From Apilactobacillus zhangqiuensis (GTDB taxonomy: Bacteria > Bacillota > Bacilli > Lactobacillales > Lactobacillaceae), in NCBI RefSeq assembly GCF_019656215.1, contig NZ_BPLK01000002.1:206738-270737 (forward strand): 64,000 nt of DNA, read 5' to 3'. The translations under genes and the position numbers were made by a program. Below, in pieces: positions 1 to 64,000 of the stretch. How positions within the stretch are numbered: the first letter of the stretch is position 1; the number at the start of each line of letters is the position of its first letter. The notes under the pieces were generated by a model, which ran no database searches, was not told where the DNA came from, and saw only the letters and a list, made by a program, of their open reading frames with translations.

Positions 1-358
1 TGTTTCATTCGGTGAATTTGGTTTACAATCAATCGATTCACATTGGATCACTAACCGTCAAATCGAAGCTTGTCGTATTGCTATGACAAGATATATGAAG
101 CGTGGTGGGAAAGTTTGGATTAAGATTTTCCCTCACAAGTCTTACACTGAAAAAGGTGTAGGGGTTCGTATGGGTAATGGTAAAGGTTCTCCAGCAGGAT
201 GGGTTGCTCCAGTTAAACGTGGAAAAGTCCTATTCGAAGTTGGTGGAGTTTCTGAAGAAGTTGCTCTAGAAGCTTTACGTTTAGCTTCAGCTAAACTTCC
301 TGTTCGAACAAAGATTATTAAACGTGAGGAAGTAGGTGGCGAATCAAATGAAGGCTAA
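1..358 (+). CDS. rplP: 50S ribosomal protein L16 (5'-truncated by window edge)
   Basis: Large-subunit protein that lies near the peptidyl-transferase centre and helps position tRNA. The reading frame is open from base 2, so the first visible codons ([10 protein letters not shown]...) belong to the same protein as the ATG at 83; that ATG is internal. The conserved L16 core with the basic [15 protein letters not shown] segment is present and the stop is TAA at 356-358. The N-terminal part lies outside the window. It overlaps rpmC by 11 bp and is the tail of the S10 operon. Confidence 0.97.
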
Positions 359-542
359 AGAAATTAATGAACTAACCACTGCTCAAATGCATGAAAAAGA
401 ACAAAGCTATAAAGAAGAACTATTCAACCTTCGTTTTCAATTAGCTACTGGTCAATTGGAAAACACTGCAAGATTGAAGCAAGTTCGTAAGAACATTGCA
501 CGTATCAAAACTGCTTTGCGTCAACAAGAACTAAACAAATAG
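348..542 (+). CDS. rpmC: 50S ribosomal protein L29
   Basis: Small helical protein of the large subunit at the exit-tunnel rim, where nascent-chain factors dock. The 64-residue product [10 protein letters not shown]... carries the family signature [20 protein letters not shown] prefer ATG 348 over GTG 336: AGGTGG at about 334-339 is well spaced for 348, and family members start with MKAKE. The start lies within the rplP end, suggesting translational coupling. Confidence 0.96.
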
Positions 543-566
543 AATACGATAGGAGGTCAATGTAAT

Positions 567-827
567 ATGGAACGTAATATGCGTAAGGTCTACAGAGGCC
601 GTGTTGTTTCAGACAAGATGGACAAAACCATTACTGTTGTTGTTGAAACTTACAAAACACATCCTACTTACGGAAAACGTGTTAAGTACTCAAAGAAGTA
701 CAAAGCTCATGATGAAAACAATGAAGCTAAGTTAGGCGATGTTGTAGAAATTATGGAAACACGTAAGCTATCAGCTACTAAGAATTTCCGTCTAGTTAAT
801 ATCGTTAAAAAAGCTGTTATTATCTAA
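567..827 (+). CDS. rpsQ: 30S ribosomal protein S17
   Basis: OB-fold protein that binds 16S rRNA early in small-subunit assembly. It has 86 residues with the typical core [18 protein letters not shown] followed by [21 protein letters not shown] strong AGGAGGT lies 9 bases before the ATG. Standard spc position between rpmC and rplN. Confidence 0.97.
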
Positions 828-879
828 CATAAGAATTTTATCGTATTCTGAGTAAATACCGGAAGGAGGGTATTAGCTA

Positions 880-1248
880 ATGATTCAACAAGAAAGTCGT
901 TTGAAAGTTGCTGATAACTCAGGTGCTCGTGAACTTTTAACTATTAAAGTTTTAGGTGGATCAAGCAGAAGATATGCAGGTATCGGTGATATCGTTGTTG
1001 CTACTGTTAAACAAGCAACACCAGGTGGCGTTGTCAAAAAGGGTGACGTTGTTAAGGCTGTAATCGTAAGAACTAAGTCAGTATCACGTCGTGCAGATGG
1101 TTCATACATCCGTTTCGATGAAAATGCTGCCGTACTTGTTCAAGATGATAAAAGTCCAAAGGGAACTCGTATTTTCGGACCAGTTGCACGTGAACTACGT
1201 GACAACGAATTCATGAAAATCGTTTCTCTAGCCCCTGAAGTACTTTAA
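880..1248 (+). CDS. rplN: 50S ribosomal protein L14
   Basis: Large-subunit protein at the subunit interface (bridge B5/B8 region). The 122-residue product starts [19 protein letters not shown], the highly conserved L14 N-terminus, and ends with the [18 protein letters not shown] tail. An AAGGAGGGT precedes the ATG. The gap of about 50 bp after rpsQ shows no obvious terminator. Confidence 0.98.
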
Positions 1249-1280
1249 TTAATCAATGTCAACCAAGGAGGTGCCAAGAA

Positions 1281-1589
1281 ATGTTTATTAAAACCGGTGA
1301 CAAAGTTCGCGTTATTAGTGGTAAGGATAAAGGTAAAGAAGGTACTGTTACCAAGACTATCGCTTCAAAAGATCGCGTAATCGTTGAAGGCATTAACATT
1401 GTTAAGAAACATCAAAAAGCTTCACAAGCTAACCCACAAGGTGGCATTAATGAAGTTGAAGCTCCAATTCATGTTTCAAACGTTATGTTAATTGACCCAT
1501 CAACTAACGAACCAACTAAGGTTGGATTCAAAATTGAAAATGGTAAGAAAGTTCGTATTTCTAAAAAATCAAACAAATCAATCGATTAA
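1281..1589 (+). CDS. rplX: 50S ribosomal protein L24
   Basis: KOW-fold assembly-initiator protein that binds 23S rRNA. The 102-residue product has the KOW core [20 protein letters not shown] and the [10 protein letters not shown] segment. AAGGAGGTG lies before the ATG. Normal length and spc order (rplN-rplX-rplE). Confidence 0.97.
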
Positions 1590-1617
1590 AATTTAATTGA
1601 AAGGAGGATACCTTTCC

Positions 1618-2160
1618 ATGTCAAACCGTTTACAAGATAAGTACAAAAATGAAATTACAAAAGCATTAGTTGAAAAGTTTAACTACTCTTCAGTTATGCA
1701 AGCTCCAAAAATTGAAAAGATCGTTCTAAACATGGGTGTTGGTGACGCTGTTACTAACGCTAAGAACTTAGACGAAGCTGTTTCAGAATTAACTCTAATT
1801 TCTGGTCAAAAACCTCTAGTAACTAAGGCTAAGAAATCAATCGCCGGCTTCCGTTTACGTGAAGGTATGTCAATTGGTGCCAAAGTTACTCTACGTGGTG
1901 AACGTATGTATGACTTCTTAGACAAGTTAGTTAACGTTTCATTACCACGTGTTCGTGATTTCCATGGTGTTAACAACCGTTCATTCGACGGTCGTGGTAA
2001 CTACACTCTAGGTATTCGTGAACAATTAATTTTCCCAGAAATTAACTACGATAACGTTAACCGTGTACGTGGATTAGACATCGTTATTGTTACAACTGCT
2101 AACACTGACGAAGAATCCAAAGAATTGTTAACTCAATTCGGTATGCCATTTGCAAAATAA
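1618..2160 (+). CDS. rplE: 50S ribosomal protein L5
   Basis: Binds 5S rRNA and forms part of the central protuberance. I place the start at ATG 1618 ([13 protein letters not shown]), 180 residues, the usual size. The reading frame extends to TTG 1597, but that would put the AAGGAGGATA ribosome binding site inside the gene. Signatures [20 protein letters not shown] and RVRDFHGV are present. Confidence 0.97.
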
Positions 2161-2178
2161 TAGGAGGGTATAAATAAT

Positions 2179-2364
2179 ATGGCTAGAAAAGCATTAGTTG
2201 TAAAAAGTGAACGTCCTGCTAAATTCTCAACAAGAAATTACACTCGTTGCGAACGCTGTGGTAGACCTCATTCAGTTTACAAGAAGTTTCATTTATGCCG
2301 TCTATGCATCAGAGATCTTGCGCACAAAGGCCAAATCCCTGGTATGAAGAAGGCAAGTTGGTAA
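2179..2364 (+). CDS. rpsZ: 30S ribosomal protein S14, zinc-binding type
   Basis: Small-subunit head protein, 61 residues. It is the short zinc-ribbon (type Z) form: CERC at about residues 24-27 and CRLC at about 40-43 give the four zinc ligands. The long zinc-free paralogue, usually encoded elsewhere, is not in this window. AGGAGGGT precedes the ATG. Confidence 0.97.
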
Positions 2365-2397
2365 AATTAACTATAATTAGATAGGAGGTCTACGTTA

Positions 2398-2796
2398 ATG
2401 TCCATGACAGATCCAATCGCTGACTTATTAACTAGAATTCGTAACGCCAACATGGCTCGTCACGATTCAGTTGAAGTTCCAGCTTCAAAAATCAAAAACA
2501 ACATTGCTGAAATCTTAAAACGTGAAGGTTTCGTACGTGATGTTGAATACGTTGAAGACGACAAACAAGGCGTTATCCGCGTATTCCTAAAATATGGTAA
2601 GAACAATGAACGTGTTATCACTGGTTTGAAACGTATTTCAAAACCAGGTCTACGTTCATACGTAAAATCTGATTCAATTCCTAAGGTATTAAATGGTTTA
2701 GGTATTGCAATTATCTCAACTTCTGAAGGTGTTATCACTGATAAAGAAGCTCGTGCTAAAAAAATTGGTGGAGAAGTATTAGCATACATTTGGTAA
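2398..2796 (+). CDS. rpsH: 30S ribosomal protein S8
   Basis: Binds the central domain of 16S rRNA; in many bacteria it also represses spc translation. The 132-residue product starts [18 protein letters not shown] and ends with GGEVLAYIW, both S8 hallmarks. AGGAGGT stands 8 bases before the ATG. I did not identify an S8-binding mRNA structure in the neighbourhood. Confidence 0.97.
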
Positions 2797-2827
2797 TACT
2801 TTTTGCTTGAATTGGAGGTGTAATGAA

Positions 2828-3367
2828 ATGAGTCGTATTGGTTACAGAAAGATTGTTTTACCTGAAGATGTTGAATTATCAACTGAAGGTAACAACGTAA
2901 CTGTTAAAGGTGCTATGGGTTCACTAACTCGTGAATTCTCACCAATTATCAAGATGAACGTTAATGATAACGTTGTAACTTTTGAACCAGCAGTTAGATA
3001 CGATAACAAGACCCGTGCAATGCACGGTACTATGCGTGCTAACTTAAATAACATGGTTGAAGGTGTATCAAATGGTTTTACTAAGACACTTAAGCTAGTC
3101 GGTGTTGGTTACCGTGCTCAAGCTAAGGGTTCTGTCTTAGAATTAAACGTTGGTTACTCCAACCCTGTTGAAATTGAAATCAATGATGATCTTAAGGTTG
3201 AAACTCCAGATAGTTTAACTATTACTGTCAGCGGTATCAACAAAGAACACGTTGGTGACTTTGCAGCTCGTGTTCGTGCTGTTCGTTCACCTGAACCTTA
3301 CAAGGGTAAAGGTATTCGTTACGAAAACGAAGTTGTACGTCGTAAGGAAGGTAAGACAGGTAAGTAA
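2828..3367 (+). CDS. rplF: 50S ribosomal protein L6
   Basis: Large-subunit protein near the factor-binding site. The start is ATG 2828 ([17 protein letters not shown]), with GGAGGTG 7 bases upstream; the frame continues upstream to 2807 without a suitable ribosome binding site. The 179-residue product has the C-terminal signature [13 protein letters not shown]. Confidence 0.97.
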
Positions 3368-3421
3368 TGAGGTAGATCTCATTGCTTAACTATTTTAATT
3401 AATATTTAAGAGGTGACTATT

Positions 3422-3778
3422 TTGATTAATAAACCAGATAAAAACAAGACACGTCAACGTCGTCACTTGCGTGTCCGTAACAAAATCTCTGGTACTGCTG
3501 TGTGCCCACGTTTGAACGTTTACCGTTCTAACAAAAACATCTACGCTCAAGTTATTGATGACGTAGCGGGTGTTACGCTTGCTAGTGCCTCAACTCTAGA
3601 CAAAGAAGTTAACGGTTCAAACAAGACTGAACAAGCATCATCTGTTGGTGCTTTAGTTGCCAAACGTGCCGTTGAAAAAAATGTTAAAAATGTTGTTTTC
3701 GACCGTGGTGGTTACTTATACCATGGACGTGTACAAGCTCTTGCTGAAGCTGCGCGTGAAAACGGACTAGAATTTTAA
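3422..3778 (+). CDS. rplR: 50S ribosomal protein L18
   Basis: 5S rRNA-binding protein of the central protuberance. I choose TTG 3422 ([15 protein letters not shown]), 118 residues, as family members begin this way. An in-frame GTG at 3413 overlaps the AAGAGGTG ribosome binding site and is unlikely to be used. The C-terminus [27 protein letters not shown] is typical. Confidence 0.95.
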
Positions 3779-3798
3779 TAAAAGGAGGAATAACCGCA

Positions 3799-4302
3799 AT
3801 GGCTGAATTTATTGATCCAAATAAATTAGAACTTGAAGATACTGTCGTATCAATCAACCGTATTACTAAGGTTGTTAAAGGTGGACGTCGTCTACGTTTT
3901 GCTGCTTTAGTTGTTGTTGGTGATAGAAATGGTCACGTCGGATTCGGTACTGGTAAAGCTCAAGAAGTTCCAGATGCTATCCGTAAGGCTGTTGAAGATG
4001 GTCGTAAGAACTTAATTAGTGTTCCTAAGGTTGGTACTACTATTCCTCATGAAATTATCGGTACTTATGGTGGTGGTAAGATCATGTTAAAACCTGCTGA
4101 AGAAGGTTCTGGTGTTGCCGCTGGTGGTGCCGTTCGTTCAGTTATGGAATTAGCTGGTATTGACGATGTTACAAGTAAGCGTTTAGGTTCAGATACTCCA
4201 ATCAATGCTATTCGTGCTACTTTTGAAGGACTAAAAGCATTGAAGAGTGCAGAAAAAGTTGCTACTTTACGTGGCGTTTCTGCTCAACATTTAGCAGAAT
4301 AA
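3799..4302 (+). CDS. rpsE: 30S ribosomal protein S5
   Basis: Small-subunit protein involved in decoding accuracy and mRNA unwinding. The 167-residue product has the dsRBD-like N-terminal domain ([19 protein letters not shown], near the site where spectinomycin-resistance changes map in other species) and the C-terminal [28 protein letters not shown] precedes the ATG. Confidence 0.98.
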
Positions 4303-4316
4303 GGAGGGGTTAGAAG

Positions 4317-4499
4317 ATGGCTCAATTAAAGATTACTTTAACTCACAGTGCAGAACACCGTCTCCCCAAACAACGTAAAATTGTTAAGGCGCTAGGTTTA
4401 GGTCGTATTAACAGTACTGTTGTTAAACCTGACAACGAAGCAACTCGTGGAGCATTGTTCCATATCGCACACTTAGTTAAAGTTGAACAAGTTAAGTAA
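4317..4499 (+). CDS. rpmD: 50S ribosomal protein L30
   Basis: Short large-subunit protein of 60 residues, [12 protein letters not shown]..., with the [11 protein letters not shown] signature. It sits 14 bp behind rpsE with AAGGAGGGG before the ATG, the standard rpsE-rpmD-rplO order. Confidence 0.96.
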
Positions 4500-4524
4500 T
4501 AAATAACAAGGAGGTGCACTTCAA

Positions 4525-4956
4525 ATGAAATTACATGAATTAAAAGCTTCCGAAGGTTCACGTTCATCAAGACAACGTCTAGGTCGTGGATTAGGAAGTA
4601 AAGGTAAGACTTCTGGTCGTGGACAAAAGGGTCAAAAGGCTCGTAGTAAGACACGTGTTGGATTCGAAGGGGGCCAAATGCCTTTCTACCGTAGAATTCC
4701 TAAGCGTGGTTTCACTAACATTAACCGTAAGGAATACGCTATCGTTAACTTATCTACTTTAGATCAATTTGACGACGGTGTTGAAGTTACACCAGAAACT
4801 TTAATGGAAGCTGGTATCGTTAAGAGTGCCAAGGACGGAATTAAGATTCTAGGTAACGGTGAACTTAACAAGAAGCTAACTGTTAAGGCTAACAAATTTT
4901 CTGATGCTGCTAAATCAGCTATCGAAAATGCTGGCGGTAAGATCGAGGTGATCTAA
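4525..4956 (+). CDS. rplO: 50S ribosomal protein L15
   Basis: Large-subunit assembly protein, 143 residues, with the Gly/Arg-rich N-terminus ([20 protein letters not shown]) that threads through 23S rRNA. The stop TAA (4954-4956) directly abuts the secY ATG at 4957, so secY is translated from a ribosome binding site inside rplO (GAGGTGAT) and is probably coupled. Confidence 0.97.
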
Positions 4957-6273
4957 ATGCTATCAGCCTTGAAAAACGCTTTTAAGGTAAAAGATATTAG
5001 AAATAAAATCATGTTTACTTTGGGAGTATTGATTGTTTTTAGATTAGGTGCTTATATTACAGTTCCTGGTATAAATGCTAAAGCACTCCAAAGCGTTGCT
5101 TCATCTGGCTTGGTTAGCATTTTAAACACCTTTAGTGGTGGTGGATTAACTAACTATTCACTATTTGCTATGGGTGTTTCACCATATATTACTGCGCAAA
5201 TCATAGTTCAACTATTACAAATGGACATCGTTCCTCGTTTTGTTGAATGGAGCAAACAAGGTGACGTGGGTAGACGTAAGTTGAACCAAGTTACTAGAAT
5301 ACTTACAGTATTTCTTGCTTTCGTGCAGTCTATTGGAATTACAGCCGGATTTAACACTTTAAGCAGTTTGAACCTTGTTCAAAATCCTGGTCCTGCTACT
5401 TATTTGAGTATCGGTTTGATTTTAACCGGTGGTTCAATGTTAACAACTTGGATGGGTGACATGATTACTGATCGTGGTATTGGTCAAGGTGTTTCAATGA
5501 TCATCTTCGCCGGTATCATCGCAAGAATTCCAACAGGAGTTCAACAATTATATAAGGAATACATCGTTGGAGATACTTCTTCACAATTATGGCCTTCTAT
5601 CTTATTCTTAGTTGCGCTATTCGTTGTAGTTCTAATAATTGTTACTTTTGTTACCTGGTTCCAACAAGCTGAACGTAGGATTCCAATTCAATATACTAGA
5701 AGAGAAACAGGCGCGGGTGACAATAGTTACCTACCTTTAAAGGTTAACGTTGCCGGTGTTATCCCTGTTATCTTCGCCAGTTCGTTTATCTCAACACCAC
5801 AAGCAATCTTGCTTTTCTTTGCAGGTAAACATTCTGGAGATGGTTGGTACCAAGTATTGAGTAACGTATTTAATATGCAAACTCTTTCAGGTGCTACCTT
5901 ATACACTGTATTAATTGTTGTCTTTACATTCTTTTATGCTTTTGTTCAAGTTAACCCTGAAAAACTTTCAGAAAACTTACAAAAACAAGGAAGCTATATT
6001 CCAGGTGTTTGGCCAGGAAATGGAACTCAAACTTACGTATCAAAAGTCTTAATGAGACTTAGCGTAGTTGGAGCCCTATTCCTAGGAATTGTTGCTTTAA
6101 TTCCTTTAATTGCACAAAACGTTTGGAGCCTAGACGAATCCATCGGTTTAGGTGGTACTAGTTTACTAATTGTTGTTGGTGTTGCCATCGAAACAATTAG
6201 ACAAATTCGTGGTTTAATGATGAAACAAGAATATGTAGGATTCATTCAATCACCTCGTCCAAATGATTTATAA
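4957..6273 (+). CDS. secY: Preprotein translocase subunit SecY
   Basis: Channel-forming subunit of the SecYEG translocon in the cytoplasmic membrane. The 438-residue, ten-helix protein has the first helix near residues 19-39, the plug-region segment SGGGLTNYSLFAMGVSPYITAQIIVQLL, the cytosolic QQAERRIPIQYTRR loop (about residues 235-250) and the terminal ETIRQIRGLMMKQEYVGF. It abuts rplO and is followed by adk, the normal Firmicute spc end. Confidence 0.98.
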   Translation: MLSALKNAFKVKDIRNKIMFTLGVLIVFRLGAYITVPGINAKALQSVASSGLVSILNTFSGGGLTNYSLFAMGVSPYITAQIIVQLLQMDIVPRFVEWSKQGDVGRRKLNQVTRILTVFLAFVQSIGITAGFNTLSSLNLVQNPGPATYLSIGLILTGGSMLTTWMGDMITDRGIGQGVSMIIFAGIIARIPTGVQQLYKEYIVGDTSSQLWPSILFLVALFVVVLIIVTFVTWFQQAERRIPIQYTRRETGAGDNSYLPLKVNVAGVIPVIFASSFISTPQAILLFFAGKHSGDGWYQVLSNVFNMQTLSGATLYTVLIVVFTFFYAFVQVNPEKLSENLQKQGSYIPGVWPGNGTQTYVSKVLMRLSVVGALFLGIVALIPLIAQNVWSLDESIGLGGTSLLIVVGVAIETIRQIRGLMMKQEYVGFIQSPRPNDL

Positions 6274-6297
6274 AAGTGTGAATGGAGGTAATTAAAT

Positions 6298-6954
6298 ATG
6301 TCAATGAACTTAATCTTAATGGGGCTTCCTGGAGCTGGTAAAGGTACACAAGCTGAATCCATTATTGAAAATTATGGTATTCCACATATCTCTACTGGAG
6401 ATATCTTTCGTGCCGCTATAAAAGACCAAACTGAAATGGGATTAAAGGCAAAACAATATATTGACAAAGGGAACTTGGTTCCTGATGATGTAACATGTGG
6501 AATTGTTAAAGATCGTCTTGCACAAGATGATACTAAAAAAGGATATATGTTAGACGGCTTTCCTAGAACTATCGATCAAGCAAATGCTTTGCAAGAAATT
6601 TGTAAAGAACTTGATCGTCCATTGGATGCTGTTATAAATATTGACGTTGACCCTAAAGTTCTTGTTGATCGACTTTCTGGTAGATTTATTTGTAAGAACT
6701 GTGGTGCCACTTACCACAAGCTATACAAAATGCCAAAAGTTGAAAATACTTGTGATATTTGTGGTGGCCATGAATTTTATCAACGTAGTGATGACAAGCC
6801 TGAAACAGTTAAGAACCGTTTAGACGTAAACATCAAGATGAATACACCATTAATTGATTTTTACAAAGAACGTAACTTATTATTCACTGTTGATGGTGGT
6901 CAAGATATTGATGATGTTACTAAAGACATTGACAAAATACTTAAGCAATTCTAG
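6298..6954 (+). CDS. adk: Adenylate kinase, zinc-LID type
   Basis: Converts ATP and AMP to two ADP in the cytoplasm. The 218-residue product has the P-loop [11 protein letters not shown] (about residues 9-19), the DGFPRT motif, and a long LID domain with four cysteines (CKNC and CDIC) that should bind a structural zinc, as in other Gram-positive enzymes. ATG 6298 is favoured over ATG 6304 by the spacing from GGAGGT. About 158 bp without a clear gene or terminator separate it from infA. Confidence 0.97.
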
Positions 6955-7112
6955 TAATTGCTTCTGCGGCTAGCATTGTTGCTGGAAGTATGTTTGTGTG
7001 ATAAACTAACCCATGTGTATTTGCGATTAGCTACATGGCGGTCTTTGTCGATAATATCTTGGCATTTGGCTAACTTTATGTAGTAATCGTATTTTTCGAG
7101 GAGGAAAATTCT

Positions 7113-7331
7113 TTGTCTAAAGATAATGTTATTGAAATTGAAGGTAAGGTTAGTGAAACCTTACCAAATGCTATGTTTCGTGTTGAACTAGAAAATGGTC
7201 ACGAAATTTTAGCTCACGTTTCCGGTAAGATTAGAATGCACTACATTCGTATCTTACCTGGTGATCGTGTCACAGTTGAAATGTCACCATATGATTTAAG
7301 CAAGGGACGTATTACTTACCGTTATAAGTAA
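7113..7331 (+). CDS. infA: Translation initiation factor IF-1
   Basis: OB-fold factor that binds the A site of the 30S subunit during initiation. The 72-residue product ([40 protein letters not shown]) is canonical. The start codon is TTG at 7113 behind GAGGAGG. The 6955-7112 region upstream is a longer leader than usual; it holds weak inverted repeats but nothing I can name. Confidence 0.97.
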
Positions 7332-7364
7332 GGATACTGTCTTGAAGTATAGGAGGGTTATATA

Positions 7365-7481
7365 ATGAAGGTTCGTCCATCAGTAAAACCAATGTGTGAA
7401 AATTGTAAAGTAATTAAGAGAAAAGGCCGTGTTATGGTCATTTGCTCAAATCCAAAACATAAACAAAGACAAGGTAAGTAA
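7365..7481 (+). CDS. rpmJ: 50S ribosomal protein L36
   Basis: The smallest large-subunit protein, 38 residues: [17 protein letters not shown]... through [10 protein letters not shown]. The three cysteines and one histidine (C-x2-C, then C..H) form its zinc site, so this is the zinc-binding form. AGGAGGGT precedes the ATG. Standard infA-rpmJ-rpsM order. Confidence 0.97.
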
Positions 7482-7508
7482 TTTTATATAAACAGGAGGT
7501 GTGTTTGA

Positions 7509-7874
7509 ATGGCTCGTATCGCCGGAATTGATTTACCACGTGATAAGCGTATCGTTATTGGTCTAACTAGCATCTTTGGAATTGGTCAAAGCAGAGCTGC
7601 TGAAATCCTTTCAAAGGCTGGCGTTTCAGAAGATGTTCGTGTTCGTGATCTAACTCCAGACCAAGAAGATAAAATCCGTGAAGTTGTTGACAATTACAAA
7701 ATTGAAGGTGACTTACGTCGTGAAGTAAGAATGAATATCAAGAAGCTTCAAGAAATTGGTTCTTACCGTGGAATGCGTCACCGTCGTGGTTTACCTGTTA
7801 GAGGTCAACACACAAAGAACAACGCCCGTACTCGTAAGGGTAAAAAAGTAACTATTGCTGGTAAGAAAAAATAA
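7509..7874 (+). CDS. rpsM: 30S ribosomal protein S13
   Basis: Head protein of the small subunit, contacting tRNA and the large subunit. The 121-residue product starts [19 protein letters not shown] and contains the signature [20 protein letters not shown] with a basic tail. ACAGGAGGTGTG precedes the ATG. Confidence 0.98.
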
Positions 7875-7897
7875 TAAATAAAGGAGGTTAGTAAATC

Positions 7898-8287
7898 ATG
7901 GTTCAAAAGAAAGGTTCTCGTAAGCGTAGAGTAAAGAAGAACATCGAATCTGGTGTTGCTCACATTCACTCTACTTTTAATAACACATTAGTTATGATTA
8001 CCGACATGCAAGGTAATGCAATTGCTTGGTCATCTGCTGGTGCTTTAGGATTCCGTGGAAGTCGTAAATCAACTCCATTTGCTGCACAAATGGCTTCAGA
8101 AGCCGCTGCTAAGACAGCTATGGAACATGGTATGAAGACTGTTGAAGTTGCTGTTAAAGGTCCTGGTTCAGGTCGTGAATCAGCTATCCGTGCACTTCAA
8201 TCAACTGGTTTAGAAGTTGCTGCTATTCGTGATGTTACTCCAGTTCCACATAATGGATCTCGTCCTCCAAAGCGTCGTAGAGTTTAA
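7898..8287 (+). CDS. rpsK: 30S ribosomal protein S11
   Basis: Platform protein of the small subunit that contacts mRNA in the E site. It has 129 residues with [20 protein letters not shown], the [13 protein letters not shown] segment and the terminal [26 protein letters not shown] precedes the ATG. A 73-bp gap follows before rpoA. Confidence 0.98.
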
Positions 8288-8360
8288 TTTATTCTCATCT
8301 CTGTATGATGGACTAATTAATATTTAACTCAGAGCGTTTTGAAAGGGGTAGAAGATAAGA

Positions 8361-9311
8361 ATGATTGAATTTGAAAAACCTAATATTCATAAGATTGATG
8401 AAACTGATAATTATGGAGAAGTTGTTGTTGAACCACTAGAACGTGGATACGGAACAACTCTTGGAAACTCGTTGCGTAGAATTTTACTTTCATCTTTACC
8501 TGGTGCAGCCGTAACTAGCATTCAAATTGATGATGTTTTACATGAATTTTCTACAGTACCTGGTGTTGTAGAAGACGTAACTCAAATTATTTTAAATGTT
8601 AAGAAGATTTCATTGAAGTTGGATGCCGAAGATGGCGAAGACAAAGAAATGGAAATCAATGTTACAGGTCCAGCTCAAGTAACTGCTGGAGACATTCAGG
8701 CTGATGGTGATGTAACTGTCTTAAATCCAGACCTACACATCGCTACAGTTGCTGAAGGTTCTACATTCCATATGAGAATGACTGCAAACAAGGGTCGCGG
8801 ATATGTTTCTGCTGATGAGAATAAGGCTCGTAATGATGGAATGCCAATCGGTGTCTTACCAGTTGATTCCATTTATACCCCAATCGAACGTGTTAATTAT
8901 CAAGTTGAAAACGCACGTGTTGGTCAAAGATCTGACTTTGATAAGCTAACTCTTGACGTTTGGACTGATGGTTCCATCACTCCTAGTGAAGCAATTAGTT
9001 TAGCAGCTAAGATTCTAAATGACCATCTTGCTATGTTTGTTGATCTTACCGATGAAGCCAAAAACACTGAAGTTATGGTTGAAAAGGAAGAAACACACAA
9101 AGAAAAGATGCTTGAAATGACAATTGAAGAATTGGACTTATCAGTTCGTTCATACAACTGTTTGAAGCGTGCAGGAATCAACACTGTTCAAGAATTAACC
9201 AACAAAAGCGAAGCAGACATGATGAAGGTTCGTAACTTAGGACGTAAGTCACTTGTTGAAGTAAAGAATAAGTTAGAAGCCCTTGGATTGTCATTGCGTA
9301 AAGAAGATTAG
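8361..9311 (+). CDS. rpoA: RNA polymerase subunit alpha
   Basis: Scaffold subunit of RNA polymerase. The 316-residue product has the N-terminal assembly/dimer domain ([25 protein letters not shown] near residues 25-50) and the C-terminal UP-element/activator-binding domain ([30 protein letters not shown], about residues 250-305), joined by an acidic linker with [18 protein letters not shown] precedes the ATG. Confidence 0.99.
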
Positions 9312-9332
9312 TATAAAGGAGGATATCCATTT

Positions 9333-9716
9333 ATGAGTTACCGTAAATTACAACGTACTAGTGCACACCGTCGTTCATTACTACGTAACCTAACTACTGA
9401 CTTGTTAGTAAACGGTGAAATTAAGACCACTGAAGCTCGTGCTAAAGAAGTACGCTCAACTGCTGAAAAGATGATTACTCTTGGTAAGCGTGGAGATCTT
9501 CATGCTCGTCGTCAAGCTGCAGCATTCCTACAAAACGTAGTTGCTGATGCTAAAGAAGATGGTGATGACGTAACTGTTACTACTGCATTACAAAAGCTAT
9601 TTGATGAAATTGCTCCTAAGTATGCAGAACGTAACGGTGGTTACACTCGTATTCTAAAGACTATGCCTCGTCGTGGTGACGGTGCATCAATGGTTATTTT
9701 ACAATTAGTTGATTAA
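9333..9716 (+). CDS. rplQ: 50S ribosomal protein L17
   Basis: Large-subunit protein near the exit tunnel, 127 residues, [24 protein letters not shown]..., with the conserved C-terminus [26 protein letters not shown]. It is the last gene of the alpha operon; a large stem-loop follows at 9748. Confidence 0.98.
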
Positions 9717-9747
9717 TTAATCGTAAACTTAATTAAATAGTAACAAC

Positions 9748-9853
9748 AAATCACTAGGGCTATTGATATAAAGCGTTATGATGATGGGCAAGCCCCAAGT
9801 CTAGCTTGAATGGAGCTTTGCTTCGCATCAATAGCCTATTAGTGATTTTTTTA
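9748..9853 (+). ncRNA. L17 downstream element-like RNA / terminator
   Basis: A long-range stem lies directly behind rplQ. The left arm AAATCACTA-GGGCTATTGA (9748-9766) pairs with TCAATAGCC-TATTAGTGATTT (9828-9848), followed by a T run. The roughly 60-base interior contains a short GGG-CAAG-CCC hairpin (about 9786-9795). Position and shape match the L17 downstream element described by comparative genomics in lactic acid bacteria (Rfam L17DE). The final stem plus T tract could also end transcription ahead of ecfA1. The assignment rests on context and pairing only; no covariance model was run. Confidence 0.7.
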
Positions 9854-9880
9854 TACATATTTTTAAACGGGGTGAATGAA

Positions 9881-10720
9881 GTGTCTAGTAAGATTATCAA
9901 TGTATCAAACCTAAAATTTAAATATACTGATTCAACCAACTTTGCTGTAAATGATTTATCCTTTGATATTAATGAAGGTGAATGGGTATCCATTATTGGA
10001 AAAAATGGTAGTGGTAAATCAACACTAATTAGCTTACTAGATGGTTTATTAAAAGCCCAAAGTGGCAGTATCAAAGTTGATGGAATGGAATTGAACGAAG
10101 ATACTGTTAATGACATAAGAGATAGAATTGGAATCGTTTTCCAAGATCCTAACAACCAGTTTGTGGCATCGACTGTTGAAGACGATATCGCGTTTGGTTT
10201 GGAAAATAGAAACATGCCACAAGTGGAAATGAAAACTGCTGTTGAAAAAGCACTAACCGATGTTGATATGTTGGATTATGCTAAGAAGGACCCAACCAGA
10301 TTATCTGGTGGGCAAAAGCAACGTGTTGCTATTGCAGGTATCTTAGCAATTAATCCAAAGATTATTATTTTGGATGAAGCTACCAGTATGTTAGATCCAA
10401 AAGCAAAATACTTAATTACAAATTTGATTAATAAGGTTAGAACAAAGTATAATTTAACTGTATTATCGATTTCACACGATATTAATGAAATTGAAAAATC
10501 AGATCGTACTGTTCTAATTCGTGATGGAAAGATGGTATTAGACACAACACCACAAAAACTATTTACGAAGTTAGACAATGTCGAGGAATATGGTTTGAAG
10601 CTACCTTTCTCAGAACAACTCCGTTTGAGATTAAAAGAAGAGGGCTTTGATATTTCTGATGACTATTTGAATGACGAGGAGATTGTAGAATGGATAACGC
10701 AATACTATTCAAAAATGTAA
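9881..10720 (+). CDS. ecfA1: ECF transporter ATPase EcfA1
   Basis: One of the two ATPases that energise energy-coupling-factor vitamin transporters; works with EcfA2 and EcfT and is shared among several S proteins. GTG 9881 (MSSKIINVSNLKFKY) with GGGGTGA upstream gives 279 residues; the frame runs back into the L17 element but has no better start. Walker A GKNGSGKST, signature LSGGQKQR, Walker B IIILDEATSMLD and switch His (SISHD) are present. The 3' end overlaps ecfA2 by 31 bp. Confidence 0.95.
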   Translation: MSSKIINVSNLKFKYTDSTNFAVNDLSFDINEGEWVSIIGKNGSGKSTLISLLDGLLKAQSGSIKVDGMELNEDTVNDIRDRIGIVFQDPNNQFVASTVEDDIAFGLENRNMPQVEMKTAVEKALTDVDMLDYAKKDPTRLSGGQKQRVAIAGILAINPKIIILDEATSMLDPKAKYLITNLINKVRTKYNLTVLSISHDINEIEKSDRTVLIRDGKMVLDTTPQKLFTKLDNVEEYGLKLPFSEQLRLRLKEEGFDISDDYLNDEEIVEWITQYYSKM

Positions 10721-11565
10721 GCCACGTATATCAAGAAAACACGCCATTAGAATTTCATGCTCTAGAGGATGTCTCATTAAAAATTAAGAGTGGCTCTTTT
10801 GTTTCAATTATCGGTAAGACCGGTAGTGGAAAATCCACTCTGATTAAACATATTAACGCTTTACTTAAACCAACTAGTGGTAGTGTCACAGTTGGTGATA
10901 AGGAAATTACAAATCGAACAAATAACAAACACTTAAAGCCATTACGTCAAAAGATTGGAATGGTTTTCCAGTTTCCAGAACAACAATTGTTTGCTGAAAC
11001 GGTTGAAGAAGACATTGCATTCGGTCCAAGTAACTTTGGTGTTACCGGAGATAAACTAAACGATACTGTGATGCACGCAGCCGACTTGGTTCAGTTAGAT
11101 TACGACTTATTGAAAAAGTCACCATTTGATTTATCAGGTGGTCAAAAGAGAAGGGTAGCGATTGCTGGCGTGCTAGCAATGAAGCCGGAAATTTTAGTAT
11201 TGGATGAACCAACTGCTGGCTTAGACTTAGAAGGTCAACAATACATTTTGGATTTAATCAGAAGACTTAACCGAGAAGAAAACATGACAATCGTTTTAGT
11301 CAGTCATCAAATGGATGACGTTGCTAAATATTCTGATCGAGTGGTTGTGATGAGTGGGGGCAAAGTTGTCAAAAAGTGTTACCCCGACGAACTATTCACG
11401 GATGTTGAGTTCTTGAATAAGTATGATTTACAAGTGCCTGAGACTGTTAAGATTACCAAGGATTTGGCTGATAAAGGTGTAAAACTAGATAAATTATCTT
11501 TAGACGCGGACGAATTAATTAACGGCATCATTAATAAATTAAGGAATGAAGATAAGGATGAATAA
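10690..11565 (+). CDS. ecfA2: ECF transporter ATPase EcfA2
   Basis: Second ATPase of the ECF module, 291 residues. Walker A GKTGSGKST, signature LSGGQKRR, Walker B ILVLDEPTAGLD and the H-loop VSHQMDDV are visible. The ATG lies inside ecfA1 with GAGGAG 9 bases before it, and the 3' end overlaps ecfT slightly, so the three genes are tightly coupled. Confidence 0.95.
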   Translation: MDNAILFKNVSHVYQENTPLEFHALEDVSLKIKSGSFVSIIGKTGSGKSTLIKHINALLKPTSGSVTVGDKEITNRTNNKHLKPLRQKIGMVFQFPEQQLFAETVEEDIAFGPSNFGVTGDKLNDTVMHAADLVQLDYDLLKKSPFDLSGGQKRRVAIAGVLAMKPEILVLDEPTAGLDLEGQQYILDLIRRLNREENMTIVLVSHQMDDVAKYSDRVVVMSGGKVVKKCYPDELFTDVEFLNKYDLQVPETVKITKDLADKGVKLDKLSLDADELINGIINKLRNEDKDE

Positions 11566-12352
11566 CTTTATATTTGGAAGATACCTTCCTGGTAACTCAC
11601 TGATTCATAAATTAAATCCAGCTGCCAAGATGTTAATTGCATTTGCCTATATCATCGTGGTTTTCTTTGCCAACAACTTAATTACATACGCCGTGATGGC
11701 AGCGACAGTATTGTTATTCGTCTTGCTTTCAAGATGTTCTTTTGGATACTTTATCAAGGGATTAATGCCTATGCTATGGGTAATTATCTTTACTGTCATG
11801 ATTCAGGTATTCTTTGGATCAGGTGGTCATGTGTACTTTTCATGGGGGATTGTAAGATTAACTAGTTACGGAATTTTAAACGCAATCGTATTAACAATTC
11901 GTTTCATGTTAATTATCGCAATGTCGACAGTGTTGACACTAACAACATCACCATTGGAAATATCACATGGTATTAGTGCGTTATTGAAGCCACTAAAGAA
12001 GTTTAAGTTTCCAGTTGAAACTTTCTCTTTGATGATTTCAATTTCATTGAGATTTGTTCCAACATTAACGGATGAAACCAAACTAATCATGGATGCCCAA
12101 CGTTCTCGTGGTGTCGACTTCGGTGATGGGGGGGTAATCAAACGGGTTAAAGCGTTTGTCCCATTATTGATACCTTTGTTTGTGAGTGCATTTAAACATG
12201 CTGATGATTTAAGTATCGCGATGGAAGCAAGGGGATATCAGACTAACAAACAACGATCTCACTTCCATACATTTAAATGGAAAACAAATGATTTTGTATG
12301 CATGCTATTAATTTTAGTCATGGCGATAGTTATATTTATATATAGGAGTTAG
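11558..12352 (+). CDS. ecfT: ECF transporter transmembrane protein EcfT
   Basis: Membrane scaffold that couples the EcfA1/A2 ATPases to the substrate-binding S proteins. I prefer ATG 11558 (MNNFIFGRYLPGNSLIHKLNP), matching family starts, over ATG 11546. The 264-residue product has several hydrophobic helices and two coupling-helix Ala-Arg-Gly type motifs: AQRSRGVDF (about residue 180) and EARGYQ (about 223). Followed after 9 bp by truA. Confidence 0.95.
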   Translation: MNNFIFGRYLPGNSLIHKLNPAAKMLIAFAYIIVVFFANNLITYAVMAATVLLFVLLSRCSFGYFIKGLMPMLWVIIFTVMIQVFFGSGGHVYFSWGIVRLTSYGILNAIVLTIRFMLIIAMSTVLTLTTSPLEISHGISALLKPLKKFKFPVETFSLMISISLRFVPTLTDETKLIMDAQRSRGVDFGDGGVIKRVKAFVPLLIPLFVSAFKHADDLSIAMEARGYQTNKQRSHFHTFKWKTNDFVCMLLILVMAIVIFIYRS

Positions 12353-12361
12353 ATAATAGAA

Positions 12362-13162
12362 ATGTCATATCGTTATAAAATCACGATGGCTTATGACGGG
12401 ACCGACTTTTATGGTTTTCAACGTCAGCCAAAGAAAAGAACCATCGAAGGAATCTTGACCAAGATTGTTAATAAGATGGCCAAAAATCCGGATCCAGCAA
12501 TTACTGTTTATGGTTCAGGGAGAACAGATGCAGGGGTTCACGCATTAGGGCAGGTCGCTCATTTTGACTTTCCATACGACCTACCTGAAGAAAACATGCT
12601 AAAGGCGTTAAATAGCATGCTACCTTTGGATGTTCAAATCAAAAAGGTAGAAAAAGTTCCAAATGACTTTCACGCTAGATACGATGTATCAGGGAAGAGA
12701 TATATGTACCGAATGGATATGGGTGAATTCCGTAATCCGTTCAAACGTAGATATACAGCTCAATGGCGTTTTCCTGTTGATATTGAAAAGATTAACATTG
12801 CACTAAAGGACCTAATTGGTGAACATGACTTCACAAGTTTTGTAGCATCAGGTTCTTCAGCTAGAACCAACGTTAGAACTATCTACGAAGCAAAATGTCG
12901 AATCGATGAAAAAGAAAATGAATTGATTTTCGAATTTTACGGTAATGGATTCCTATATAACATGGTAAGAATCATGGTAGGGGTTTTAGTTGAAATTGGT
13001 TCAGGCTCAAGGGATGTACATGATATTTTAAGACTATACAAAGTTAAGGATCGAACTCAAGCAAGAAGAACGGTTCCCGCTAGCGGACTATACTTAAAAC
13101 ATGTATACTATGAAGGAGATGATCCTGCTCATCCTACAAAACTACCTCATCATCAAAGATGA
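12362..13162 (+). CDS. truA: tRNA pseudouridine synthase A
   Basis: Isomerises uridine to pseudouridine at positions 38-40 of tRNA anticodon arms. The 266-residue product starts [19 protein letters not shown] and carries the catalytic-Asp motif [19 protein letters not shown] (about residues 51-69) and [14 protein letters not shown]. It ends the ecf operon; rplM has its own promoter downstream. Confidence 0.96.
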
Positions 13163-13169
13163 TTTTAGG

Positions 13170-13198
13170 TTGACTTTATAATTAAAAAATTGTAGTAT
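13170..13198 (+). promoter_or_regulatory. rplM-rpsI promoter
   Basis: TTGACT (13170-13175), a 17-bp spacer and TAGTAT (13193-13198) form a sigma-A-type promoter just behind truA. Transcription would start around 13205, at the edge of the predicted L13 leader hairpin. Confidence 0.65.
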
Positions 13199-13207
13199 AA
13201 AGCATGG

Positions 13208-13262
13208 TATTGTTTGCCCCACAATAAGCCCCGGAAACTTATATTGGTGTCGAACAAACACA
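13208..13262 (+). ncRNA. L13 leader-like mRNA structure
   Basis: The rplM 5' leader can fold into a hairpin: TTGTTTG (13210-13216) pairs with CGAACAA (13251-13257, one G-U), and CAATAAG pairs with CTTATATTG inside. L13 leaders upstream of rplM in low-GC Gram-positives (Rfam family) are thought to bind L13 for autoregulation. The assignment is from position and pairing, not a model search. Confidence 0.55.
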
Positions 13263-13283
13263 GAAACATGGAGGAAGATTAAA

Positions 13284-13727
13284 GTGCGTACAACATATAT
13301 GGCAAAACCAGGTGAAGTAGAACGCAAGTGGTACATCATTGACGCAACTGATATCAGTTTAGGTCGTCTATCAACTGTCGTTGCTTCTATTTTACGAGGA
13401 AAAAACAAGCCAACATTTACACCTCATGTAGATACTGGCGATAACGTTATTGTTATTAATGCTTCAAAAGTTGCATTAACAGGTCGTAAAGCTAGCGATA
13501 AGCTATACTCCCACCACACAGGTTATTTAGGTGGTCTAAAACAAAAAACTGCTGGTCAAATGTTAAATGATACTCCAGACAAGTTAGTAGAAACATCAGT
13601 TAAAGGTATGCTACCAAGTGGTACATTAGCTCACAAGCAATTACTACACTTACACGTATACGCTGATGCTAACCATGCTCACCAAGCACAAAACCCTGAA
13701 GTATTAGACATTAATAACCTAATTTAA
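13284..13727 (+). CDS. rplM: 50S ribosomal protein L13
   Basis: Early-assembly large-subunit protein of 147 residues, [30 protein letters not shown]. The start is GTG 13284 behind GGAGGA. The HTGYLGGLK and [15 protein letters not shown] segments are conserved. Cotranscribed with rpsI 13 bp downstream. Confidence 0.97.
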
Positions 13728-13740
13728 GGAGGAAACTTAA

Positions 13741-14133
13741 TTGGCTCAAGTACAATATCGCGGCACAGGCCGTCGTAAAGACTCAGTAGCCCGAGTAATT
13801 TTAGTACCCGGTACTGGTAAAGTTGTTATGAACAAAAAGGATATTGAAGATTACATTCCATTCCCTAACTTAAGAGCAGTGGTAATGCAACCATTCAATG
13901 TTACTGAAACATCAGGTAACTACGATGCTTTAATCAATGTTAACGGTGGTGGTTTCTCAGGACAAGCTGGTGCAGCTCGTCACGGAATCGCTCGTGCATT
14001 GCTAGAAGTAGATCCTGACTTCCGTGCTTCATTAAAGAGTGCCGGTTTATTAACTCGTGACGCTCGTATGAAAGAACGTAAGAAACCAGGTCTTAAGAAA
14101 GCTCGTAAAGCTGGTCAATTCTCAAAACGTTAA
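13741..14133 (+). CDS. rpsI: 30S ribosomal protein S9
   Basis: Small-subunit protein whose C-terminal tail reaches the P-site tRNA. TTG start at 13741 behind GGAGGAAAC; 130 residues, [18 protein letters not shown]... with the basic tail [19 protein letters not shown]. Followed by a strong terminator. Confidence 0.97.
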
Positions 14134-14156
14134 GATACACTTATCTTTCTGTTTTC

Positions 14157-14189
14157 AAAAGAACTTCCCGTGTGGAAGTTCTTTTTTTA
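14157..14189 (+). terminator. Rho-independent terminator of rplM-rpsI
   Basis: AAAAGAACTTCC, a 5-base loop, GGAAGTTC and a long T run. Confidence 0.9.
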
Positions 14190-14271
14190 TACATAAGTGG
14201 ACTTATTAATTAAAATAGTGTTTAATATTCAATGTTGTTTTATATGAAAGTAAAATTTCAAAGAGGAGATG

Positions 14272-14868
14272 ATGATCATTAGAAATAAGGCTTATAGGAT
14301 GAACATCTTATCCGTGTTTATCGCAATAATTATCGTACAAACCAGTATTCCTGGATTAGGAAATATTCCAATCGGACCACTTAGCGTTACAATTATTCCA
14401 ATCACTGTTGCATTAGCAGCGATTATCTTAGGAACTAAGGATGGGTCAATCATCGGTGGTATTTGGGGATTAATCACATTTGTTCGCGCTTTTTGGTGGC
14501 CAACCAGTCCATTGGCAATTTATGTATTTACAAACCCACTAGTATCAATCCTACCTAGAATTCTAGTTGGTTTAGTTGCTGGACTTATTTTTAAACGTCT
14601 ATACAAACCCAATAAGCCATATCGTATGTATATGTCAATAACTGGCTTTGTTAGTTCGCTGGTGAATACCGTTGTGTTATTAGGTTTGGTTTATGCATTT
14701 TATCGTGGGGATGCATTTAACATTTACCACATTAACGTTGATCAACTACTACCATACTTATTATTTGTAGCCGCAACTAACGGTTTAGTTGAAGCATTTC
14801 TATCAGCCACATTAGTACCAGTAATAGGTTCACCATTATTAAAGATAAGAAAAAGCACTGATGAATAA
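14272..14868 (+). CDS. panT: ECF transporter S component, probably pantothenate (PanT-like)
   Basis: Integral-membrane substrate-binding protein of about 198 residues with roughly six hydrophobic helices. The segments PLGPLSVTIIPITVALAAIILGTKDGSIIG-like and GLITFVRAFWWPTSPL resemble PanT proteins of lactobacilli, which bind pantothenate and dock on EcfT-EcfA1A2 (encoded 3 kb upstream). The start is uncertain: ATG 14269 and 14272 both lie too close to GAGGAG (14263-14268), and ATG 14299 has a weak site. Substrate assignment is by resemblance only; the gene symbol is tentative. Confidence 0.7.
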   Translation: MIIRNKAYRMNILSVFIAIIIVQTSIPGLGNIPIGPLSVTIIPITVALAAIILGTKDGSIIGGIWGLITFVRAFWWPTSPLAIYVFTNPLVSILPRILVGLVAGLIFKRLYKPNKPYRMYMSITGFVSSLVNTVVLLGLVYAFYRGDAFNIYHINVDQLLPYLLFVAATNGLVEAFLSATLVPVIGSPLLKIRKSTDE

Positions 14869-14887
14869 TATCATCAGTGCTTTTTTA
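14851..14887. terminator. Bidirectional terminator
   Basis: AAAAGCACTGATGA (overlapping the panT end), a 6-base loop, TCATCAGTGC and TTTTTT. The A-rich 5' side makes it work for the convergent minus-strand gene as well. Confidence 0.88.
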
Positions 14888-15172
14888 TTATTTTTCTTCA
14901 TCTTCAGTGGCTTCACTGTCTTGGTTTTTACCCTTTGAGTTGTGAGGTCCTTCTTTTACCATGGTAATGTTCTTGTTGTTAATAACAATCTTTCCGTGGT
15001 ATTTATCCTCTAATGCAGGATCGGTAGTTTGAAAACCAATCATGTATGAGTTGTTGTATCCTTTTTCAATGATTCCTTGGAATTTCTTCTTTTCTAGCAT
15101 GAATGAAACTTGGTCACCTACATCAAATGGTGACTTGTCATTGCTTGTTAATTTATCTTTTACCAAAAGCAT
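14888..15172 (-). CDS. DUF2187 family (YkvS-like) protein
   Basis: A 94-residue protein with a central SH3/KOW-like core: GDQVSFMLEKKKFQGIIEKGYNNSYMIGF (about residues 22-50), the pattern of DUF2187 proteins, whose role is unknown. The C-terminal tail is very hydrophilic and acidic (NSKGKNQDSEATEDEEK). The ATG at 15172 lies only 4 bases from AGGAG; a TTG two codons later has better spacing, so the first residues are uncertain. It is transcribed towards panT and shares its terminator. Confidence 0.75.
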   Translation of the reverse strand: MLLVKDKLTSNDKSPFDVGDQVSFMLEKKKFQGIIEKGYNNSYMIGFQTTDPALEDKYHGKIVINNKNITMVKEGPHNSKGKNQDSEATEDEEK

Positions 15173-15305
15173 ACATCTCCTAACTTATACCTTAAAATTA
15201 CAGAAAAATGAGTCATTTGTCAATTAAACAATATTTACGTTAAAATTTGATTTTCTTTTTTTTAGCAAATAGTTTAGAATATTAAATAATATAAGGAGAG
15301 ATTCT

Positions 15306-16530
<1,225 letters not shown>

Positions 16531-16534
16531 AAAG

Positions 16535-16562
16535 AGTCGGCATAATTTGCCGACTTTTTTAT
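16535..16562 (+). terminator. Terminator of xpt
   Basis: AGTCGGCA-TAAT-TTGCCGACT followed by TTTTTT. Confidence 0.9.
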
Positions 16563-16591
16563 TTGGTGCTAAATGAAAATATGCACAGCTA

Positions 16592-16600
16592 TGATATAAT
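16592..16600 (+). promoter_or_regulatory. Extended -10 of the pcrA operon
   Basis: TGATATAAT (TGn plus TATAAT) lies about 35 bp before the pcrA start. No good -35 is visible. Confidence 0.5.
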
Positions 16601-16636
16601 TAAACTATATATAAATTTGAGAGGATTGTGTTTTTT

Positions 16637-18898
16637 GTGCCAGTAAACGATTTAATTTCAGGAATGAATGATAAACAAAAAGAAGCAGTATTATGTACCG
16701 AAGGTCCTCTATTGATAATGGCCGGTGCAGGTAGTGGTAAGACCCGTGTCTTAACCCATCGCATTGCTTACTTAATTGAAGAAAAGAACGTATTGCCATG
16801 GAACATCCTAGCAATCACTTTTACTAACAAAGCAGCTCGTGAAATGAAGGAACGTGTTTCTAACCTACTAGATTACGGTGGAAACGACGTATGGATTTCT
16901 ACTTTCCATGCTCTATGTGTCAGAATTTTAAGAAGACATATTGATAAGATTGGATTTAACCGTGCATTTACCATTGCCGGTAGTAGTGAACAAAGAACTT
17001 TGGTAAAGAGAATTTTAAAGGACTTTGATATTGATCCTAAGAAGAACGACCCAAGAGCAATTCTTTCAGCTATTTCAAACGCTAAAAACGATTTATTAGA
17101 CCCAATTCAATACAGCGAATCAATCGACCACAACAGTCCATTTGAAGAAACTGTATCAAAAGTTTATGACGAATACCAAAAGCGTCTTCACGGAAACCAA
17201 GCATTGGATTTTGATGACTTAATCATGTTAACTATCCAATTGTTTGAATCCGATAAAGAAACATTGGAATACTACCAAAACAAATTCCAATACATCCACG
17301 TTGACGAATACCAAGATACCAACGAAGCCCAATACAAGCTAGTTACTATGCTTGCCAAGAAGTATAGAAACATTTGTGTGGTTGGTGATTCAGATCAAAG
17401 TATTTACGGTTGGCGTGGTGCTAACATGAACAACATCTTGAACTTCCAAGATGACTACAACGAGGCTCACACAACATTACTTGAACAAAACTACCGTTCA
17501 ACTAAGAATATCCTAAGTGCTGCTAACGACGTTATTCAAAACAACGTAGCTAGAAAAGCTAAGAATCTTTGGACTGAAAACAAAGAAGGGGACAAGGTTT
17601 CATACTACCGTGGCCAAAGCGAAATTGATGAAGCGCGTTTCGCAGTTACCCAAATTCAAAAGATTATGGATGAAAAGCATTACTCATACAATGATTTTGC
17701 CATCCTATACCGTACCAACGCTCAATCACGTATCATTGAAGAAACACTTCTAAAGTCAAACATTCCATACAACATTGTTGGTGGACACAAGTTCTACGAC
17801 AGAAAAGAAATCCAAGACATCTTGGCTTATCTAACATTAGTCGCTAACCCAAGTGATTCAATGAGTTTAGAACGTATCATCAATGAACCAAAGCGTGGAA
17901 TCGGTGCTTCAAGTGTTGATAAACTAAGAGTTTTCGCTGGCGAAAATGGTTGGTCAATGCTAGAAGCTGCCAAGAATGTTGAATTAAACAACACACTTTC
18001 AAGTCGTGCTAGAAACTCAATTGCCGACTTTGCCAATGTGATGACTAAGATTCAAAAGGTTGCCAAAGAAGGAAGCGTAACTGATGTTGCACAACACGTA
18101 TTGGATGACACTGGTTACTTAGCTGAATTGAAAAAGACCAATTCTCTTGAAAACAAGGCACGAATTGAAAATATTGAAGAATTTATTTCAGTAACTCAAC
18201 AATTCGACACTAACAGAAGCGAAGAAGACAACGAAGATGGTAACGAACCATTAACTGACTTCTTAGCTGATTTAGCCCTAGTTTCCGCACAAGACGACGT
18301 TGAAGAAAACTCTCCACAAGTTACCCTAATGACACTTCATGCTGCCAAGGGTCTAGAATTCCCAGTCGTATTCTTAATGGGAATGGAAGAAGGAATCTTC
18401 CCACTAGGGCGTTCAATGGAAAATGAAAAGGAACTAGAAGAAGAACGTCGATTAGCTTACGTAGGAATCACTCGTGCGCAAGAAAAACTATTCTTAACCA
18501 ACGCATTTTCAAGAATGTTATATGGTCGTCGTCAAACCAATCCTGAATCTCGTTTTGTAAACGAAATTTCACCAGAATTAATTGAATCTGAAAATAACTT
18601 TGCACAAAGCAGTACTGTAAAGACTCCATTTGATTCCAATAGAAGCCAACGTAATGCTCGCTTTGCTCAACAACGTGCTTACAAGCAACCAGCTAAGAGG
18701 GTACAAAAGCCTGAAGGTACTGGTGCTGACAAGAAGGCATGGACTGTTGGTGACAAGGTTGAACACAAAGCCTGGGGTACAGGTACAGTTGTGAAAGTTA
18801 ATGGTACTGGTGAAGATATGGAATTAGATATCGCATTCCCAGACAAGGGATTAAAGAGACTATTAGCTGCATTCGCACCAATTCAAAAAGTTCAATAG
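16637..18898 (+). CDS. pcrA: ATP-dependent DNA helicase PcrA
   Basis: SF1A 3'-5' helicase for repair and plasmid replication. I prefer GTG 16637 (MPVNDLISGMNDKQKEAV, 753 residues) over GTG 16628, which is only about 3 bases from GAGAGG. Motifs in order: Q-motif region MNDKQKEAV, Walker A AGAGSGKTRVL (about 37-47), motif Ia TFTNKAA, DEYQDTN (II), GDSDQSIYGWRGA (III), QNYRST (IV), VTLMTLHAAKGLEFPVVF (V) and EEERRLAYVGITRA (VI). The C-terminus has the basic tail and a KVEHKAWGTGTVV SH3-like domain. Heads the pcrA-ligA-camS cluster. Confidence 0.97.
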   Translation: MPVNDLISGMNDKQKEAVLCTEGPLLIMAGAGSGKTRVLTHRIAYLIEEKNVLPWNILAITFTNKAAREMKERVSNLLDYGGNDVWISTFHALCVRILRRHIDKIGFNRAFTIAGSSEQRTLVKRILKDFDIDPKKNDPRAILSAISNAKNDLLDPIQYSESIDHNSPFEETVSKVYDEYQKRLHGNQALDFDDLIMLTIQLFESDKETLEYYQNKFQYIHVDEYQDTNEAQYKLVTMLAKKYRNICVVGDSDQSIYGWRGANMNNILNFQDDYNEAHTTLLEQNYRSTKNILSAANDVIQNNVARKAKNLWTENKEGDKVSYYRGQSEIDEARFAVTQIQKIMDEKHYSYNDFAILYRTNAQSRIIEETLLKSNIPYNIVGGHKFYDRKEIQDILAYLTLVANPSDSMSLERIINEPKRGIGASSVDKLRVFAGENGWSMLEAAKNVELNNTLSSRARNSIADFANVMTKIQKVAKEGSVTDVAQHVLDDTGYLAELKKTNSLENKARIENIEEFISVTQQFDTNRSEEDNEDGNEPLTDFLADLALVSAQDDVEENSPQVTLMTLHAAKGLEFPVVFLMGMEEGIFPLGRSMENEKELEEERRLAYVGITRAQEKLFLTNAFSRMLYGRRQTNPESRFVNEISPELIESENNFAQSSTVKTPFDSNRSQRNARFAQQRAYKQPAKRVQKPEGTGADKKAWTVGDKVEHKAWGTGTVVKVNGTGEDMELDIAFPDKGLKRLLAAFAPIQKVQ

Positions 18899-18909
18899 AG
18901 GTGAGCTAA

Positions 18910-20928
<2,019 letters not shown>

Positions 20929-20946
20929 TTTGTGGAGGAAAGCAAA

Positions 20947-22044
20947 TTGAAAAAATTAAATGTTTTATTTGTAGCACTACTAAGTGCATTAGTGTTAGCA
21001 GCTTGTGGAAGTAGCGATAATAGCAGTTCATCTGGTACTCAAGTTATTTCTCAAACTAATAGCAATTATTATCAAGGTGTAATTAAGAACGGTCACTACC
21101 TAACAAGTAAATCCAGAGGGGTTTCTGTTCAACAAAATGACAACCAATTAAACCTAAAGGGTTTTGAAAATGGATTACTAAGTATCTCAAAGGATCAATT
21201 CCCAACAGATACATATATCCTACAAGAAGGCCAATATATTGACACTAGTACTGCTGAAAATTGGTTAGATCGTAAGAGCAAAAAGAATCCGGAAGGATTA
21301 AACCCAGAAGGTAGTGACACCAAGGAGCCACTATACTTACAACAAATGGATGAACAAGATTTTATGGAACAAAGTCATGGTTCTCTAAAAATTAAGGGAA
21401 TGACTGTTGGTCTAGGAATCAACTCCGTTTACTACTACCGTAAGGAAGCTTATGGTGCCGTTTACCAAAAGAAATTAAACGATAGTGACATTGAAAAACA
21501 AGGTAAAGAAATTGCTAACAAGGTATTACAACGTTTAAGACAAAAGAAGGACCTAAAGAATATTCCAATCGTGATTGCTTTGTATAAACAAGCATCTAAC
21601 GATAGTTTAGTTGGTGGTAACTTCTTCGCTTACTCAGTAAATGACTCTGGTTCAACCAGTGTTGATAACTGGAAATCACTAGACATTAAGAACTATGTTC
21701 TACCAGATAGTTCAACCAGTGAAGTCAATAGTAACGATGAAGATGCTTTTGAAAACTTCAAGAACCAAGTACAAAAGTTCTTCCCTAACCTAAGTGGTGT
21801 TACAGCTCAAGCACATTATGTTGATGGTAGCCTACGTGGTTTACACGTTAACATCACCACTCAATTCTATGGACAAAGTGAAATTATTAGTTTCACTCAA
21901 TATGTAGCTGCAACAGCTAAGAAATACTTACCAAACAGTATTCCAATTGATATCCAAGTTAGTTCTTCAGAGGGGATTCAAAGTTTCTTATCAAGAAAAA
22001 CTGGATCAAAGAATTTCTATACTCACGTTTTTACCAGTTACTAA
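20947..22044 (+). CDS. camS: CamS family sex pheromone lipoprotein
   Basis: Membrane lipoprotein of 365 residues. TTG 20947 is chosen because GGAGG lies at about 20934; it starts MKKLNVLFVALLSALVLAACGS, a classic signal peptide with lipobox LAAC. In enterococci the cleaved signal peptide of related proteins acts as a pheromone; the function of the mature protein is unknown. The pcrA-ligA-camS-gatCAB order is widespread in Lactobacillales. Confidence 0.92.
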   Translation: MKKLNVLFVALLSALVLAACGSSDNSSSSGTQVISQTNSNYYQGVIKNGHYLTSKSRGVSVQQNDNQLNLKGFENGLLSISKDQFPTDTYILQEGQYIDTSTAENWLDRKSKKNPEGLNPEGSDTKEPLYLQQMDEQDFMEQSHGSLKIKGMTVGLGINSVYYYRKEAYGAVYQKKLNDSDIEKQGKEIANKVLQRLRQKKDLKNIPIVIALYKQASNDSLVGGNFFAYSVNDSGSTSVDNWKSLDIKNYVLPDSSTSEVNSNDEDAFENFKNQVQKFFPNLSGVTAQAHYVDGSLRGLHVNITTQFYGQSEIISFTQYVAATAKKYLPNSIPIDIQVSSSEGIQSFLSRKTGSKNFYTHVFTSY

Positions 22045-22107
22045 TGTGAATGTGTTAAAATATTGATAGCATTATTATCAAATATATATAAGAAAGAGGG
22101 AACAACG

Positions 22108-22413
22108 ATGTCTGAAAAAATTAGTAAAGAGACAGTAAGTCACGTTGCTTCATTGGCAAAGCTAGAACTAACCGATGAACAACTACCATACTTTACTGAC
22201 CAATTAGGTAGTATCATGGGAATTTTTGATTCCTTAAATGATGTAGATACTAGCAATGTCGAACCAACATTTAGTGTTACAGATCAAATTAACGTTATGA
22301 GAGAAGATGTTGCTGATAATTGGGGACAAAGGGATGCTTTATTAGATAATGCACCGGATGTTTCCGACGGATTAATTAGAACACCTACAATCATTGATGA
22401 AAGCGGGGACTAG
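22108..22413 (+). CDS. gatC: Asp-tRNA(Asn)/Glu-tRNA(Gln) amidotransferase subunit C
   Basis: Small structural subunit of the GatCAB transamidase. ATG 22108 (MSEKISKETVSHVASLAKLEL) behind AAAGAGGG gives 101 residues. The conserved segment MREDV and the C-terminal RTPTIIDES are present. The frame is open upstream to 22063 but without a ribosome binding site there. Confidence 0.96.
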   Translation: MSEKISKETVSHVASLAKLELTDEQLPYFTDQLGSIMGIFDSLNDVDTSNVEPTFSVTDQINVMREDVADNWGQRDALLDNAPDVSDGLIRTPTIIDESGD

Positions 22414-22419
22414 TGAAAG

Positions 22420-23880
22420 ATGGACTATTTAGGAAAAGATATTTTTAGCATTCACGAAAGCCTAGTTAATGGTGATATTACCGCCGAAGAATTAACAAGA
22501 CAAACTATTGAAAATGCTAAGAAGAACGATGAAGATATTAACGCTTTCGTCGTTTTTGATGAAGAAAATGCAATTAAGCAAGCCCAAGAAATTGATAAGG
22601 CTGGAATTGACCCAGATAACGTATTATCAGGTATTCCAGTTGCTATGAAGGATAACATGTTAACTAAGGGTGTATTAACATCTGCAGGTTCAAAGATGTT
22701 ATCAAACTTTAAACCAATTATTGATGGTACCGCCGTTACTAAGATGAAAGAAGCAGGCACTATCAACATTGGTAAGACCAACATGGATGAATTTGCCATG
22801 GGTAGTTCAACAGAAACTTCATTCCACGGTAAGACTAAGAACCCATGGGACTTAGATAAGGTTCCTGGTGGATCATCAGGTGGTGCCGCTGCCGCAGTTG
22901 CTGCAGGGGATGTCTTAGTATCACTTGGTTCAGATACCGGTGGTTCAATCAGACAACCAGCATCATTTAACGGTGTTGTTGGTATGAAACCAACATACGG
23001 TCGTGTATCTAGATGGGGATTAATCGCATTCTCATCAAGTTTAGACCAAATTGGTCCATTGACTAGAACTGTTAAGGATAACGCCGTTGTTCTAAATGCC
23101 ATTGCCGGTAAAGATGAACATGATATGACAAGTTCAAATAAGGAAGTTCCTGACTTTACAGCAAACATCGATAAGGGTGTTAAAGGTATGAAGATTGCTT
23201 TACCTAAGGAATACTTAGGTGAAGGTGTTGATAAGGATGTTCAAGATGCTATTTTAACCGCTGCTGACAAGTACCGTGAATTAGGTGCCACTGTTGAAGA
23301 AGTATCTCTTCCAAACAGTAAGTACGGTGTAGCAGCTTACTACATCATTGCTCCTTCAGAAGCATCATCAAACTTACAACGTTTCGATGGTATTCGTTAC
23401 GGTTACAGAGCTCAAGATGCTAAGAACCTAGAAGAACTATACGTTAAGAGTCGTTCACAAGGTTTTGGTGACGAAGTTAAACGTCGTATCATGGTTGGTA
23501 CTTACTCACTATCAGCTGGTTTCTTTGATGCTTACTTCAAGAAGGCTGCTGAAGTTCGTACCTTAATAATTGACGACTTCAAGAAGGTTTTCCAAGATTA
23601 CGATGTAATCCTAACTCCAACAGCTCCTACTCCAGCTTTCAGCTTGAAAGATGAAAAAGACCCAATCACTATGTACATGAATGATGTTTTAACCATTCCT
23701 ATTAACATGGCAGGTCTTCCAGGAATGTCAGTTCCTGCAGGCTTCTCAAACGGACTACCAATTGGTATGCAATTAATTGGTAAGCCATTTGATGAATCAA
23801 CTCTATACCAAGCTGCTTACGCTTTCGAACAAAACACTGATTTCCATAAGCAAGATCCAAAGATGGGGGGAGCACAATAA
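22420..23880 (+). CDS. gatA: Asp/Glu-tRNA amidotransferase subunit A
   Basis: Amidase subunit that releases ammonia from glutamine for tRNA-dependent Gln/Asn synthesis. 486 residues. The amidase signature is visible: Lys in VAMKDNM (about residue 77), and [33 protein letters not shown] carrying the cis-Ser and nucleophilic Ser of the Ser-Ser-Lys triad. Stop and gatB start overlap in TAATG. Confidence 0.98.
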
Positions 23881-25301
23881 TGAACTTTGAAACTACAATT
23901 GGACTAGAAGTCCACGTTGAATTAAAGACTAACTCTAAGATTTTCAGTCCATCTCCCGTACAATACGGGGTTGACCCTAACTTAAATACCAACGTAATTG
24001 ATTGGGGATACCCAGGGGTATTACCATCAACCAACAAAGGTGTTGTTAAGTCTGGTATTATGGCTGCTTTAGCACTACATGCTGAAGTTGAAAAACACCC
24101 TCACTTTGATCGTAAGAACTACTTCTACCCAGATAATCCAAAAGCTTACCAAATCACACAAAAGGATACTCCTGATGCGCATGATGGTTGGATTGAAATT
24201 GAAGTAGACGGTAAGAAGAAGAAAATCGGTATTGAAGAAATGCACATTGAAGAAGATGCCGGTAAGAATACCCACGGAAACAAGTTCTCTTACGTTGATT
24301 TGAACCGTCAAGGTACTCCACTTATCGAAATTGTTTCAAAACCAGATATCGCTTCACCTGATGAAGCATATGCTTACCTTGAAGCTTTACGTGAAAGAAT
24401 CCTATTTACAGGAATTTCTGACGTTAAGATGGAAGAAGGTTCAATGCGTGTGGACGTTAACGTTTCAATCCGCCCATACGGTCAAAAAGAATTCGGTACT
24501 AAGGTCGAATTAAAGAACTTGAACTCATTTAACTACGTAAGAAAAGGTCTTGCATACGAAGAAAAACGTCAACAACGTGTAATCATGGCTGGTGGCGAAA
24601 TTCAACAAGAAACTAGACGTTTCGATGAAACAACTGGTAAGACTGTTCTAATGCGTGTTAAGGAAGGTGCGGATGATTACAGATACTTCCCAGAACCTGA
24701 CCTACCAGCACTAGACATCACAGATGCATGGATTAACGAAATTAACGATGATATGCCTGAAATGCCAGCTAGTCGTCGTCAACGTTACGTTAACGACTTT
24801 GGTTTGAAGGACTACGATGCAATGGTTCTTACTCAAACTAAGGAAATGGCTGACTTCTTCGACGCCATGATTAAGCTAGGTGCGGATCCTAAGATGGCAT
24901 CAAACTACCTACAAGTTAACGTTAACGCTTACTTAAATGATGAACAAAAAGACTTATCAGAAACAGAAATCACACCGGAATACTTAGCTACAATGATTAA
25001 GTTAATCGAAGATGGCACTATTTCATCTAAGATGGCTAAGAAGGTCTTCAAGGGTATTACTGAAGGTAAGGAACCTAAGAAGTTCGTTGAAGATAATGGA
25101 ATGGTTCAACTATCAGACCCAGCACAATTACAACCAATTATTGATGAAGTTCTATCAAACAACCCACAATCTGTGGAAGACTTCCATAATGGTAAAGATC
25201 GTGCTATCGGTTTCTTAGTTGGTCAAATTATGAAACAAACTCGTGGTAAAGCTAACCCACAAGTTGTTAACAAGTTATTAATGGCATCAATTAATAAATA
25301 A
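23880..25301 (+). CDS. gatB: Asp/Glu-tRNA amidotransferase subunit B
   Basis: Kinase/tRNA-binding subunit of GatCAB, 473 residues. It begins [25 protein letters not shown] and contains [14 protein letters not shown] and MRVDVNVSI, followed by the C-terminal GatB/YqeY helical domain. Its ATG overlaps the gatA stop by one base, implying coupled translation. Confidence 0.98.
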
Positions 25302-25319
25302 TTTTTAGGAGAATTGGAA

Positions 25320-26300
25320 ATGCAAAAAAGAGCACGTGTAATATACAATCCAACATCTGGCCGTGAGGCTTTGAAACGAAGTCTGATTGATATTCTCGCT
25401 GTTTTCGAAGAGGCTGGTTATGAAACTAGTGCATATGCAACTACTCCTAAACCTAATTCAGCACGTGATGAAGCCAAACGCGCATCGTTAGATGGCTTTG
25501 ATTTAATCGTTGCTGCAGGTGGGGATGGAACCATTAACGAAGTTGTTAACGGGATTGCACCACTAGAAAAACGTCCTAAGCTGGCAATTATTCCAGCAGG
25601 GACTACCAATGACTTTGCCCGTGCATTGCATATTCCAAGAGAAGATCCAATTGAAGCGGCCAAAGTTGTGTTGAAGGGACAAACTTTCAACATGGATATT
25701 GGTAAAGCCGGAGAAAAATACTTCATGAATATCGCGGGTGGAGGTTTGTTAACCGAATTAACTTACGATGTTCCTTCTGATTTAAAGACTATTTTTGGTT
25801 ACTTGGCTTATCTAGTTCGTGGAGCTGAATTGCTTCCAAGAATTAAGCCAATTGAAATGGATCTTGAATTTGATGATGGAGAATTTAAAGGTAAAGCTTC
25901 AATGTTTTTGCTTGCTATGACTAACTCAATCGGTGGTTTAGAACAAATTGTTCCGGATGCCAAGTTAGACGATGGCAAGTTTACAATGATTATTGTTAAG
26001 ACTAGTAACATTATTGAAATTGTTCAATTACTTGCGAAAGTCTTAAGTGGTGGTCGCCATATCAATGACCCTCGAATCATTTACAAGAAGACCAGCAAGT
26101 TAGTTGCTAATCCTGTCGAAGACAAGATGCAGATTAACTTAGATGGTGAATATGGTGGCGACGCACCAATGACATTTATTGACTTAAAGCAACACATTGA
26201 AATGTTTGCGAATGTCGATGAAATGCCAGAGAAATCTATCAGTTTTGATGCTGAAAAGATTGAAAAAGAATTCGTCGATAAAGTTGATAAATTATCATAG
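25320..26300 (+). CDS. dagK: Diacylglycerol kinase
   Basis: Soluble DgkB-type kinase returning diacylglycerol (released by LtaS activity) to phosphatidic acid. ATG 25320 lies 8 bases behind AGGAG; TTG 25314 is too close. 326 residues with RARVIYNPTSGRE, GGDGTINEVVNG (about 65-76), the PAGTTNDFAR motif and a DGEYGGDAP-type C-terminal lobe. LtaS is encoded at 61542, so both sides of this lipid cycle are in the window. Confidence 0.94.
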   Translation: MQKRARVIYNPTSGREALKRSLIDILAVFEEAGYETSAYATTPKPNSARDEAKRASLDGFDLIVAAGGDGTINEVVNGIAPLEKRPKLAIIPAGTTNDFARALHIPREDPIEAAKVVLKGQTFNMDIGKAGEKYFMNIAGGGLLTELTYDVPSDLKTIFGYLAYLVRGAELLPRIKPIEMDLEFDDGEFKGKASMFLLAMTNSIGGLEQIVPDAKLDDGKFTMIIVKTSNIIEIVQLLAKVLSGGRHINDPRIIYKKTSKLVANPVEDKMQINLDGEYGGDAPMTFIDLKQHIEMFANVDEMPEKSISFDAEKIEKEFVDKVDKLS

Positions 26301-26315
26301 TGGAATTTAAAAACG

Positions 26316-26364
26316 AAAAGTTTTGTTGTATGATTATTTTAGAAGATTACAACAAAACTTTTTT
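26316..26364 (+). terminator. Terminator of the gat-dagK operon
   Basis: AAAAGTTTTGTTGTA (26316-26330), a loop of about 17 bases, TACAACAAAACTTTTTT. The loop is long, but the stem is perfect over 14 pairs and ends in a T run. Confidence 0.75.
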
Positions 26365-26384
26365 GTTTAGAAAAAGGGGTAAAT

Positions 26385-27752
26385 ATGAAATTTAAAGCAC
26401 CAGTTACAAAGAACGAAGAATATGAAGTCGATATTGTCGACTTAACATACCAAGGCTTAGGAGTAGCCAAGATTGAAGATTATCCTTTGTTTATTGAAGA
26501 CACTCTTCCAGGCGAAAAAGCTTTGATTAAGGTAATCAAAGTTAACCAAAACTTTGGTTTCGCGAAGTTAGAAAAGTTACTAACTAAATCACCTGATCGT
26601 GTTGAAAACATCGACAAAAATTACACTCGTACAGGAATTGCTCCATTACAACATCTAAAATATGATGCACAATTGGAATTCAAACAACACCAAATTCAAG
26701 AACTTTTCGACAAGTCCAAGATGGATGTTGAAATATTGCCAACTATTGGGATGGATGACCCAACTCATTACAGAAACAAGGCCCAAATTCCAGTTCGTTC
26801 AATTAACGGTAAACTACAAACTGGTTTCTTCCGTAAGCATTCACACGACCTAGTACCCATTGAAGATTTCTACATTCAAGATCCAGAAATCGATAAGGCC
26901 ATCGTGGTAGTTAGAGACATTCTACGTAAGTATCACATTGAACCATACAATGAAACTCAACATAATGGTGTGATTAGAAACATCATGGTTAGAAGAGGTC
27001 ACTACACTAATCAAATGATGATTGGATTGATTACTCGTACCAAGAAGATTCCAATGGTTGATATCATCGTCCGTGAAATTAAGGAAGCTTTACCTGAAGT
27101 AACAAGTATCATGCAAAACATCAACTTGTCAGATGGTAACGGTTTGTTAGGTAAGAGTACTGTTTGCCTTTATGGTAAGAAGTACATCGAAGACAAGTTA
27201 CTTGGTTTGAAGTTCGCTATTTCATTGAACTCATTCTACCAAGTTAACCCAGAACAAACTGAAAAACTTTACTCTCTAGCAATTGAAAAGGCGCAACTAG
27301 ATGGTACTCAAACAGTAATCGATGCTTACTGTGGTATCGGTACTATCTCATTAGCTGTTGCCGAACATGCTAAGAAAGTTTACGGTGTGGAAATCGTTAA
27401 GGAAGCCATCGAAGATGCTAAGATTAACGCGCAAAAGAACCACATTAACAACACTACTTTCGTAACCGGTAGTGCAGAAGACCAAATGGAAAAATGGCAA
27501 GCACAAGGATTGAAACCAGATGTTATCATGGTTGATCCTCCACGTAAGGGACTTGCATCATCATTCATCGACAGTGCTGCTCAAGTAGCACCTAAGAAGA
27601 TTGTTTATGTATCATGTAACCCATCAACATTAGTACGTGATGCTCGTCGTTTAGCTGAATACGGTTATGAAATTACTCAACCAGTTCAACCGGTTGACCA
27701 ATTCCCACAAACTGTTCACGTTGAATCAGTGACTGTATTTGAAAAGAAATAG
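26385..27752 (+). CDS. rlmCD: 23S rRNA (uracil-C5)-methyltransferase RlmCD/RlmD type
   Basis: SAM-dependent m5U methyltransferase of the TrmA/RumA family; the Gram-positive enzyme modifies U747 and U1939. 455 residues: N-terminal TRAM domain (NEEYEVDIVDLTYQGLGVAKIEDYPLFIEDTLPGE), SAM-binding VIDAYCGIGTISL (about 310-322), and the active site IVYVSCNPSTLVRDA with catalytic Cys near 410. The [4Fe-4S] Cys cluster of RumA is absent, as usual for Gram-positive paralogues. Confidence 0.93.
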   Translation: MKFKAPVTKNEEYEVDIVDLTYQGLGVAKIEDYPLFIEDTLPGEKALIKVIKVNQNFGFAKLEKLLTKSPDRVENIDKNYTRTGIAPLQHLKYDAQLEFKQHQIQELFDKSKMDVEILPTIGMDDPTHYRNKAQIPVRSINGKLQTGFFRKHSHDLVPIEDFYIQDPEIDKAIVVVRDILRKYHIEPYNETQHNGVIRNIMVRRGHYTNQMMIGLITRTKKIPMVDIIVREIKEALPEVTSIMQNINLSDGNGLLGKSTVCLYGKKYIEDKLLGLKFAISLNSFYQVNPEQTEKLYSLAIEKAQLDGTQTVIDAYCGIGTISLAVAEHAKKVYGVEIVKEAIEDAKINAQKNHINNTTFVTGSAEDQMEKWQAQGLKPDVIMVDPPRKGLASSFIDSAAQVAPKKIVYVSCNPSTLVRDARRLAEYGYEITQPVQPVDQFPQTVHVESVTVFEKK

Positions 27753-27760
27753 ATAAGAGA

Positions 27761-27791
27761 AAAGACACCCTGCGAGAGGGTGTCTTTTTTT
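27761..27791. terminator. Terminator between rlmCD and the MazG-like gene
   Basis: AAAGACACCC, a 7-base loop, GGGTGTCTTT and T run; it can serve both converging genes. Confidence 0.88.
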
Positions 27792-28098
27792 ATTTGTCGA
27801 ATTTCCAATTTCGACCTTTATTAATGTTTATTTTATCTTGTATAATATCATTAGGTTCAACTTGTAGTTTTTCGCACATGTAGTAACAATATATTAATAC
27901 ATCTGCTAATTCTGACTTCAAGTTTTCCTTATCCGTGGATGATAAAGAACTATCATCTTTTTTCCAAAGAAATATTTTTTCGACCTCAGAAGCTTCAATA
28001 CCTAAAGCTCTAGATAATGATATAAGAGTATGATATTCATTCCAGCCTCTGTCGTTTCTAAATTCAATTAATTCTTGAATTATATCTTTATATTCCAT
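27790..28098 (-). CDS. MazG-like nucleotide pyrophosphohydrolase
   Basis: Predicted to hydrolyse (d)NTPs to monophosphates and PPi. ATG 28098 (MEYKDIIQELIEFRNDRGW) has AAGGAGA upstream and gives 102 residues. The metal-binding pattern ExxE...ExxD is present: E35/E38 in IEASEVEKI and E63/D66 in SELADVLIY. The FRNDRGWNEYHT start resembles RS21-C6/dCTPase-type members. It is divergent from the helicase gene at 28130 with only 31 bp between start codons. AT-rich codon use (many ATA, AGA, TTT) differs from flanking genes, suggesting the pair arrived together. Substrate cannot be told from sequence. Confidence 0.82.
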   Translation of the reverse strand: MEYKDIIQELIEFRNDRGWNEYHTLISLSRALGIEASEVEKIFLWKKDDSSLSSTDKENLKSELADVLIYCYYMCEKLQVEPNDIIQDKININKGRNWKFDK

Positions 28099-28129
28099 AA
28101 AAATCTCCTTTAAGGTAGGTACTTTATAA

Positions 28130-29911
28130 ATGTCAGATAGCAACATAGCTAAACCAATTATTAAAAAATATGATTACACCATTAATAGTGACATAAAACA
28201 AGAAATTTTAAAACAAAATAATACTAAAGAAGAACATGAACTAATAACCAGATTTCCAACAGTATACATAGTTATAGATAAAATTCGTGGTAAAAAAAAG
28301 AAATTTGGTCAATTCAAAGCGTACGTTGGTGAAACCAACAATATTGTACGTAGAACAGAAGAGCATTTAAATAGCGAATCAGAAGATAGAACGGATTGGA
28401 CAGAACTAAATAATTCTAAGGATGCTAAGATTATTGTTATTGCCCATAAAGAATTTAACAAGTCGTTAACTTTAGATATTGAAAATCAATTAATGAAATA
28501 TCTTCTTAGTGATGACGCAATTGGTGAACTAAATAATCGTAGATCTAATGATCAAGATTTATACTTTACAAGAGATCATTTTAGAGATATTTTTCAAAAT
28601 ATTTGGGAAGAATTATCTAAGAAAAATAAAGATATCTTCCCGAGTGTTGATGACATTACCAATTCTGCAATTTTTAAAGCATCTCCCTTTCATAAGTTAA
28701 CTGATGAACAATTAGATGCCAGAGATGAAATAATTGATAAAATCAAAGATATTAAAAAAGGAAATGGCACGGATAATTTAATTATTATCAAGGGTTCTGC
28801 AGGAACAGGTAAGACGGTTCTATTAAGCTCTTTATTTGCTGAGCTCAATAAACCTGATAATCAAGAAGCATATATGCTTGTAAATCACAATCAACAGGTT
28901 AAAGTATATGAAAATATAGCTCAAAAAATAGGTATTAAAACAAGACTTGGTGATTCAATAGTTAATAAACCAACAAAGTTTTTAAATAAACACCAAGTTG
29001 GAGATGAAAATTCAAAAATAGATATTGCTTTAATAGACGAAGCACACTTACTGCTTACTGAAGGTTATATGGTTTATCAAGGTTCAGGTCATTTGAAAGA
29101 TATAAGAAGCATATCAAATGTTGTCGTAGCTGTATTGGATCCAATGCAGGTATTAAAGGGCAATGGATATGTTGAAAAATCGTATTATGATAAATTAATT
29201 AGTAAGTCAAGAGAGAATAATCAATTAATAGAGTTGTCTGAACAAAATAGAATGGATGCTTCTATAGAAACCATTGATTGGATTGAAGATATTGTTACTA
29301 AAAATGAAATTAATAAGATTCCTAGAGATGATAAGTATGATTTAAGAGTCTTTAATGATGTTAATAATATGTATAAAGAAATTAAAAAGCATAATGATAG
29401 TATTCAATCATTAACAAAGGGTTTATCAAGAATGGTTGCTACTTATGATTGGGAATTTAGATCAAGTAGATATAATAAAATTATTCAAAATGATGGTACT
29501 GTGGTCGATGATTTATGGCGAGTTTCAATTGGTGATAAATTTAATCTTCCTTGGAATTATCAATTACCGGTTGAGAAGAAATATAAAGACTTATCATGGG
29601 CAGAGCAACCTCAAACAATTAATGAAGTTGGTTCTACATTTACAATTCAAGGCTTTGATTTGAATTATTGTGGTGTTATTCTTGGTCCTTCAATCAAGTT
29701 TAGGAACGGAAAAGTAGTTTATGATGGAACAGAAAGCTTTGACAGACAAGTTACAGACAAAAGAACAATGAAAAACGGAGAACAAAAGGATATATCATCT
29801 GAGTTAATTCGCAATCAACTAAACGTGCTACTAAAACGTGGGGTACATGGACTTTTCATCTATGCTGTTGATGACGAACTAAGAAAAGAATTAATCAGAC
29901 AAAGCAAATAG
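28130..29911 (+). CDS. GIY-YIG nuclease domain fused to DUF2075 (SF1-type) helicase
   Basis: A 593-residue two-domain protein. Residues 43-125 look like a GIY-YIG nuclease: VYI (45-47), AYVG (64-67), NNIVRRTEEH with Arg74/75 and His79, and a candidate catalytic Glu118 in LDIENQ. Residues about 190-590 match DUF2075: Walker A KGSAGTGKT (221-229), DEAH (303-306), LDPMQ (336-340), SEQNRM (370-375), and near the end FTIQGFDL and LLKRGVHGLF, corresponding to helicase motifs V and VI. AAGGTAGGT precedes the ATG. Role unknown; defence or nucleic-acid repair are inferences. It is clearly AT-richer than the housekeeping neighbours and has terminators on both sides of the pair. Confidence 0.85.
   Translation: MSDSNIAKPIIKKYDYTINSDIKQEILKQNNTKEEHELITRFPTVYIVIDKIRGKKKKFGQFKAYVGETNNIVRRTEEHLNSESEDRTDWTELNNSKDAKIIVIAHKEFNKSLTLDIENQLMKYLLSDDAIGELNNRRSNDQDLYFTRDHFRDIFQNIWEELSKKNKDIFPSVDDITNSAIFKASPFHKLTDEQLDARDEIIDKIKDIKKGNGTDNLIIIKGSAGTGKTVLLSSLFAELNKPDNQEAYMLVNHNQQVKVYENIAQKIGIKTRLGDSIVNKPTKFLNKHQVGDENSKIDIALIDEAHLLLTEGYMVYQGSGHLKDIRSISNVVVAVLDPMQVLKGNGYVEKSYYDKLISKSRENNQLIELSEQNRMDASIETIDWIEDIVTKNEINKIPRDDKYDLRVFNDVNNMYKEIKKHNDSIQSLTKGLSRMVATYDWEFRSSRYNKIIQNDGTVVDDLWRVSIGDKFNLPWNYQLPVEKKYKDLSWAEQPQTINEVGSTFTIQGFDLNYCGVILGPSIKFRNGKVVYDGTESFDRQVTDKRTMKNGEQKDISSELIRNQLNVLLKRGVHGLFIYAVDDELRKELIRQSK
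28173..28201 (-). promoter_or_regulatory. Candidate promoter of the MazG-like gene
   Basis: On the minus strand TTGTTT (28196-28201), 17 bp, TGTAAT (28173-28178). It lies inside the first codons of the divergent helicase gene, so the two transcripts would overlap at their 5' ends. Confidence 0.45.
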
Positions 29912-29918
29912 ACAAAAG

Positions 29919-29944
29919 AGACACCCCTCACAGGTGTCTTTTTT
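29919..29944 (+). terminator. Terminator of the GIY-YIG/DUF2075 gene
   Basis: AGACACC, a 7-base loop, GGTGTCT and TTTTTT. Confidence 0.88.
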
Positions 29945-30018
29945 GCACTTCCCAAGATTTGGGTATATATTACTTTCTATTGAAAACACAAAATTAAACA
30001 TAAAAGTAGGCGAAATAT

Positions 30019-30690
30019 ATGCGTATTAATATTATTCAACATACTCCAAACGAACGACCAGGTTCGATTTTGGATTGGGCACATGACAGGGGACATGACG
30101 TTTACATCTACCATCCATACCAATTTGGTATCCTACCAAAGGTAGATGAAACTGATATGTTAGTTATCATGGGTGGTCCAATGAGTGTTAACGATGATAT
30201 TGATTGGATTGAGTTCGAACGGGACATTATCAGAGAACTTGCTGAAAAAGATGTTCCAATCTATGGTGCCTGTTTTGGTGCGCAACAAATTGCCAAAACA
30301 TTTGGTGCCAAGATTACCACCTCAACAGAAAAGGAAGTTGGTTGGGCACCAGTATATTTAAGATCCGAACGCATCCCTGGCATTTATAATAAGCTTACTG
30401 CAATGCACTGGCATGGTGAAATGTTTGAAATTCCTAAGAATGGGGAATTATTATTCTCCAGTGATTTGGTGGAAAACCAAGGATTCATTATTGGCGACAG
30501 AATTGTTGGTTTACAATTCCACTTTGAATTAGGTACTGACGAAGTCAGAGAAATCGTTACCAACGACAACAAGTACGTTGCTGGATCAGCATTGAATCAA
30601 ACTAATGAAGATATCTTAGCTAGACCAGTACCAAAAGAAAACAAACAAGTGATGTATGCAATTTTGGATTACATCACACAAGGCAAATAA
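30019..30690 (+). CDS. Class I glutamine amidotransferase-like protein
   Basis: Cytoplasmic protein of 223 residues resembling the stand-alone GMP-synthase glutaminase-like group. The nucleophile elbow YGACFGAQQIAK (Cys near residue 85) and the catalytic His-Glu in LQFHFELG (about 167-172) are intact, so the glutaminase fold should be active. Substrate is unknown; it lacks the synthetase domain of GuaA. Weak ribosome binding site (TAGGCGAAAT). Monocistronic. Confidence 0.85.
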   Translation: MRINIIQHTPNERPGSILDWAHDRGHDVYIYHPYQFGILPKVDETDMLVIMGGPMSVNDDIDWIEFERDIIRELAEKDVPIYGACFGAQQIAKTFGAKITTSTEKEVGWAPVYLRSERIPGIYNKLTAMHWHGEMFEIPKNGELLFSSDLVENQGFIIGDRIVGLQFHFELGTDEVREIVTNDNKYVAGSALNQTNEDILARPVPKENKQVMYAILDYITQGK

Positions 30691-30774
30691 TCGTCATTTT
30701 AGCCACTTTATTAATTATTAATATAAATAGACGCAGAGTCTACTAAGATTGATTTAAGCAATCATTTAGCATTA

Positions 30775-30808
30775 AAAAAAGCATTCGAACTTAATCGAAT
30801 GCTTTTTT
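30775..30808. terminator. Bidirectional terminator
   Basis: AAAAAAGCATTCGA, 6-base loop, TCGAATGCTTTTTT between convergent genes. Confidence 0.9.
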
Positions 30809-30809
30809 A

Positions 30810-32138
30810 TTATTTACTGTTTTTCAAATGTCTTTGTTGTAGGTAGTAAACTGGAATACCGATTAATGTTAATAGTAATCCGATTAATGCTAAAACAGTT
30901 TGAGTAATCAATGTTTCAGCAAGGATGAAGATACCACCAACTAAGGCGATTATTGGTACGATTGGGTACCATGGCACCTTGTATGGACGAATCATTTCAG
31001 GTTCCTTACGACGTAGTTTGAACACCGCAATGAATAGTAGACAGTTAAAGATCCACATAACGAACACTAACATGTCAGTTAATAGGTCAAAACTACCAGC
31101 AAAAATCATTAGAATAGCGATTACAAATTGGAAGATTCCTGAAGTGTATGGCACACGAGTTTTCTTTGAAAGTTTAGTGAACCAATCACTAAATGGAAGT
31201 GACTTGCTTTGACCCATGGCATAAGGAATTCTCATACCTGATAGGGTGTATCCGTTCAATGAACCGTAAACAGAAACTAGGATACCGATAGTAACTAACT
31301 TACCACCGAATTCACCAAATAACTTGATAGCAGTTTCTGAAGCGGTGTTTTGATTACCAGCGATATGATCAATTGGTAGTGTCTTTAGGAAGGCAACGTT
31401 TACCAATGTGTAGATAACCATAATCAAACTTAGACCGATAATGATGGCCTTTGGTAAGTTCTTCTTAGGGTTCTTAATTTCACCGGCAACGTCACAAACA
31501 CCAATCCAACCATCGTATGCAAACATAGTTGCTAGTAAACCTGACCCGAATGCAGTCCAGACATTAGCGTGATTACTTGGACTAATTGGTAAGAATGAAA
31601 CGTGAACAGCGCCAGGAATAAATAGACCAAAAATAGCAATTAAAATAATTGGAATTAGCTTACAAATAAGGGCAATTGTTTGAACGTTTCCACTAATCTT
31701 TGATCCCAATAAGTTAATGAATAACACACTCAATGCCACGATGATTGCCATTGGGTTTAGGATGTTTGGGTTTAAATGGAATAGGTTAATTAATTGTGTT
31801 GAGAAGATAATTGCTTCAGCAGCAATGTTAGCAGGGTAGTAGACCAGGATTTGGGCCCAACCCATTGAGAAACCGGTAAGTGGTCCATAAGTATAATCAA
31901 GATACTTGATGGCTCCACCGGTCTTAGGAATGGCAGCTGCTAATTCAGATACAGTCAAACCGGCACAGATAGTTAGTAGACCACCAACAATCCATGCTAA
32001 AACGGTTAGTGTAAATGAATGAGTACTGTTAACAACACTCGCGGTCTTGAAGAACACACCAGCACCAATAACAGTTCCCATAACTGTTGAAAGAGCAGCC
32101 ATCATGCCAATTCCACGTTTTAATTCGTTTTCTTGCAT
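30810..32138 (-). CDS. APC family amino acid permease (SteT-like)
   Basis: Cytoplasmic-membrane amino acid transporter, 442 residues with about 12 hydrophobic segments. The N-terminus RGIGMMAALSTVMGTVIGAGVFFKTASVV holds the unwound TM1 glycine motif (GTVIGAGVF) that binds substrate in the APC fold. It resembles serine/threonine exchangers and related LAT-type permeases, but the substrate is not certain. ATG 32138 lies behind AGGAGG. Same strand as gluconokinase, 87 bp downstream of it, so partial cotranscription is possible. Confidence 0.88.
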   Translation of the reverse strand: MQENELKRGIGMMAALSTVMGTVIGAGVFFKTASVVNSTHSFTLTVLAWIVGGLLTICAGLTVSELAAAIPKTGGAIKYLDYTYGPLTGFSMGWAQILVYYPANIAAEAIIFSTQLINLFHLNPNILNPMAIIVALSVLFINLLGSKISGNVQTIALICKLIPIILIAIFGLFIPGAVHVSFLPISPSNHANVWTAFGSGLLATMFAYDGWIGVCDVAGEIKNPKKNLPKAIIIGLSLIMVIYTLVNVAFLKTLPIDHIAGNQNTASETAIKLFGEFGGKLVTIGILVSVYGSLNGYTLSGMRIPYAMGQSKSLPFSDWFTKLSKKTRVPYTSGIFQFVIAILMIFAGSFDLLTDMLVFVMWIFNCLLFIAVFKLRRKEPEMIRPYKVPWYPIVPIIALVGGIFILAETLITQTVLALIGLLLTLIGIPVYYLQQRHLKNSK

Positions 32139-32225
32139 GACGAATTTCCTCCTAGATAATTTTTATCTAAAAAAAGGAGGGGGTCTAAATAGACACCCAA
32201 CCTTTTTCAAAAATAATATTAGTTA

Positions 32226-33776
32226 TTATTTGTCTTCGCTTTCAACATCGTGTTTACGTTGGAATTCAGCAATGTTCTTGTATTCAGTTTGAAGTTGACG
32301 ACTTAAACGAATGTAGATAGGTGCTAATTCACGGTAAACCTTGTAGTTGTCAGGATTTGGCTTGTGGGCGTTAGTTACTCCAACAAAGTCCTTAACCTTT
32401 TCAAGGTCATCGATGATACCTAATGAGTACATACCTAATGTGGCAGCACCTAAAGCAGTACCTTCAAAACTTTCTGGAATGTTAACATCTTGTTCGAAGA
32501 TGTCAGCTAACATTTGACGCCATAGTTCTGAACGAGCAAAACCACCAGTAGCTTGGATACTTGTTGGCTTACCAATAACTTCTTCTAGGGCAAGACTAAC
32601 AGTGTATAGGTTAAATACGATTCCTTCTAGAGCGGCTCTAATCATATGAGCACGAGTGTGGATACGAGTTAGACCGAAGAATGAACCACGAGCGTTAGCA
32701 TCCCAGATAGGAGCACGTTCACCACCTAAGAATGGGTGGAATAGTAATCCATCAGAACCTGCTGGAATATTTGCGGCGATTTCAGTTAATAGGTCGTATG
32801 AATCCATGTGCATTTGTTCGGCAGTAACCTTTTCAGGTGCACATAGTTGATCTCTTACCCAACGGAAGACGATACCACCGTTGTTAACAGGTCCCCCGAC
32901 AACCCATTTGTCTTTTGATAAGTAGTAACAGAAAACACGACCCTTAGGATCAATAACAGGTTTGTCGGTAACGACACGAACGGCACCAGAAGTACCAATT
33001 GTAACGGCTAGAACACCTGGCTTAATAGCATTAACACCAAGGTTAGCTAAAGGACCATCTGAAGAACCGATAACGAATGGAGTATCTTCATCGATACCAA
33101 TTACGTTAGCGTAAGCTTTGTTTAGTCCCTTGAATTGGTATGTAGTGTCAACTAGTTCAGGAAGTTGGTCACGTGATACACCTGTTAATTCAAGTGCTTC
33201 GTCGTCCCAATCCATCTTGAAGATGTTGAACATACCAGTAGCATTGGCAATTGAGTAATCTTCTTTTAATTCACCAAATAGTTTGTATAGGATGTATTCC
33301 TTGATACCTACGAAGTAGGCAGCCTTGTCGTATACATCTTTTCTTTCATTCTTCAACCACATTAACTTGGTTAGAGGAGTCATAGGGTGAACTGGAGTAC
33401 CAGTCTTTTCGTATAATTCCTTAGCCTTACCGCTTTCCTTTAGTTGGTCAGCGTAGTTAACGGCACGGTTATCAGCCCATGTAATAGCACGAGTTAATGG
33501 TTTGTGGTTTTCATCAAGTAAAATCAAACTGTGCATAGCACATGAGAATGAGATACCCTTCAATGTACCATGCTTAAGGTCAGCCTTACGTAAAACTTCA
33601 GTTAGACCTGCAAGCATGGCAGAGAAGATTTCTTCTGGATCTTCTTCGGCCATATCTGGAGTATCTTGGTATAAAGGATAACCATCGTTTGAGTATCCCT
33701 TAACTTCTCCATCGGTATCGTACAAAACAGTTTTTACACTGGTTGTTCCAATATCAACACCAATGATGTAGTTCAT
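32226..33776 (-). CDS. gntK: Gluconokinase, FGGY family
   Basis: Phosphorylates gluconate to 6-phosphogluconate, which enters the phosphoketolase/pentose phosphate route. The 516-residue product has IIGVDIGTTSVKTVLYD at the N-terminus, substrate loop SCAMHSLILL and AITWADNRA, the ATP-binding ATGGFARSELWRQMLADIF, and a G-x-A-x2-A region. It resembles Gram-positive gluconate kinases more than xylulokinases, though FGGY substrates are hard to separate. The permease gntP lies 10.6 kb away. Its promoter carries a cre-like site. Confidence 0.88.
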   Translation of the reverse strand: MNYIIGVDIGTTSVKTVLYDTDGEVKGYSNDGYPLYQDTPDMAEEDPEEIFSAMLAGLTEVLRKADLKHGTLKGISFSCAMHSLILLDENHKPLTRAITWADNRAVNYADQLKESGKAKELYEKTGTPVHPMTPLTKLMWLKNERKDVYDKAAYFVGIKEYILYKLFGELKEDYSIANATGMFNIFKMDWDDEALELTGVSRDQLPELVDTTYQFKGLNKAYANVIGIDEDTPFVIGSSDGPLANLGVNAIKPGVLAVTIGTSGAVRVVTDKPVIDPKGRVFCYYLSKDKWVVGGPVNNGGIVFRWVRDQLCAPEKVTAEQMHMDSYDLLTEIAANIPAGSDGLLFHPFLGGERAPIWDANARGSFFGLTRIHTRAHMIRAALEGIVFNLYTVSLALEEVIGKPTSIQATGGFARSELWRQMLADIFEQDVNIPESFEGTALGAATLGMYSLGIIDDLEKVKDFVGVTNAHKPNPDNYKVYRELAPIYIRLSRQLQTEYKNIAEFQRKHDVESEDK

Positions 33777-33836
33777 AACATAACTTCCTTTCGATCTAAA
33801 AAGAGAGACTTAATTTATTTTTTAATAATGTTAACT

Positions 33837-33865
33837 ATTATAATAAAATCCGCATAAAAAGTCAT
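33837..33865 (-). promoter_or_regulatory. gntK promoter
   Basis: On the minus strand ATGACT (33860-33865), 17 bp, TATAAT (33837-33842). Transcription starts about 55 bp before the ATG. Confidence 0.65.
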
Positions 33866-33878
33866 CACTAATTTATTT

Positions 33879-33892
33879 AGTTACCGCTTTCA
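33879..33892 (-). promoter_or_regulatory. cre-like site upstream of gntK
   Basis: TGAAAGCGGTAACT on the minus strand matches the CcpA consensus TGWAANCGNTNWCA at all but the last base. It lies just upstream of the -35, at roughly -45 to -60. Confidence 0.65.
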
Positions 33893-33996
33893 TTATATTG
33901 AAAACAAAAGGCCGATTCAAGTGTTTTAACGTGTTTTATAGTAATTTGCGGTCATTATGATTATAATAAGGTTAATTGTATAAAAGAGGTGAGTGA

Positions 33997-34746
33997 ATGG
34001 ATACCAGAATGTCTTTGTATCATCAGAAACCAAAGTCTACTAAAAACTACGGGCAGTTTTTTAAAAAATATGCATGGTTAATTGCAATTTTAATTGTTTT
34101 ACTAGGTTCAATCTTTGGATATGTTGCATACCAAAGTTATGAAAATAATATGATTAATAAGTATCAAGTTAAGGGAATCATGATTAGTCAATCAAATGGC
34201 TATATTGATTTTGTTACCTTAGCCAATACCGGCCAAAAGTTTGTCTATATTCGAGCTAGTCAGGGTGCTACATATACGGATGATGATTTTAGTGATAACT
34301 TCCAACGCAGCCAAGGATCTGGTTTACAGGTTGGTTCTTACCATGTTTTCAGTACGCAAACTGCAGTTAAGGATCAATTGAAGAACTTTACTAGAGAAGT
34401 TGGCGATGACTATGGAACACTACCACCATTGGTAGAGGTGACTTCGCCTTTATCTGATGATCAGGTCAACAGACTTTCCGAATTCATTTACATGGTCCAC
34501 AAGTATTACGATACCAGCGTTGTTGTTAGAAGTAGCACGAGTGTGTTTAACCGTTTAGACAAAAAGATTAAACACGACGTGCAATTCTTTAGTGGCAATG
34601 TGGACAATAAACGCGCTAATTTTATTGAAGTCAGGAATGATCGCAAGATTAGTATTGATGGGTCAAATGTTTATGTTAACCAGATTGCCTTTAACGGTAA
34701 TAAAAAAGGTTGGCAAGAATATTTATTGAAGAATCAAGACCGTTAA
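33997..34746 (+). CDS. GH25-like membrane-anchored protein, catalytic residues degenerate
   Basis: A 249-residue protein with a cytosolic stub, one hydrophobic anchor (about residues 29-46) and an extracellular GH25 (muramidase)-like domain. Recognisable blocks are VKGIMISQSNGYIDF (about 57-71), KFVYIRASQGATYTDDDF and GLQVGSYHVFS. In active GH25 enzymes the first block reads GIDVS-x-x-Q-G with a catalytic Asp; here the Asp is replaced by Met, and the usual DxE block appears as VEVTS. It may bind rather than cut peptidoglycan. AGAGGTGAG precedes the ATG. Confidence 0.75.
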   Translation: MDTRMSLYHQKPKSTKNYGQFFKKYAWLIAILIVLLGSIFGYVAYQSYENNMINKYQVKGIMISQSNGYIDFVTLANTGQKFVYIRASQGATYTDDDFSDNFQRSQGSGLQVGSYHVFSTQTAVKDQLKNFTREVGDDYGTLPPLVEVTSPLSDDQVNRLSEFIYMVHKYYDTSVVVRSSTSVFNRLDKKIKHDVQFFSGNVDNKRANFIEVRNDRKISIDGSNVYVNQIAFNGNKKGWQEYLLKNQDR

Positions 34747-34821
34747 TATATATCGATATTAATGAAGATATTTGCTAAAATAGAAGATATATTAATTCGA
34801 ATTTAAGTAGGGGAACCCAGA

Positions 34822-36141
34822 ATGTTAGAACAATTTCAAATGTATTTTAACAAGCTTGGATATGACAAACAGACGCTGATTCAAGAGCGTGTTTATCCAA
34901 TCATCAAGAACCATGATAGTGTCTTAGGACTATCACCAACTGGATCAGGAAAGACAGTCGCATTTTTAATTCCAAGTATCGAAATTCTAGAACCTGAAGG
35001 TGGTTCACAACTATTAATCATCGAACCATCTCAAGAACTAGCAATTCAAACCGCAAAGGTAGCTAGAAACTGGGCTAATTTGCGTGGGATGAAAGTGTTG
35101 GCGTTAACCGGTGGTGCTAACATCAAACGTCAAATGGAACGTTTGAAGAAGCATCCTGAAATAATTGTCGGTACAGCAGGTAGAATCAAGAACTTAATTG
35201 ACGATAAAAAATTAAAAACTCATCTTTTTTCTACTATTATAATTGATGAAGCTGACGACCTATTACAAGGTGAAACTTTGACCACGGTTAGAGACATTGT
35301 TTCTTCCATGATGTCGGATGTTCAATTGGAATTCTTCTCAGCGACAGCGACACCAATTCTAGACCAACTATCAGGTTGGTTTGGTAATCGTGAAATCGTA
35401 AAGGTTGATGTTAGAGCTGAAGATAAGACCCAAGGTCACGTTGAACATGGGATGATGAATGTTTTACGTAAGAATCGAAACAAGATGCTAGCACGTTTAC
35501 AACACGTGGCAGGTTTTAAGGCATTGGTATTCTTCAATCAGACCGTTGATTTGAACAAGACCTACAGTTTCTTTGTCCACAATCATTATCAAGGAGTTGC
35601 TAAGCTAACTTCTGATCAAAATCAAACTAAGCGTCAAAAGGCGATGGATGATTTCAGACTTGGACGTATCAAATTGTTATTGACCACCGATGTGGCTGCG
35701 CGTGGTTTGGATATTGCTAAACTACCAGCGGTCGTTAACTACGATTTACCTGATGAAGCCATCGACTATGTACACCGTGTTGGTAGAACCGGTCGAATGG
35801 GTGAAGACGGAATGGTAATTAACTTCGGTGATGACCACGATTTGAGGGACTTAAAGAACCTATTATCTGATTATGATTTTGACTTCCAACCAAGTTACTT
35901 CTATAAGAATAAGATTGTAAAATCCGTTCCAAAGACTGCTGAAAAGGTTGTCGAAATTGTTGAAAAACCAACTAAAAAGGATAAATCATCTAAGGATGAA
36001 TCAAGTAAACCTCGTGTTAAGAAGGTTAAAAAACAAGTGGTTTCTAATCCAGCACCTAAAAAACGCGTCAAGAAAAACAAGCATACCAAGAACAAGGGAA
36101 TGCGTAACAAATGGCGAAAAAACAGCAATAAGCAGGGTTAA
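34822..36141 (+). CDS. DEAD-box RNA helicase
   Basis: ATP-dependent RNA helicase, 439 residues. Motifs: Q-type region LGYDKQTLIQERVYP, Walker A SPTGSGKTVAF (about 38-48), IIEPSQELA (Ia), TGGAN, VGTAGRI, IIDEADDLL (II, about 140-148), FSATAT (III), and in domain 2 KLLLTTDVAARGLDIAKLPAVVNYDLP and HRVGRTGRMG (VI). The C-terminal 60 residues are Lys-rich, as in CshA/CshB-type enzymes that act in RNA decay or ribosome assembly. Which paralogue it is cannot be fixed. Confidence 0.92.
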   Translation: MLEQFQMYFNKLGYDKQTLIQERVYPIIKNHDSVLGLSPTGSGKTVAFLIPSIEILEPEGGSQLLIIEPSQELAIQTAKVARNWANLRGMKVLALTGGANIKRQMERLKKHPEIIVGTAGRIKNLIDDKKLKTHLFSTIIIDEADDLLQGETLTTVRDIVSSMMSDVQLEFFSATATPILDQLSGWFGNREIVKVDVRAEDKTQGHVEHGMMNVLRKNRNKMLARLQHVAGFKALVFFNQTVDLNKTYSFFVHNHYQGVAKLTSDQNQTKRQKAMDDFRLGRIKLLLTTDVAARGLDIAKLPAVVNYDLPDEAIDYVHRVGRTGRMGEDGMVINFGDDHDLRDLKNLLSDYDFDFQPSYFYKNKIVKSVPKTAEKVVEIVEKPTKKDKSSKDESSKPRVKKVKKQVVSNPAPKKRVKKNKHTKNKGMRNKWRKNSNKQG

Positions 36142-36192
36142 GGAACTTTACATTATTTTATTAAAATGCGACAATATTAATTGTCGTTTTAT

Positions 36193-36265
36193 GGCTCCAT
36201 AGCACAACTGGATAGGGCGACCGCCTCCTAAGCGGCTGATCTCGGTTCGATTCCGAGTGGAGTCA
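36193..36265 (+). tRNA. tRNA-Arg (anticodon CCT)
   Basis: A 73-base tRNA: acceptor GGCTCCA/TGGAGTC, D-arm GCAC..GGGC with one mismatch, anticodon stem with loop CTCCTAA (anticodon CCT, reading AGG), and T-arm CTCGG-TTCGATT-CCGAG. The 3' CCA is not encoded. The top pair of the anticodon stem is A-C. A terminator follows directly. Confidence 0.93.
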
Positions 36266-36266
36266 T

Positions 36267-36304
36267 AAAAAAGAACTCACATTTTTCAGGTGAGTTCTTT
36301 TTTA
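36267..36304 (+). terminator. Terminator behind tRNA-Arg
   Basis: AAAAAGAACTCAC, loop, GTGAGTTCTTTTTT. Confidence 0.9.
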
Positions 36305-36306
36305 TA

Positions 36307-36360
36307 TTTACATAACTTTTACATTAAAATGACTTTAAATTTACAACCCGCCGATATACT
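36307..36360 (+). promoter_or_regulatory. Pho boxes and promoter of pstS1
   Basis: TTTACA repeats at 36307, 36318 and 36340, with a degenerate copy (ATGACT) at 36329, give four sites in exact 11-bp phase. TATACT (36355-36360) is the -10; no normal -35 is present. This is the layout of PhoP-activated promoters (TTxACA repeats at about -20 to -60). Confidence 0.8.
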
Positions 36361-36398
36361 AAGCTTGTAACATAAAATATTGGTTAGGAGATATTGAT

Positions 36399-37271
36399 AT
36401 GATTAAAATGAATAAGGTTCTATCAATTGCTTCAGTTGTTTTAGTTTCAGGTTCACTATTAGCTGCCTGTGGTAGCACAAGCGGTTTACAAGCTAGTGGG
36501 GATGTATCAGTAGTCGGTTCAACTGCTTTACAACCATTAGTTGAACAAGCTGCAAAGGATTACCAAAAGGATAATTCAGGTGTTAACATTTCTGTTCAAG
36601 GTGGCGGATCTGGAACAGGATTAAGCCAAGTTCAATCCAAGAGTGTTTCAATTGGTAACTCAGATGTGTTTGCCGAAAACCAAAGCGGAATTGATGCTAA
36701 TAAGCTAACAGATAACAAGGTTGCCGTAGTTGGGATGGCACCAGTTGTTAACAAGGGTGTTGGCGTTAAGAACATTTCACTAGAAAACCTAAAGAAGATT
36801 TTCGAAGGTAAGATTACTAACTGGAAAGAACTTGGTGGTAAGAACCAAAAGATTGATGTTATTAATCGTGTAAAGGGAAGTGGAACTAGAGCGACCTTCG
36901 AAAGCAACGTATTGAAGGGTGCTTCAGCTATTCAAACTCAAGAGCAAGATTCTAATGGTGCAGTAAAGAAGATTGTTTCATCAACACCCGGAGCAATTAG
37001 TTACCTAGCATTCTCATTCATTGACAGTAGTCTTCAACCACTATCAATCGATAATGTTGCCCCAACAGACAAGAATGTTGAAACTAACGCTTGGAAGATT
37101 TGGTCATATGAACACATGTACACACCAAAGAAAGCCGACAAGAACGCTACTAAGTTCATCAAGTACATTGAATCTGGTAAAGTTCAAAAGACTTTAGTTA
37201 ACAAGCTAGGTTACATCAGCATTTCAGACATGAAAGTAACCAAGGACAGTAACAATAAAATCGTAAAATAA
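36399..37271 (+). CDS. pstS: Phosphate ABC transporter substrate-binding lipoprotein, copy 1
   Basis: Extracellular phosphate receptor of the high-affinity Pst system, anchored by lipid: signal peptide MNKVLSIASVVLVSGSLLAACGS with lipobox LAAC. 290 residues. Phosphate-loop motifs VVGSTALQPL (about 39-48), GGGSGTGL (about 68-75), GNSDVF and RVKGSGTR are present. AGGAG 8 bases before ATG. A terminator and a second Pho promoter separate it from copy 2. Confidence 0.95.
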   Translation: MIKMNKVLSIASVVLVSGSLLAACGSTSGLQASGDVSVVGSTALQPLVEQAAKDYQKDNSGVNISVQGGGSGTGLSQVQSKSVSIGNSDVFAENQSGIDANKLTDNKVAVVGMAPVVNKGVGVKNISLENLKKIFEGKITNWKELGGKNQKIDVINRVKGSGTRATFESNVLKGASAIQTQEQDSNGAVKKIVSSTPGAISYLAFSFIDSSLQPLSIDNVAPTDKNVETNAWKIWSYEHMYTPKKADKNATKFIKYIESGKVQKTLVNKLGYISISDMKVTKDSNNKIVK

Positions 37272-37278
37272 ACCAATT

Positions 37279-37316
37279 AAAAGAGATCAACTTAAGTAAG
37301 CTGGTCTCTTTTTTTG
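37279..37316 (+). terminator. Terminator between the two pstS genes
   Basis: AAGAGATCA-ACTT-AAGT-AAGC-TGGTCTCTT plus seven T. It would end, or attenuate, transcripts from the pstS1 promoter. Confidence 0.85.
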
Positions 37317-37331
37317 CACAAAATTCTAAAA

Positions 37332-37385
37332 TTTACATAAAATTTACAAAAAATCTAAATTAGATTTACATTAAATCGTTATACT
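37332..37385 (+). promoter_or_regulatory. Pho boxes and promoter of pstS2-pstCAB-phoU
   Basis: TTTACA at 37332, 37343 and 37365 with a degenerate copy (TCTAAA) at 37354, again in 11-bp phase, and TATACT at 37380-37385. Spacing from the last box to the -10 is the same as at pstS1. Confidence 0.8.
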
Positions 37386-37418
37386 TAGTTTTGTAAATTG
37401 AAAAAGGATGATTGTATT

Positions 37419-38285
37419 ATGATAAAAATTAAGAAATTAGCGATTATGACATCGGCAGTCTTATTCGCTGGGACAGTATTAACAGCGTGCGGAGTTAGCT
37501 CTGCGTCAAACGATAAAATTACAGCGGTTGGATCAACTGCTTTACAACCGTTAGTAGAAGAAGCAGCAAACGATTACCAAAAGGACCACAAAAACCTATC
37601 AATTACGGTCCAAGGTGGGGGTTCTGGTACTGGTTTGAGTCAATTACAAGCCAAAGCCGTTACAATCGGTAACTCAGACGTGTTTGCTGAAAACCAAAAG
37701 GGAATCAAAGCCAAAGGCATCGTCGATCATCAAGTCGCGGTAGTCGGAATCACACCTGTAGTTAATAAGGGTGTCGGAATTAAAAACATCAGCATGAAGA
37801 ATTTACAAAAGATTTTCGAAGGAAAGATTACCAACTGGAAACAAGTAGGTGGTAAAAATATTCCAATCGAAGTCATCAACCGTGTAAAAGGTAGTGGTAC
37901 CAGGAATACATTTGAAGCAAATGTAATGGATGGCCACAGTACCGTTAAAGCACAGGAACAAGATTCAAACGGAACTGTTAGAAGAATTATTGCTACCACA
38001 CCTGGAGCAATCAGTTATCTGTCATTCTCGTTTGTCGACAAGACCATTCAATCACTATCAATTGATAACGTAAAACCAATCGATAAGAACGTTGAAACCA
38101 ACGCTTGGAAAATCTGGTCTTATGAACACATGTACACAGCTAAGAAGATTAGTGATAACACCAAGAAGTTCTTGGCATACATGAATTCAGAAAAGGTACA
38201 AAAAGGTTTAGTAAAGAAATTAGGTTACATTAGTATCAGTGATATGAAAGTGAAAAGGGATGCTAACAACAAAGTAATTAACTAA
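37419..38285 (+). CDS. pstS: Phosphate ABC transporter substrate-binding lipoprotein, copy 2
   Basis: Paralogue of the preceding gene, 288 residues. ATG 37419 (MIKIKKLAIMTSAVLFAGTVLTACGVS) gives a clean signal peptide with lipobox LTAC; TTG 37398 would add residues before it and overlaps the ribosome binding site region. The same AVGSTALQPL, GGGSGTGL, GNSDVF and RVKGSGTR motifs are kept, and the two proteins are closely similar over their whole length, so it is a tandem duplication. Both copies look functional. Confidence 0.95.
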   Translation: MIKIKKLAIMTSAVLFAGTVLTACGVSSASNDKITAVGSTALQPLVEEAANDYQKDHKNLSITVQGGGSGTGLSQLQAKAVTIGNSDVFAENQKGIKAKGIVDHQVAVVGITPVVNKGVGIKNISMKNLQKIFEGKITNWKQVGGKNIPIEVINRVKGSGTRNTFEANVMDGHSTVKAQEQDSNGTVRRIIATTPGAISYLSFSFVDKTIQSLSIDNVKPIDKNVETNAWKIWSYEHMYTAKKISDNTKKFLAYMNSEKVQKGLVKKLGYISISDMKVKRDANNKVIN

Positions 38286-38300
38286 TTGGGGGGAAGACTC

Positions 38301-39215
38301 ATGGAAATTAATAAGAAAATATTAATGCCATCCAAGGAAACGCGCCAAGAAAGATTTGGTCGTACTTTAAGTTTTATCAGCATTTCAGCAATTGTCGTCT
38401 TGGTGGCGTTGATTTTATACTTCATTATCTCAAAAGGGATTTCTACATTTACTGAAAACCACGTTAACTTGTGGGACTTTATCAGTAAAACAGATTGGTC
38501 ACCTTCAACCATCGGTAAAGATGGTAAACCAGAAGTAGGGGCGCTACCTATGATCGTGACATCATTTAGTGTTACTTTCCTATCCGCACTACTTGCCACA
38601 CCATTTGCAATTGCCGCTGGTATTTACATGACAGTAATCGGGCCTAAGAAGAGTCGTGGCTTTCTACAAACTGTTATCGAATTACTAGTTGGGATTCCTT
38701 CAGTTGTTTACGGTTTTATCGGATTAACCATTATTGTTCCAATCGTTAGAACTTTATTTGGAGGAACCGGATTTGGAATTCTATCAGCAACATTAGTATT
38801 GTTCGTCATGGTGCTACCAACCATCACGTCACTAACTGTTGATAGTCTAAACGCAGTGCCAAAGCATTTATCTGAAGCATCACTTGCACTAGGTGCCACA
38901 CGTTGGCAAACAATCTACAAAGTTATTCTAAGATCAGCAACTCCAGGGATCTTAACAGCCATCATCTTCGGAATGGCCAGAGCATTCGGTGAAGCCTTAG
39001 CCGTACAAATGGTAATCGGTAACGCTATCTTAATGCCTAAGAACTTGATTACACCGTCATCAACATTAACCAGTCAATTAACTACCGGAATTGGTAACAC
39101 TGTAATGGGAACTCTAGGCAACAATGCACTATGGTCATTAGCCTTGGTTCTACTTCTAATGTCACTATTCTTTAACATCTTGGTTAAGTTAATTGGAAAG
39201 AGAGGTAAGTTCTAA
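38301..39215 (+). CDS. pstC: Phosphate ABC transporter permease PstC
   Basis: Membrane subunit of the Pst importer, 304 residues. ATG 38301 (MEINKKILMPSKETRQERFGR) behind GGGGGGAAG; the TTG at 38286 overlaps the ribosome binding site. About six helices with the ABC permease EAA-type loop EASLALGATRWQTIYKVILRSATPGILTA (about residues 197-225). Followed by pstA after 2 bp. Confidence 0.96.
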   Translation: MEINKKILMPSKETRQERFGRTLSFISISAIVVLVALILYFIISKGISTFTENHVNLWDFISKTDWSPSTIGKDGKPEVGALPMIVTSFSVTFLSALLATPFAIAAGIYMTVIGPKKSRGFLQTVIELLVGIPSVVYGFIGLTIIVPIVRTLFGGTGFGILSATLVLFVMVLPTITSLTVDSLNAVPKHLSEASLALGATRWQTIYKVILRSATPGILTAIIFGMARAFGEALAVQMVIGNAILMPKNLITPSSTLTSQLTTGIGNTVMGTLGNNALWSLALVLLLMSLFFNILVKLIGKRGKF

Positions 39216-39217
39216 TT

Positions 39218-40105
39218 ATGAATCCAAAAGTAGTTAATAAAATTGCAACCGGTGTGATTTACGGTTTAGTAATCCTAGTCGTTGCAATCCTAGCAGCCTT
39301 AATCGGTTACATCTTGGTAACCGGTGTGCCTCACATTTCATGGCACTTCTTAACCAGTCCGGCTCAATCATTCTTAGCTGGTGGGGGAATTAGAGATCAA
39401 CTATTTAACTCAATCTACCTATTAGTGCTTACATTAATCATTTCATTTCCAATTGCTTTAGGAGCTGGAATTTACTTAGCTGAATACGCTCCTAGGAACT
39501 GGTTTACTGAAATCATTAAGACAACCATCGAAGTATTAAGTTCACTTCCATCAGTTGTTGTGGGACTATTTTGTTACCTATTATTTGTTGTTCAAATGAG
39601 AATGGGATTCTCAATCCTATCAGGTGCGATTGCACTTACATTCTTCAACTTACCTCTATTAACAAGAAACATTGAAACATCACTAGAATCAGTTTCATCA
39701 CTACAAAGAGAAGCAGGATTATCACTAGGTTTATCACAATGGAAGACAATCACTGGCATCATCCTACCAGCCGCAGTTCCTGGAATCATCACAGGGATTA
39801 TCCTAAGTGCTGGTAGAGTATTCGGTGAAGCTGCCGCATTGATTTACACAGCAGGTCAAAGTGCTCCATTTGTTGATTACACTAACTGGAACATCTTCTC
39901 TGACACTAGTTTCTTGAATCCACTACGTCCGGCAGAAACACTATCCGTTCATATTTGGAAAGTTAACTCTGAAGGAATTACTCCTGATGCTAACGCCATC
40001 TCAAGTGGATCATCAGCCGTATTAATTATCGTAATTCTACTATTTAACATTTTCGCGCATTGGATTGGAAACCGTTTGTACAAGAAAATGACTTCTAGTA
40101 AGTAA
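39218..40105 (+). CDS. pstA: Phosphate ABC transporter permease PstA
   Basis: Second Pst permease, 295 residues, forming the channel with PstC. It has six hydrophobic segments and the EAA loop REAGLSLGLSQWKTITGIILPAAVPGIITG. AGAGGTAAG precedes the ATG. Confidence 0.96.
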   Translation: MNPKVVNKIATGVIYGLVILVVAILAALIGYILVTGVPHISWHFLTSPAQSFLAGGGIRDQLFNSIYLLVLTLIISFPIALGAGIYLAEYAPRNWFTEIIKTTIEVLSSLPSVVVGLFCYLLFVVQMRMGFSILSGAIALTFFNLPLLTRNIETSLESVSSLQREAGLSLGLSQWKTITGIILPAAVPGIITGIILSAGRVFGEAAALIYTAGQSAPFVDYTNWNIFSDTSFLNPLRPAETLSVHIWKVNSEGITPDANAISSGSSAVLIIVILLFNIFAHWIGNRLYKKMTSSK

Positions 40106-40117
40106 GGAAGGTTTAAC

Positions 40118-40912
40118 ATGAAAAACTACAATTTAAATCAACAATATGTACGTGACTTCGCAGTCGAAAACGCAATTGAAGCTCACCATGTAAACGTTTC
40201 TTACGGTGAACACCAATCAATTTTTGACGTATCACTATCATTTCCTCGTTTCAAAGTAACTGCCATGATTGGTGCTTCAGGATCAGGTAAATCAACTTTT
40301 CTACGTTCAATTAATAGAATGAACGATAACGTTGCTACCGTCGACGGGGACATTATGTATCGAGACGTTAACATCAACGACAATAAGATTAACGTTTACG
40401 AATTAAGAAAACACATCGGAATGGTGTTCCAACGTCCCAACCCATTTGCTAAGTCCATTCGTGAAAACATCACGTTTGCACTTAAAAAGCACGGCATTAA
40501 GGACAAAAAGGAACTAGACCAACGTGTTGAAACCAGTCTAAAAGAAGCGGCTTTATGGGATGAAGTAAAGGACAAACTAGACGAAAGTGCTTTATCATTA
40601 TCAGGTGGACAAGCTCAACGTTTATGTATCGCACGTGCGATTGCCATGAAACCAGATGTTTTACTCCTTGATGAACCAGCATCAGCGCTAGATCCAATCT
40701 CAACTTCAAAGATTGAAGACACACTAAATCGTTTGAAAGAGAAATACACAATCATCATTGTTACTCATAACATGCAACAGGCTTCTAGAATGAGTGATTA
40801 CACTGCATTCTTCCACCAAGGCCATTTAATTGAGTTCAACAAGACTTCTCACATCTTTACCAGACCAAAGATGCAAGCAACAGAAGACTACATTTCAGGA
40901 AACTTCGGGTAG
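40118..40912 (+). CDS. pstB: Phosphate ABC transporter ATPase PstB, copy 1
   Basis: Energises phosphate import. 264 residues: Walker A GASGSGKSTFLRSINRMND (about 49-67), Q-loop GMVFQRPNPF, signature LSGGQAQR (a variant of GGQQQR), Walker B VLLLDEPASALDP and switch His VTHNM. It starts with a longer N-terminus than copy 2. The stop codon overlaps the ribosome binding site of pstB2. Confidence 0.95.
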   Translation: MKNYNLNQQYVRDFAVENAIEAHHVNVSYGEHQSIFDVSLSFPRFKVTAMIGASGSGKSTFLRSINRMNDNVATVDGDIMYRDVNINDNKINVYELRKHIGMVFQRPNPFAKSIRENITFALKKHGIKDKKELDQRVETSLKEAALWDEVKDKLDESALSLSGGQAQRLCIARAIAMKPDVLLLDEPASALDPISTSKIEDTLNRLKEKYTIIIVTHNMQQASRMSDYTAFFHQGHLIEFNKTSHIFTRPKMQATEDYISGNFG

Positions 40913-40921
40913 GTGAATTAC

Positions 40922-41677
40922 ATGACTTCTATTTTAAAAACAGAAAACGTTCATTTGTACTACGGTGAAAAGGAAGCCCTACATGGCTTTGACATCGAGT
41001 TTGAAAAAAATGAAATCACGGCTTTAATCGGACCATCTGGTTGTGGGAAATCCACATTTCTAAGATGTTTAAACCGTATGAATGACTTAAGAAACAACAC
41101 AACTATCACTGGTAGTTTTAAGATTAACGATCAAGACATCTATGCACCAACTACCGACATGACCGAATTAAGAAAAGAAATCGGAATGGTGTTCCAACAA
41201 CCAAACCCATTTCCTTTCTCAGTCTACGACAACGTTGCATATGGTCTAAGGATTGCCGGTGTTAAGGATAAAAAAGTGCTAGATGAAGTAGTTGAAAAGA
41301 GCTTAAAGCAAGCTGCCGTTTGGGAAGAAGTAAAGGATGACTTAAACAAGAATGCGTTGTCATTCTCAGGTGGTCAACAACAAAGAATTTGTATCGCTAG
41401 GGTATTGGCGGTAAAGCCTAAGATTATTTTGATGGACGAACCCACAAGTGCGCTAGACCCAATCTCAAGTGCCAAGATTGAGGATACTCTGTTAGAATTA
41501 AAGAAAGATTTTACGATCATTATTGTTACTCACAACATGCAACAAGCTTCAAGAATTGCTGACAAAACTGCATTCATGCTAAACGGGGATTTAATTGAAT
41601 ACAACAAGACTTCCAAGATGTTCTTAAATCCTGACAAGCAACAAACTAGTGACTACTTAAATGGAGAATTTGGATAG
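40922..41677 (+). CDS. pstB: Phosphate ABC transporter ATPase PstB, copy 2
   Basis: Second PstB, 251 residues from ATG 40922 ([20 protein letters not shown]), with TAGGTGA upstream. Walker [21 protein letters not shown]-loop QQPNPFPFS, signature FSGGQQQR, Walker [14 protein letters not shown]. Two PstB copies are common in lactobacilli and streptococci; they may form a heterodimer. Confidence 0.95.
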
Positions 41678-41688
41678 GAGAGCTGATT

Positions 41689-42396
41689 ATGAGTCAAACA
41701 TTTAACGATAAACTAAAATTATTACAACAAACCTACATGAAGATGGGGATTAATGTTTCTGATCAAATTTATCAATCAATCAAAGCTTTCACAGAAAACA
41801 ATCAAAAGTTAGCAAACGAGATCGTTAATCGTGATAGCAAGGTTAATGACGAAGAAGTTGATCTAGAAAAAGAAGCATTAAACTTAATTGCGTTAAGACA
41901 ACCAGTTGCTTCTAACTTCCGTTCAATCATTACATTATTGAAAGCTAGTTCTGATTTGGAAAGAATTGGTGATCACGCATCATCAATTGCCAGAGAAACT
42001 CTTCGTATTAACACAGAAAGTCGTATTCCAGAAGTTAACGAAGCAATTAACCAAATGGCTTTAAAAATTAGGGGAATGCTAGAATCATCATTAGATGCCT
42101 ACGTTCATTCCGATCAAGAAGCAGCAAAGCTGGTTGCACAAGAAGATATCCTAATTGATAAGAAGTTTGTTCTAGCTAAAAATCTAATCGTTTCTGAAAT
42201 GGAAAAGAATAGTGATAAAATTGAACTTGCAACTATCTATCTAATGGTAGTTCGTTACTTAGAAAGAATTGGGGATCATATTGTTAACTTATCAGAATGG
42301 ATTGTATATAATTCAACTGGTAAGATTGTCGAATTGAACCCTGGTAAGATTGAACCGGAATTGATTGCAAAAGAACTAAAAAACAGTCCAAAATAG
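41689..42396 (+). CDS. phoU: Phosphate transport regulator PhoU
   Basis: Cytoplasmic helical-bundle protein that links Pst activity to Pho signalling, usually by contacting PstB and the PhoR kinase. 235 residues with two PhoU repeats; the metal-site motifs ExxxDxxxD-like are seen in SSDLERIGDHASSIA (first repeat) and VRYLERIGDHIVNLSEW (second). AGGAGAG precedes the ATG. Confidence 0.94.
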   Translation: MSQTFNDKLKLLQQTYMKMGINVSDQIYQSIKAFTENNQKLANEIVNRDSKVNDEEVDLEKEALNLIALRQPVASNFRSIITLLKASSDLERIGDHASSIARETLRINTESRIPEVNEAINQMALKIRGMLESSLDAYVHSDQEAAKLVAQEDILIDKKFVLAKNLIVSEMEKNSDKIELATIYLMVVRYLERIGDHIVNLSEWIVYNSTGKIVELNPGKIEPELIAKELKNSPK

Positions 42397-42411
42397 GGAG
42401 GTTTAGATGGG

Positions 42412-43119
42412 ATGAAAAGTCTGTTGTTAGTAACAAAACAATTAAGATTAGCCGCTGATGTGAGTCAATTGGCGTTGCAAGACGAATATTTTGTTAATAG
42501 CGTCAGTGATGACGAAGATATCGAAATTATGGCTAAAAAGAACAACGTCTTTGCCGTCATTATCGATTTATCAATATTTGAAGACTTTAGTCACGTTAAA
42601 AGGCTGATTGAACAAGTTGCTAAGACATTCTCAGGCCCTATTATTACTTTTGATGACCAATACGATGATTTAAAAGAAAGAGATTGTTTTGAATTAGGTG
42701 TTAACGATTACTTCAGTGATTTCGTTGGTGCCCAAAGAATCATGTTAAGAACATTAAAACATGTCAAAATATACGATGAGATGGTAGAGAATACTGATAA
42801 GACTAAACGCAAAGAGCATTTTAAGGACTTTGAGATTAGTTTGAAGCATTTTCAGGTAAAGTATAAGGGTGAGGTTTTAAATTTCACACCGAAGGAATTT
42901 AACATCTTCTATTACCTAATCAGACATCATGACCAGGTATTGAGTCGTGAGCAAATTTTTAATGGTGTCTGGCGTGAAGATCGAGACGATGGTGATGCAT
43001 TTATATCATCTCGTATCGTTGATATGCACGTTAGTCACGTTAGGGATAAACTCAAAGACTTACCTGGAAATGACGTTGAAATTAAAACGGTTCGTGGGTT
43101 CGGATACGTATTACAATAA
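42412..43119 (+). CDS. PhoB/OmpR-type response regulator with degenerate receiver
   Basis: A 235-residue DNA-binding regulator. The C-terminal domain (about 135-235) is a normal OmpR/PhoB winged helix: FTPKEFNIFYYLIRHHDQVLSREQI..VDMHVSHVRDKL..IKTVRGFGYVL. The N-terminal domain has a receiver-like pattern, and an Asp occurs where the phosphoacceptor should be (VIIDLS). The acidic pair is replaced by LVTKQL, the conserved Thr position reads TFDDQ, and the Lys position reads YFSDF. No histidine kinase is adjacent. Position behind phoU suggests control of the Pho boxes at 36307 and 37332; that is inference. Confidence 0.88.
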   Translation: MKSLLLVTKQLRLAADVSQLALQDEYFVNSVSDDEDIEIMAKKNNVFAVIIDLSIFEDFSHVKRLIEQVAKTFSGPIITFDDQYDDLKERDCFELGVNDYFSDFVGAQRIMLRTLKHVKIYDEMVENTDKTKRKEHFKDFEISLKHFQVKYKGEVLNFTPKEFNIFYYLIRHHDQVLSREQIFNGVWREDRDDGDAFISSRIVDMHVSHVRDKLKDLPGNDVEIKTVRGFGYVLQ

Positions 43120-43156
43120 AAAATCCCGCTTGGAATTTCCAAGCGGGATTTTTGTT
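43119..43156. terminator. Bidirectional terminator behind the phosphate locus
   Basis: AAAATCCCGCTTGG, AATTT loop, CCAAGCGGGATTTTT. Confidence 0.92.
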
Positions 43157-43165
43157 TAGAATTTA

Positions 43166-44050
43166 TTAGTTTAAGAATGCAGTAACTGCAGCTGCTAAAA
43201 TAATGATAATTAAACCGATTATTGTAACAACCATTTCTTTTTTAGTTTTGTTTTGATGTAGGAAGTAGATACTAGTTAAAGTAGCTAATACAACTGATGT
43301 TTGTGATAACACGAAACCAGTAGCTAAACCATTCATTTTAGGTTCTGCAGAGATTAGGTAAGTTAGAGCTGCAAATCCGAAGAAGAAACCTGAAATGATT
43401 TGTAGATAAGAAGACTTAGTAGCAAATACATTGTTGCTCTTAACGTGGAACAAGCAGTATACAACGGCAATTAAGAACATTCCAAGAGCTTGAGGGAAGA
43501 ACGCATGCATACCATCTAAGTGACTTGATGCTTGTGGTGCAGCTGAGTAACCCCAGTAACCAATAACACCGATAACTAAAAGACCAATTGCTTTCTTTAA
43601 GTCAGCAGAACTTTTAGTATCTTTGTTTTCTTGCCAAGCAGTCATAGTAGCACCGATGATGATTACGATTAAAGCAATAAAACCAATAATACGGTGTGAT
43701 TCTGAGTGCCAGTTACCTAATGCAAATACACCCCATAATGCGGTTACAATTAATTGTAACGCAGTGGTGATAGGCATTACTCTTGATGATCCAACTAATT
43801 CAAAGGCTTTAAATGACATGATTTGTCCGAAAGCCCAACCAGCACCTGAAAGTAATGCAAGTGCAAAATCCATACCAGTCGGAATTGAATTACCTGAGAT
43901 TAAAAGAAAAATAGCAGAGAAAATAAGTGTTCCTAGAGTGGAACCATAAATTTGGTTAGTAGGTTTGCCTCCAAATAATGAAGCGATAGTAGGGTATAGA
44001 CCCCAACCTAGAACTGGACCTAGTCCAATTAATAAAGCAACAGCGTTCAA
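43166..44050 (-). CDS. GRP family sugar transporter (GlcU/RbsU-like)
   Basis: Ten-helix DMT-superfamily permease of 294 residues, starting GLGPVLGWGLYPTIASLFGGKPTNQIYGSTLG, typical of glucose/ribose porters (GlcU, RbsU). It would import sugar without the PTS, fitting a ptsH without ptsI at 57760. TTG start (44048-44050) behind AGGAGGA. The sugar cannot be assigned from sequence. Confidence 0.85.
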   Translation of the reverse strand: MNAVALLIGLGPVLGWGLYPTIASLFGGKPTNQIYGSTLGTLIFSAIFLLISGNSIPTGMDFALALLSGAGWAFGQIMSFKAFELVGSSRVMPITTALQLIVTALWGVFALGNWHSESHRIIGFIALIVIIIGATMTAWQENKDTKSSADLKKAIGLLVIGVIGYWGYSAAPQASSHLDGMHAFFPQALGMFLIAVVYCLFHVKSNNVFATKSSYLQIISGFFFGFAALTYLISAEPKMNGLATGFVLSQTSVVLATLTSIYFLHQNKTKKEMVVTIIGLIIIILAAAVTAFLN

Positions 44051-44223
44051 AGCGTGTCCTCCTTATCCTTATATATTATTTCTATAATTAACAATTTACC
44101 ACAAGTGTTGGTATCATAGTTAGAAATCAAACGTATTTCATTTAAACTTAAATAAATCTTAAGTTTTAAAACGCCTAAAGTAATATAACATATTTATTAG
44201 GGACTATGTTTTAAAAAACGTAA

Positions 44224-44288
44224 TGAAATCGTTTTCATTTTCCAAGAATTATGTTATATTATTTTTACGGAAAAGTAAAGCGCTTACA
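44224..44288 (+). promoter_or_regulatory. gntP promoter with two cre sites
   Basis: TGAAATCGTTTTCA (44224-44237) matches the cre consensus at every position and overlaps the -35 (TTTTCA 44232-44237); the -10 is TATATT (44255-44260) with a 17-bp spacer. A second cre-like palindrome, GTAAAGCGCTTACA (44275-44288), lies just after the expected start. CcpA bound to both would block the promoter when preferred sugar is present. Confidence 0.8.
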
Positions 44289-44336
44289 TTTATGGAACAT
44301 AAAAAATTTTTTTAATAAAAGAAGGGGTATTAAAAT

Positions 44337-45692
44337 ATGCCATTTGTCGTATTAGTGTTAGGAATATTATTGCTTTTGTTCCTAATCATTAAATGTAAAT
44401 TAAATACATTTATTTCATTGATTGTTACATCTGTTGTTGTTGCTTTAGGTTTAGGAATGAACCCAGCACACATCGCTATTTCCATTAGAAACGGTATCGG
44501 AAGTTCTTTGGGGGAACTAGTTATCGTCTTTGGATTTGGTGCAATGATTGGTCGTTTAGTTTCTGATGCCGGTGGTTCTTACAGAATTGCCAGAACACTA
44601 ATCGATCTATTCGGAAAAAAGAGACTTCAATTCGCAATTGTTGTTGCTTCATTTATTATCGGGATGTCATTATTCTTCGAAGTTGGATTGGTTCTATTAA
44701 CTCCAATCGTATTCGCCGTAGCGCTTGAAGCTGAAGTTCCATTCGTTTACCTAGGTATTCCAATGGCAGCTGCATTATCAGCTACTCAAGGATTCCTACC
44801 ACCACAACCTGCACCAACTGCAGTTGCTACCGCATTGGGTGCCAACATTGGTCAAACACTTCTATTAGGTATCATCGTTGCGATTCCTTGTGTGATTGTA
44901 GCCGGTCCTTTATACACAAAGATTGCTAAGAAGATTGCTCCAGAAACTTTTGTTGTTAAGAAATCTCTACCAGCCTTTGGTGAAATGAAGAAGTATGATT
45001 TAAAAGACACTCCAAGCTTTGGAATTGCCGCATTTACTTCATTACTACCAGTTATCTTAATGGCAATCTCAACTGTTTACGATATGGTATTTAACGGTGG
45101 TAAAGCCGTTAAAGATCCACATGGTATTGGTGCTGTTGTTGCTATGTTTGGTAACCCAGTTATCGCCATGATTGTTACTTTATTATTTGCTATCTGGGCA
45201 ATGGGATTCCACCGCGGTAAGAAGATGGATGACATCACAAACACTGTTACTGAAGCTATTAAGTCAATCGCAATGCTTCTAATGGTTATTGGTGGTGGAT
45301 CAGCATTCAAGCAAGTATTAATTGATGGTGGTGTTGGTAAAGCCGTTCAAAATGTAATGGGTCACGCTAATTTATCACCAATTATTCTAGCTTGGTTGAT
45401 TACCGTTATCCTACGTGTTTCACTTGGTTCAGCTACTGTCGCAGGTATGACTGCTTCTGGACTAGTAACTCCACTAATGCACACAATGAGCGTAAGCCCT
45501 GTATTAATGGCATTAGCAATTGGTGCTGGATCACTTGCTGCATCACACGTTAACGATGCCGGATTCTGGATGTTCAAAGAATACTTTGACTTAAATGTAA
45601 AACAAACATTGAAGATTTGGACCGTGCTAGAAACAGTCATTTCCATTACTGGATTATTGATGGTTCTACTACTAAGTCTATTCGTTCACTAA
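44337..45692 (+). CDS. gntP: Gluconate:H+ symporter, GntP family
   Basis: Membrane permease for gluconate, 451 residues with about 12-14 hydrophobic helices. Family blocks FGFGAMIGRLVSDAGGSYRIARTLIDLFG (about 61-89), QGFLPPQPAPTAVATALGANIG (about 158-179) and GAGSLAASHVNDAGFWMFKEY (about 395-415) are clear. AGAAGGGG precedes the ATG. It works with the gluconokinase at 32226. Confidence 0.95.
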   Translation: MPFVVLVLGILLLLFLIIKCKLNTFISLIVTSVVVALGLGMNPAHIAISIRNGIGSSLGELVIVFGFGAMIGRLVSDAGGSYRIARTLIDLFGKKRLQFAIVVASFIIGMSLFFEVGLVLLTPIVFAVALEAEVPFVYLGIPMAAALSATQGFLPPQPAPTAVATALGANIGQTLLLGIIVAIPCVIVAGPLYTKIAKKIAPETFVVKKSLPAFGEMKKYDLKDTPSFGIAAFTSLLPVILMAISTVYDMVFNGGKAVKDPHGIGAVVAMFGNPVIAMIVTLLFAIWAMGFHRGKKMDDITNTVTEAIKSIAMLLMVIGGGSAFKQVLIDGGVGKAVQNVMGHANLSPIILAWLITVILRVSLGSATVAGMTASGLVTPLMHTMSVSPVLMALAIGAGSLAASHVNDAGFWMFKEYFDLNVKQTLKIWTVLETVISITGLLMVLLLSLFVH

Positions 45693-45705
45693 TAATTTAG
45701 ATACG

Positions 45706-45747
45706 AAAAAAAAGCGATGAGATAATTTTATCTCATCGCTTTTTTTA
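45706..45747. terminator. Bidirectional terminator
   Basis: A-run, AAGCGATGAGATAA, TTT loop, TATCTCATCGCTT, T-run; the right side overlaps the stop codon of the convergent GtrA gene. Confidence 0.92.
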
Positions 45748-46164
45748 TGCTTCTTTATCATTGACGAATACTACTAGTTTTGACCAGAAGTAATTAAATA
45801 CAATTACGACGATCTGACCAAATATTTTTAGTAGGTCAAAGTTGTTTTGACTGATGATGTTAACACCAATTATTAAGATGATTTCTTCTAAAATTAATGA
45901 AGCCACACGGCCAAGGAAGAATGAAATCATTTCTGAGATGTATTCTTTAGCGGTACTTGCTTTAGATTCAAATACCCATTTTCGATTGGTAAAGTAGGCG
46001 AATAATACACTCGCTACCCAAGCGATAAATGTATTCCAAAATACATACATGTTCGGTACTAGGTGATAAAGCACTAATGCGACAGCAATGTCGATAACAG
46101 TGGTTAATACACCCCAAAACAAGTAGGCAATTACCTGTTTGTATTTATTCCACAAATTTTTCAT
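45745..46164 (-). CDS. GtrA family membrane protein
   Basis: A 139-residue protein with four hydrophobic helices (YLFWGVLTTVIDIAVALVLY...). GtrA proteins are proposed to flip undecaprenyl-phosphate-linked sugar to the outer face for glycosylation of teichoic acid or polysaccharide. Its ATG overlaps the stop of the upstream glycosyltransferase by one base (TAATG arrangement on the minus strand), so the two act as a pair. Confidence 0.88.
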   Translation of the reverse strand: MKNLWNKYKQVIAYLFWGVLTTVIDIAVALVLYHLVPNMYVFWNTFIAWVASVLFAYFTNRKWVFESKASTAKEYISEMISFFLGRVASLILEEIILIIGVNIISQNNFDLLKIFGQIVVIVFNYFWSKLVVFVNDKEA

Positions 46165-47099
46165 TATTTCTTCTCTTTCACAATGTATTTAGGACGGTGC
46201 TTTGTTTCTAGATAAATCTTTCCAATGTAGTTACCAACGATTCCTAGACAGAATAGTTGAACACCGTTAATTAATAGAATGATTGATACTAATGATGGCC
46301 ATCCTGATACTGAACCACCGAATAAGATTGCTCTTAAAATAACAAAGATAAGTCCAATTAGTGATAAGAAGAATGAAACACCACCAACCCAGGTTGCCAC
46401 TTTAAGTGGTACATCTGAGAAATCAACGATTCCTTCTAGTGAATATTCAAGTAGTTGGTATAGTGACCAGTGAGATTCACCAGCAGCTCTTTCAACACCA
46501 TCATATTCAATGTACTTAGTTTTAAATCCGACCCAACTAAAGATACCCTTAGTGAAACGGTTGTATTCAGTTAATTTTAAAACATTATCAACGTATTGAC
46601 GAGTCATTAGACGGTAATCTCTAACGTTTTGTTTGATTTCAACGTCAGACATTTTATTAATCACCTTGTAAAAGCTTGAAGATAGGAAAGCTCTTACGAA
46701 GTTTTGTTTTCTACTCTTTTGCACACAGCCAACGACGTCGTAATCGTCTTCTTTTATGTACTTAATCATTTGAGGAAGCAATGCAGGTGGATCTTGTAAA
46801 TCCACGTCCATAACTGCGACATAGTCACCACCAACGTTGTCTAGTCCAGCTGACATTGCAGATTCCTTACCAAAGTTACGTGAGAATGATACGAAATGAA
46901 CGTTTTCATCGTTTTCACGCAATTTCTTAATTTCTTCCAAAGTATTGTCTGAGGAACCATCATTGATAAACCAGTATTCATGATTGTAGTTAAGGTTGTT
47001 AGCGTGCATTTCGCTAAAGACTCTTTCTACTTCATCATAAAAGATTTTAATGGAAGGTTCTTCATTATAACAGGGTACAATTAAACCAATAGTTTCCAT
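46164..47099 (-). CDS. GT2 family glycosyltransferase (GtrB/DPM1-like)
   Basis: Predicted to transfer a sugar from a nucleotide donor to undecaprenyl phosphate. ATG 47099 (METIGLIVPCYNEEPSIK) lies 8 bases behind AAGGAGG; the longer frame to 47117 overlaps that site. 311 residues: N-terminal GT-A domain with NDGSSDNT and the metal-binding AVMDVDLQDPPALLP (about 92-106), then two C-terminal membrane helices (about 230-300). Typical bactoprenol glucosyltransferase layout, paired with GtrA. Confidence 0.92.
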   Translation of the reverse strand: METIGLIVPCYNEEPSIKIFYDEVERVFSEMHANNLNYNHEYWFINDGSSDNTLEEIKKLRENDENVHFVSFSRNFGKESAMSAGLDNVGGDYVAVMDVDLQDPPALLPQMIKYIKEDDYDVVGCVQKSRKQNFVRAFLSSSFYKVINKMSDVEIKQNVRDYRLMTRQYVDNVLKLTEYNRFTKGIFSWVGFKTKYIEYDGVERAAGESHWSLYQLLEYSLEGIVDFSDVPLKVATWVGGVSFFLSLIGLIFVILRAILFGGSVSGWPSLVSIILLINGVQLFCLGIVGNYIGKIYLETKHRPKYIVKEKK

Positions 47100-47227
47100 A
47101 ATTGTAACCTCCTTCATTAATCCATAATTATTTATATTTTATCATAATACTTCAAAAAGGTTTTCATAGATAGCACTAAATTTTTCTTAAGATATATTTC
47201 TAATCGGCAATGATGCAATTATTTTGT

Positions 47228-47233
47228 TATAAT
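47228..47233 (+). promoter_or_regulatory. Extended -10 upstream of the UDP-GlcNAc 2-epimerase
   Basis: TGTTATAAT, with TATAAT at 47228-47233 and TGn before it. The -35 region (CGGCAA) is poor. Confidence 0.45.
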
Positions 47234-47266
47234 TAGGTAAATATAATTTTTTGTGGAGGCATAATC

Positions 47267-48415
47267 TTGAAAAAACCGATTAAAGTGATGACCATCTTTG
47301 GAACTCGTCCAGAAGCTATTAAGATGGCTCCAATCATTCTAGAAATGAAAAATAATTTAGATGAGTTTCAACCCATCACCGTTTTGACTGGCCAACATAA
47401 AGAAATGCTAGATCAAGTTATGGATATTTTCCATATTGAAGCTGATTACAACTTACACGTAATGAAGGCTCAACAAACATTAAGTTCAATTACAACCACT
47501 GTCATTAACAAGCTAGACAGTATTATTAACGAAGCTAAGCCAGATATTATTTTAGTTCACGGTGATACAACCACTACGTTTGCAGCGGCAGTGAGTGCTT
47601 TTTATCACCAAATTCCACTTGGTCACGTCGAAGCGGGACTAAGAACATGGGACAAGTATTCTCCATACCCAGAAGAAATGAATCGTCAAATGACCGATAT
47701 TTTATCTGATGTGTACTTTGCACCCACAGAATTAAGTAAAGAAAATTTATTAAAACAAAACCTAAACCACGATCGTATCTATATTACAGGGAACACCGCA
47801 ATCGATGCTTTAAAACAAACGGTTGATAGAAACTACCACCACAGCGTGTTAGATGATATCGATAAGACTCACAAGATTATTCTATTGACCATGCACCGAC
47901 GTGAAAACCAAGGTGAACCAATGCGTCGTACTTTTGAAACTATCAAAAAAGAAGTACTGAACAGAAAAGACATTGAAGTTGTATATCCTGTTCACTTAAG
48001 TCCAGCGGTTCAATCCGTTGCCCATAGTGTATTCGATGGGGTAAGCCGTGTGCATTTAATTGAACCATTGGATGTTGTGGACTTCCATAATATGGCGGCA
48101 CGCAGTCATTTCATCATGACTGACTCCGGTGGGGTCCAAGAAGAAGCACCTTCATTAGGTAAACCAGTATTGGTTCTAAGAGAAGCGACTGAGCGTCCAG
48201 AAGGGGTAGATGCTGGAACATTAAAACTAGTGGGAACAGACCCTGAAAAGATTAGTGCAAGCATCGACCAACTATTGGATGATGAAGAAGAATACAACAA
48301 AATGGCCACTGCCAAGAATCCATATGGAGATGGAACTGCTTCTAAGCAAATCCTAGCAGCGATTAAGGAAGCATTTGCTACCAATAAGCTAAGTGGTGAT
48401 CGTAATGAAGATTAA
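47267..48415 (+). CDS. mnaA: UDP-N-acetylglucosamine 2-epimerase (non-hydrolysing)
   Basis: Interconverts UDP-GlcNAc and UDP-ManNAc, the precursor of the wall teichoic acid linkage unit. TTG start at 47267 behind GGAGG; 382 residues. Hallmarks: VMTIFGTRPEAIKMAPII, VHGDTTTTFAAAVSAFY, GHVEAGLRTWDKYSPYPEEMNRQ (with substrate-binding Glu/Arg) and TDSGGVQEEAPSLGKPVLVLREATERPEGV. Also named wecB. The downstream yihY start lies inside its 3' end. Confidence 0.95.
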   Translation: MKKPIKVMTIFGTRPEAIKMAPIILEMKNNLDEFQPITVLTGQHKEMLDQVMDIFHIEADYNLHVMKAQQTLSSITTTVINKLDSIINEAKPDIILVHGDTTTTFAAAVSAFYHQIPLGHVEAGLRTWDKYSPYPEEMNRQMTDILSDVYFAPTELSKENLLKQNLNHDRIYITGNTAIDALKQTVDRNYHHSVLDDIDKTHKIILLTMHRRENQGEPMRRTFETIKKEVLNRKDIEVVYPVHLSPAVQSVAHSVFDGVSRVHLIEPLDVVDFHNMAARSHFIMTDSGGVQEEAPSLGKPVLVLREATERPEGVDAGTLKLVGTDPEKISASIDQLLDDEEEYNKMATAKNPYGDGTASKQILAAIKEAFATNKLSGDRNED

Positions 48416-49292
48416 GGATAACGCTATAAAATGGAAACGATTTTTCTTAGTCGTAAAGAAGCATTACAAGGAATCAAACGTATCTGATTCAGCAGTAGTA
48501 ATTGCATTCTATTCATTGTTATCACTATTTCCAGCGACAATCATTGTTGGAAACCTACTAGAATTATTACACGTTAATCAATACGAAATTCTAGACTATC
48601 TAGAACCACTACTACCATCAACGGTATTTAAGACGGTTAGTCCAATCGTTATTTCGGCACTAAAGGGCGCTAATGCGGATAAATTATCTATTGGGTTAAT
48701 TGTTGCCATCTGGTCAGCCAGTCGAGCATTAGCAGCGTTTCAACGTGCGGTTAATTCATCGTATGGAATAAAAAATGAAAGTAATCTAATGAATCGAATC
48801 GTTTCGTTTATCTGGATGCTATTGTTGGTAATCTCATTGGCAATTTTCCTATTATTCTTCGGATTTGGAAAGGTCATCATCAGCTACTCAGCTTACCTAA
48901 TGGGATTATCGAAGATGAACGTAGGACTATTTATTCTATTAAGATATCCACTAACCATTATCGGTGTCTTTTTATTGGTATTGCTGATGTATTACTTCGT
49001 ACCAAACGTAAACACCAAGTGGCGTTATGTTTGGATGGGATCATTGATTGTTACAATTGGCATGATAATTCTATCCAAAGGATTCTCAATTTATCTGCAC
49101 TACTTTGCACGTAGTGTCGATGCTTACAAGGCATTAGGCACCTTTGTTATTTTAATGCTTTGGTTATACATCATTGGGATGATATTGATTCTAGGGGCCG
49201 TTATCAATGCTTCTGTTCAAGATGTTAAGAACGTCGAAATTAGGAGTAGAAAGCCCAGCATCAAATCATTTATACCAAACAAGAATAGATAA
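48405..49292 (+). CDS. YihY/virulence factor BrkB family membrane protein
   Basis: A 295-residue membrane protein with about six helices, starting near FYSLLSLFPATIIVGNLLELL. The family was once called RNase BN but that activity is assigned to another protein; its role is unclear. ATG 48405 follows AAGTGGTGAT and overlaps the epimerase stop by 11 bp. The basic tail ends the protein at about residue 295. Confidence 0.88.
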   Translation: MKIKDNAIKWKRFFLVVKKHYKESNVSDSAVVIAFYSLLSLFPATIIVGNLLELLHVNQYEILDYLEPLLPSTVFKTVSPIVISALKGANADKLSIGLIVAIWSASRALAAFQRAVNSSYGIKNESNLMNRIVSFIWMLLLVISLAIFLLFFGFGKVIISYSAYLMGLSKMNVGLFILLRYPLTIIGVFLLVLLMYYFVPNVNTKWRYVWMGSLIVTIGMIILSKGFSIYLHYFARSVDAYKALGTFVILMLWLYIIGMILILGAVINASVQDVKNVEIRSRKPSIKSFIPNKNR

Positions 49293-49306
49293 GATTGTAA
49301 AACAAA

Positions 49307-49337
49307 AAAATCGTTGATAAACATCAACGATTTTCTT
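49307..49337. terminator. Bidirectional terminator
   Basis: AAAATCGTTGAT, AAAC loop, ATCAACGATTTT, then CTTTTT. Confidence 0.85.
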
Positions 49338-49338
49338 T

Positions 49339-49794
49339 TTAACCATTTATTTTTTTGTAAGTATCAACTAAACTTGAAGCGAATTGATCAAGCTTTTCAA
49401 TGTCGTCTTCATCCGGTTCCAAGTTGATTTTAACACCTTCAAAACCTTGAGTGGCGTTAGTCTTCTTGAATTGGTTGATGAAGTCATCAACTGAAGTGTT
49501 GAAGAATTCTTCGTAGAAGATATCACCAGAACCGGCAACACCGAAGACCTTGTCTGAAAGATCTAAGTCACCTAAGTCATCGAAAAAGTCCAATCCTTCT
49601 TCTGGAAGGTGACCTTCGTTGTAGGTGTATGCACAAACGACACAGATATCTGCATCTTCAAAATCTTGTGCATCTGTTTGTGAGATTTCGGTTTGAGTTA
49701 CATCAACGCCTAAATCTTCTAGACCTTCAGTAATGATATCAGCGACGTCTTCGTTGTTACCTGTGATGGTTGCAAAAACTACATGTGCTTTCAA
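49339..49794 (-). CDS. Flavodoxin
   Basis: Small FMN-binding electron carrier of 151 residues. The phosphate loop is FATITGNNEDVAD (about residues 7-19), a variant of T/S-x-T-G-N-T, and the isoalloxazine-binding segments YTYNEGHLPEEGLDFFDDL and FGVAGSGDIFYEEF follow. Very acidic protein. The redox partner is not apparent from the neighbours. Confidence 0.92.
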   Translation of the reverse strand: MKAHVVFATITGNNEDVADIITEGLEDLGVDVTQTEISQTDAQDFEDADICVVCAYTYNEGHLPEEGLDFFDDLGDLDLSDKVFGVAGSGDIFYEEFFNTSVDDFINQFKKTNATQGFEGVKINLEPDEDDIEKLDQFASSLVDTYKKING

Positions 49795-49873
49795 AGTAAT
49801 ATACGTCCTTTCGCAATCTGATAACTAATTATACCAAATGTAAAATGGGATGTTAAATAAAGGAGTGAGAGTA

Positions 49874-50677
49874 ATGGCATCTAAAATCACCATGATTGAG
49901 GCCCAAAAGAGAAAAGGGCGTTTTAATGTATATGTAGACGGGGCATACGCGTTCCCAATTAGTGAAAATGTCATGATTAAATACCGTATTTTTAAGGGAA
50001 TGGAAATTGATGATGAGTTAAAGGAAGAACTTGTTAATGCCGATGATATTTCAAAACTTTATAGTAAGGCAATTAATTTTTTATCCCATCAATTAAGAAC
50101 GGAAAATGAAGTCGTTAAGAAACTTCAATCGTACAGTGAAAACGAACAACACATTGCGGCAGTGATGCAAAAGCTAGTGGAACTAAAATTAGTTAACGAT
50201 CAAAGCTATGCTGACAGTTATGTTCGAACAGAAGTTAAGAAGCAGGATAAGGGACCATCGAATGTCTTTTATAAGTTAAAAGAAAAACAAATCAACGAAA
50301 ACTTGATTGAAAATGCCTTAAATAACTTCTATTCACACGATGAAATGATTGAAAACTGCCAAATTCAAGCAGATAAGATTTTTAAAAAGCATAAGCGCGA
50401 TGCATTCAAGAATCGTTTAGATAAGACTAAGCTTGCATTGATGAAGAAGGGTTATCCAACTGACGTTGTCCTAAGCGTCATGGAAGACATGGATTTTTAC
50501 GTCGATGAAGAACAACAAATGGATTTATTGAAACAACAGGGTGAAAAAATTTGGCATCGTAACCGTAAGTACGACGGGATGCAACGAATCATGAAGACTA
50601 AACAAGCGCTTTATCGTAAGGGGTTTGATATGGATGATATCAATTCATTCATAGATGATAAAAATATAGATGAATAA
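49874..50677 (+). CDS. recX: Regulatory protein RecX
   Basis: Modulates RecA filament growth. ATG 49874 (MASKITMIEAQKRKGRFNVYVDGAYAF) behind AAGGAGTGAG; the frame extends upstream to 49850 without a site. 267 residues with three tandem three-helix RecX repeats (LSHQLRTENEVVKKL, then VELKLVNDQSYADSYVR, then further C-terminal repeats ending RKGFDMDDINSFI). recA is not in the window. Confidence 0.93.
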   Translation: MASKITMIEAQKRKGRFNVYVDGAYAFPISENVMIKYRIFKGMEIDDELKEELVNADDISKLYSKAINFLSHQLRTENEVVKKLQSYSENEQHIAAVMQKLVELKLVNDQSYADSYVRTEVKKQDKGPSNVFYKLKEKQINENLIENALNNFYSHDEMIENCQIQADKIFKKHKRDAFKNRLDKTKLALMKKGYPTDVVLSVMEDMDFYVDEEQQMDLLKQQGEKIWHRNRKYDGMQRIMKTKQALYRKGFDMDDINSFIDDKNIDE

Positions 50678-50708
50678 AATGGTATAATGATTACTGGAGG
50701 TTTCGGAT

Positions 50709-51818
50709 ATGTTTAATAAAATAAAAAATTCCTCGATGATCTTATGGACAGTCGAATTGCTACTGGTGGTAAGTATTATCTGGATATGTACAAAACTTGA
50801 GTTCCTTTTCAGCCCAATTGGGATGTTTATCTCAGCAGTATTCATGCCAATCCTAATCGCTGGGGTATTGTTCTACATGTTAAACCCAGTGGTTAACCTA
50901 TTAATGAAAATTAAAATTAGTAAAACCAAAAAGATTTCCCGTAACTGGGCAATCGCCATCGTATACATATTTCTAATTGGAATAATCGTATATCTATTCT
51001 CATCATTTCTACCAAGATTGATAACACAAGTTACTAACTTAGTTACCAACTTACCAAAGATTGCAGACGACATTAACCATTATGTTGAAGTACATAGTCA
51101 AAAGGGGATTTTTAAGAAATTCTATTCATCTGAATACATTTCTTCATTACAATCCTATGTCTATAACTACTTCCAACACAGTCTAGGTGGAATTACTTCA
51201 AGCGTTGGAACAATCATCTCAACAGCGGCATCAGCCGTAATTGTGATGATTACCGTACCAGTTGTATTGTTCTACATGTTAAAAGACGGTCATAAAATGA
51301 TTCCAAACATCGCCAAGATGTTACCACCAAGAAGCCGTCGTAGAACCATTAAGTTATTGGGCAAGATGAGCGATACCATTTCTCATTACATTGGCGGTCA
51401 AATGATTGAATGTCTATTCGTTGGTGTATTTACATCCATCGGATATGTTTTAATCGGCCAAAAGTATGCACTACTATTGGGAGTGTTTGCCGGTATTTGC
51501 AATATCATTCCATACGTTGGTCCATATATTGGAATTATGCCATCTGTATTCGTTGCACTTTCAAACAGTGTTGGTGAATTAGTATGGGTTGTAATTGTGG
51601 TAATTATTGTTCAACAACTAGACGGTAACTTGGTTTATCCAAATGTAATCGGAAAGTCTTTGAATATTCATCCGTTAACCATTATAATTATTTTAATGGC
51701 TGCCGGAAATATCGCTGGATTAATGGGAATGATTCTAGCAATTCCACTATATGCCGTTGTTAAAGTGGTCGTTCAATATCTATACAGTATTTGGATGATT
51801 GAACAATCACACAAGTGA
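50709..51818 (+). CDS. AI-2E family transporter (PerM/YtvI-like)
   Basis: Membrane protein of 369 residues with about eight hydrophobic helices and the conserved block NIIPYVGPYIGIMPSVFVAL (about 270-290) plus QLDGNLVYPNVIGKSLNIHPL. Members have been linked to autoinducer export or ion transport, so the substrate is open. TGGAGGT precedes the ATG. Confidence 0.88.
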   Translation: MFNKIKNSSMILWTVELLLVVSIIWICTKLEFLFSPIGMFISAVFMPILIAGVLFYMLNPVVNLLMKIKISKTKKISRNWAIAIVYIFLIGIIVYLFSSFLPRLITQVTNLVTNLPKIADDINHYVEVHSQKGIFKKFYSSEYISSLQSYVYNYFQHSLGGITSSVGTIISTAASAVIVMITVPVVLFYMLKDGHKMIPNIAKMLPPRSRRRTIKLLGKMSDTISHYIGGQMIECLFVGVFTSIGYVLIGQKYALLLGVFAGICNIIPYVGPYIGIMPSVFVALSNSVGELVWVVIVVIIVQQLDGNLVYPNVIGKSLNIHPLTIIIILMAAGNIAGLMGMILAIPLYAVVKVVVQYLYSIWMIEQSHK

Positions 51819-51857
51819 GTTAGCAAAAAAACAAAGAGAGACAAAGCAGGAGATACT

Positions 51858-52268
51858 ATGACAAAAGTAATTACTTATGGAACATTTGACCTACTACACA
51901 AGGGTCATGTTCGTTTATTAAAACGTGCCAAGGAATTAGGCGACGACTTAACAGTTTGTGTTTCTACCGACGAATTTAACGCTGAAAAAGGTAAGAAGGC
52001 TTATACTTCATACGAAGATAGAAAGTATGTATTGGAAGCAATTCGTTACGTTGATCACGTTATTCCAGAAAATAATTGGGACCAAAAGATTAAAGACGTT
52101 GTTGATAACAACATCGACATCTTCGTTATGGGAGATGATTGGGAAGGTAAATTCGACTTCCTAAAGGATTACTGTAAGGTTGTTTACTTACCAAGAACAG
52201 AAGGTATTTCAACTTCTAAGATCAAGAAAGACTTAGGTCTAACTGACGAAGACGATTGGAAGAAATAA
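51858..52268 (+). CDS. tagD: Glycerol-3-phosphate cytidylyltransferase
   Basis: Makes CDP-glycerol, the donor for glycerol-phosphate wall teichoic acid. 136 residues with the nucleotidyltransferase motif TYGTFDLLHKGHVRLL (HxGH at about 15-18) and RTEGISTSKIKKDL. AGGAGATA precedes the ATG. The polymerases TagA/B/F are not in this window. Confidence 0.95.
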   Translation: MTKVITYGTFDLLHKGHVRLLKRAKELGDDLTVCVSTDEFNAEKGKKAYTSYEDRKYVLEAIRYVDHVIPENNWDQKIKDVVDNNIDIFVMGDDWEGKFDFLKDYCKVVYLPRTEGISTSKIKKDLGLTDEDDWKK

Positions 52269-52269
52269 A

Positions 52270-52303
52270 AAAGACATCCTCGATTTAATCGGGGATGTTT
52301 TTT
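52270..52303 (+). terminator. Terminator of tagD
   Basis: ACATCCTCGAT, TTA loop, ATCGGGGATGT with wobble pairs, then TTTTT. Confidence 0.85.
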
Positions 52304-52376
52304 AATTCACATATGGAAGATTGTTTTAATATGTTACAATTGTATTTATATATTATAAAACGGAAGGATTCGAATA

Positions 52377-53954
52377 ATGGGTAATAAAAAAATAGAGCAA
52401 AGCGTTGATAAACGTCGTACTTTTGCCATCATCTCTCACCCGGATGCTGGTAAGACAACAATTACTGAACAATTGCTATTGTTTGGTGGAATTGTTCGTG
52501 AAGCCGGAACTGTTAAGGCGAAGAAGTCTGGTAACTTTGCAAAATCTGACTGGATGGAAATTGAAAAGAAACGTGGAATTTCCGTTACTAGTTCTGTGAT
52601 GCAATTTGATTATGCCGGTAAGCGTATCAACATCTTGGATACCCCTGGTCACCAAGATTTCTCAGAAGATACTTATCGTACTTTGATGGCCGTTGACTCT
52701 GCAGTCATGGTTATTGATGCTGCCAAGGGGATTGAACCACAAACTAAGAAATTATTCCAAATTTGTAAGATGCGTGGAATTCCAATCTTTACTTTCATGA
52801 ACAAACTTGATCGTGATAGTCGAGACCCAATGGAATTAATCAGTCAACTAGAAGATGTCTTGGGAATCGAAGGATACCCAATGAACTGGCCAATCGGTTC
52901 AGGAAAAATTCTAAGAGGACTGTACGATCGATACAACAAACGTGTCGAACTATACCGTCCAGAAGACGAAAACAATCCATACTTACCATTGGATGATGAA
53001 GGTAACTTGTTAGAAGACAACAAGTTATCAGAAGACAGTGTTTATCAAGATGCTAAAGAAAGCATGGATTTAATCACCGAAGCTGGTAATCCATTCGACG
53101 AAGAAAAAATCAAGAATGGTGAACAAACTCCCGTCTTCTTCGGTTCAGCCTTGGTTAACTTCGGGGTAAAGACTTTCTTAGATGCATATCTAAATTTTGC
53201 ACCAAAACCAAGTGAACACGAAACCGAAAACGATGTTGATGTAAAACCTGAAGACGAACAATTTACTGGTTTTATCTTTAAGATTCAAGCTAACATGAAC
53301 CCTAAGCACAGAGACCGTATCGCGTTTGTACGTGTATGTTCAGGAATGTTTGAACGTGGAATGGACGTTACTTTGGAAAGAAACCAAAAGAAACTACGTC
53401 TATCCAACGTGACTGAGTTCATGGCTAACACTCGTGAAAATGTTGAAAATGCCGTAGCCGGTGACATCATTGGTTTATACGATACTGGTAACTTCCAAAT
53501 TGGTGACACTATTTATTCAGACAAACGTGATGTTAAGTTCACCAAGTTACCTCAATTTACACCTGAACTATTCATGAAGGTTTCTGCTAAGAATGTTATG
53601 AAACAAAAATCATTCCATAAGGGAATCCAACAACTAGTTCAAGAAGGAGCGGTTCAACTTTACACTTCTTACACTACCGGTGATTACATCCTAGGTGCCG
53701 TTGGTCAACTTCAATTTGAAGTTTTCCAATTCAGAATGAAAAATGAATACAACTCTGAAGTTGTAATGGAACCAATGGGTAGTAAGACTGCTCGTTGGAT
53801 TAACCCAGACCAATTAGACGAAAAGATGTCTTCTTCAAGAAACATCCTAGTAAAAGATGGTCATGGCGATCCATTGTTCTTATTCGAAAACTCATTTGCT
53901 GAACGCTGGTTCAAAGAAAAGTACCCTGATGTAGAACTTACTTCAAAACTATAA
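52377..53954 (+). CDS. prfC: Peptide chain release factor 3
   Basis: GTPase that recycles RF1/RF2 from the ribosome. 525 residues: G1 [17 protein letters not shown] (about 17-33), G3 DTPGHQDF, G4 MNKLDRD, G5 GSALVNFG, then domains II and III. The [10 protein letters not shown] start with [12 protein letters not shown] separates it from EF-G. GGAAGGA precedes the ATG. Confidence 0.96.
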
Positions 53955-53957
53955 AAT

Positions 53958-53992
53958 AAAAAGAGCTTAGATATTATCTAAGCTCTTTTTTT
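53958..53992. terminator. Terminator overlapping the end of the convergent gene
   Basis: AAAAAGAGCTTAGAT, ATT loop, ATCTAAGCTCTTTTT. The hairpin covers the last codons and stop (53974-53976) of the minus-strand gene, so that gene encodes half of the prfC terminator. Confidence 0.88.
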
Positions 53993-55008
53993 ACGTCTTC
54001 ACTAACGATGTAGTGAAGGTTATTAATTTCCATCCAATGAACATCTTTTTGATCGATGATTTCTTGGGTAACGAAGAAGGAGTTACCGTTATGGAGGAAT
54101 CCAATACAGCTACCGTAAGGAAAGTTGTAAACGGTAACACTTTGATGATTATCATTTTGAATTGTGGCAGGGTAGTGAACTTTTTTAATTTTCCATGAAT
54201 CAGTATTGGTTAGCTCTTTTGCAAATGGATATTGCATTCTGTAGAAGTTTCTATCGACAATCCATTGGTTAGGACCAATGTTTAACCACAGTGCGTTGTC
54301 GGTGGTAACTTGATAAAAGACCTTCCAAATACTTTTCTTTGGTAATAAGACATGGAGAATTTCACCGTTAGTGTCATTATAGACTTTAGTGTATTCTCTT
54401 AAACGAATGTAGAACGTGTTCTTTTGCACGTTGTGCCAGTCATCTCGACGGTAGTATATGATTAAATGTTTCATGTAGTCATTAAAAATACCGTCTTCAT
54501 CACCAGAGTAGTTCATTAATTTAAAGCCAGCTAGCTCCGGAATATTAATTTCGAATTTATTATTATATTTTCCAATTGCCATTTGAGGAAGACGAATCAT
54601 TGAATATGTATCATAGTTAATGAAGAAAATATTAACTGGCTTTCCGTTCAATCGATTGTATTGAAGGGTAACTTGATTATCTTCTTTTCGCATGTAGGTT
54701 GAAACGCCCATTATTTTGAACAAAACATAGTGATCAAAATCGGGGATAATGAAACTTACTGGATCACCGACGAAACCGTGAATAACATTAAACTCGTGGA
54801 GATAATGTCCTTCTTCGTCCACATAGTAAATAGTCATTTTTGCCCTTGGTTTAGGAGAAGAAGGGGCTTCTTCAATATTTTCGGTGGTTGTTGCGACGTC
54901 CTTATCAACTGTTTTGTTGGTTGAGTCATCGAAATCATTTACTTGTGGCTCGTCTGAATCATGTTTGCGTTTAAATCGACGAATAATGTCATGGATAAAA
55001 TGAAACAT
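53974..55008 (-). CDS. MucBP-like/SH3-like repeat protein without a signal peptide
   Basis: A 344-residue protein I cannot name. After a short amphipathic basic N-terminus (MFHFIHDIIRRFKRKH) comes an acidic low-complexity linker (to about residue 55). Then two MucBP-like modules follow: AKMTIYYVDEEGHYLHEF...GDPVSFIIPDFDHYVLFKIMG (about 56-118) and KPVNIFFINYD...INIPELAGFKLMNYSG (about 123-190). The C-terminal half resembles two SLAP/SH3-type modules (VYNDTNGEILHVLLPKKSIWKVFYQ..LNIGPNQWIVDRN and VTVYNFPYGSCIGFL..HWMEINNLHYIV). These are cell-surface modules, yet no signal peptide, anchor or LPxTG is visible. Starts at ATG 55008 behind GGAGAAGG. Confidence 0.7.
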   Translation of the reverse strand: MFHFIHDIIRRFKRKHDSDEPQVNDFDDSTNKTVDKDVATTTENIEEAPSSPKPRAKMTIYYVDEEGHYLHEFNVIHGFVGDPVSFIIPDFDHYVLFKIMGVSTYMRKEDNQVTLQYNRLNGKPVNIFFINYDTYSMIRLPQMAIGKYNNKFEINIPELAGFKLMNYSGDEDGIFNDYMKHLIIYYRRDDWHNVQKNTFYIRLREYTKVYNDTNGEILHVLLPKKSIWKVFYQVTTDNALWLNIGPNQWIVDRNFYRMQYPFAKELTNTDSWKIKKVHYPATIQNDNHQSVTVYNFPYGSCIGFLHNGNSFFVTQEIIDQKDVHWMEINNLHYIVSEDVKKELR

Positions 55009-55065
55009 ACCTTCTCCTCCTCTCTAACAACCATATTAACATATGATAGTACAAAAAAAGTTAAA

Positions 55066-55096
55066 AAAACAGCTAAGAATAATCTTAGCTGTTTTT
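55066..55096 (-). terminator. Terminator of clpE
   Basis: On the minus strand AAAAACAGCTAAGA, 3-4 base loop, TCTTAGCTGTTTTT; it separates clpE from the downstream MucBP-like gene. Confidence 0.85.
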
Positions 55097-55108
55097 ATAT
55101 TTATTCAA

Positions 55109-57280
55109 TTATTTAGCATTAACGAATACTTTGTTTTCGTCGTCAACTTCAACGCTCAAATGCTTACTACTTGGATTGTTTAGATAGTAGTCTGCGACTT
55201 TATCTTCAACTTCCTCTTGGATTACTCGGCGAAGGGGACGAGCTCCCATTTCAGGATTGTATCCTTTTTCAACCAATTTATCCTTGGCAGCATCTGAAAC
55301 ATCGATGGTAATACCACGGTTTTCAAGCATCTTATTCACATTGTCTAGCATTAGGCTGACAATCTTCTTCAAGTCATCCTTGCTTAGTTGGTTAAATTCA
55401 ACGATGTCATCGAATCTGTTTAGGAATTCTGGTTTGAAATAATCTCCTAACTTATTCAATACAGAATGAGTCTTGTTGTTAGCTTCGGCACCAAAACCAA
55501 CACTAGCGGTTGAAGCACCAGTACCAGCGTTACTTGTCATGATGATGACGGTATCTTTGAATGATACTGTTCGACCTTTAGAATCGGTTAGACGACCATC
55601 ATCTAGAATTTGTAGGAATGCATGAAGAACGTCTGGGTGAGCCTTTTCAATTTCATCAAAAAGAATTAGGCTGTATGGATTTCTTCTAACTTTTTCGGTT
55701 AATTGTCCGGCTTCATCATAACCAACATAGCCAGGAGGTGAACCGATTAGTTTTGAAATTGAATGTGGTTCACGATATTCAGACATGTCAAATCTAATCA
55801 TGGCTTCCTTAGAACCGAATAGTTGCTTTGCCAATTGCTTAGCAAGTTCAGTCTTACCAATTCCAGTAGTTCCGACGAATAGGAATGACCCTATTGGACG
55901 ACCGGTTCCATTGAAGCCAATACGGTTACGTTTGATGGCACGAGCAACCTTTTCGATTGCTTGATTTTGACCAATAACGCTACCCGCAAGTTTCTTATCA
56001 AGATCCTTTAGATTGTCCTGTTCCTGTTCTTGTAATTGACCAACAGGAATCTTAGTGATGGATTCGATAATTCCTTCGATATCCTTCGTAGATACAGTAG
56101 GGTAGGTATTGTCTGATTCATCGAAGTCCTTTAACTTGTAGTTAAGTTCTTCAATCTTGTCACGATAAAAGGCGGCTTTTTCGTAATCTTCTTTCTTCAA
56201 AGCATCCTTCTTTTCGTTTTCACACTTGCTTAGTTCATCCTTTAAATCATCTGGGGACTTAACGTCTGATTTAATGTTAAGTTTTGAACCAGCTTCATCA
56301 ATTAAATCAATTGCCTTGTCCGGTAAGAAACGATCTTGGATATAACGATTTGATAGGTAAACGGCAGCCTTGATTGCATCATCACTGTATTTGACGTGGT
56401 GATACTTTTCATAACGTCCCTTGATACCATTTAAGATATGAAGAGCTTGTTTCAATGAAGGTTCATCGACTTGCACTGTTTGGAAACGACGAGCAAGTGC
56501 TGAATCCTTTTCGATACCACGGTATTCGTTAAGAGTAGTGGCACCAATTAATTGGAAACTACCACGAGCAAGGGCAGGTTTCAATACATTACCGGCATCC
56601 ATTGAACCATCGGCGTTACCTGCGCCCATAATTTCATGAATTTCATCAATAAATAAAATGATGTTCTTGTTGGATTGAACTTCCTTGATTAGTTCTTGCA
56701 TTCTTTGTTCGAATTGACCACGCATTGATGTTCCCTGAACAATGGAAACAACATCTAATCTAATAACACGTTTGTTCTTTAATTTATCTGGAACTTCGTG
56801 ATGGGCAATTTTAAGTGCTAGTCCTTCAACGACAGCAGTCTTACCAACACCAGCTTCACCAATCAAAACAGGATTGTTCTTGGTTCTACGGTTTAGGATC
56901 TCAATCACACGATTGATTTCCTTATCACGACCAATAACCGGATCAATCTTGTTCTTTCTTGCTAGGTCGGTTAAATCATATCCATACTTTGCTAACACAG
57001 AATTGGAATTGTTGTTATTGTTATTTTTTTGCTGATTGTTGTCAGGACGGCGGATAGAATTTTGATTATTTTGATTCATCGCATTAAATAAATCATCTAA
57101 GCTACTGAATCCAAATGGATCATTCATCATATCAACACCTCCGTTATTGCGATATTGTTCGGATTGCTGACTCAATTTCTGGTAACAGTCCTGACAAATA
57201 TCGATATGTCTTTTCTCGCCATTGAAATTGACGAGTAAATGAATGGTTGCCTCATTTATATGGCAGTTTTCACATTTCAT
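55109..57280 (-). CDS. clpE: ATP-dependent Clp protease ATP-binding subunit ClpE
   Basis: AAA+ unfoldase that feeds ClpP and helps to remove CtsR during stress. ATG 57280 ([15 protein letters not shown]) behind AAAGGAG gives 723 residues; extra upstream codons lack a site. Parts: N-terminal four-Cys zinc finger CENC..CQDC (about 3-33), an Asn/Gln-rich linker (about 75-100), AAA-1 with [13 protein letters not shown], a UVR-type coiled region ([21 protein letters not shown]), AAA-2 with [13 protein letters not shown] and [11 protein letters not shown]-terminus. A CtsR operator overlaps its start region. Confidence 0.96.
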
Positions 57281-57323
57281 ACGACTGCTCCTTTCTGAAA
57301 ACAACTAAATGGTTAAAGATTAT

Positions 57324-57340
57324 TTTGACCTTTACTGACC
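57324..57340 (-). promoter_or_regulatory. CtsR operator of clpE
   Basis: On the minus strand GGTCAGT-AAA-GGTCAAA, two heptads with 3-bp spacing, matching the CtsR consensus GGTCAAA-N3-GGTCAAA. It lies just after the expected transcription start. Confidence 0.82.
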
Positions 57341-57352
57341 ATTTGTAGAAAT

Positions 57353-57380
57353 ATTATAACTCATCGTAAATTTAGTGCAA
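57353..57380 (-). promoter_or_regulatory. clpE promoter
   Basis: On the minus strand TTGCAC (57375-57380), 16 bp, TATAAT (57353-57358). Confidence 0.7.
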
Positions 57381-57487
57381 GCAATTTGTTTAGATTAAAA
57401 TAATGATGATTTTTTTCATATTTTTTAATTATGATATGTTTTAATTAGTACCAATCGTATATAATATATATTGAAAGAGGGAATATA

Positions 57488-57691
57488 ATTATCGCAGATA
57501 AGAATTATACTGAATTATTAAATGACCTAAAAGACAACAAAATCAAAGAATTGGTAGTCAAACCCGACGAGTTCACTGAGTTTCAAGTTGCATACATGAA
57601 CTTTGATACTAGAAAGCGCGTGATAGGGAAGGCCGATCAGAACGGTATAATTACGTATACTTACCTATCTGATAGTGGTACCAATAGTTAA
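57488..57691 (+). CDS. Small hypothetical protein with apparent ATT start
   Basis: An open frame of 67 codons, IIADKNYTELLNDLKDNKIK...EFQVAYMNFDTRKRVIGKA...GIITYTY, with a good ribosome binding site (AAGAGGG, 57475-57481). No ATG, GTG or TTG lies near it in frame: TAA closes the frame after the last possible upstream codons and the first in-frame ATG is at the 37th codon. ATT 57488 (6 bases behind the site) or ATC 57491 would be the start. The amphipathic, evenly charged composition and its codon use look like a real protein. Function unknown. A TATAAT lies at 57460-57465. Confidence 0.6.
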   Translation: MIADKNYTELLNDLKDNKIKELVVKPDEFTEFQVAYMNFDTRKRVIGKADQNGIITYTYLSDSGTNS

Positions 57692-57696
57692 AAATG

Positions 57697-57725
57697 TTGA
57701 GTTTTATCACATTAATTGATATTCT
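57697..57725 (+). promoter_or_regulatory. Candidate ptsH promoter
   Basis: TTGAGT (57697-57702), 17 bp, TATTCT (57720-57725), starting right after the small gene's stop codon. Confidence 0.4.
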
Positions 57726-57759
57726 AAAATTAGTATAAGAATAAAAGGAGATTTTCAAA

Positions 57760-58026
57760 ATGGAAAAACGTCAATTTAAAGTTGTTTCTGAAACCGGAAT
57801 CCATGCTCGTCCTGCAACACTTTTAGTTCAAACTGCTACTAAATTCAAATCAGAATTAAAACTAGAATACCTTGGCAACACTGTTGACTTAAAGTCAATC
57901 ATGGGTGTTATGTCATTAGGTGTTGGTCAAAACGCCGAAGTAACTGTTATTGCTGATGGTCCTGACGAAAAAGACGCAATTGAAGCAATTGCAAAATCAT
58001 TCAAAGATGAAGGATTAACTGATTAA
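57760..58026 (+). CDS. ptsH: Phosphocarrier protein HPr
   Basis: PTS phosphocarrier and, when phosphorylated on serine, CcpA corepressor. 88 residues. His15 in GIHARPAT (PEP-dependent site) and Ser46 in KSIMGVMS (HPr kinase site) are both intact. AAAGGAG precedes the ATG. The usual partner ptsI does not follow: the next gene, 238 bp on, encodes a glycosyltransferase. Confidence 0.97.
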
Positions 58027-58061
58027 TTACAAGTTATATATGGTAAGTTTATTAAAATAAT

Positions 58062-58163
58062 GAGTCAGAAATATTTTATGTTTGGTTGTCATAATAGTTC
58101 ATTGTCATTATTGAACAAATATGGAAACAACTACTTCGATAGAATTGTTCTGGCTCGTTTTTT
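58062..58163 (+). ncRNA. Structured RNA / complex terminator behind ptsH
   Basis: GAGTCAGAA (58062-58070) pairs with TTCTGGCTC (58148-58156, one G-U), followed by GTTTTTTTA. Inside, GTTGT pairs with ACAAC and GTTCA with TGAAC, giving a nested, nearly continuous fold of about 95 bases. That is far larger than the simple terminators elsewhere in the window. It ends the ptsH transcript, and could also yield a stable small RNA. Confidence 0.5.
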
Positions 58164-58195
58164 TATTAGAATAGACAATTATGGCATTCGTATGA

Positions 58196-58226
58196 GTTTG
58201 CAATGCAAACAGCAAAACAATATAAT
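58196..58226 (+). promoter_or_regulatory. lafA promoter with a palindrome over the -35
   Basis: TTGCAA (58198-58203), 17 bp, TATAAT (58221-58226). The -35 sits in the centre of the palindrome GTTTGCA-A-TGCAAAC (58196-58210), a possible operator for an unknown regulator. Confidence 0.65.
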
Positions 58227-58264
58227 TACAAATAATTAATATTAAAAGAAAGAGAGGTGCTACT

Positions 58265-59452
58265 ATGAATATTGGGATCTTTACTGATACTTATTTTCCA
58301 CAGGTCAGTGGGGTTGCCACATCTATTAAGACACTAAAGGATCAATTGGAAAAAGATGGTCATCAGGTATATATCTTCACAACTACTGATCCCCACGTTG
58401 ATAAGACCGCATATGAAAAAAATATTTTTAGATTTTCCAGTATCCCCTTTATTTCTTTTACTGACCGCCGAATTGCGGTAAGGGGAATGATCCAAGCTTA
58501 TCAAATTGCTAAGAAACTTAACTTGGACATTGTTCATACACAAACCGAGTTCTCAATGGGGATCATTGGTAAGTTTGTGGCTAAATTTTTAAGAATACCA
58601 TGTATACATACTTATCACACAATGTATGAAGACTATTTACACTATGTGGCCAAAGGTAAGCTATTAAGACCAGTACATGTTAAAGATGCAACGTTAGCAT
58701 TTTGTCACAATATGTCAGGGGTAGTGGCGCCAAGTAAGAAGGTATTAGATACACTAGTAAGATACGGGGTAAAGAGTCCGATTAGGATTATCCCAACCGG
58801 AATTAACATCAATAAGTTTGCGACTGAATCTGATTTTGACATACGCAAAAATTTAGGCGTTCAAGGTGATGCGCCTGTGTTATTATCAGTGAGTCGTTTG
58901 GCTTATGAGAAAAATATTGAAGAATTGATTAGCTCTATGCCTAAGATTTTAGCTGACAAACCATCAACCCAACTTGTGATTGTAGGGGATGGACCAGCTA
59001 GAGACGATTTGAAGAAACAAGTCGATGACATGAATTTAAACGCCAACGTTAAGTTTGTTGGTGAAATCAATAACGATGAGGTATATAAATATTACCGAGA
59101 TGCCGACTTATTTGTATCGACATCAAATTCAGAATCACAAGGTTTAACGTATATTGAAGCAATGGCTGCCGGAGTCAAAGTAGTGGTTGCATCAAGTCCA
59201 TATACAGAAGACTTATTAAGTGATAAAGCATTAGGGATGACTTTCTCAAATAATGATGGCTATGTTTCAAGCGTATTGGAATACTTGAATCAAACTAAAG
59301 CTAAACCAGATCCATCAAAGGAAGAACTTAGACAAACTAAGTTACATGAAATATCATCAGAAAACTTTGCCAATCGCATTGTGGCTTTCTACAAGGCTGC
59401 CCAATTGGATTTCAACAAAGAATTTAGTGATGATAATGGGATAAGCGACTAG
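58265..59452 (+). CDS. lafA: GT4 glycosyltransferase, diacylglycerol glucosyltransferase (LafA-like)
   Basis: Predicted to add glucose from UDP-Glc to diacylglycerol, the first step of the LTA glycolipid anchor, at the inner face of the membrane. 395 residues with N-terminal MNIGIFTDTYFPQVSGVATSIKTL, the HTYHTMYEDYLHYV segment of monoglucosyl-DAG synthases, and the donor-binding TSNSESQGLTYIEAMAAG (E-x7-E, about residues 283-300). First gene of a run ending in ltaS. GAGAGGTG precedes the ATG. Confidence 0.88.
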   Translation: MNIGIFTDTYFPQVSGVATSIKTLKDQLEKDGHQVYIFTTTDPHVDKTAYEKNIFRFSSIPFISFTDRRIAVRGMIQAYQIAKKLNLDIVHTQTEFSMGIIGKFVAKFLRIPCIHTYHTMYEDYLHYVAKGKLLRPVHVKDATLAFCHNMSGVVAPSKKVLDTLVRYGVKSPIRIIPTGININKFATESDFDIRKNLGVQGDAPVLLSVSRLAYEKNIEELISSMPKILADKPSTQLVIVGDGPARDDLKKQVDDMNLNANVKFVGEINNDEVYKYYRDADLFVSTSNSESQGLTYIEAMAAGVKVVVASSPYTEDLLSDKALGMTFSNNDGYVSSVLEYLNQTKAKPDPSKEELRQTKLHEISSENFANRIVAFYKAAQLDFNKEFSDDNGISD

Positions 59453-59460
59453 GAGGATTT

Positions 59461-60483
59461 ATGATAAAAATAGATATGTTTTCAACTGCCGACAAGGTAA
59501 AGGGACAAGGAGTCGGTAGTGCCTATCTAGAGTTAATTAAATTAATGGAAAAGCGTTTTTCAGATGAGTTTGAGATTGAAATCAATGATCCAAAGAAATC
59601 TGACATTACTCACTACCATACAATTAATCTAAGATATTACTTTTCTACTTTTCAAAAGAAACGTGGAAGAAGAATTGGATACGTGCATTTTCTACCAGAA
59701 ACATTGGAAGGTAGCTTAAGTCTACCTAAGCCAATCAAATGGATTTTTTATAAGTATGTAATTGCGTTCTACAAACGAATGGAACACATTGTAGTTGTTA
59801 ACCCAACTTTTATACCTAAGTTGGAAGCATATGGAATTAATCGTGATAAAATTACTTATATTCCAAACTTTGTTAGCAAAAAGGAATTCTATCCTTTTAC
59901 TGAAGATGAAAAGTTAAATGTTAGAAAAGAACTTGGTATTGATAAAGACAAGTTCGTAGTGGTTGGAACAGGCCAGGTGCAAACTAGAAAGGGAATTCTG
60001 GATTTTGCCAAACTAGCAGAGGAAAATCCAAATGTCGAATTTATTTGGGCAGGTGGTTTTTCTTTTGGTAAAATTACTGATGGATATAAGAAATTAAAAC
60101 TATTGGTAGATACTCCACCTGCAAATCTTCATTTCCCAGGAATTGTTGATCGTGATAAGCTTGTTCAATACTATAATGTTGCTGATTTGTTCCTATTACC
60201 ATCATTTAATGAATTGTTCCCAATGTCAGTATTGGAAGCATTTTCTTGTGGAACTCCAGTGATGTTAAGAAGTTTGGACTTATATAAAGAAATCATCAGT
60301 GGTTACTATGAACCATTTACTACTTTTGAAGAAATGAATGATAGTTTGCATCGCTTAATTGATAATCGAGATGAACTAAAAGAGTTATCTGATAAAGCTT
60401 TGGCTGCATCTGATTACTATTCAGAAGATCATCTAGCTTCAATTTGGCATAAATTCTATAAAGGTCAGATAAAAGAGGGATAG
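59461..60483 (+). CDS. lafB: GT4 glycosyltransferase, second glycolipid sugar (LafB/CpoA-like)
   Basis: Predicted to add the second sugar to monoglucosyl-diacylglycerol. 340 residues. The start IDMFSTADKVKGQGVGSAYLELIKLM resembles CpoA/LafB proteins; the donor site is LPSFNELFPMSVLEAFSCG (about 242-260). Whether it transfers galactose or glucose cannot be told. It begins 8 bp behind lafA with AGGAGG. Confidence 0.86.
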   Translation: MIKIDMFSTADKVKGQGVGSAYLELIKLMEKRFSDEFEIEINDPKKSDITHYHTINLRYYFSTFQKKRGRRIGYVHFLPETLEGSLSLPKPIKWIFYKYVIAFYKRMEHIVVVNPTFIPKLEAYGINRDKITYIPNFVSKKEFYPFTEDEKLNVRKELGIDKDKFVVVGTGQVQTRKGILDFAKLAEENPNVEFIWAGGFSFGKITDGYKKLKLLVDTPPANLHFPGIVDRDKLVQYYNVADLFLLPSFNELFPMSVLEAFSCGTPVMLRSLDLYKEIISGYYEPFTTFEEMNDSLHRLIDNRDELKELSDKALAASDYYSEDHLASIWHKFYKGQIKEG

Positions 60484-60485
60484 TA

Positions 60486-61499
60486 ATGTCGAAGAGAAAT
60501 GTAATAACGTTCTTTATGATGTTTCTAATTGGGATACTGATTTTTTGGTATTTTGTTAGAGACATCAACATGAATGTATTGATTGCAGATTTTTTTACTA
60601 TTAATTGGTGGTGGATCGCCGTTGCTTTCCTATGTATGTTGTTATACTTAGGACTGGAAGCTGTGGTCACGAAGACAATTGTCGATACCCAAGTTGATCA
60701 CTTTACATGGTGGGATGCGATTAGGGTTCCATTGGTTGAACAACTATTCAATGGAATTACACCATTTTCATCTGGTGGACAACCCGGACAACTATACGTC
60801 ATGGTTCAAACCGGTGTGGATGCTGGTAAGGCTAGCTCAACGCTTTTGATGAAGTTCGTGGTCTTTCAGACCATGATAGTAATTAATTTCATTTTGAGTC
60901 TTATTGTCGGATTTCAATATGTTGAAGAAAAGTTGCACTACTTAGCTTGGCTTGTATTGTTTGGCTTTTTCGTTCACTTATTTGTGATTATTGCCTTGTT
61001 ATTAATTATGTATTGGTATACATTTACTAAGAAACTTGTTGATAATTTGGTAAAACCACTTAAGATATTCATGAAGGACGACAAGTATCTTTCATTCAAA
61101 GAAATGTTGGACAATAAAATTGATACATTCCATATGGAAAGCATCAGAATCGCTAAACAATGGAAGTTAATGTTAAAGATTATTGTTATTACTTTCTTCC
61201 AACTAGCTTTCTATTACCTAATTCCATACTTTATTATTTTGGCGTTAGGGTTTGATCAAGTTAACATCATCATGATTGTTAGCCTACATGTTTTAATCTT
61301 TATGATAATCTCGTTATTCCCAATCCCTGGGGGAGCTGGGGGAGCAGAGTACAGTTTCGAGACTTTGTTCAAGAGTTTTATCACCAATAACACGAAGTTG
61401 ATTCTAGCGTTAATTGCTTGGCGCTTGATAACTTATTACTTAGGAATGATTTTAGGGGCGGTTGCATTCTTCATTCGTCCTAATAAGATTGATAAGTAA
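60486..61499 (+). CDS. LPG synthase transmembrane domain / UPF0104 family protein
   Basis: Membrane protein of 337 residues with about eight helices, homologous in pattern to the flippase half of MprF (PGQLYVMVQTG, FPIPGGAGGAEYSFETLF). The soluble lysyl-transferase half of MprF is absent. In lactobacilli this family is commonly next to glycolipid synthases, suggesting glycolipid flipping; that is an inference. It starts 2 bp behind lafB (AGAGGGATAG then ATG). Confidence 0.85.
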   Translation: MSKRNVITFFMMFLIGILIFWYFVRDINMNVLIADFFTINWWWIAVAFLCMLLYLGLEAVVTKTIVDTQVDHFTWWDAIRVPLVEQLFNGITPFSSGGQPGQLYVMVQTGVDAGKASSTLLMKFVVFQTMIVINFILSLIVGFQYVEEKLHYLAWLVLFGFFVHLFVIIALLLIMYWYTFTKKLVDNLVKPLKIFMKDDKYLSFKEMLDNKIDTFHMESIRIAKQWKLMLKIIVITFFQLAFYYLIPYFIILALGFDQVNIIMIVSLHVLIFMIISLFPIPGGAGGAEYSFETLFKSFITNNTKLILALIAWRLITYYLGMILGAVAFFIRPNKIDK

Positions 61500-61541
61500 G
61501 TTTACTAACACTTTATATTTTTTTATTTTGGAGGCATAGAA

Positions 61542-63602
61542 ATGTCTAGTCATATTAAGAACACCAGAAAGTTCTTTAATACAAAATTTGGCTTTTTTGT
61601 ATTAATTGTGGCCTTATTCTGGTTGAAAACATATATTTCATACCGTATTGATTTTACCTTAGGTGCAAAGGGAGGAATTCAACAATTCCTTTTAGCTGTT
61701 AATCCATTACCAGCTGCCTTACTAATCTTTGGGATTGCTTTGTACTTTAGAGGTAAGTTAGCTTACTGGCTAATGCTTATTATTGATTTAATTGAATCAA
61801 TCTGGATTTTTGCCAACGTTTTATACTACCGTGAATTCTCAGACTTCCTATCATTTGGAATTATCAAGGGTTCAGGTACTGTGCAAAATAACCTCGGTAA
61901 GAGTTTAGCTGAAATCTTACATCCATTAGATTTCTTCGTATTTATTGATATTATTGTATTGATTTTATTATTGTTATTCAGAGTAATTAAGGTTGATCAT
62001 GCTCCATTTAAAAAGAAGAACGCCTTTGCAATCACCATTCTATCCTTAGTATTGATGTTTGCTGAATTTGGTGTATCTAATGCAGATAGATCAGGACTAC
62101 TAACAAGAACTTTTGATAACAACTACATTGTTAAGTACCTTGGCTTAAATGAATATGCAGCATTTAACGCATACCAAACTCACAAGGAAAGTGAAACTAG
62201 AGCGCATGCTAAACCATCTGACTTGAATAGTGTATTTACATATCTAAAGCATAACCGCAGTAAAGCTAATATTGAATACTACGGTAAGGCTAAAGGTAAG
62301 AACGTATTCATAATTCATTTGGAAAGTTTTCAACAATTTTTAATTGATTACAAGGTGGACGGTAAGGAAGTAACTCCAAACCTAAACAAGTTCTACCATA
62401 ACCAAAACACACTATCGTTTGATAACTTCTATCATCAAGTAGCACAAGGTAAGACCTCTGATGCTGAAATGATGCTAGAAAATTCATTGTTTGGTCTACC
62501 AGAAGGATCAGCAATGGTTACTTATGGTACCCAAAACACCTACCAAGCTGCACCAGCTATCTTAGCTCAAAAGGGTTACAGTACTGCTGCATTCCATGGG
62601 GATGTTCCAAGTTTCTGGAATAGAGATAATGCATACAAGTCATGGGGTTACCAATACTTCTTTGACTCAAATTACTACACTGAAAAACCATCATACAGTG
62701 TTGGTTACGGTTTGAAGGATAAAATCTTCTTCAAGGATGCAGCTCAATACATCCAACAATTACCACAACCATTCTATGCAAAACTAATTACATTAACTAA
62801 CCATTACCCATACGAATTGGATAAACAAAATGTATCATTCCCAGCTACTAAGACTGGTGATGATACTGTAGATCCATACGTACAAACTGCTCATTACCTA
62901 GACCAAGCCTTTGGTGAATTCATTAATTACCTAACTAAGACAGGTCTAATGAAGAACAGTATGATTGTGCTATATGGTGATCACTATGGTATTTCAAACA
63001 ACCATAGACCAGCTATTGCGCAATTACTACACAAGAAGTCCATCAATAGTTATGACTTAGCACAATTCCAAAAGGTTCCATTCATGATTCACATGGATGG
63101 CCTAAAGGGTGGAATTGATCATACCTATGGTGGTGAAATTGACGTATTACCAACACTATTACATTTACTAGGTGTAAAGGATGATAATACAATTCAATTC
63201 GGTAATGACTTACTATCTAAGAAGAGAAACCAAGTTGTTGCATTTAGAAATGGGGACTTTGTATCTCCTGAATACACAGTAGTCGGTGGAAGTGTATACC
63301 TAACTAAGACAGGTAAACAAATTACACCTAATAAGAAACAAGCTGATGAAATTAAGAAGATGCAAAACCACGTTACTACAGAACTATCACTTTCAGATAA
63401 GGTAGTATTAGGTGACTTACTACGTTTCTACACACCTAAAGGATTCAAGAAGGTAGATAAGAAGGATTACAGCTACAAGTACGCTGATGGAATGAGACTT
63501 CTTAAGGAAATGGATAAGAAGAAGAAAACCGATCTATTGAATAAGTTGAAGAAGAAAGACACAATGAACTTATACAAGACCGATGCACCAGAATTGAAAT
63601 AG
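61542..63602 (+). CDS. ltaS: Lipoteichoic acid synthase
   Basis: Polymerises glycerol phosphate from phosphatidylglycerol on the glycolipid anchor. 686 residues: five membrane helices (to about residue 180), a linker with SETRAHAKPSD (a possible AxA-type cleavage site near 219-225) and an extracellular sulfatase-like domain. Metal and catalytic residues are visible: Glu261 (IHLESFQ), Thr305 (AQGKTSDAEM), Asp480-His481 (LYGDHYG). AGGCATAG/GGAGG precedes the ATG. Completes the lafA-lafB-flippase-ltaS cluster; the released diacylglycerol is recycled by DagK (25320). Confidence 0.96.
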   Translation: MSSHIKNTRKFFNTKFGFFVLIVALFWLKTYISYRIDFTLGAKGGIQQFLLAVNPLPAALLIFGIALYFRGKLAYWLMLIIDLIESIWIFANVLYYREFSDFLSFGIIKGSGTVQNNLGKSLAEILHPLDFFVFIDIIVLILLLLFRVIKVDHAPFKKKNAFAITILSLVLMFAEFGVSNADRSGLLTRTFDNNYIVKYLGLNEYAAFNAYQTHKESETRAHAKPSDLNSVFTYLKHNRSKANIEYYGKAKGKNVFIIHLESFQQFLIDYKVDGKEVTPNLNKFYHNQNTLSFDNFYHQVAQGKTSDAEMMLENSLFGLPEGSAMVTYGTQNTYQAAPAILAQKGYSTAAFHGDVPSFWNRDNAYKSWGYQYFFDSNYYTEKPSYSVGYGLKDKIFFKDAAQYIQQLPQPFYAKLITLTNHYPYELDKQNVSFPATKTGDDTVDPYVQTAHYLDQAFGEFINYLTKTGLMKNSMIVLYGDHYGISNNHRPAIAQLLHKKSINSYDLAQFQKVPFMIHMDGLKGGIDHTYGGEIDVLPTLLHLLGVKDDNTIQFGNDLLSKKRNQVVAFRNGDFVSPEYTVVGGSVYLTKTGKQITPNKKQADEIKKMQNHVTTELSLSDKVVLGDLLRFYTPKGFKKVDKKDYSYKYADGMRLLKEMDKKKKTDLLNKLKKKDTMNLYKTDAPELK

Positions 63603-63612
63603 TATCAAAACG

Positions 63613-63645
63613 AAAGGGATGACTTTTAAAGTCGTCCCTTTTTAT
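63613..63645 (+). terminator. Terminator of ltaS
   Basis: AAGGGATGACTTT/AAAGTCGTCCCTT with one G-U, then T-run. Confidence 0.85.
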
Positions 63646-63658
63646 TTTGAAATTAATG

Positions 63659-63687
63659 TTGACGCCGTGTCGATATTTTGATAATAT
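63659..63687 (+). promoter_or_regulatory. rRNA operon promoter P1
   Basis: TTGACG (63659-63664), 17 bp, TAATAT (63682-63687). Confidence 0.75.
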
Positions 63688-63754
63688 AAATATTGCTGTT
63701 GATGAGGCGGTCAAAAACCTCACAAAAAACGCTAAAAAATCAATAAAAAAACTG

Positions 63755-63783
63755 TTGACTTTACGTTAATAAGATGGCATAAT
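63755..63783 (+). promoter_or_regulatory. rRNA operon promoter P2
   Basis: TTGACT (63755-63760), 17 bp, CATAAT (63778-63783). A hairpin TTGTCG/CGACAA follows at 63792-63808. Confidence 0.8.
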
Positions 63784-63853
63784 ATTTATTGTTGTCGATA
63801 AGCGACAAACGTTGATGTTAAAACATTCATCAGCAAAATAAATAAAAAAGTTA

Positions 63854-63882
63854 TTGACACTGTGTTGATAATTTGTTAATAT
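63854..63882 (+). promoter_or_regulatory. rRNA operon promoter P3
   Basis: TTGACA (63854-63859), 17 bp, TAATAT (63877-63882). A hairpin GTTGTC/GACAAC follows at 63889-63906, so P2 and P3 are copies of one promoter-hairpin unit. Confidence 0.85.
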
Positions 63883-64000
63883 TAAATAGTTGTCGAATGA
63901 GACAACAGTTGATATTAAAAAAGGGTAGATCTTTGAAAACTGAACAAGATTGATAATCGATGATGTGTAAGGAACTTACAACTTGGTTGTAAGAATTAAA
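63883..64000 (+). promoter_or_regulatory. rRNA operon leader (boxA-like and processing stem)
   Basis: CTTTGAAAACTGAACAA (about 63931-63947) is the boxA-like leader box found before 16S genes in lactobacilli and bacilli. A perfect CTTACAAC-TTG-GTTGTAAG hairpin is at 63975-63993. The 16S rRNA gene should begin soon after base 64000; it is not in the window. Confidence 0.8.

Follow-up and report, generated by a model that had tools for sequence, protein, structure and literature searches.

A MazG-like pyrophosphohydrolase gene and a GIY-YIG/SLFN-g3 helicase fusion gene form a conserved module in Lactobacillales with a probable role in defence

Gabija is a two-gene system that consists of the GajA nuclease and the GajB SF1 helicase. 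The pair of genes described in this study likewise consists of two genes with a nuclease-type domain and an SF1 helicase, and its helicase has some fold likeness to that of Gabija. However, the nuclease is here of the GIY-YIG type and is fused to the helicase, and the second gene encodes an NTP pyrophosphohydrolase of the MazG-like type. With the pair as query, no Pfam match to a TOPRIM or OLD domain and no match to a Gabija model of PADLOC was obtained at E values up to 1. Human SLFN11 and Schlafen group III are also among the closest known systems to the SLFN-g3 helicase of the fusion protein. No Schlafen core RNase domain was found ahead of this helicase among the 25 Pfam families that matched at E values up to 1.

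DCTPP1/RS21-C6 and the MazG-like house-cleaning enzymes belong to a common fold family with the MazG-like protein of the pair. Eight residues of the dCTP pocket of DCTPP1 are listed in the accessible text of PMC4491611, and seven of these eight are identical in our protein, with H38 of DCTPP1 replaced by L10. The two also differ in their setting, since the MazG-like gene stands beside a nuclease-helicase whereas DCTPP1-type house-cleaners are encoded alone. Lastly, the PLD-DEAD-DUF3427 helicase has a NUDIX gene beside it in 19 of the 30 best loci retrieved, so that here too a (d)NTP pyrophosphohydrolase accompanies a nuclease-helicase. The nuclease and the hydrolase are unrelated to those of our pair, however, and the helicase is of another type. 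MutT and the CTP/pyrimidine diphosphatases are relatives of the NUDIX partner, which scores below the equivalog cut-offs. One PLD-DEAD-DUF3427 relative (L112) is scored by PADLOC as a type IV restriction enzyme (mREase_IV), and in 5 of 88 cases the GIY-YIG fusion gene has a DUF3427 helicase within 0.8 kb.

Nothing on this pair was found in the searched literature on MazG, GIY-YIG, helicases, Schlafen proteins and defence. A partnership of DUF2075 with MazG was likewise not found in that literature, from which subscription papers were mostly absent, and an earlier prediction of it is possible. A 2011 paper on defence islands reportedly may list this helicase family. CDD presumably holds an entry for the GIY-YIG_COG3410/DUF2075 fusion. 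In the accessible portions of three publications, an SF1 helicase fusion, Tlr8, is mentioned in a survey of GIY-YIG proteins (PMC1564403), MazG is among the predicted, unvalidated defence domains of DefensePredictor (PMC13092281), and a BREX survey that treats Schlafen proteins and pyrophosphatases does not describe this pair (PMC12839542).

Features of the gene pair

The window is the whole stretch of 64,000 nucleotides of Apilactobacillus zhangqiuensis DNA that was analysed. A first-pass annotation of the window had described the pair as back to back, AT-rich against its neighbours, flanked by terminators and inserted between housekeeping genes, and our analysis agrees with this description throughout. 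The MazG-like gene (27790 to 28098, minus strand) encodes an all-alpha NTP pyrophosphohydrolase of 102 residues, as assigned by its PF12643 match, its PDB relatives and an alignment. An AAAGGAG site precedes the ATG of the 102-residue form, and a 118-residue version of the ORF is an upstream extension of this gene. The fusion gene (28130 to 29911, plus strand) encodes a GIY-YIG domain and an SLFN-g3 (DUF2075) SF1 helicase in a single protein of 593 residues, which was assigned by PF09848 and PF01541, an alignment and a structure model with a pLDDT of 86. The start codons are divergent and are separated by a gap of 31 bp (28099 to 28129) in which both ribosome-binding sites were located by eye. 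Of the 49 ORFs of at least 150 residues in the window (mean GC content 0.371, sd 0.023), none is lower in GC content than the fusion gene (0.294), and the MazG-like gene, which is too short for that set, has a GC content of 0.278. The terminator scan placed one hairpin at each junction of the cassette, at 27760 to 27788 on the left and at 29919 to 29939 on the right, and the two hairpins are related. Five terminator-like sites were found between 27400 and 30400, against a mean of 0.9 in shuffled sequence. The gaps from the pair to the flanking genes are 37 and 107 bp, and these genes, named by eye as RlmCD-like methyltransferase and glutamine amidotransferase-like genes, are both of the housekeeping type.

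The MazG-like protein matches PF12643 with 45.4 bits, against a cut-off of 27, and it carries the ExxE...ExxD metal set in addition to this profile match. The four residues that had been read as its metal pattern, E35, E38, E63 and D66, are invariant across 22 aligned sequences, among them that of the window. Its nearest solved relatives are PDB 4qgp (named "pyrophosphatase") and DCTPP1/RS21-C6, and its pocket residues include W19, W45 and Y70. According to the accessible text of PMC4491611 and PMC7162842, the preferred substrates of DCTPP1 are dCTP and the 5-methyl and halogen forms of dCTP. The position of DCTPP1 H38 is occupied by L, I or V in the MazGs of the module, and with this replacement their base preference may differ from that of DCTPP1.

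The fusion with a complete helicase was confirmed by Pfam. PF09848, the SLFN-g3 helicase family formerly called DUF2075, matches with 274.5 bits over profile positions 3 to 354 of 354, and an SF1 helicase fold was found in addition to this full-length match. The helicase domain spans residues 217 to 581 (28778 to 29872, plus strand), with the Walker A motif around K228 and a DEAH motif at residues 303 to 306. The nuclease-type domain spans residues 43 to 142 (28256 to 28555, plus strand), and PF01541 matches at residues 44 to 123 with 23.9 bits, barely above the cut-off of 22.6. The domain retains both tyrosine boxes, the arginine, the histidine and the metal-binding glutamate of GIY-YIG, as Y46, Y65, G67, R75, H79 and E118 are invariant in 33 aligned fusion sequences that include the window's; K228 of the helicase is also invariant in these 33. 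A profile of the domain gave only two PDB matches at E values up to 1, 1mk0 (E 0.25) and 2wsh (E 0.82), which are not significant and which we take to be GIY-YIG enzymes. Structure matches of the predicted model lie mostly over residues 139 to 593. A scan of the genome collection with the fusion protein returned three close relatives only.

Linkage, mobility and distant forms

The first-pass annotation had asked whether the adjacency of the two genes is conserved across genomes, and we found that it is. At least 91 long forms of the fusion were present in 350 Lactobacillaceae genomes among the matches listed, from which weaker ones may be missing, together with 84 MazG matches below E 1e-13. 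A MazG gene lies within 130 bp at 56 of these 91 listed loci. Counted from coordinates, MazG is upstream on the same strand in 30 of the 56 listed loci, downstream on the same strand in 17 and divergent in 9; a recount on gene calls that included L124 and L125 gave 27, 20 and 8. In the genus Apilactobacillus the long fusion occurs in 10 of 16 genomes and MazG in 9 of 16, always beside the fusion. Among 148 genomes of the order Lactobacillales, with the rows of the window's family set aside, MazG lies within 200 bp at 24 of 32 full long forms (19 downstream, 4 upstream and 1 divergent, with gaps of 23 to 199 bp). On a helicase tree of 88 rows, from which three of the 91 listed long forms were left out as too short, the arrangement or absence of MazG changes at least 14 times and its presence at least 11 times.

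As a control we used a short paralogue of the helicase that lacks the nuclease and occurs in all 16 genomes of Apilactobacillus. No MazG was found at 16 nuclease-free loci within 1.5 kb on each side, at 20 such loci within up to 6 kb on each side, or at three further loci; three genes are common to the 16-locus and 20-locus sets. Thus, the pairing of MazG with the fusion is far beyond chance and is a conserved module. The two are not obligate partners, since MazG is missing from 35 of the 91 listed loci, with none within about 6 kb where contigs allow. A type II toxin-antitoxin pair is ruled out on the same count, as obligate pairing was not found. The idea that loci without MazG always have another partner was also rejected, since few of the 35 have a striking close neighbour on the same strand: two SIR2 genes, one Dcm, one DUF3427 helicase and one NA37 stood out. 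In one clade without MazG, SIR2 lies directly downstream, in the place of MazG, at 2 of 3 loci (gaps of 7 and 25 bp).

The pair is a movable cassette in Apilactobacillus, where it occupies different sites and where the window's site is found empty or with alternative fillings. For example, in genome G001 the two flanks of the site are joined with a single terminator between them, and the pair of that genome is elsewhere, beside GmrSD_N and Cas9/Cas1. The same site is filled by an Mrr-type restriction gene in G005 and by an Mrr-like gene in two pieces in G014 (by eye, with the right flank only). In A. kunkeei the pair shares this site with AbiA and a type ISP restriction enzyme. In A. nanyangensis the AbiA/type ISP ORFs are as in A. 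kunkeei by eye, and the right flank lies beyond the contig. No defence gene adjoins the pair in the window or in G006. Copies at other sites stand beside GmrSD_N, Dcm and a MutH-type REase (a type II restriction-modification pair) in G003 and beside a PDC-S36/PD-T4-1-like protein in G010, and no defence gene stands out beside the pair in G002. The GmrSD neighbours in the genus are GmrSD/HEC-06. Simple inheritance with the chromosome is contradicted by these different sites in congeners and by the one empty site. The first-pass annotation had named three outcomes as refuting its proposal of a defence or repair module; two of them did not occur, because the adjacency is conserved and the inheritance is not simply chromosomal. 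A reading of the pair as chromosomal housekeeping genes is disfavoured by the empty or otherwise filled site.

The module is spread over Lactobacillales and extends to other Bacillota and to a haloarchaeon. We sampled 398 Bacillota genomes and, beyond Lactobacillales, recognised the GIY-YIG form by eye at three loci, each of which also has MazG. Another eight loci outside Lactobacillales (L218-L225) have a different N-terminal domain on the helicase, with MazG adjacent at five of the eight. This count omits L226 (a split form) and L227 (a fragment), neither of which shows MazG, and also L291, a further copy in G521 that does have MazG. An E...D...E-x-K-type pattern is the signature of PD-(D/E)XK nucleases. 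E68, D79 and E96-x-K98 of the replacing domain are invariant in seven aligned sequences, and from this pattern the domain appears to be PD-(D/E)XK-type. The Pfam nuclease models gave no match to the four replacing domains that were scanned. A search of the phylum with this form found matches in 8 of 299 genomes, with three full copies that had already been counted. On a haloarchaeal plasmid, a MazG-type gene lies 5 bp upstream of a DUF2075 gene. In addition, MazG stands next to the helicase in 5 of 13 regions examined from the plasmid and phage collections (12 of 36 plasmid records and 1 of 4 phage-collection records), and restriction or CRISPR genes are named near the helicase in 5 of 11 annotated plasmid regions examined.

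Defence context

For 47 of the module loci in the family, 174 near neighbours were compared with PADLOC at E 1e-15. Of these, 139 match a total of 111 models, most prominently those of PbeA, PDC-S07, type IV REase and type II MTase. The 112 neighbours of 20 control loci match 23 models; nine proteins match mad3 and the other 22 models are matched by one protein each, mostly a single GmrSD-like protein. This comparison counts models rather than proteins, with up to three genes per side for the control and two for the test set. The question of whether the loci fall in defence islands thus has a divided answer: many copies do lie among defence genes (111 against 23 models), but the neighbours of the window's own copy are of the housekeeping type. 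Copies among defence genes, sporadic presence and mobility are general marks of defence systems, and all three were found for this module, which is probably a defence system with a putative mechanism. It is not a system known to PADLOC, since version 2.0.0 gave no match with the MazG query and no full-length match with the fusion query, for which there were six partial matches (best E 6.4e-5). A type IV-like context, with Mrr, McrB-type and DUF3427 neighbours, was also observed around copies of the module.

Possible roles of the MazG-like protein

The MazG tree has two deep groups, although it is built on 102 columns only and many of its forks are unsure. The MazG partner was replaced in evolution, because six Lactobacillaceae modules have the MazG group that is found in other families. 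Twenty-five module MazGs of the second group are 57 to 90% identical to the nearest of 18 lone copies, which have no helicase nearby and which lie in housekeeping-type surroundings (by eye). Lone and module copies occur together in six genomes of the order (G351, G363, G370, G376, G424 and G442). The window's MazG belongs to the other group and is 28 to 42% identical to the MazGs of other families. Judged by sequence likeness, the second-group module MazGs look like a recruited house-cleaning activity rather than a toxin, and this hardly informs the window's group.

The reading that we tentatively favour, with a probability of about 0.37, is an anti-phage cassette of the restriction type in which MazG would protect the host by sanitising its nucleotide pool. 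The predicted nuclease-helicase would move along foreign DNA with ATP and cut it, while MazG would clear unusual nucleotides, probably 5-modified dCTP. With no odd nucleotides in its DNA, the host chromosome would escape attack by the nuclease-helicase. We infer the sanitising role because the pocket residues are kept, the second-group MazGs are housekeeping-like and NUDIX with DUF3427 forms a parallel. Phage DNA as the target, its cleavage, a dCTP-like substrate and self-protection are likewise all steps that we infer, with the greatest uncertainty over MazG, which might shield the host or else starve the phage. Several points stand against a sanitiser. An antidote that is strictly required should be absent less often than it is here (35 of 91 listed loci), the likeness to housekeeping enzymes concerns only the second MazG group, and SIR2 in the place of MazG fits an effector role better, as SIR2 in PADLOC is part of killing systems. 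Because the housekeeping likeness does not include the window's MazG group, the sanitiser was weighed slightly down and nucleotide depletion slightly up.

Depletion would make MazG a second weapon that, on infection, converts (d)NTPs to monophosphates, so that phage replication stalls while the nuclease-helicase cuts DNA. We regard this as possible but somewhat doubtful. The conserved catalytic residues of MazG agree with it, the SIR2 genes in MazG's place suggest exchangeable nucleotide-consuming partners, and nucleotide-pool-disrupting immune effectors are known in bacteria, according to the accessible text of PMC12265719, and provide a precedent. However, the identity of second-group module MazGs to lone copies (up to 90%) and the six genomes with both kinds of copy, in which the activity is already tolerated, speak against it, although neither concerns the window's group, and no sensor or off-switch for MazG was noticed in the course of an unsystematic inspection. 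By analogy with nucleotide loss in Gabija, MazG could instead tune the nuclease-helicase, with local hydrolysis of NTPs or dNTPs lifting a nucleotide inhibition. The lack of a TOPRIM or OLD nuclease and of a Gabija model match, as well as the frequency with which the nuclease-helicase stands without MazG, make such tuning quite improbable. The sporadic presence in 10 of the 16 genomes of the genus, the different sites with one of them empty, the restriction and Abi genes that occupy the pair's site in congeners and the plasmid copies similarly weigh against a DNA-repair or nucleotide-hygiene module with no anti-phage role. Such a module would accord with the known house-cleaning by MazG and NUDIX enzymes, with the nuclease-free paralogue in every genome of the genus and with the housekeeping-type neighbours in the window, and we consider it distinctly unlikely. 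Since unrelated cassettes accumulate between the two housekeeping genes at this site, the pair might also consist of functionally unlinked passengers of a hotspot. However, the two genes are found together again at unrelated sites and in distant groups, their order takes three forms, and the pairing involves two groups of MazG as well as two types of nuclease, which leaves very little room for this explanation.

If the anti-phage reading with a pool-sanitising MazG holds, it could be one case of a general design, rather unlikely in our estimation, in which nuclease-helicases tell self from non-self through a nucleotide-pool sanitiser instead of methylation. MazG or NUDIX enzymes would destroy modified dCTPs, including those from chopped phage genomes, and the target mark would never enter the host's own chromosome. 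A design of this kind was not found in the literature searched. The NUDIX and DUF3427 parallel suggests that nucleotide-pool cleaning may be a recurrent partner of DNA-attacking machines. Should the module prove to act in defence, it would unite a Schlafen-type helicase with a nuclease and a nucleotide hydrolase, and the SLFN11 helicase would have a prokaryotic counterpart that is tractable. The relatives examined are annotated as no more than "DUF2075" or "DNA/RNA helicase" for the one gene and "nucleotide pyrophosphohydrolase" for the other; the NCBI label on relatives of the fusion is "DUF2075 domain-containing protein."

Orphan MazGs were also considered as cut-off modules, and this was rejected, as most of the 23 loci viewed lie in housekeeping-type surroundings by eye. 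Two orphan loci, L124 and L125, adjoin a diverged or cut-off fusion gene, and the orphan MazGs in G157 and G164 adjoin a DUF3427 helicase.

Borders of the cassettes at the chromosomal site

Cassettes occupying the chromosomal site of the MazG and GIY-YIG/SLFN-g3 pair share one type of terminator hairpin at their borders, AAGACACC...GGTGTCTT, which varies in its perfection. These hairpins were located at 27760-27788 and 29919-29939 of the window, at positions 712, 7632 and 9787 of the Apilactobacillus kunkeei locus (L028) and at the L247 junction; the empty site contains one such hairpin only. The perfect form occurs in just two places across the 1.44-Mb genome. The hairpin may be a recombination joint. 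An AbiA-type reverse transcriptase/HEPN gene is present at this site in A. kunkeei (L028, 776-2731) and also, as judged by eye, in A. nanyangensis.

Other forms of the fusion and the helicase

A second, strongly diverged GIY-YIG and SLFN-g3 form was identified at L091 (5143-8601) and L124 (2095-3798); one case is in tandem with the usual form and lacks MazG, and the other has MazG downstream. Two different SIR2-domain genes lie immediately downstream of MazG-less GIY-YIG helicases in one clade (L100, 5408-6238; L102, 4012-5811). In addition, four MazG-less fusion proteins (L113, L114, L116 and L122) have an additional HTH at the N-terminus, judged XRE-like by eye, ahead of the GIY-YIG domain. 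An SLFN-g3 helicase without a nuclease, approximately 400-430 residues long, occurs in all 16 Apilactobacillus genomes and was also seen in many others of the family (L002, L012-L026, L263-L282); in G004 and G008 the matched stretch contains stop codons. On a possibly viral fecal scaffold labelled "Bacteriophage sp." (MT836409.1; L300), a MazG-type ORF adjoins the helicase.

DUF3427 helicases and NUDIX genes

The PLD-DEAD-DUF3427 helicases (L301-L330; L295, 3351-6648) and their NUDIX partners are a second pairing of a nuclease-helicase with a nucleotide hydrolase; a MutT/NudG-like NUDIX gene is twinned with the helicase in 19 of the 30 best loci retrieved. One relative of these helicases was scored by PADLOC as mREase_IV.
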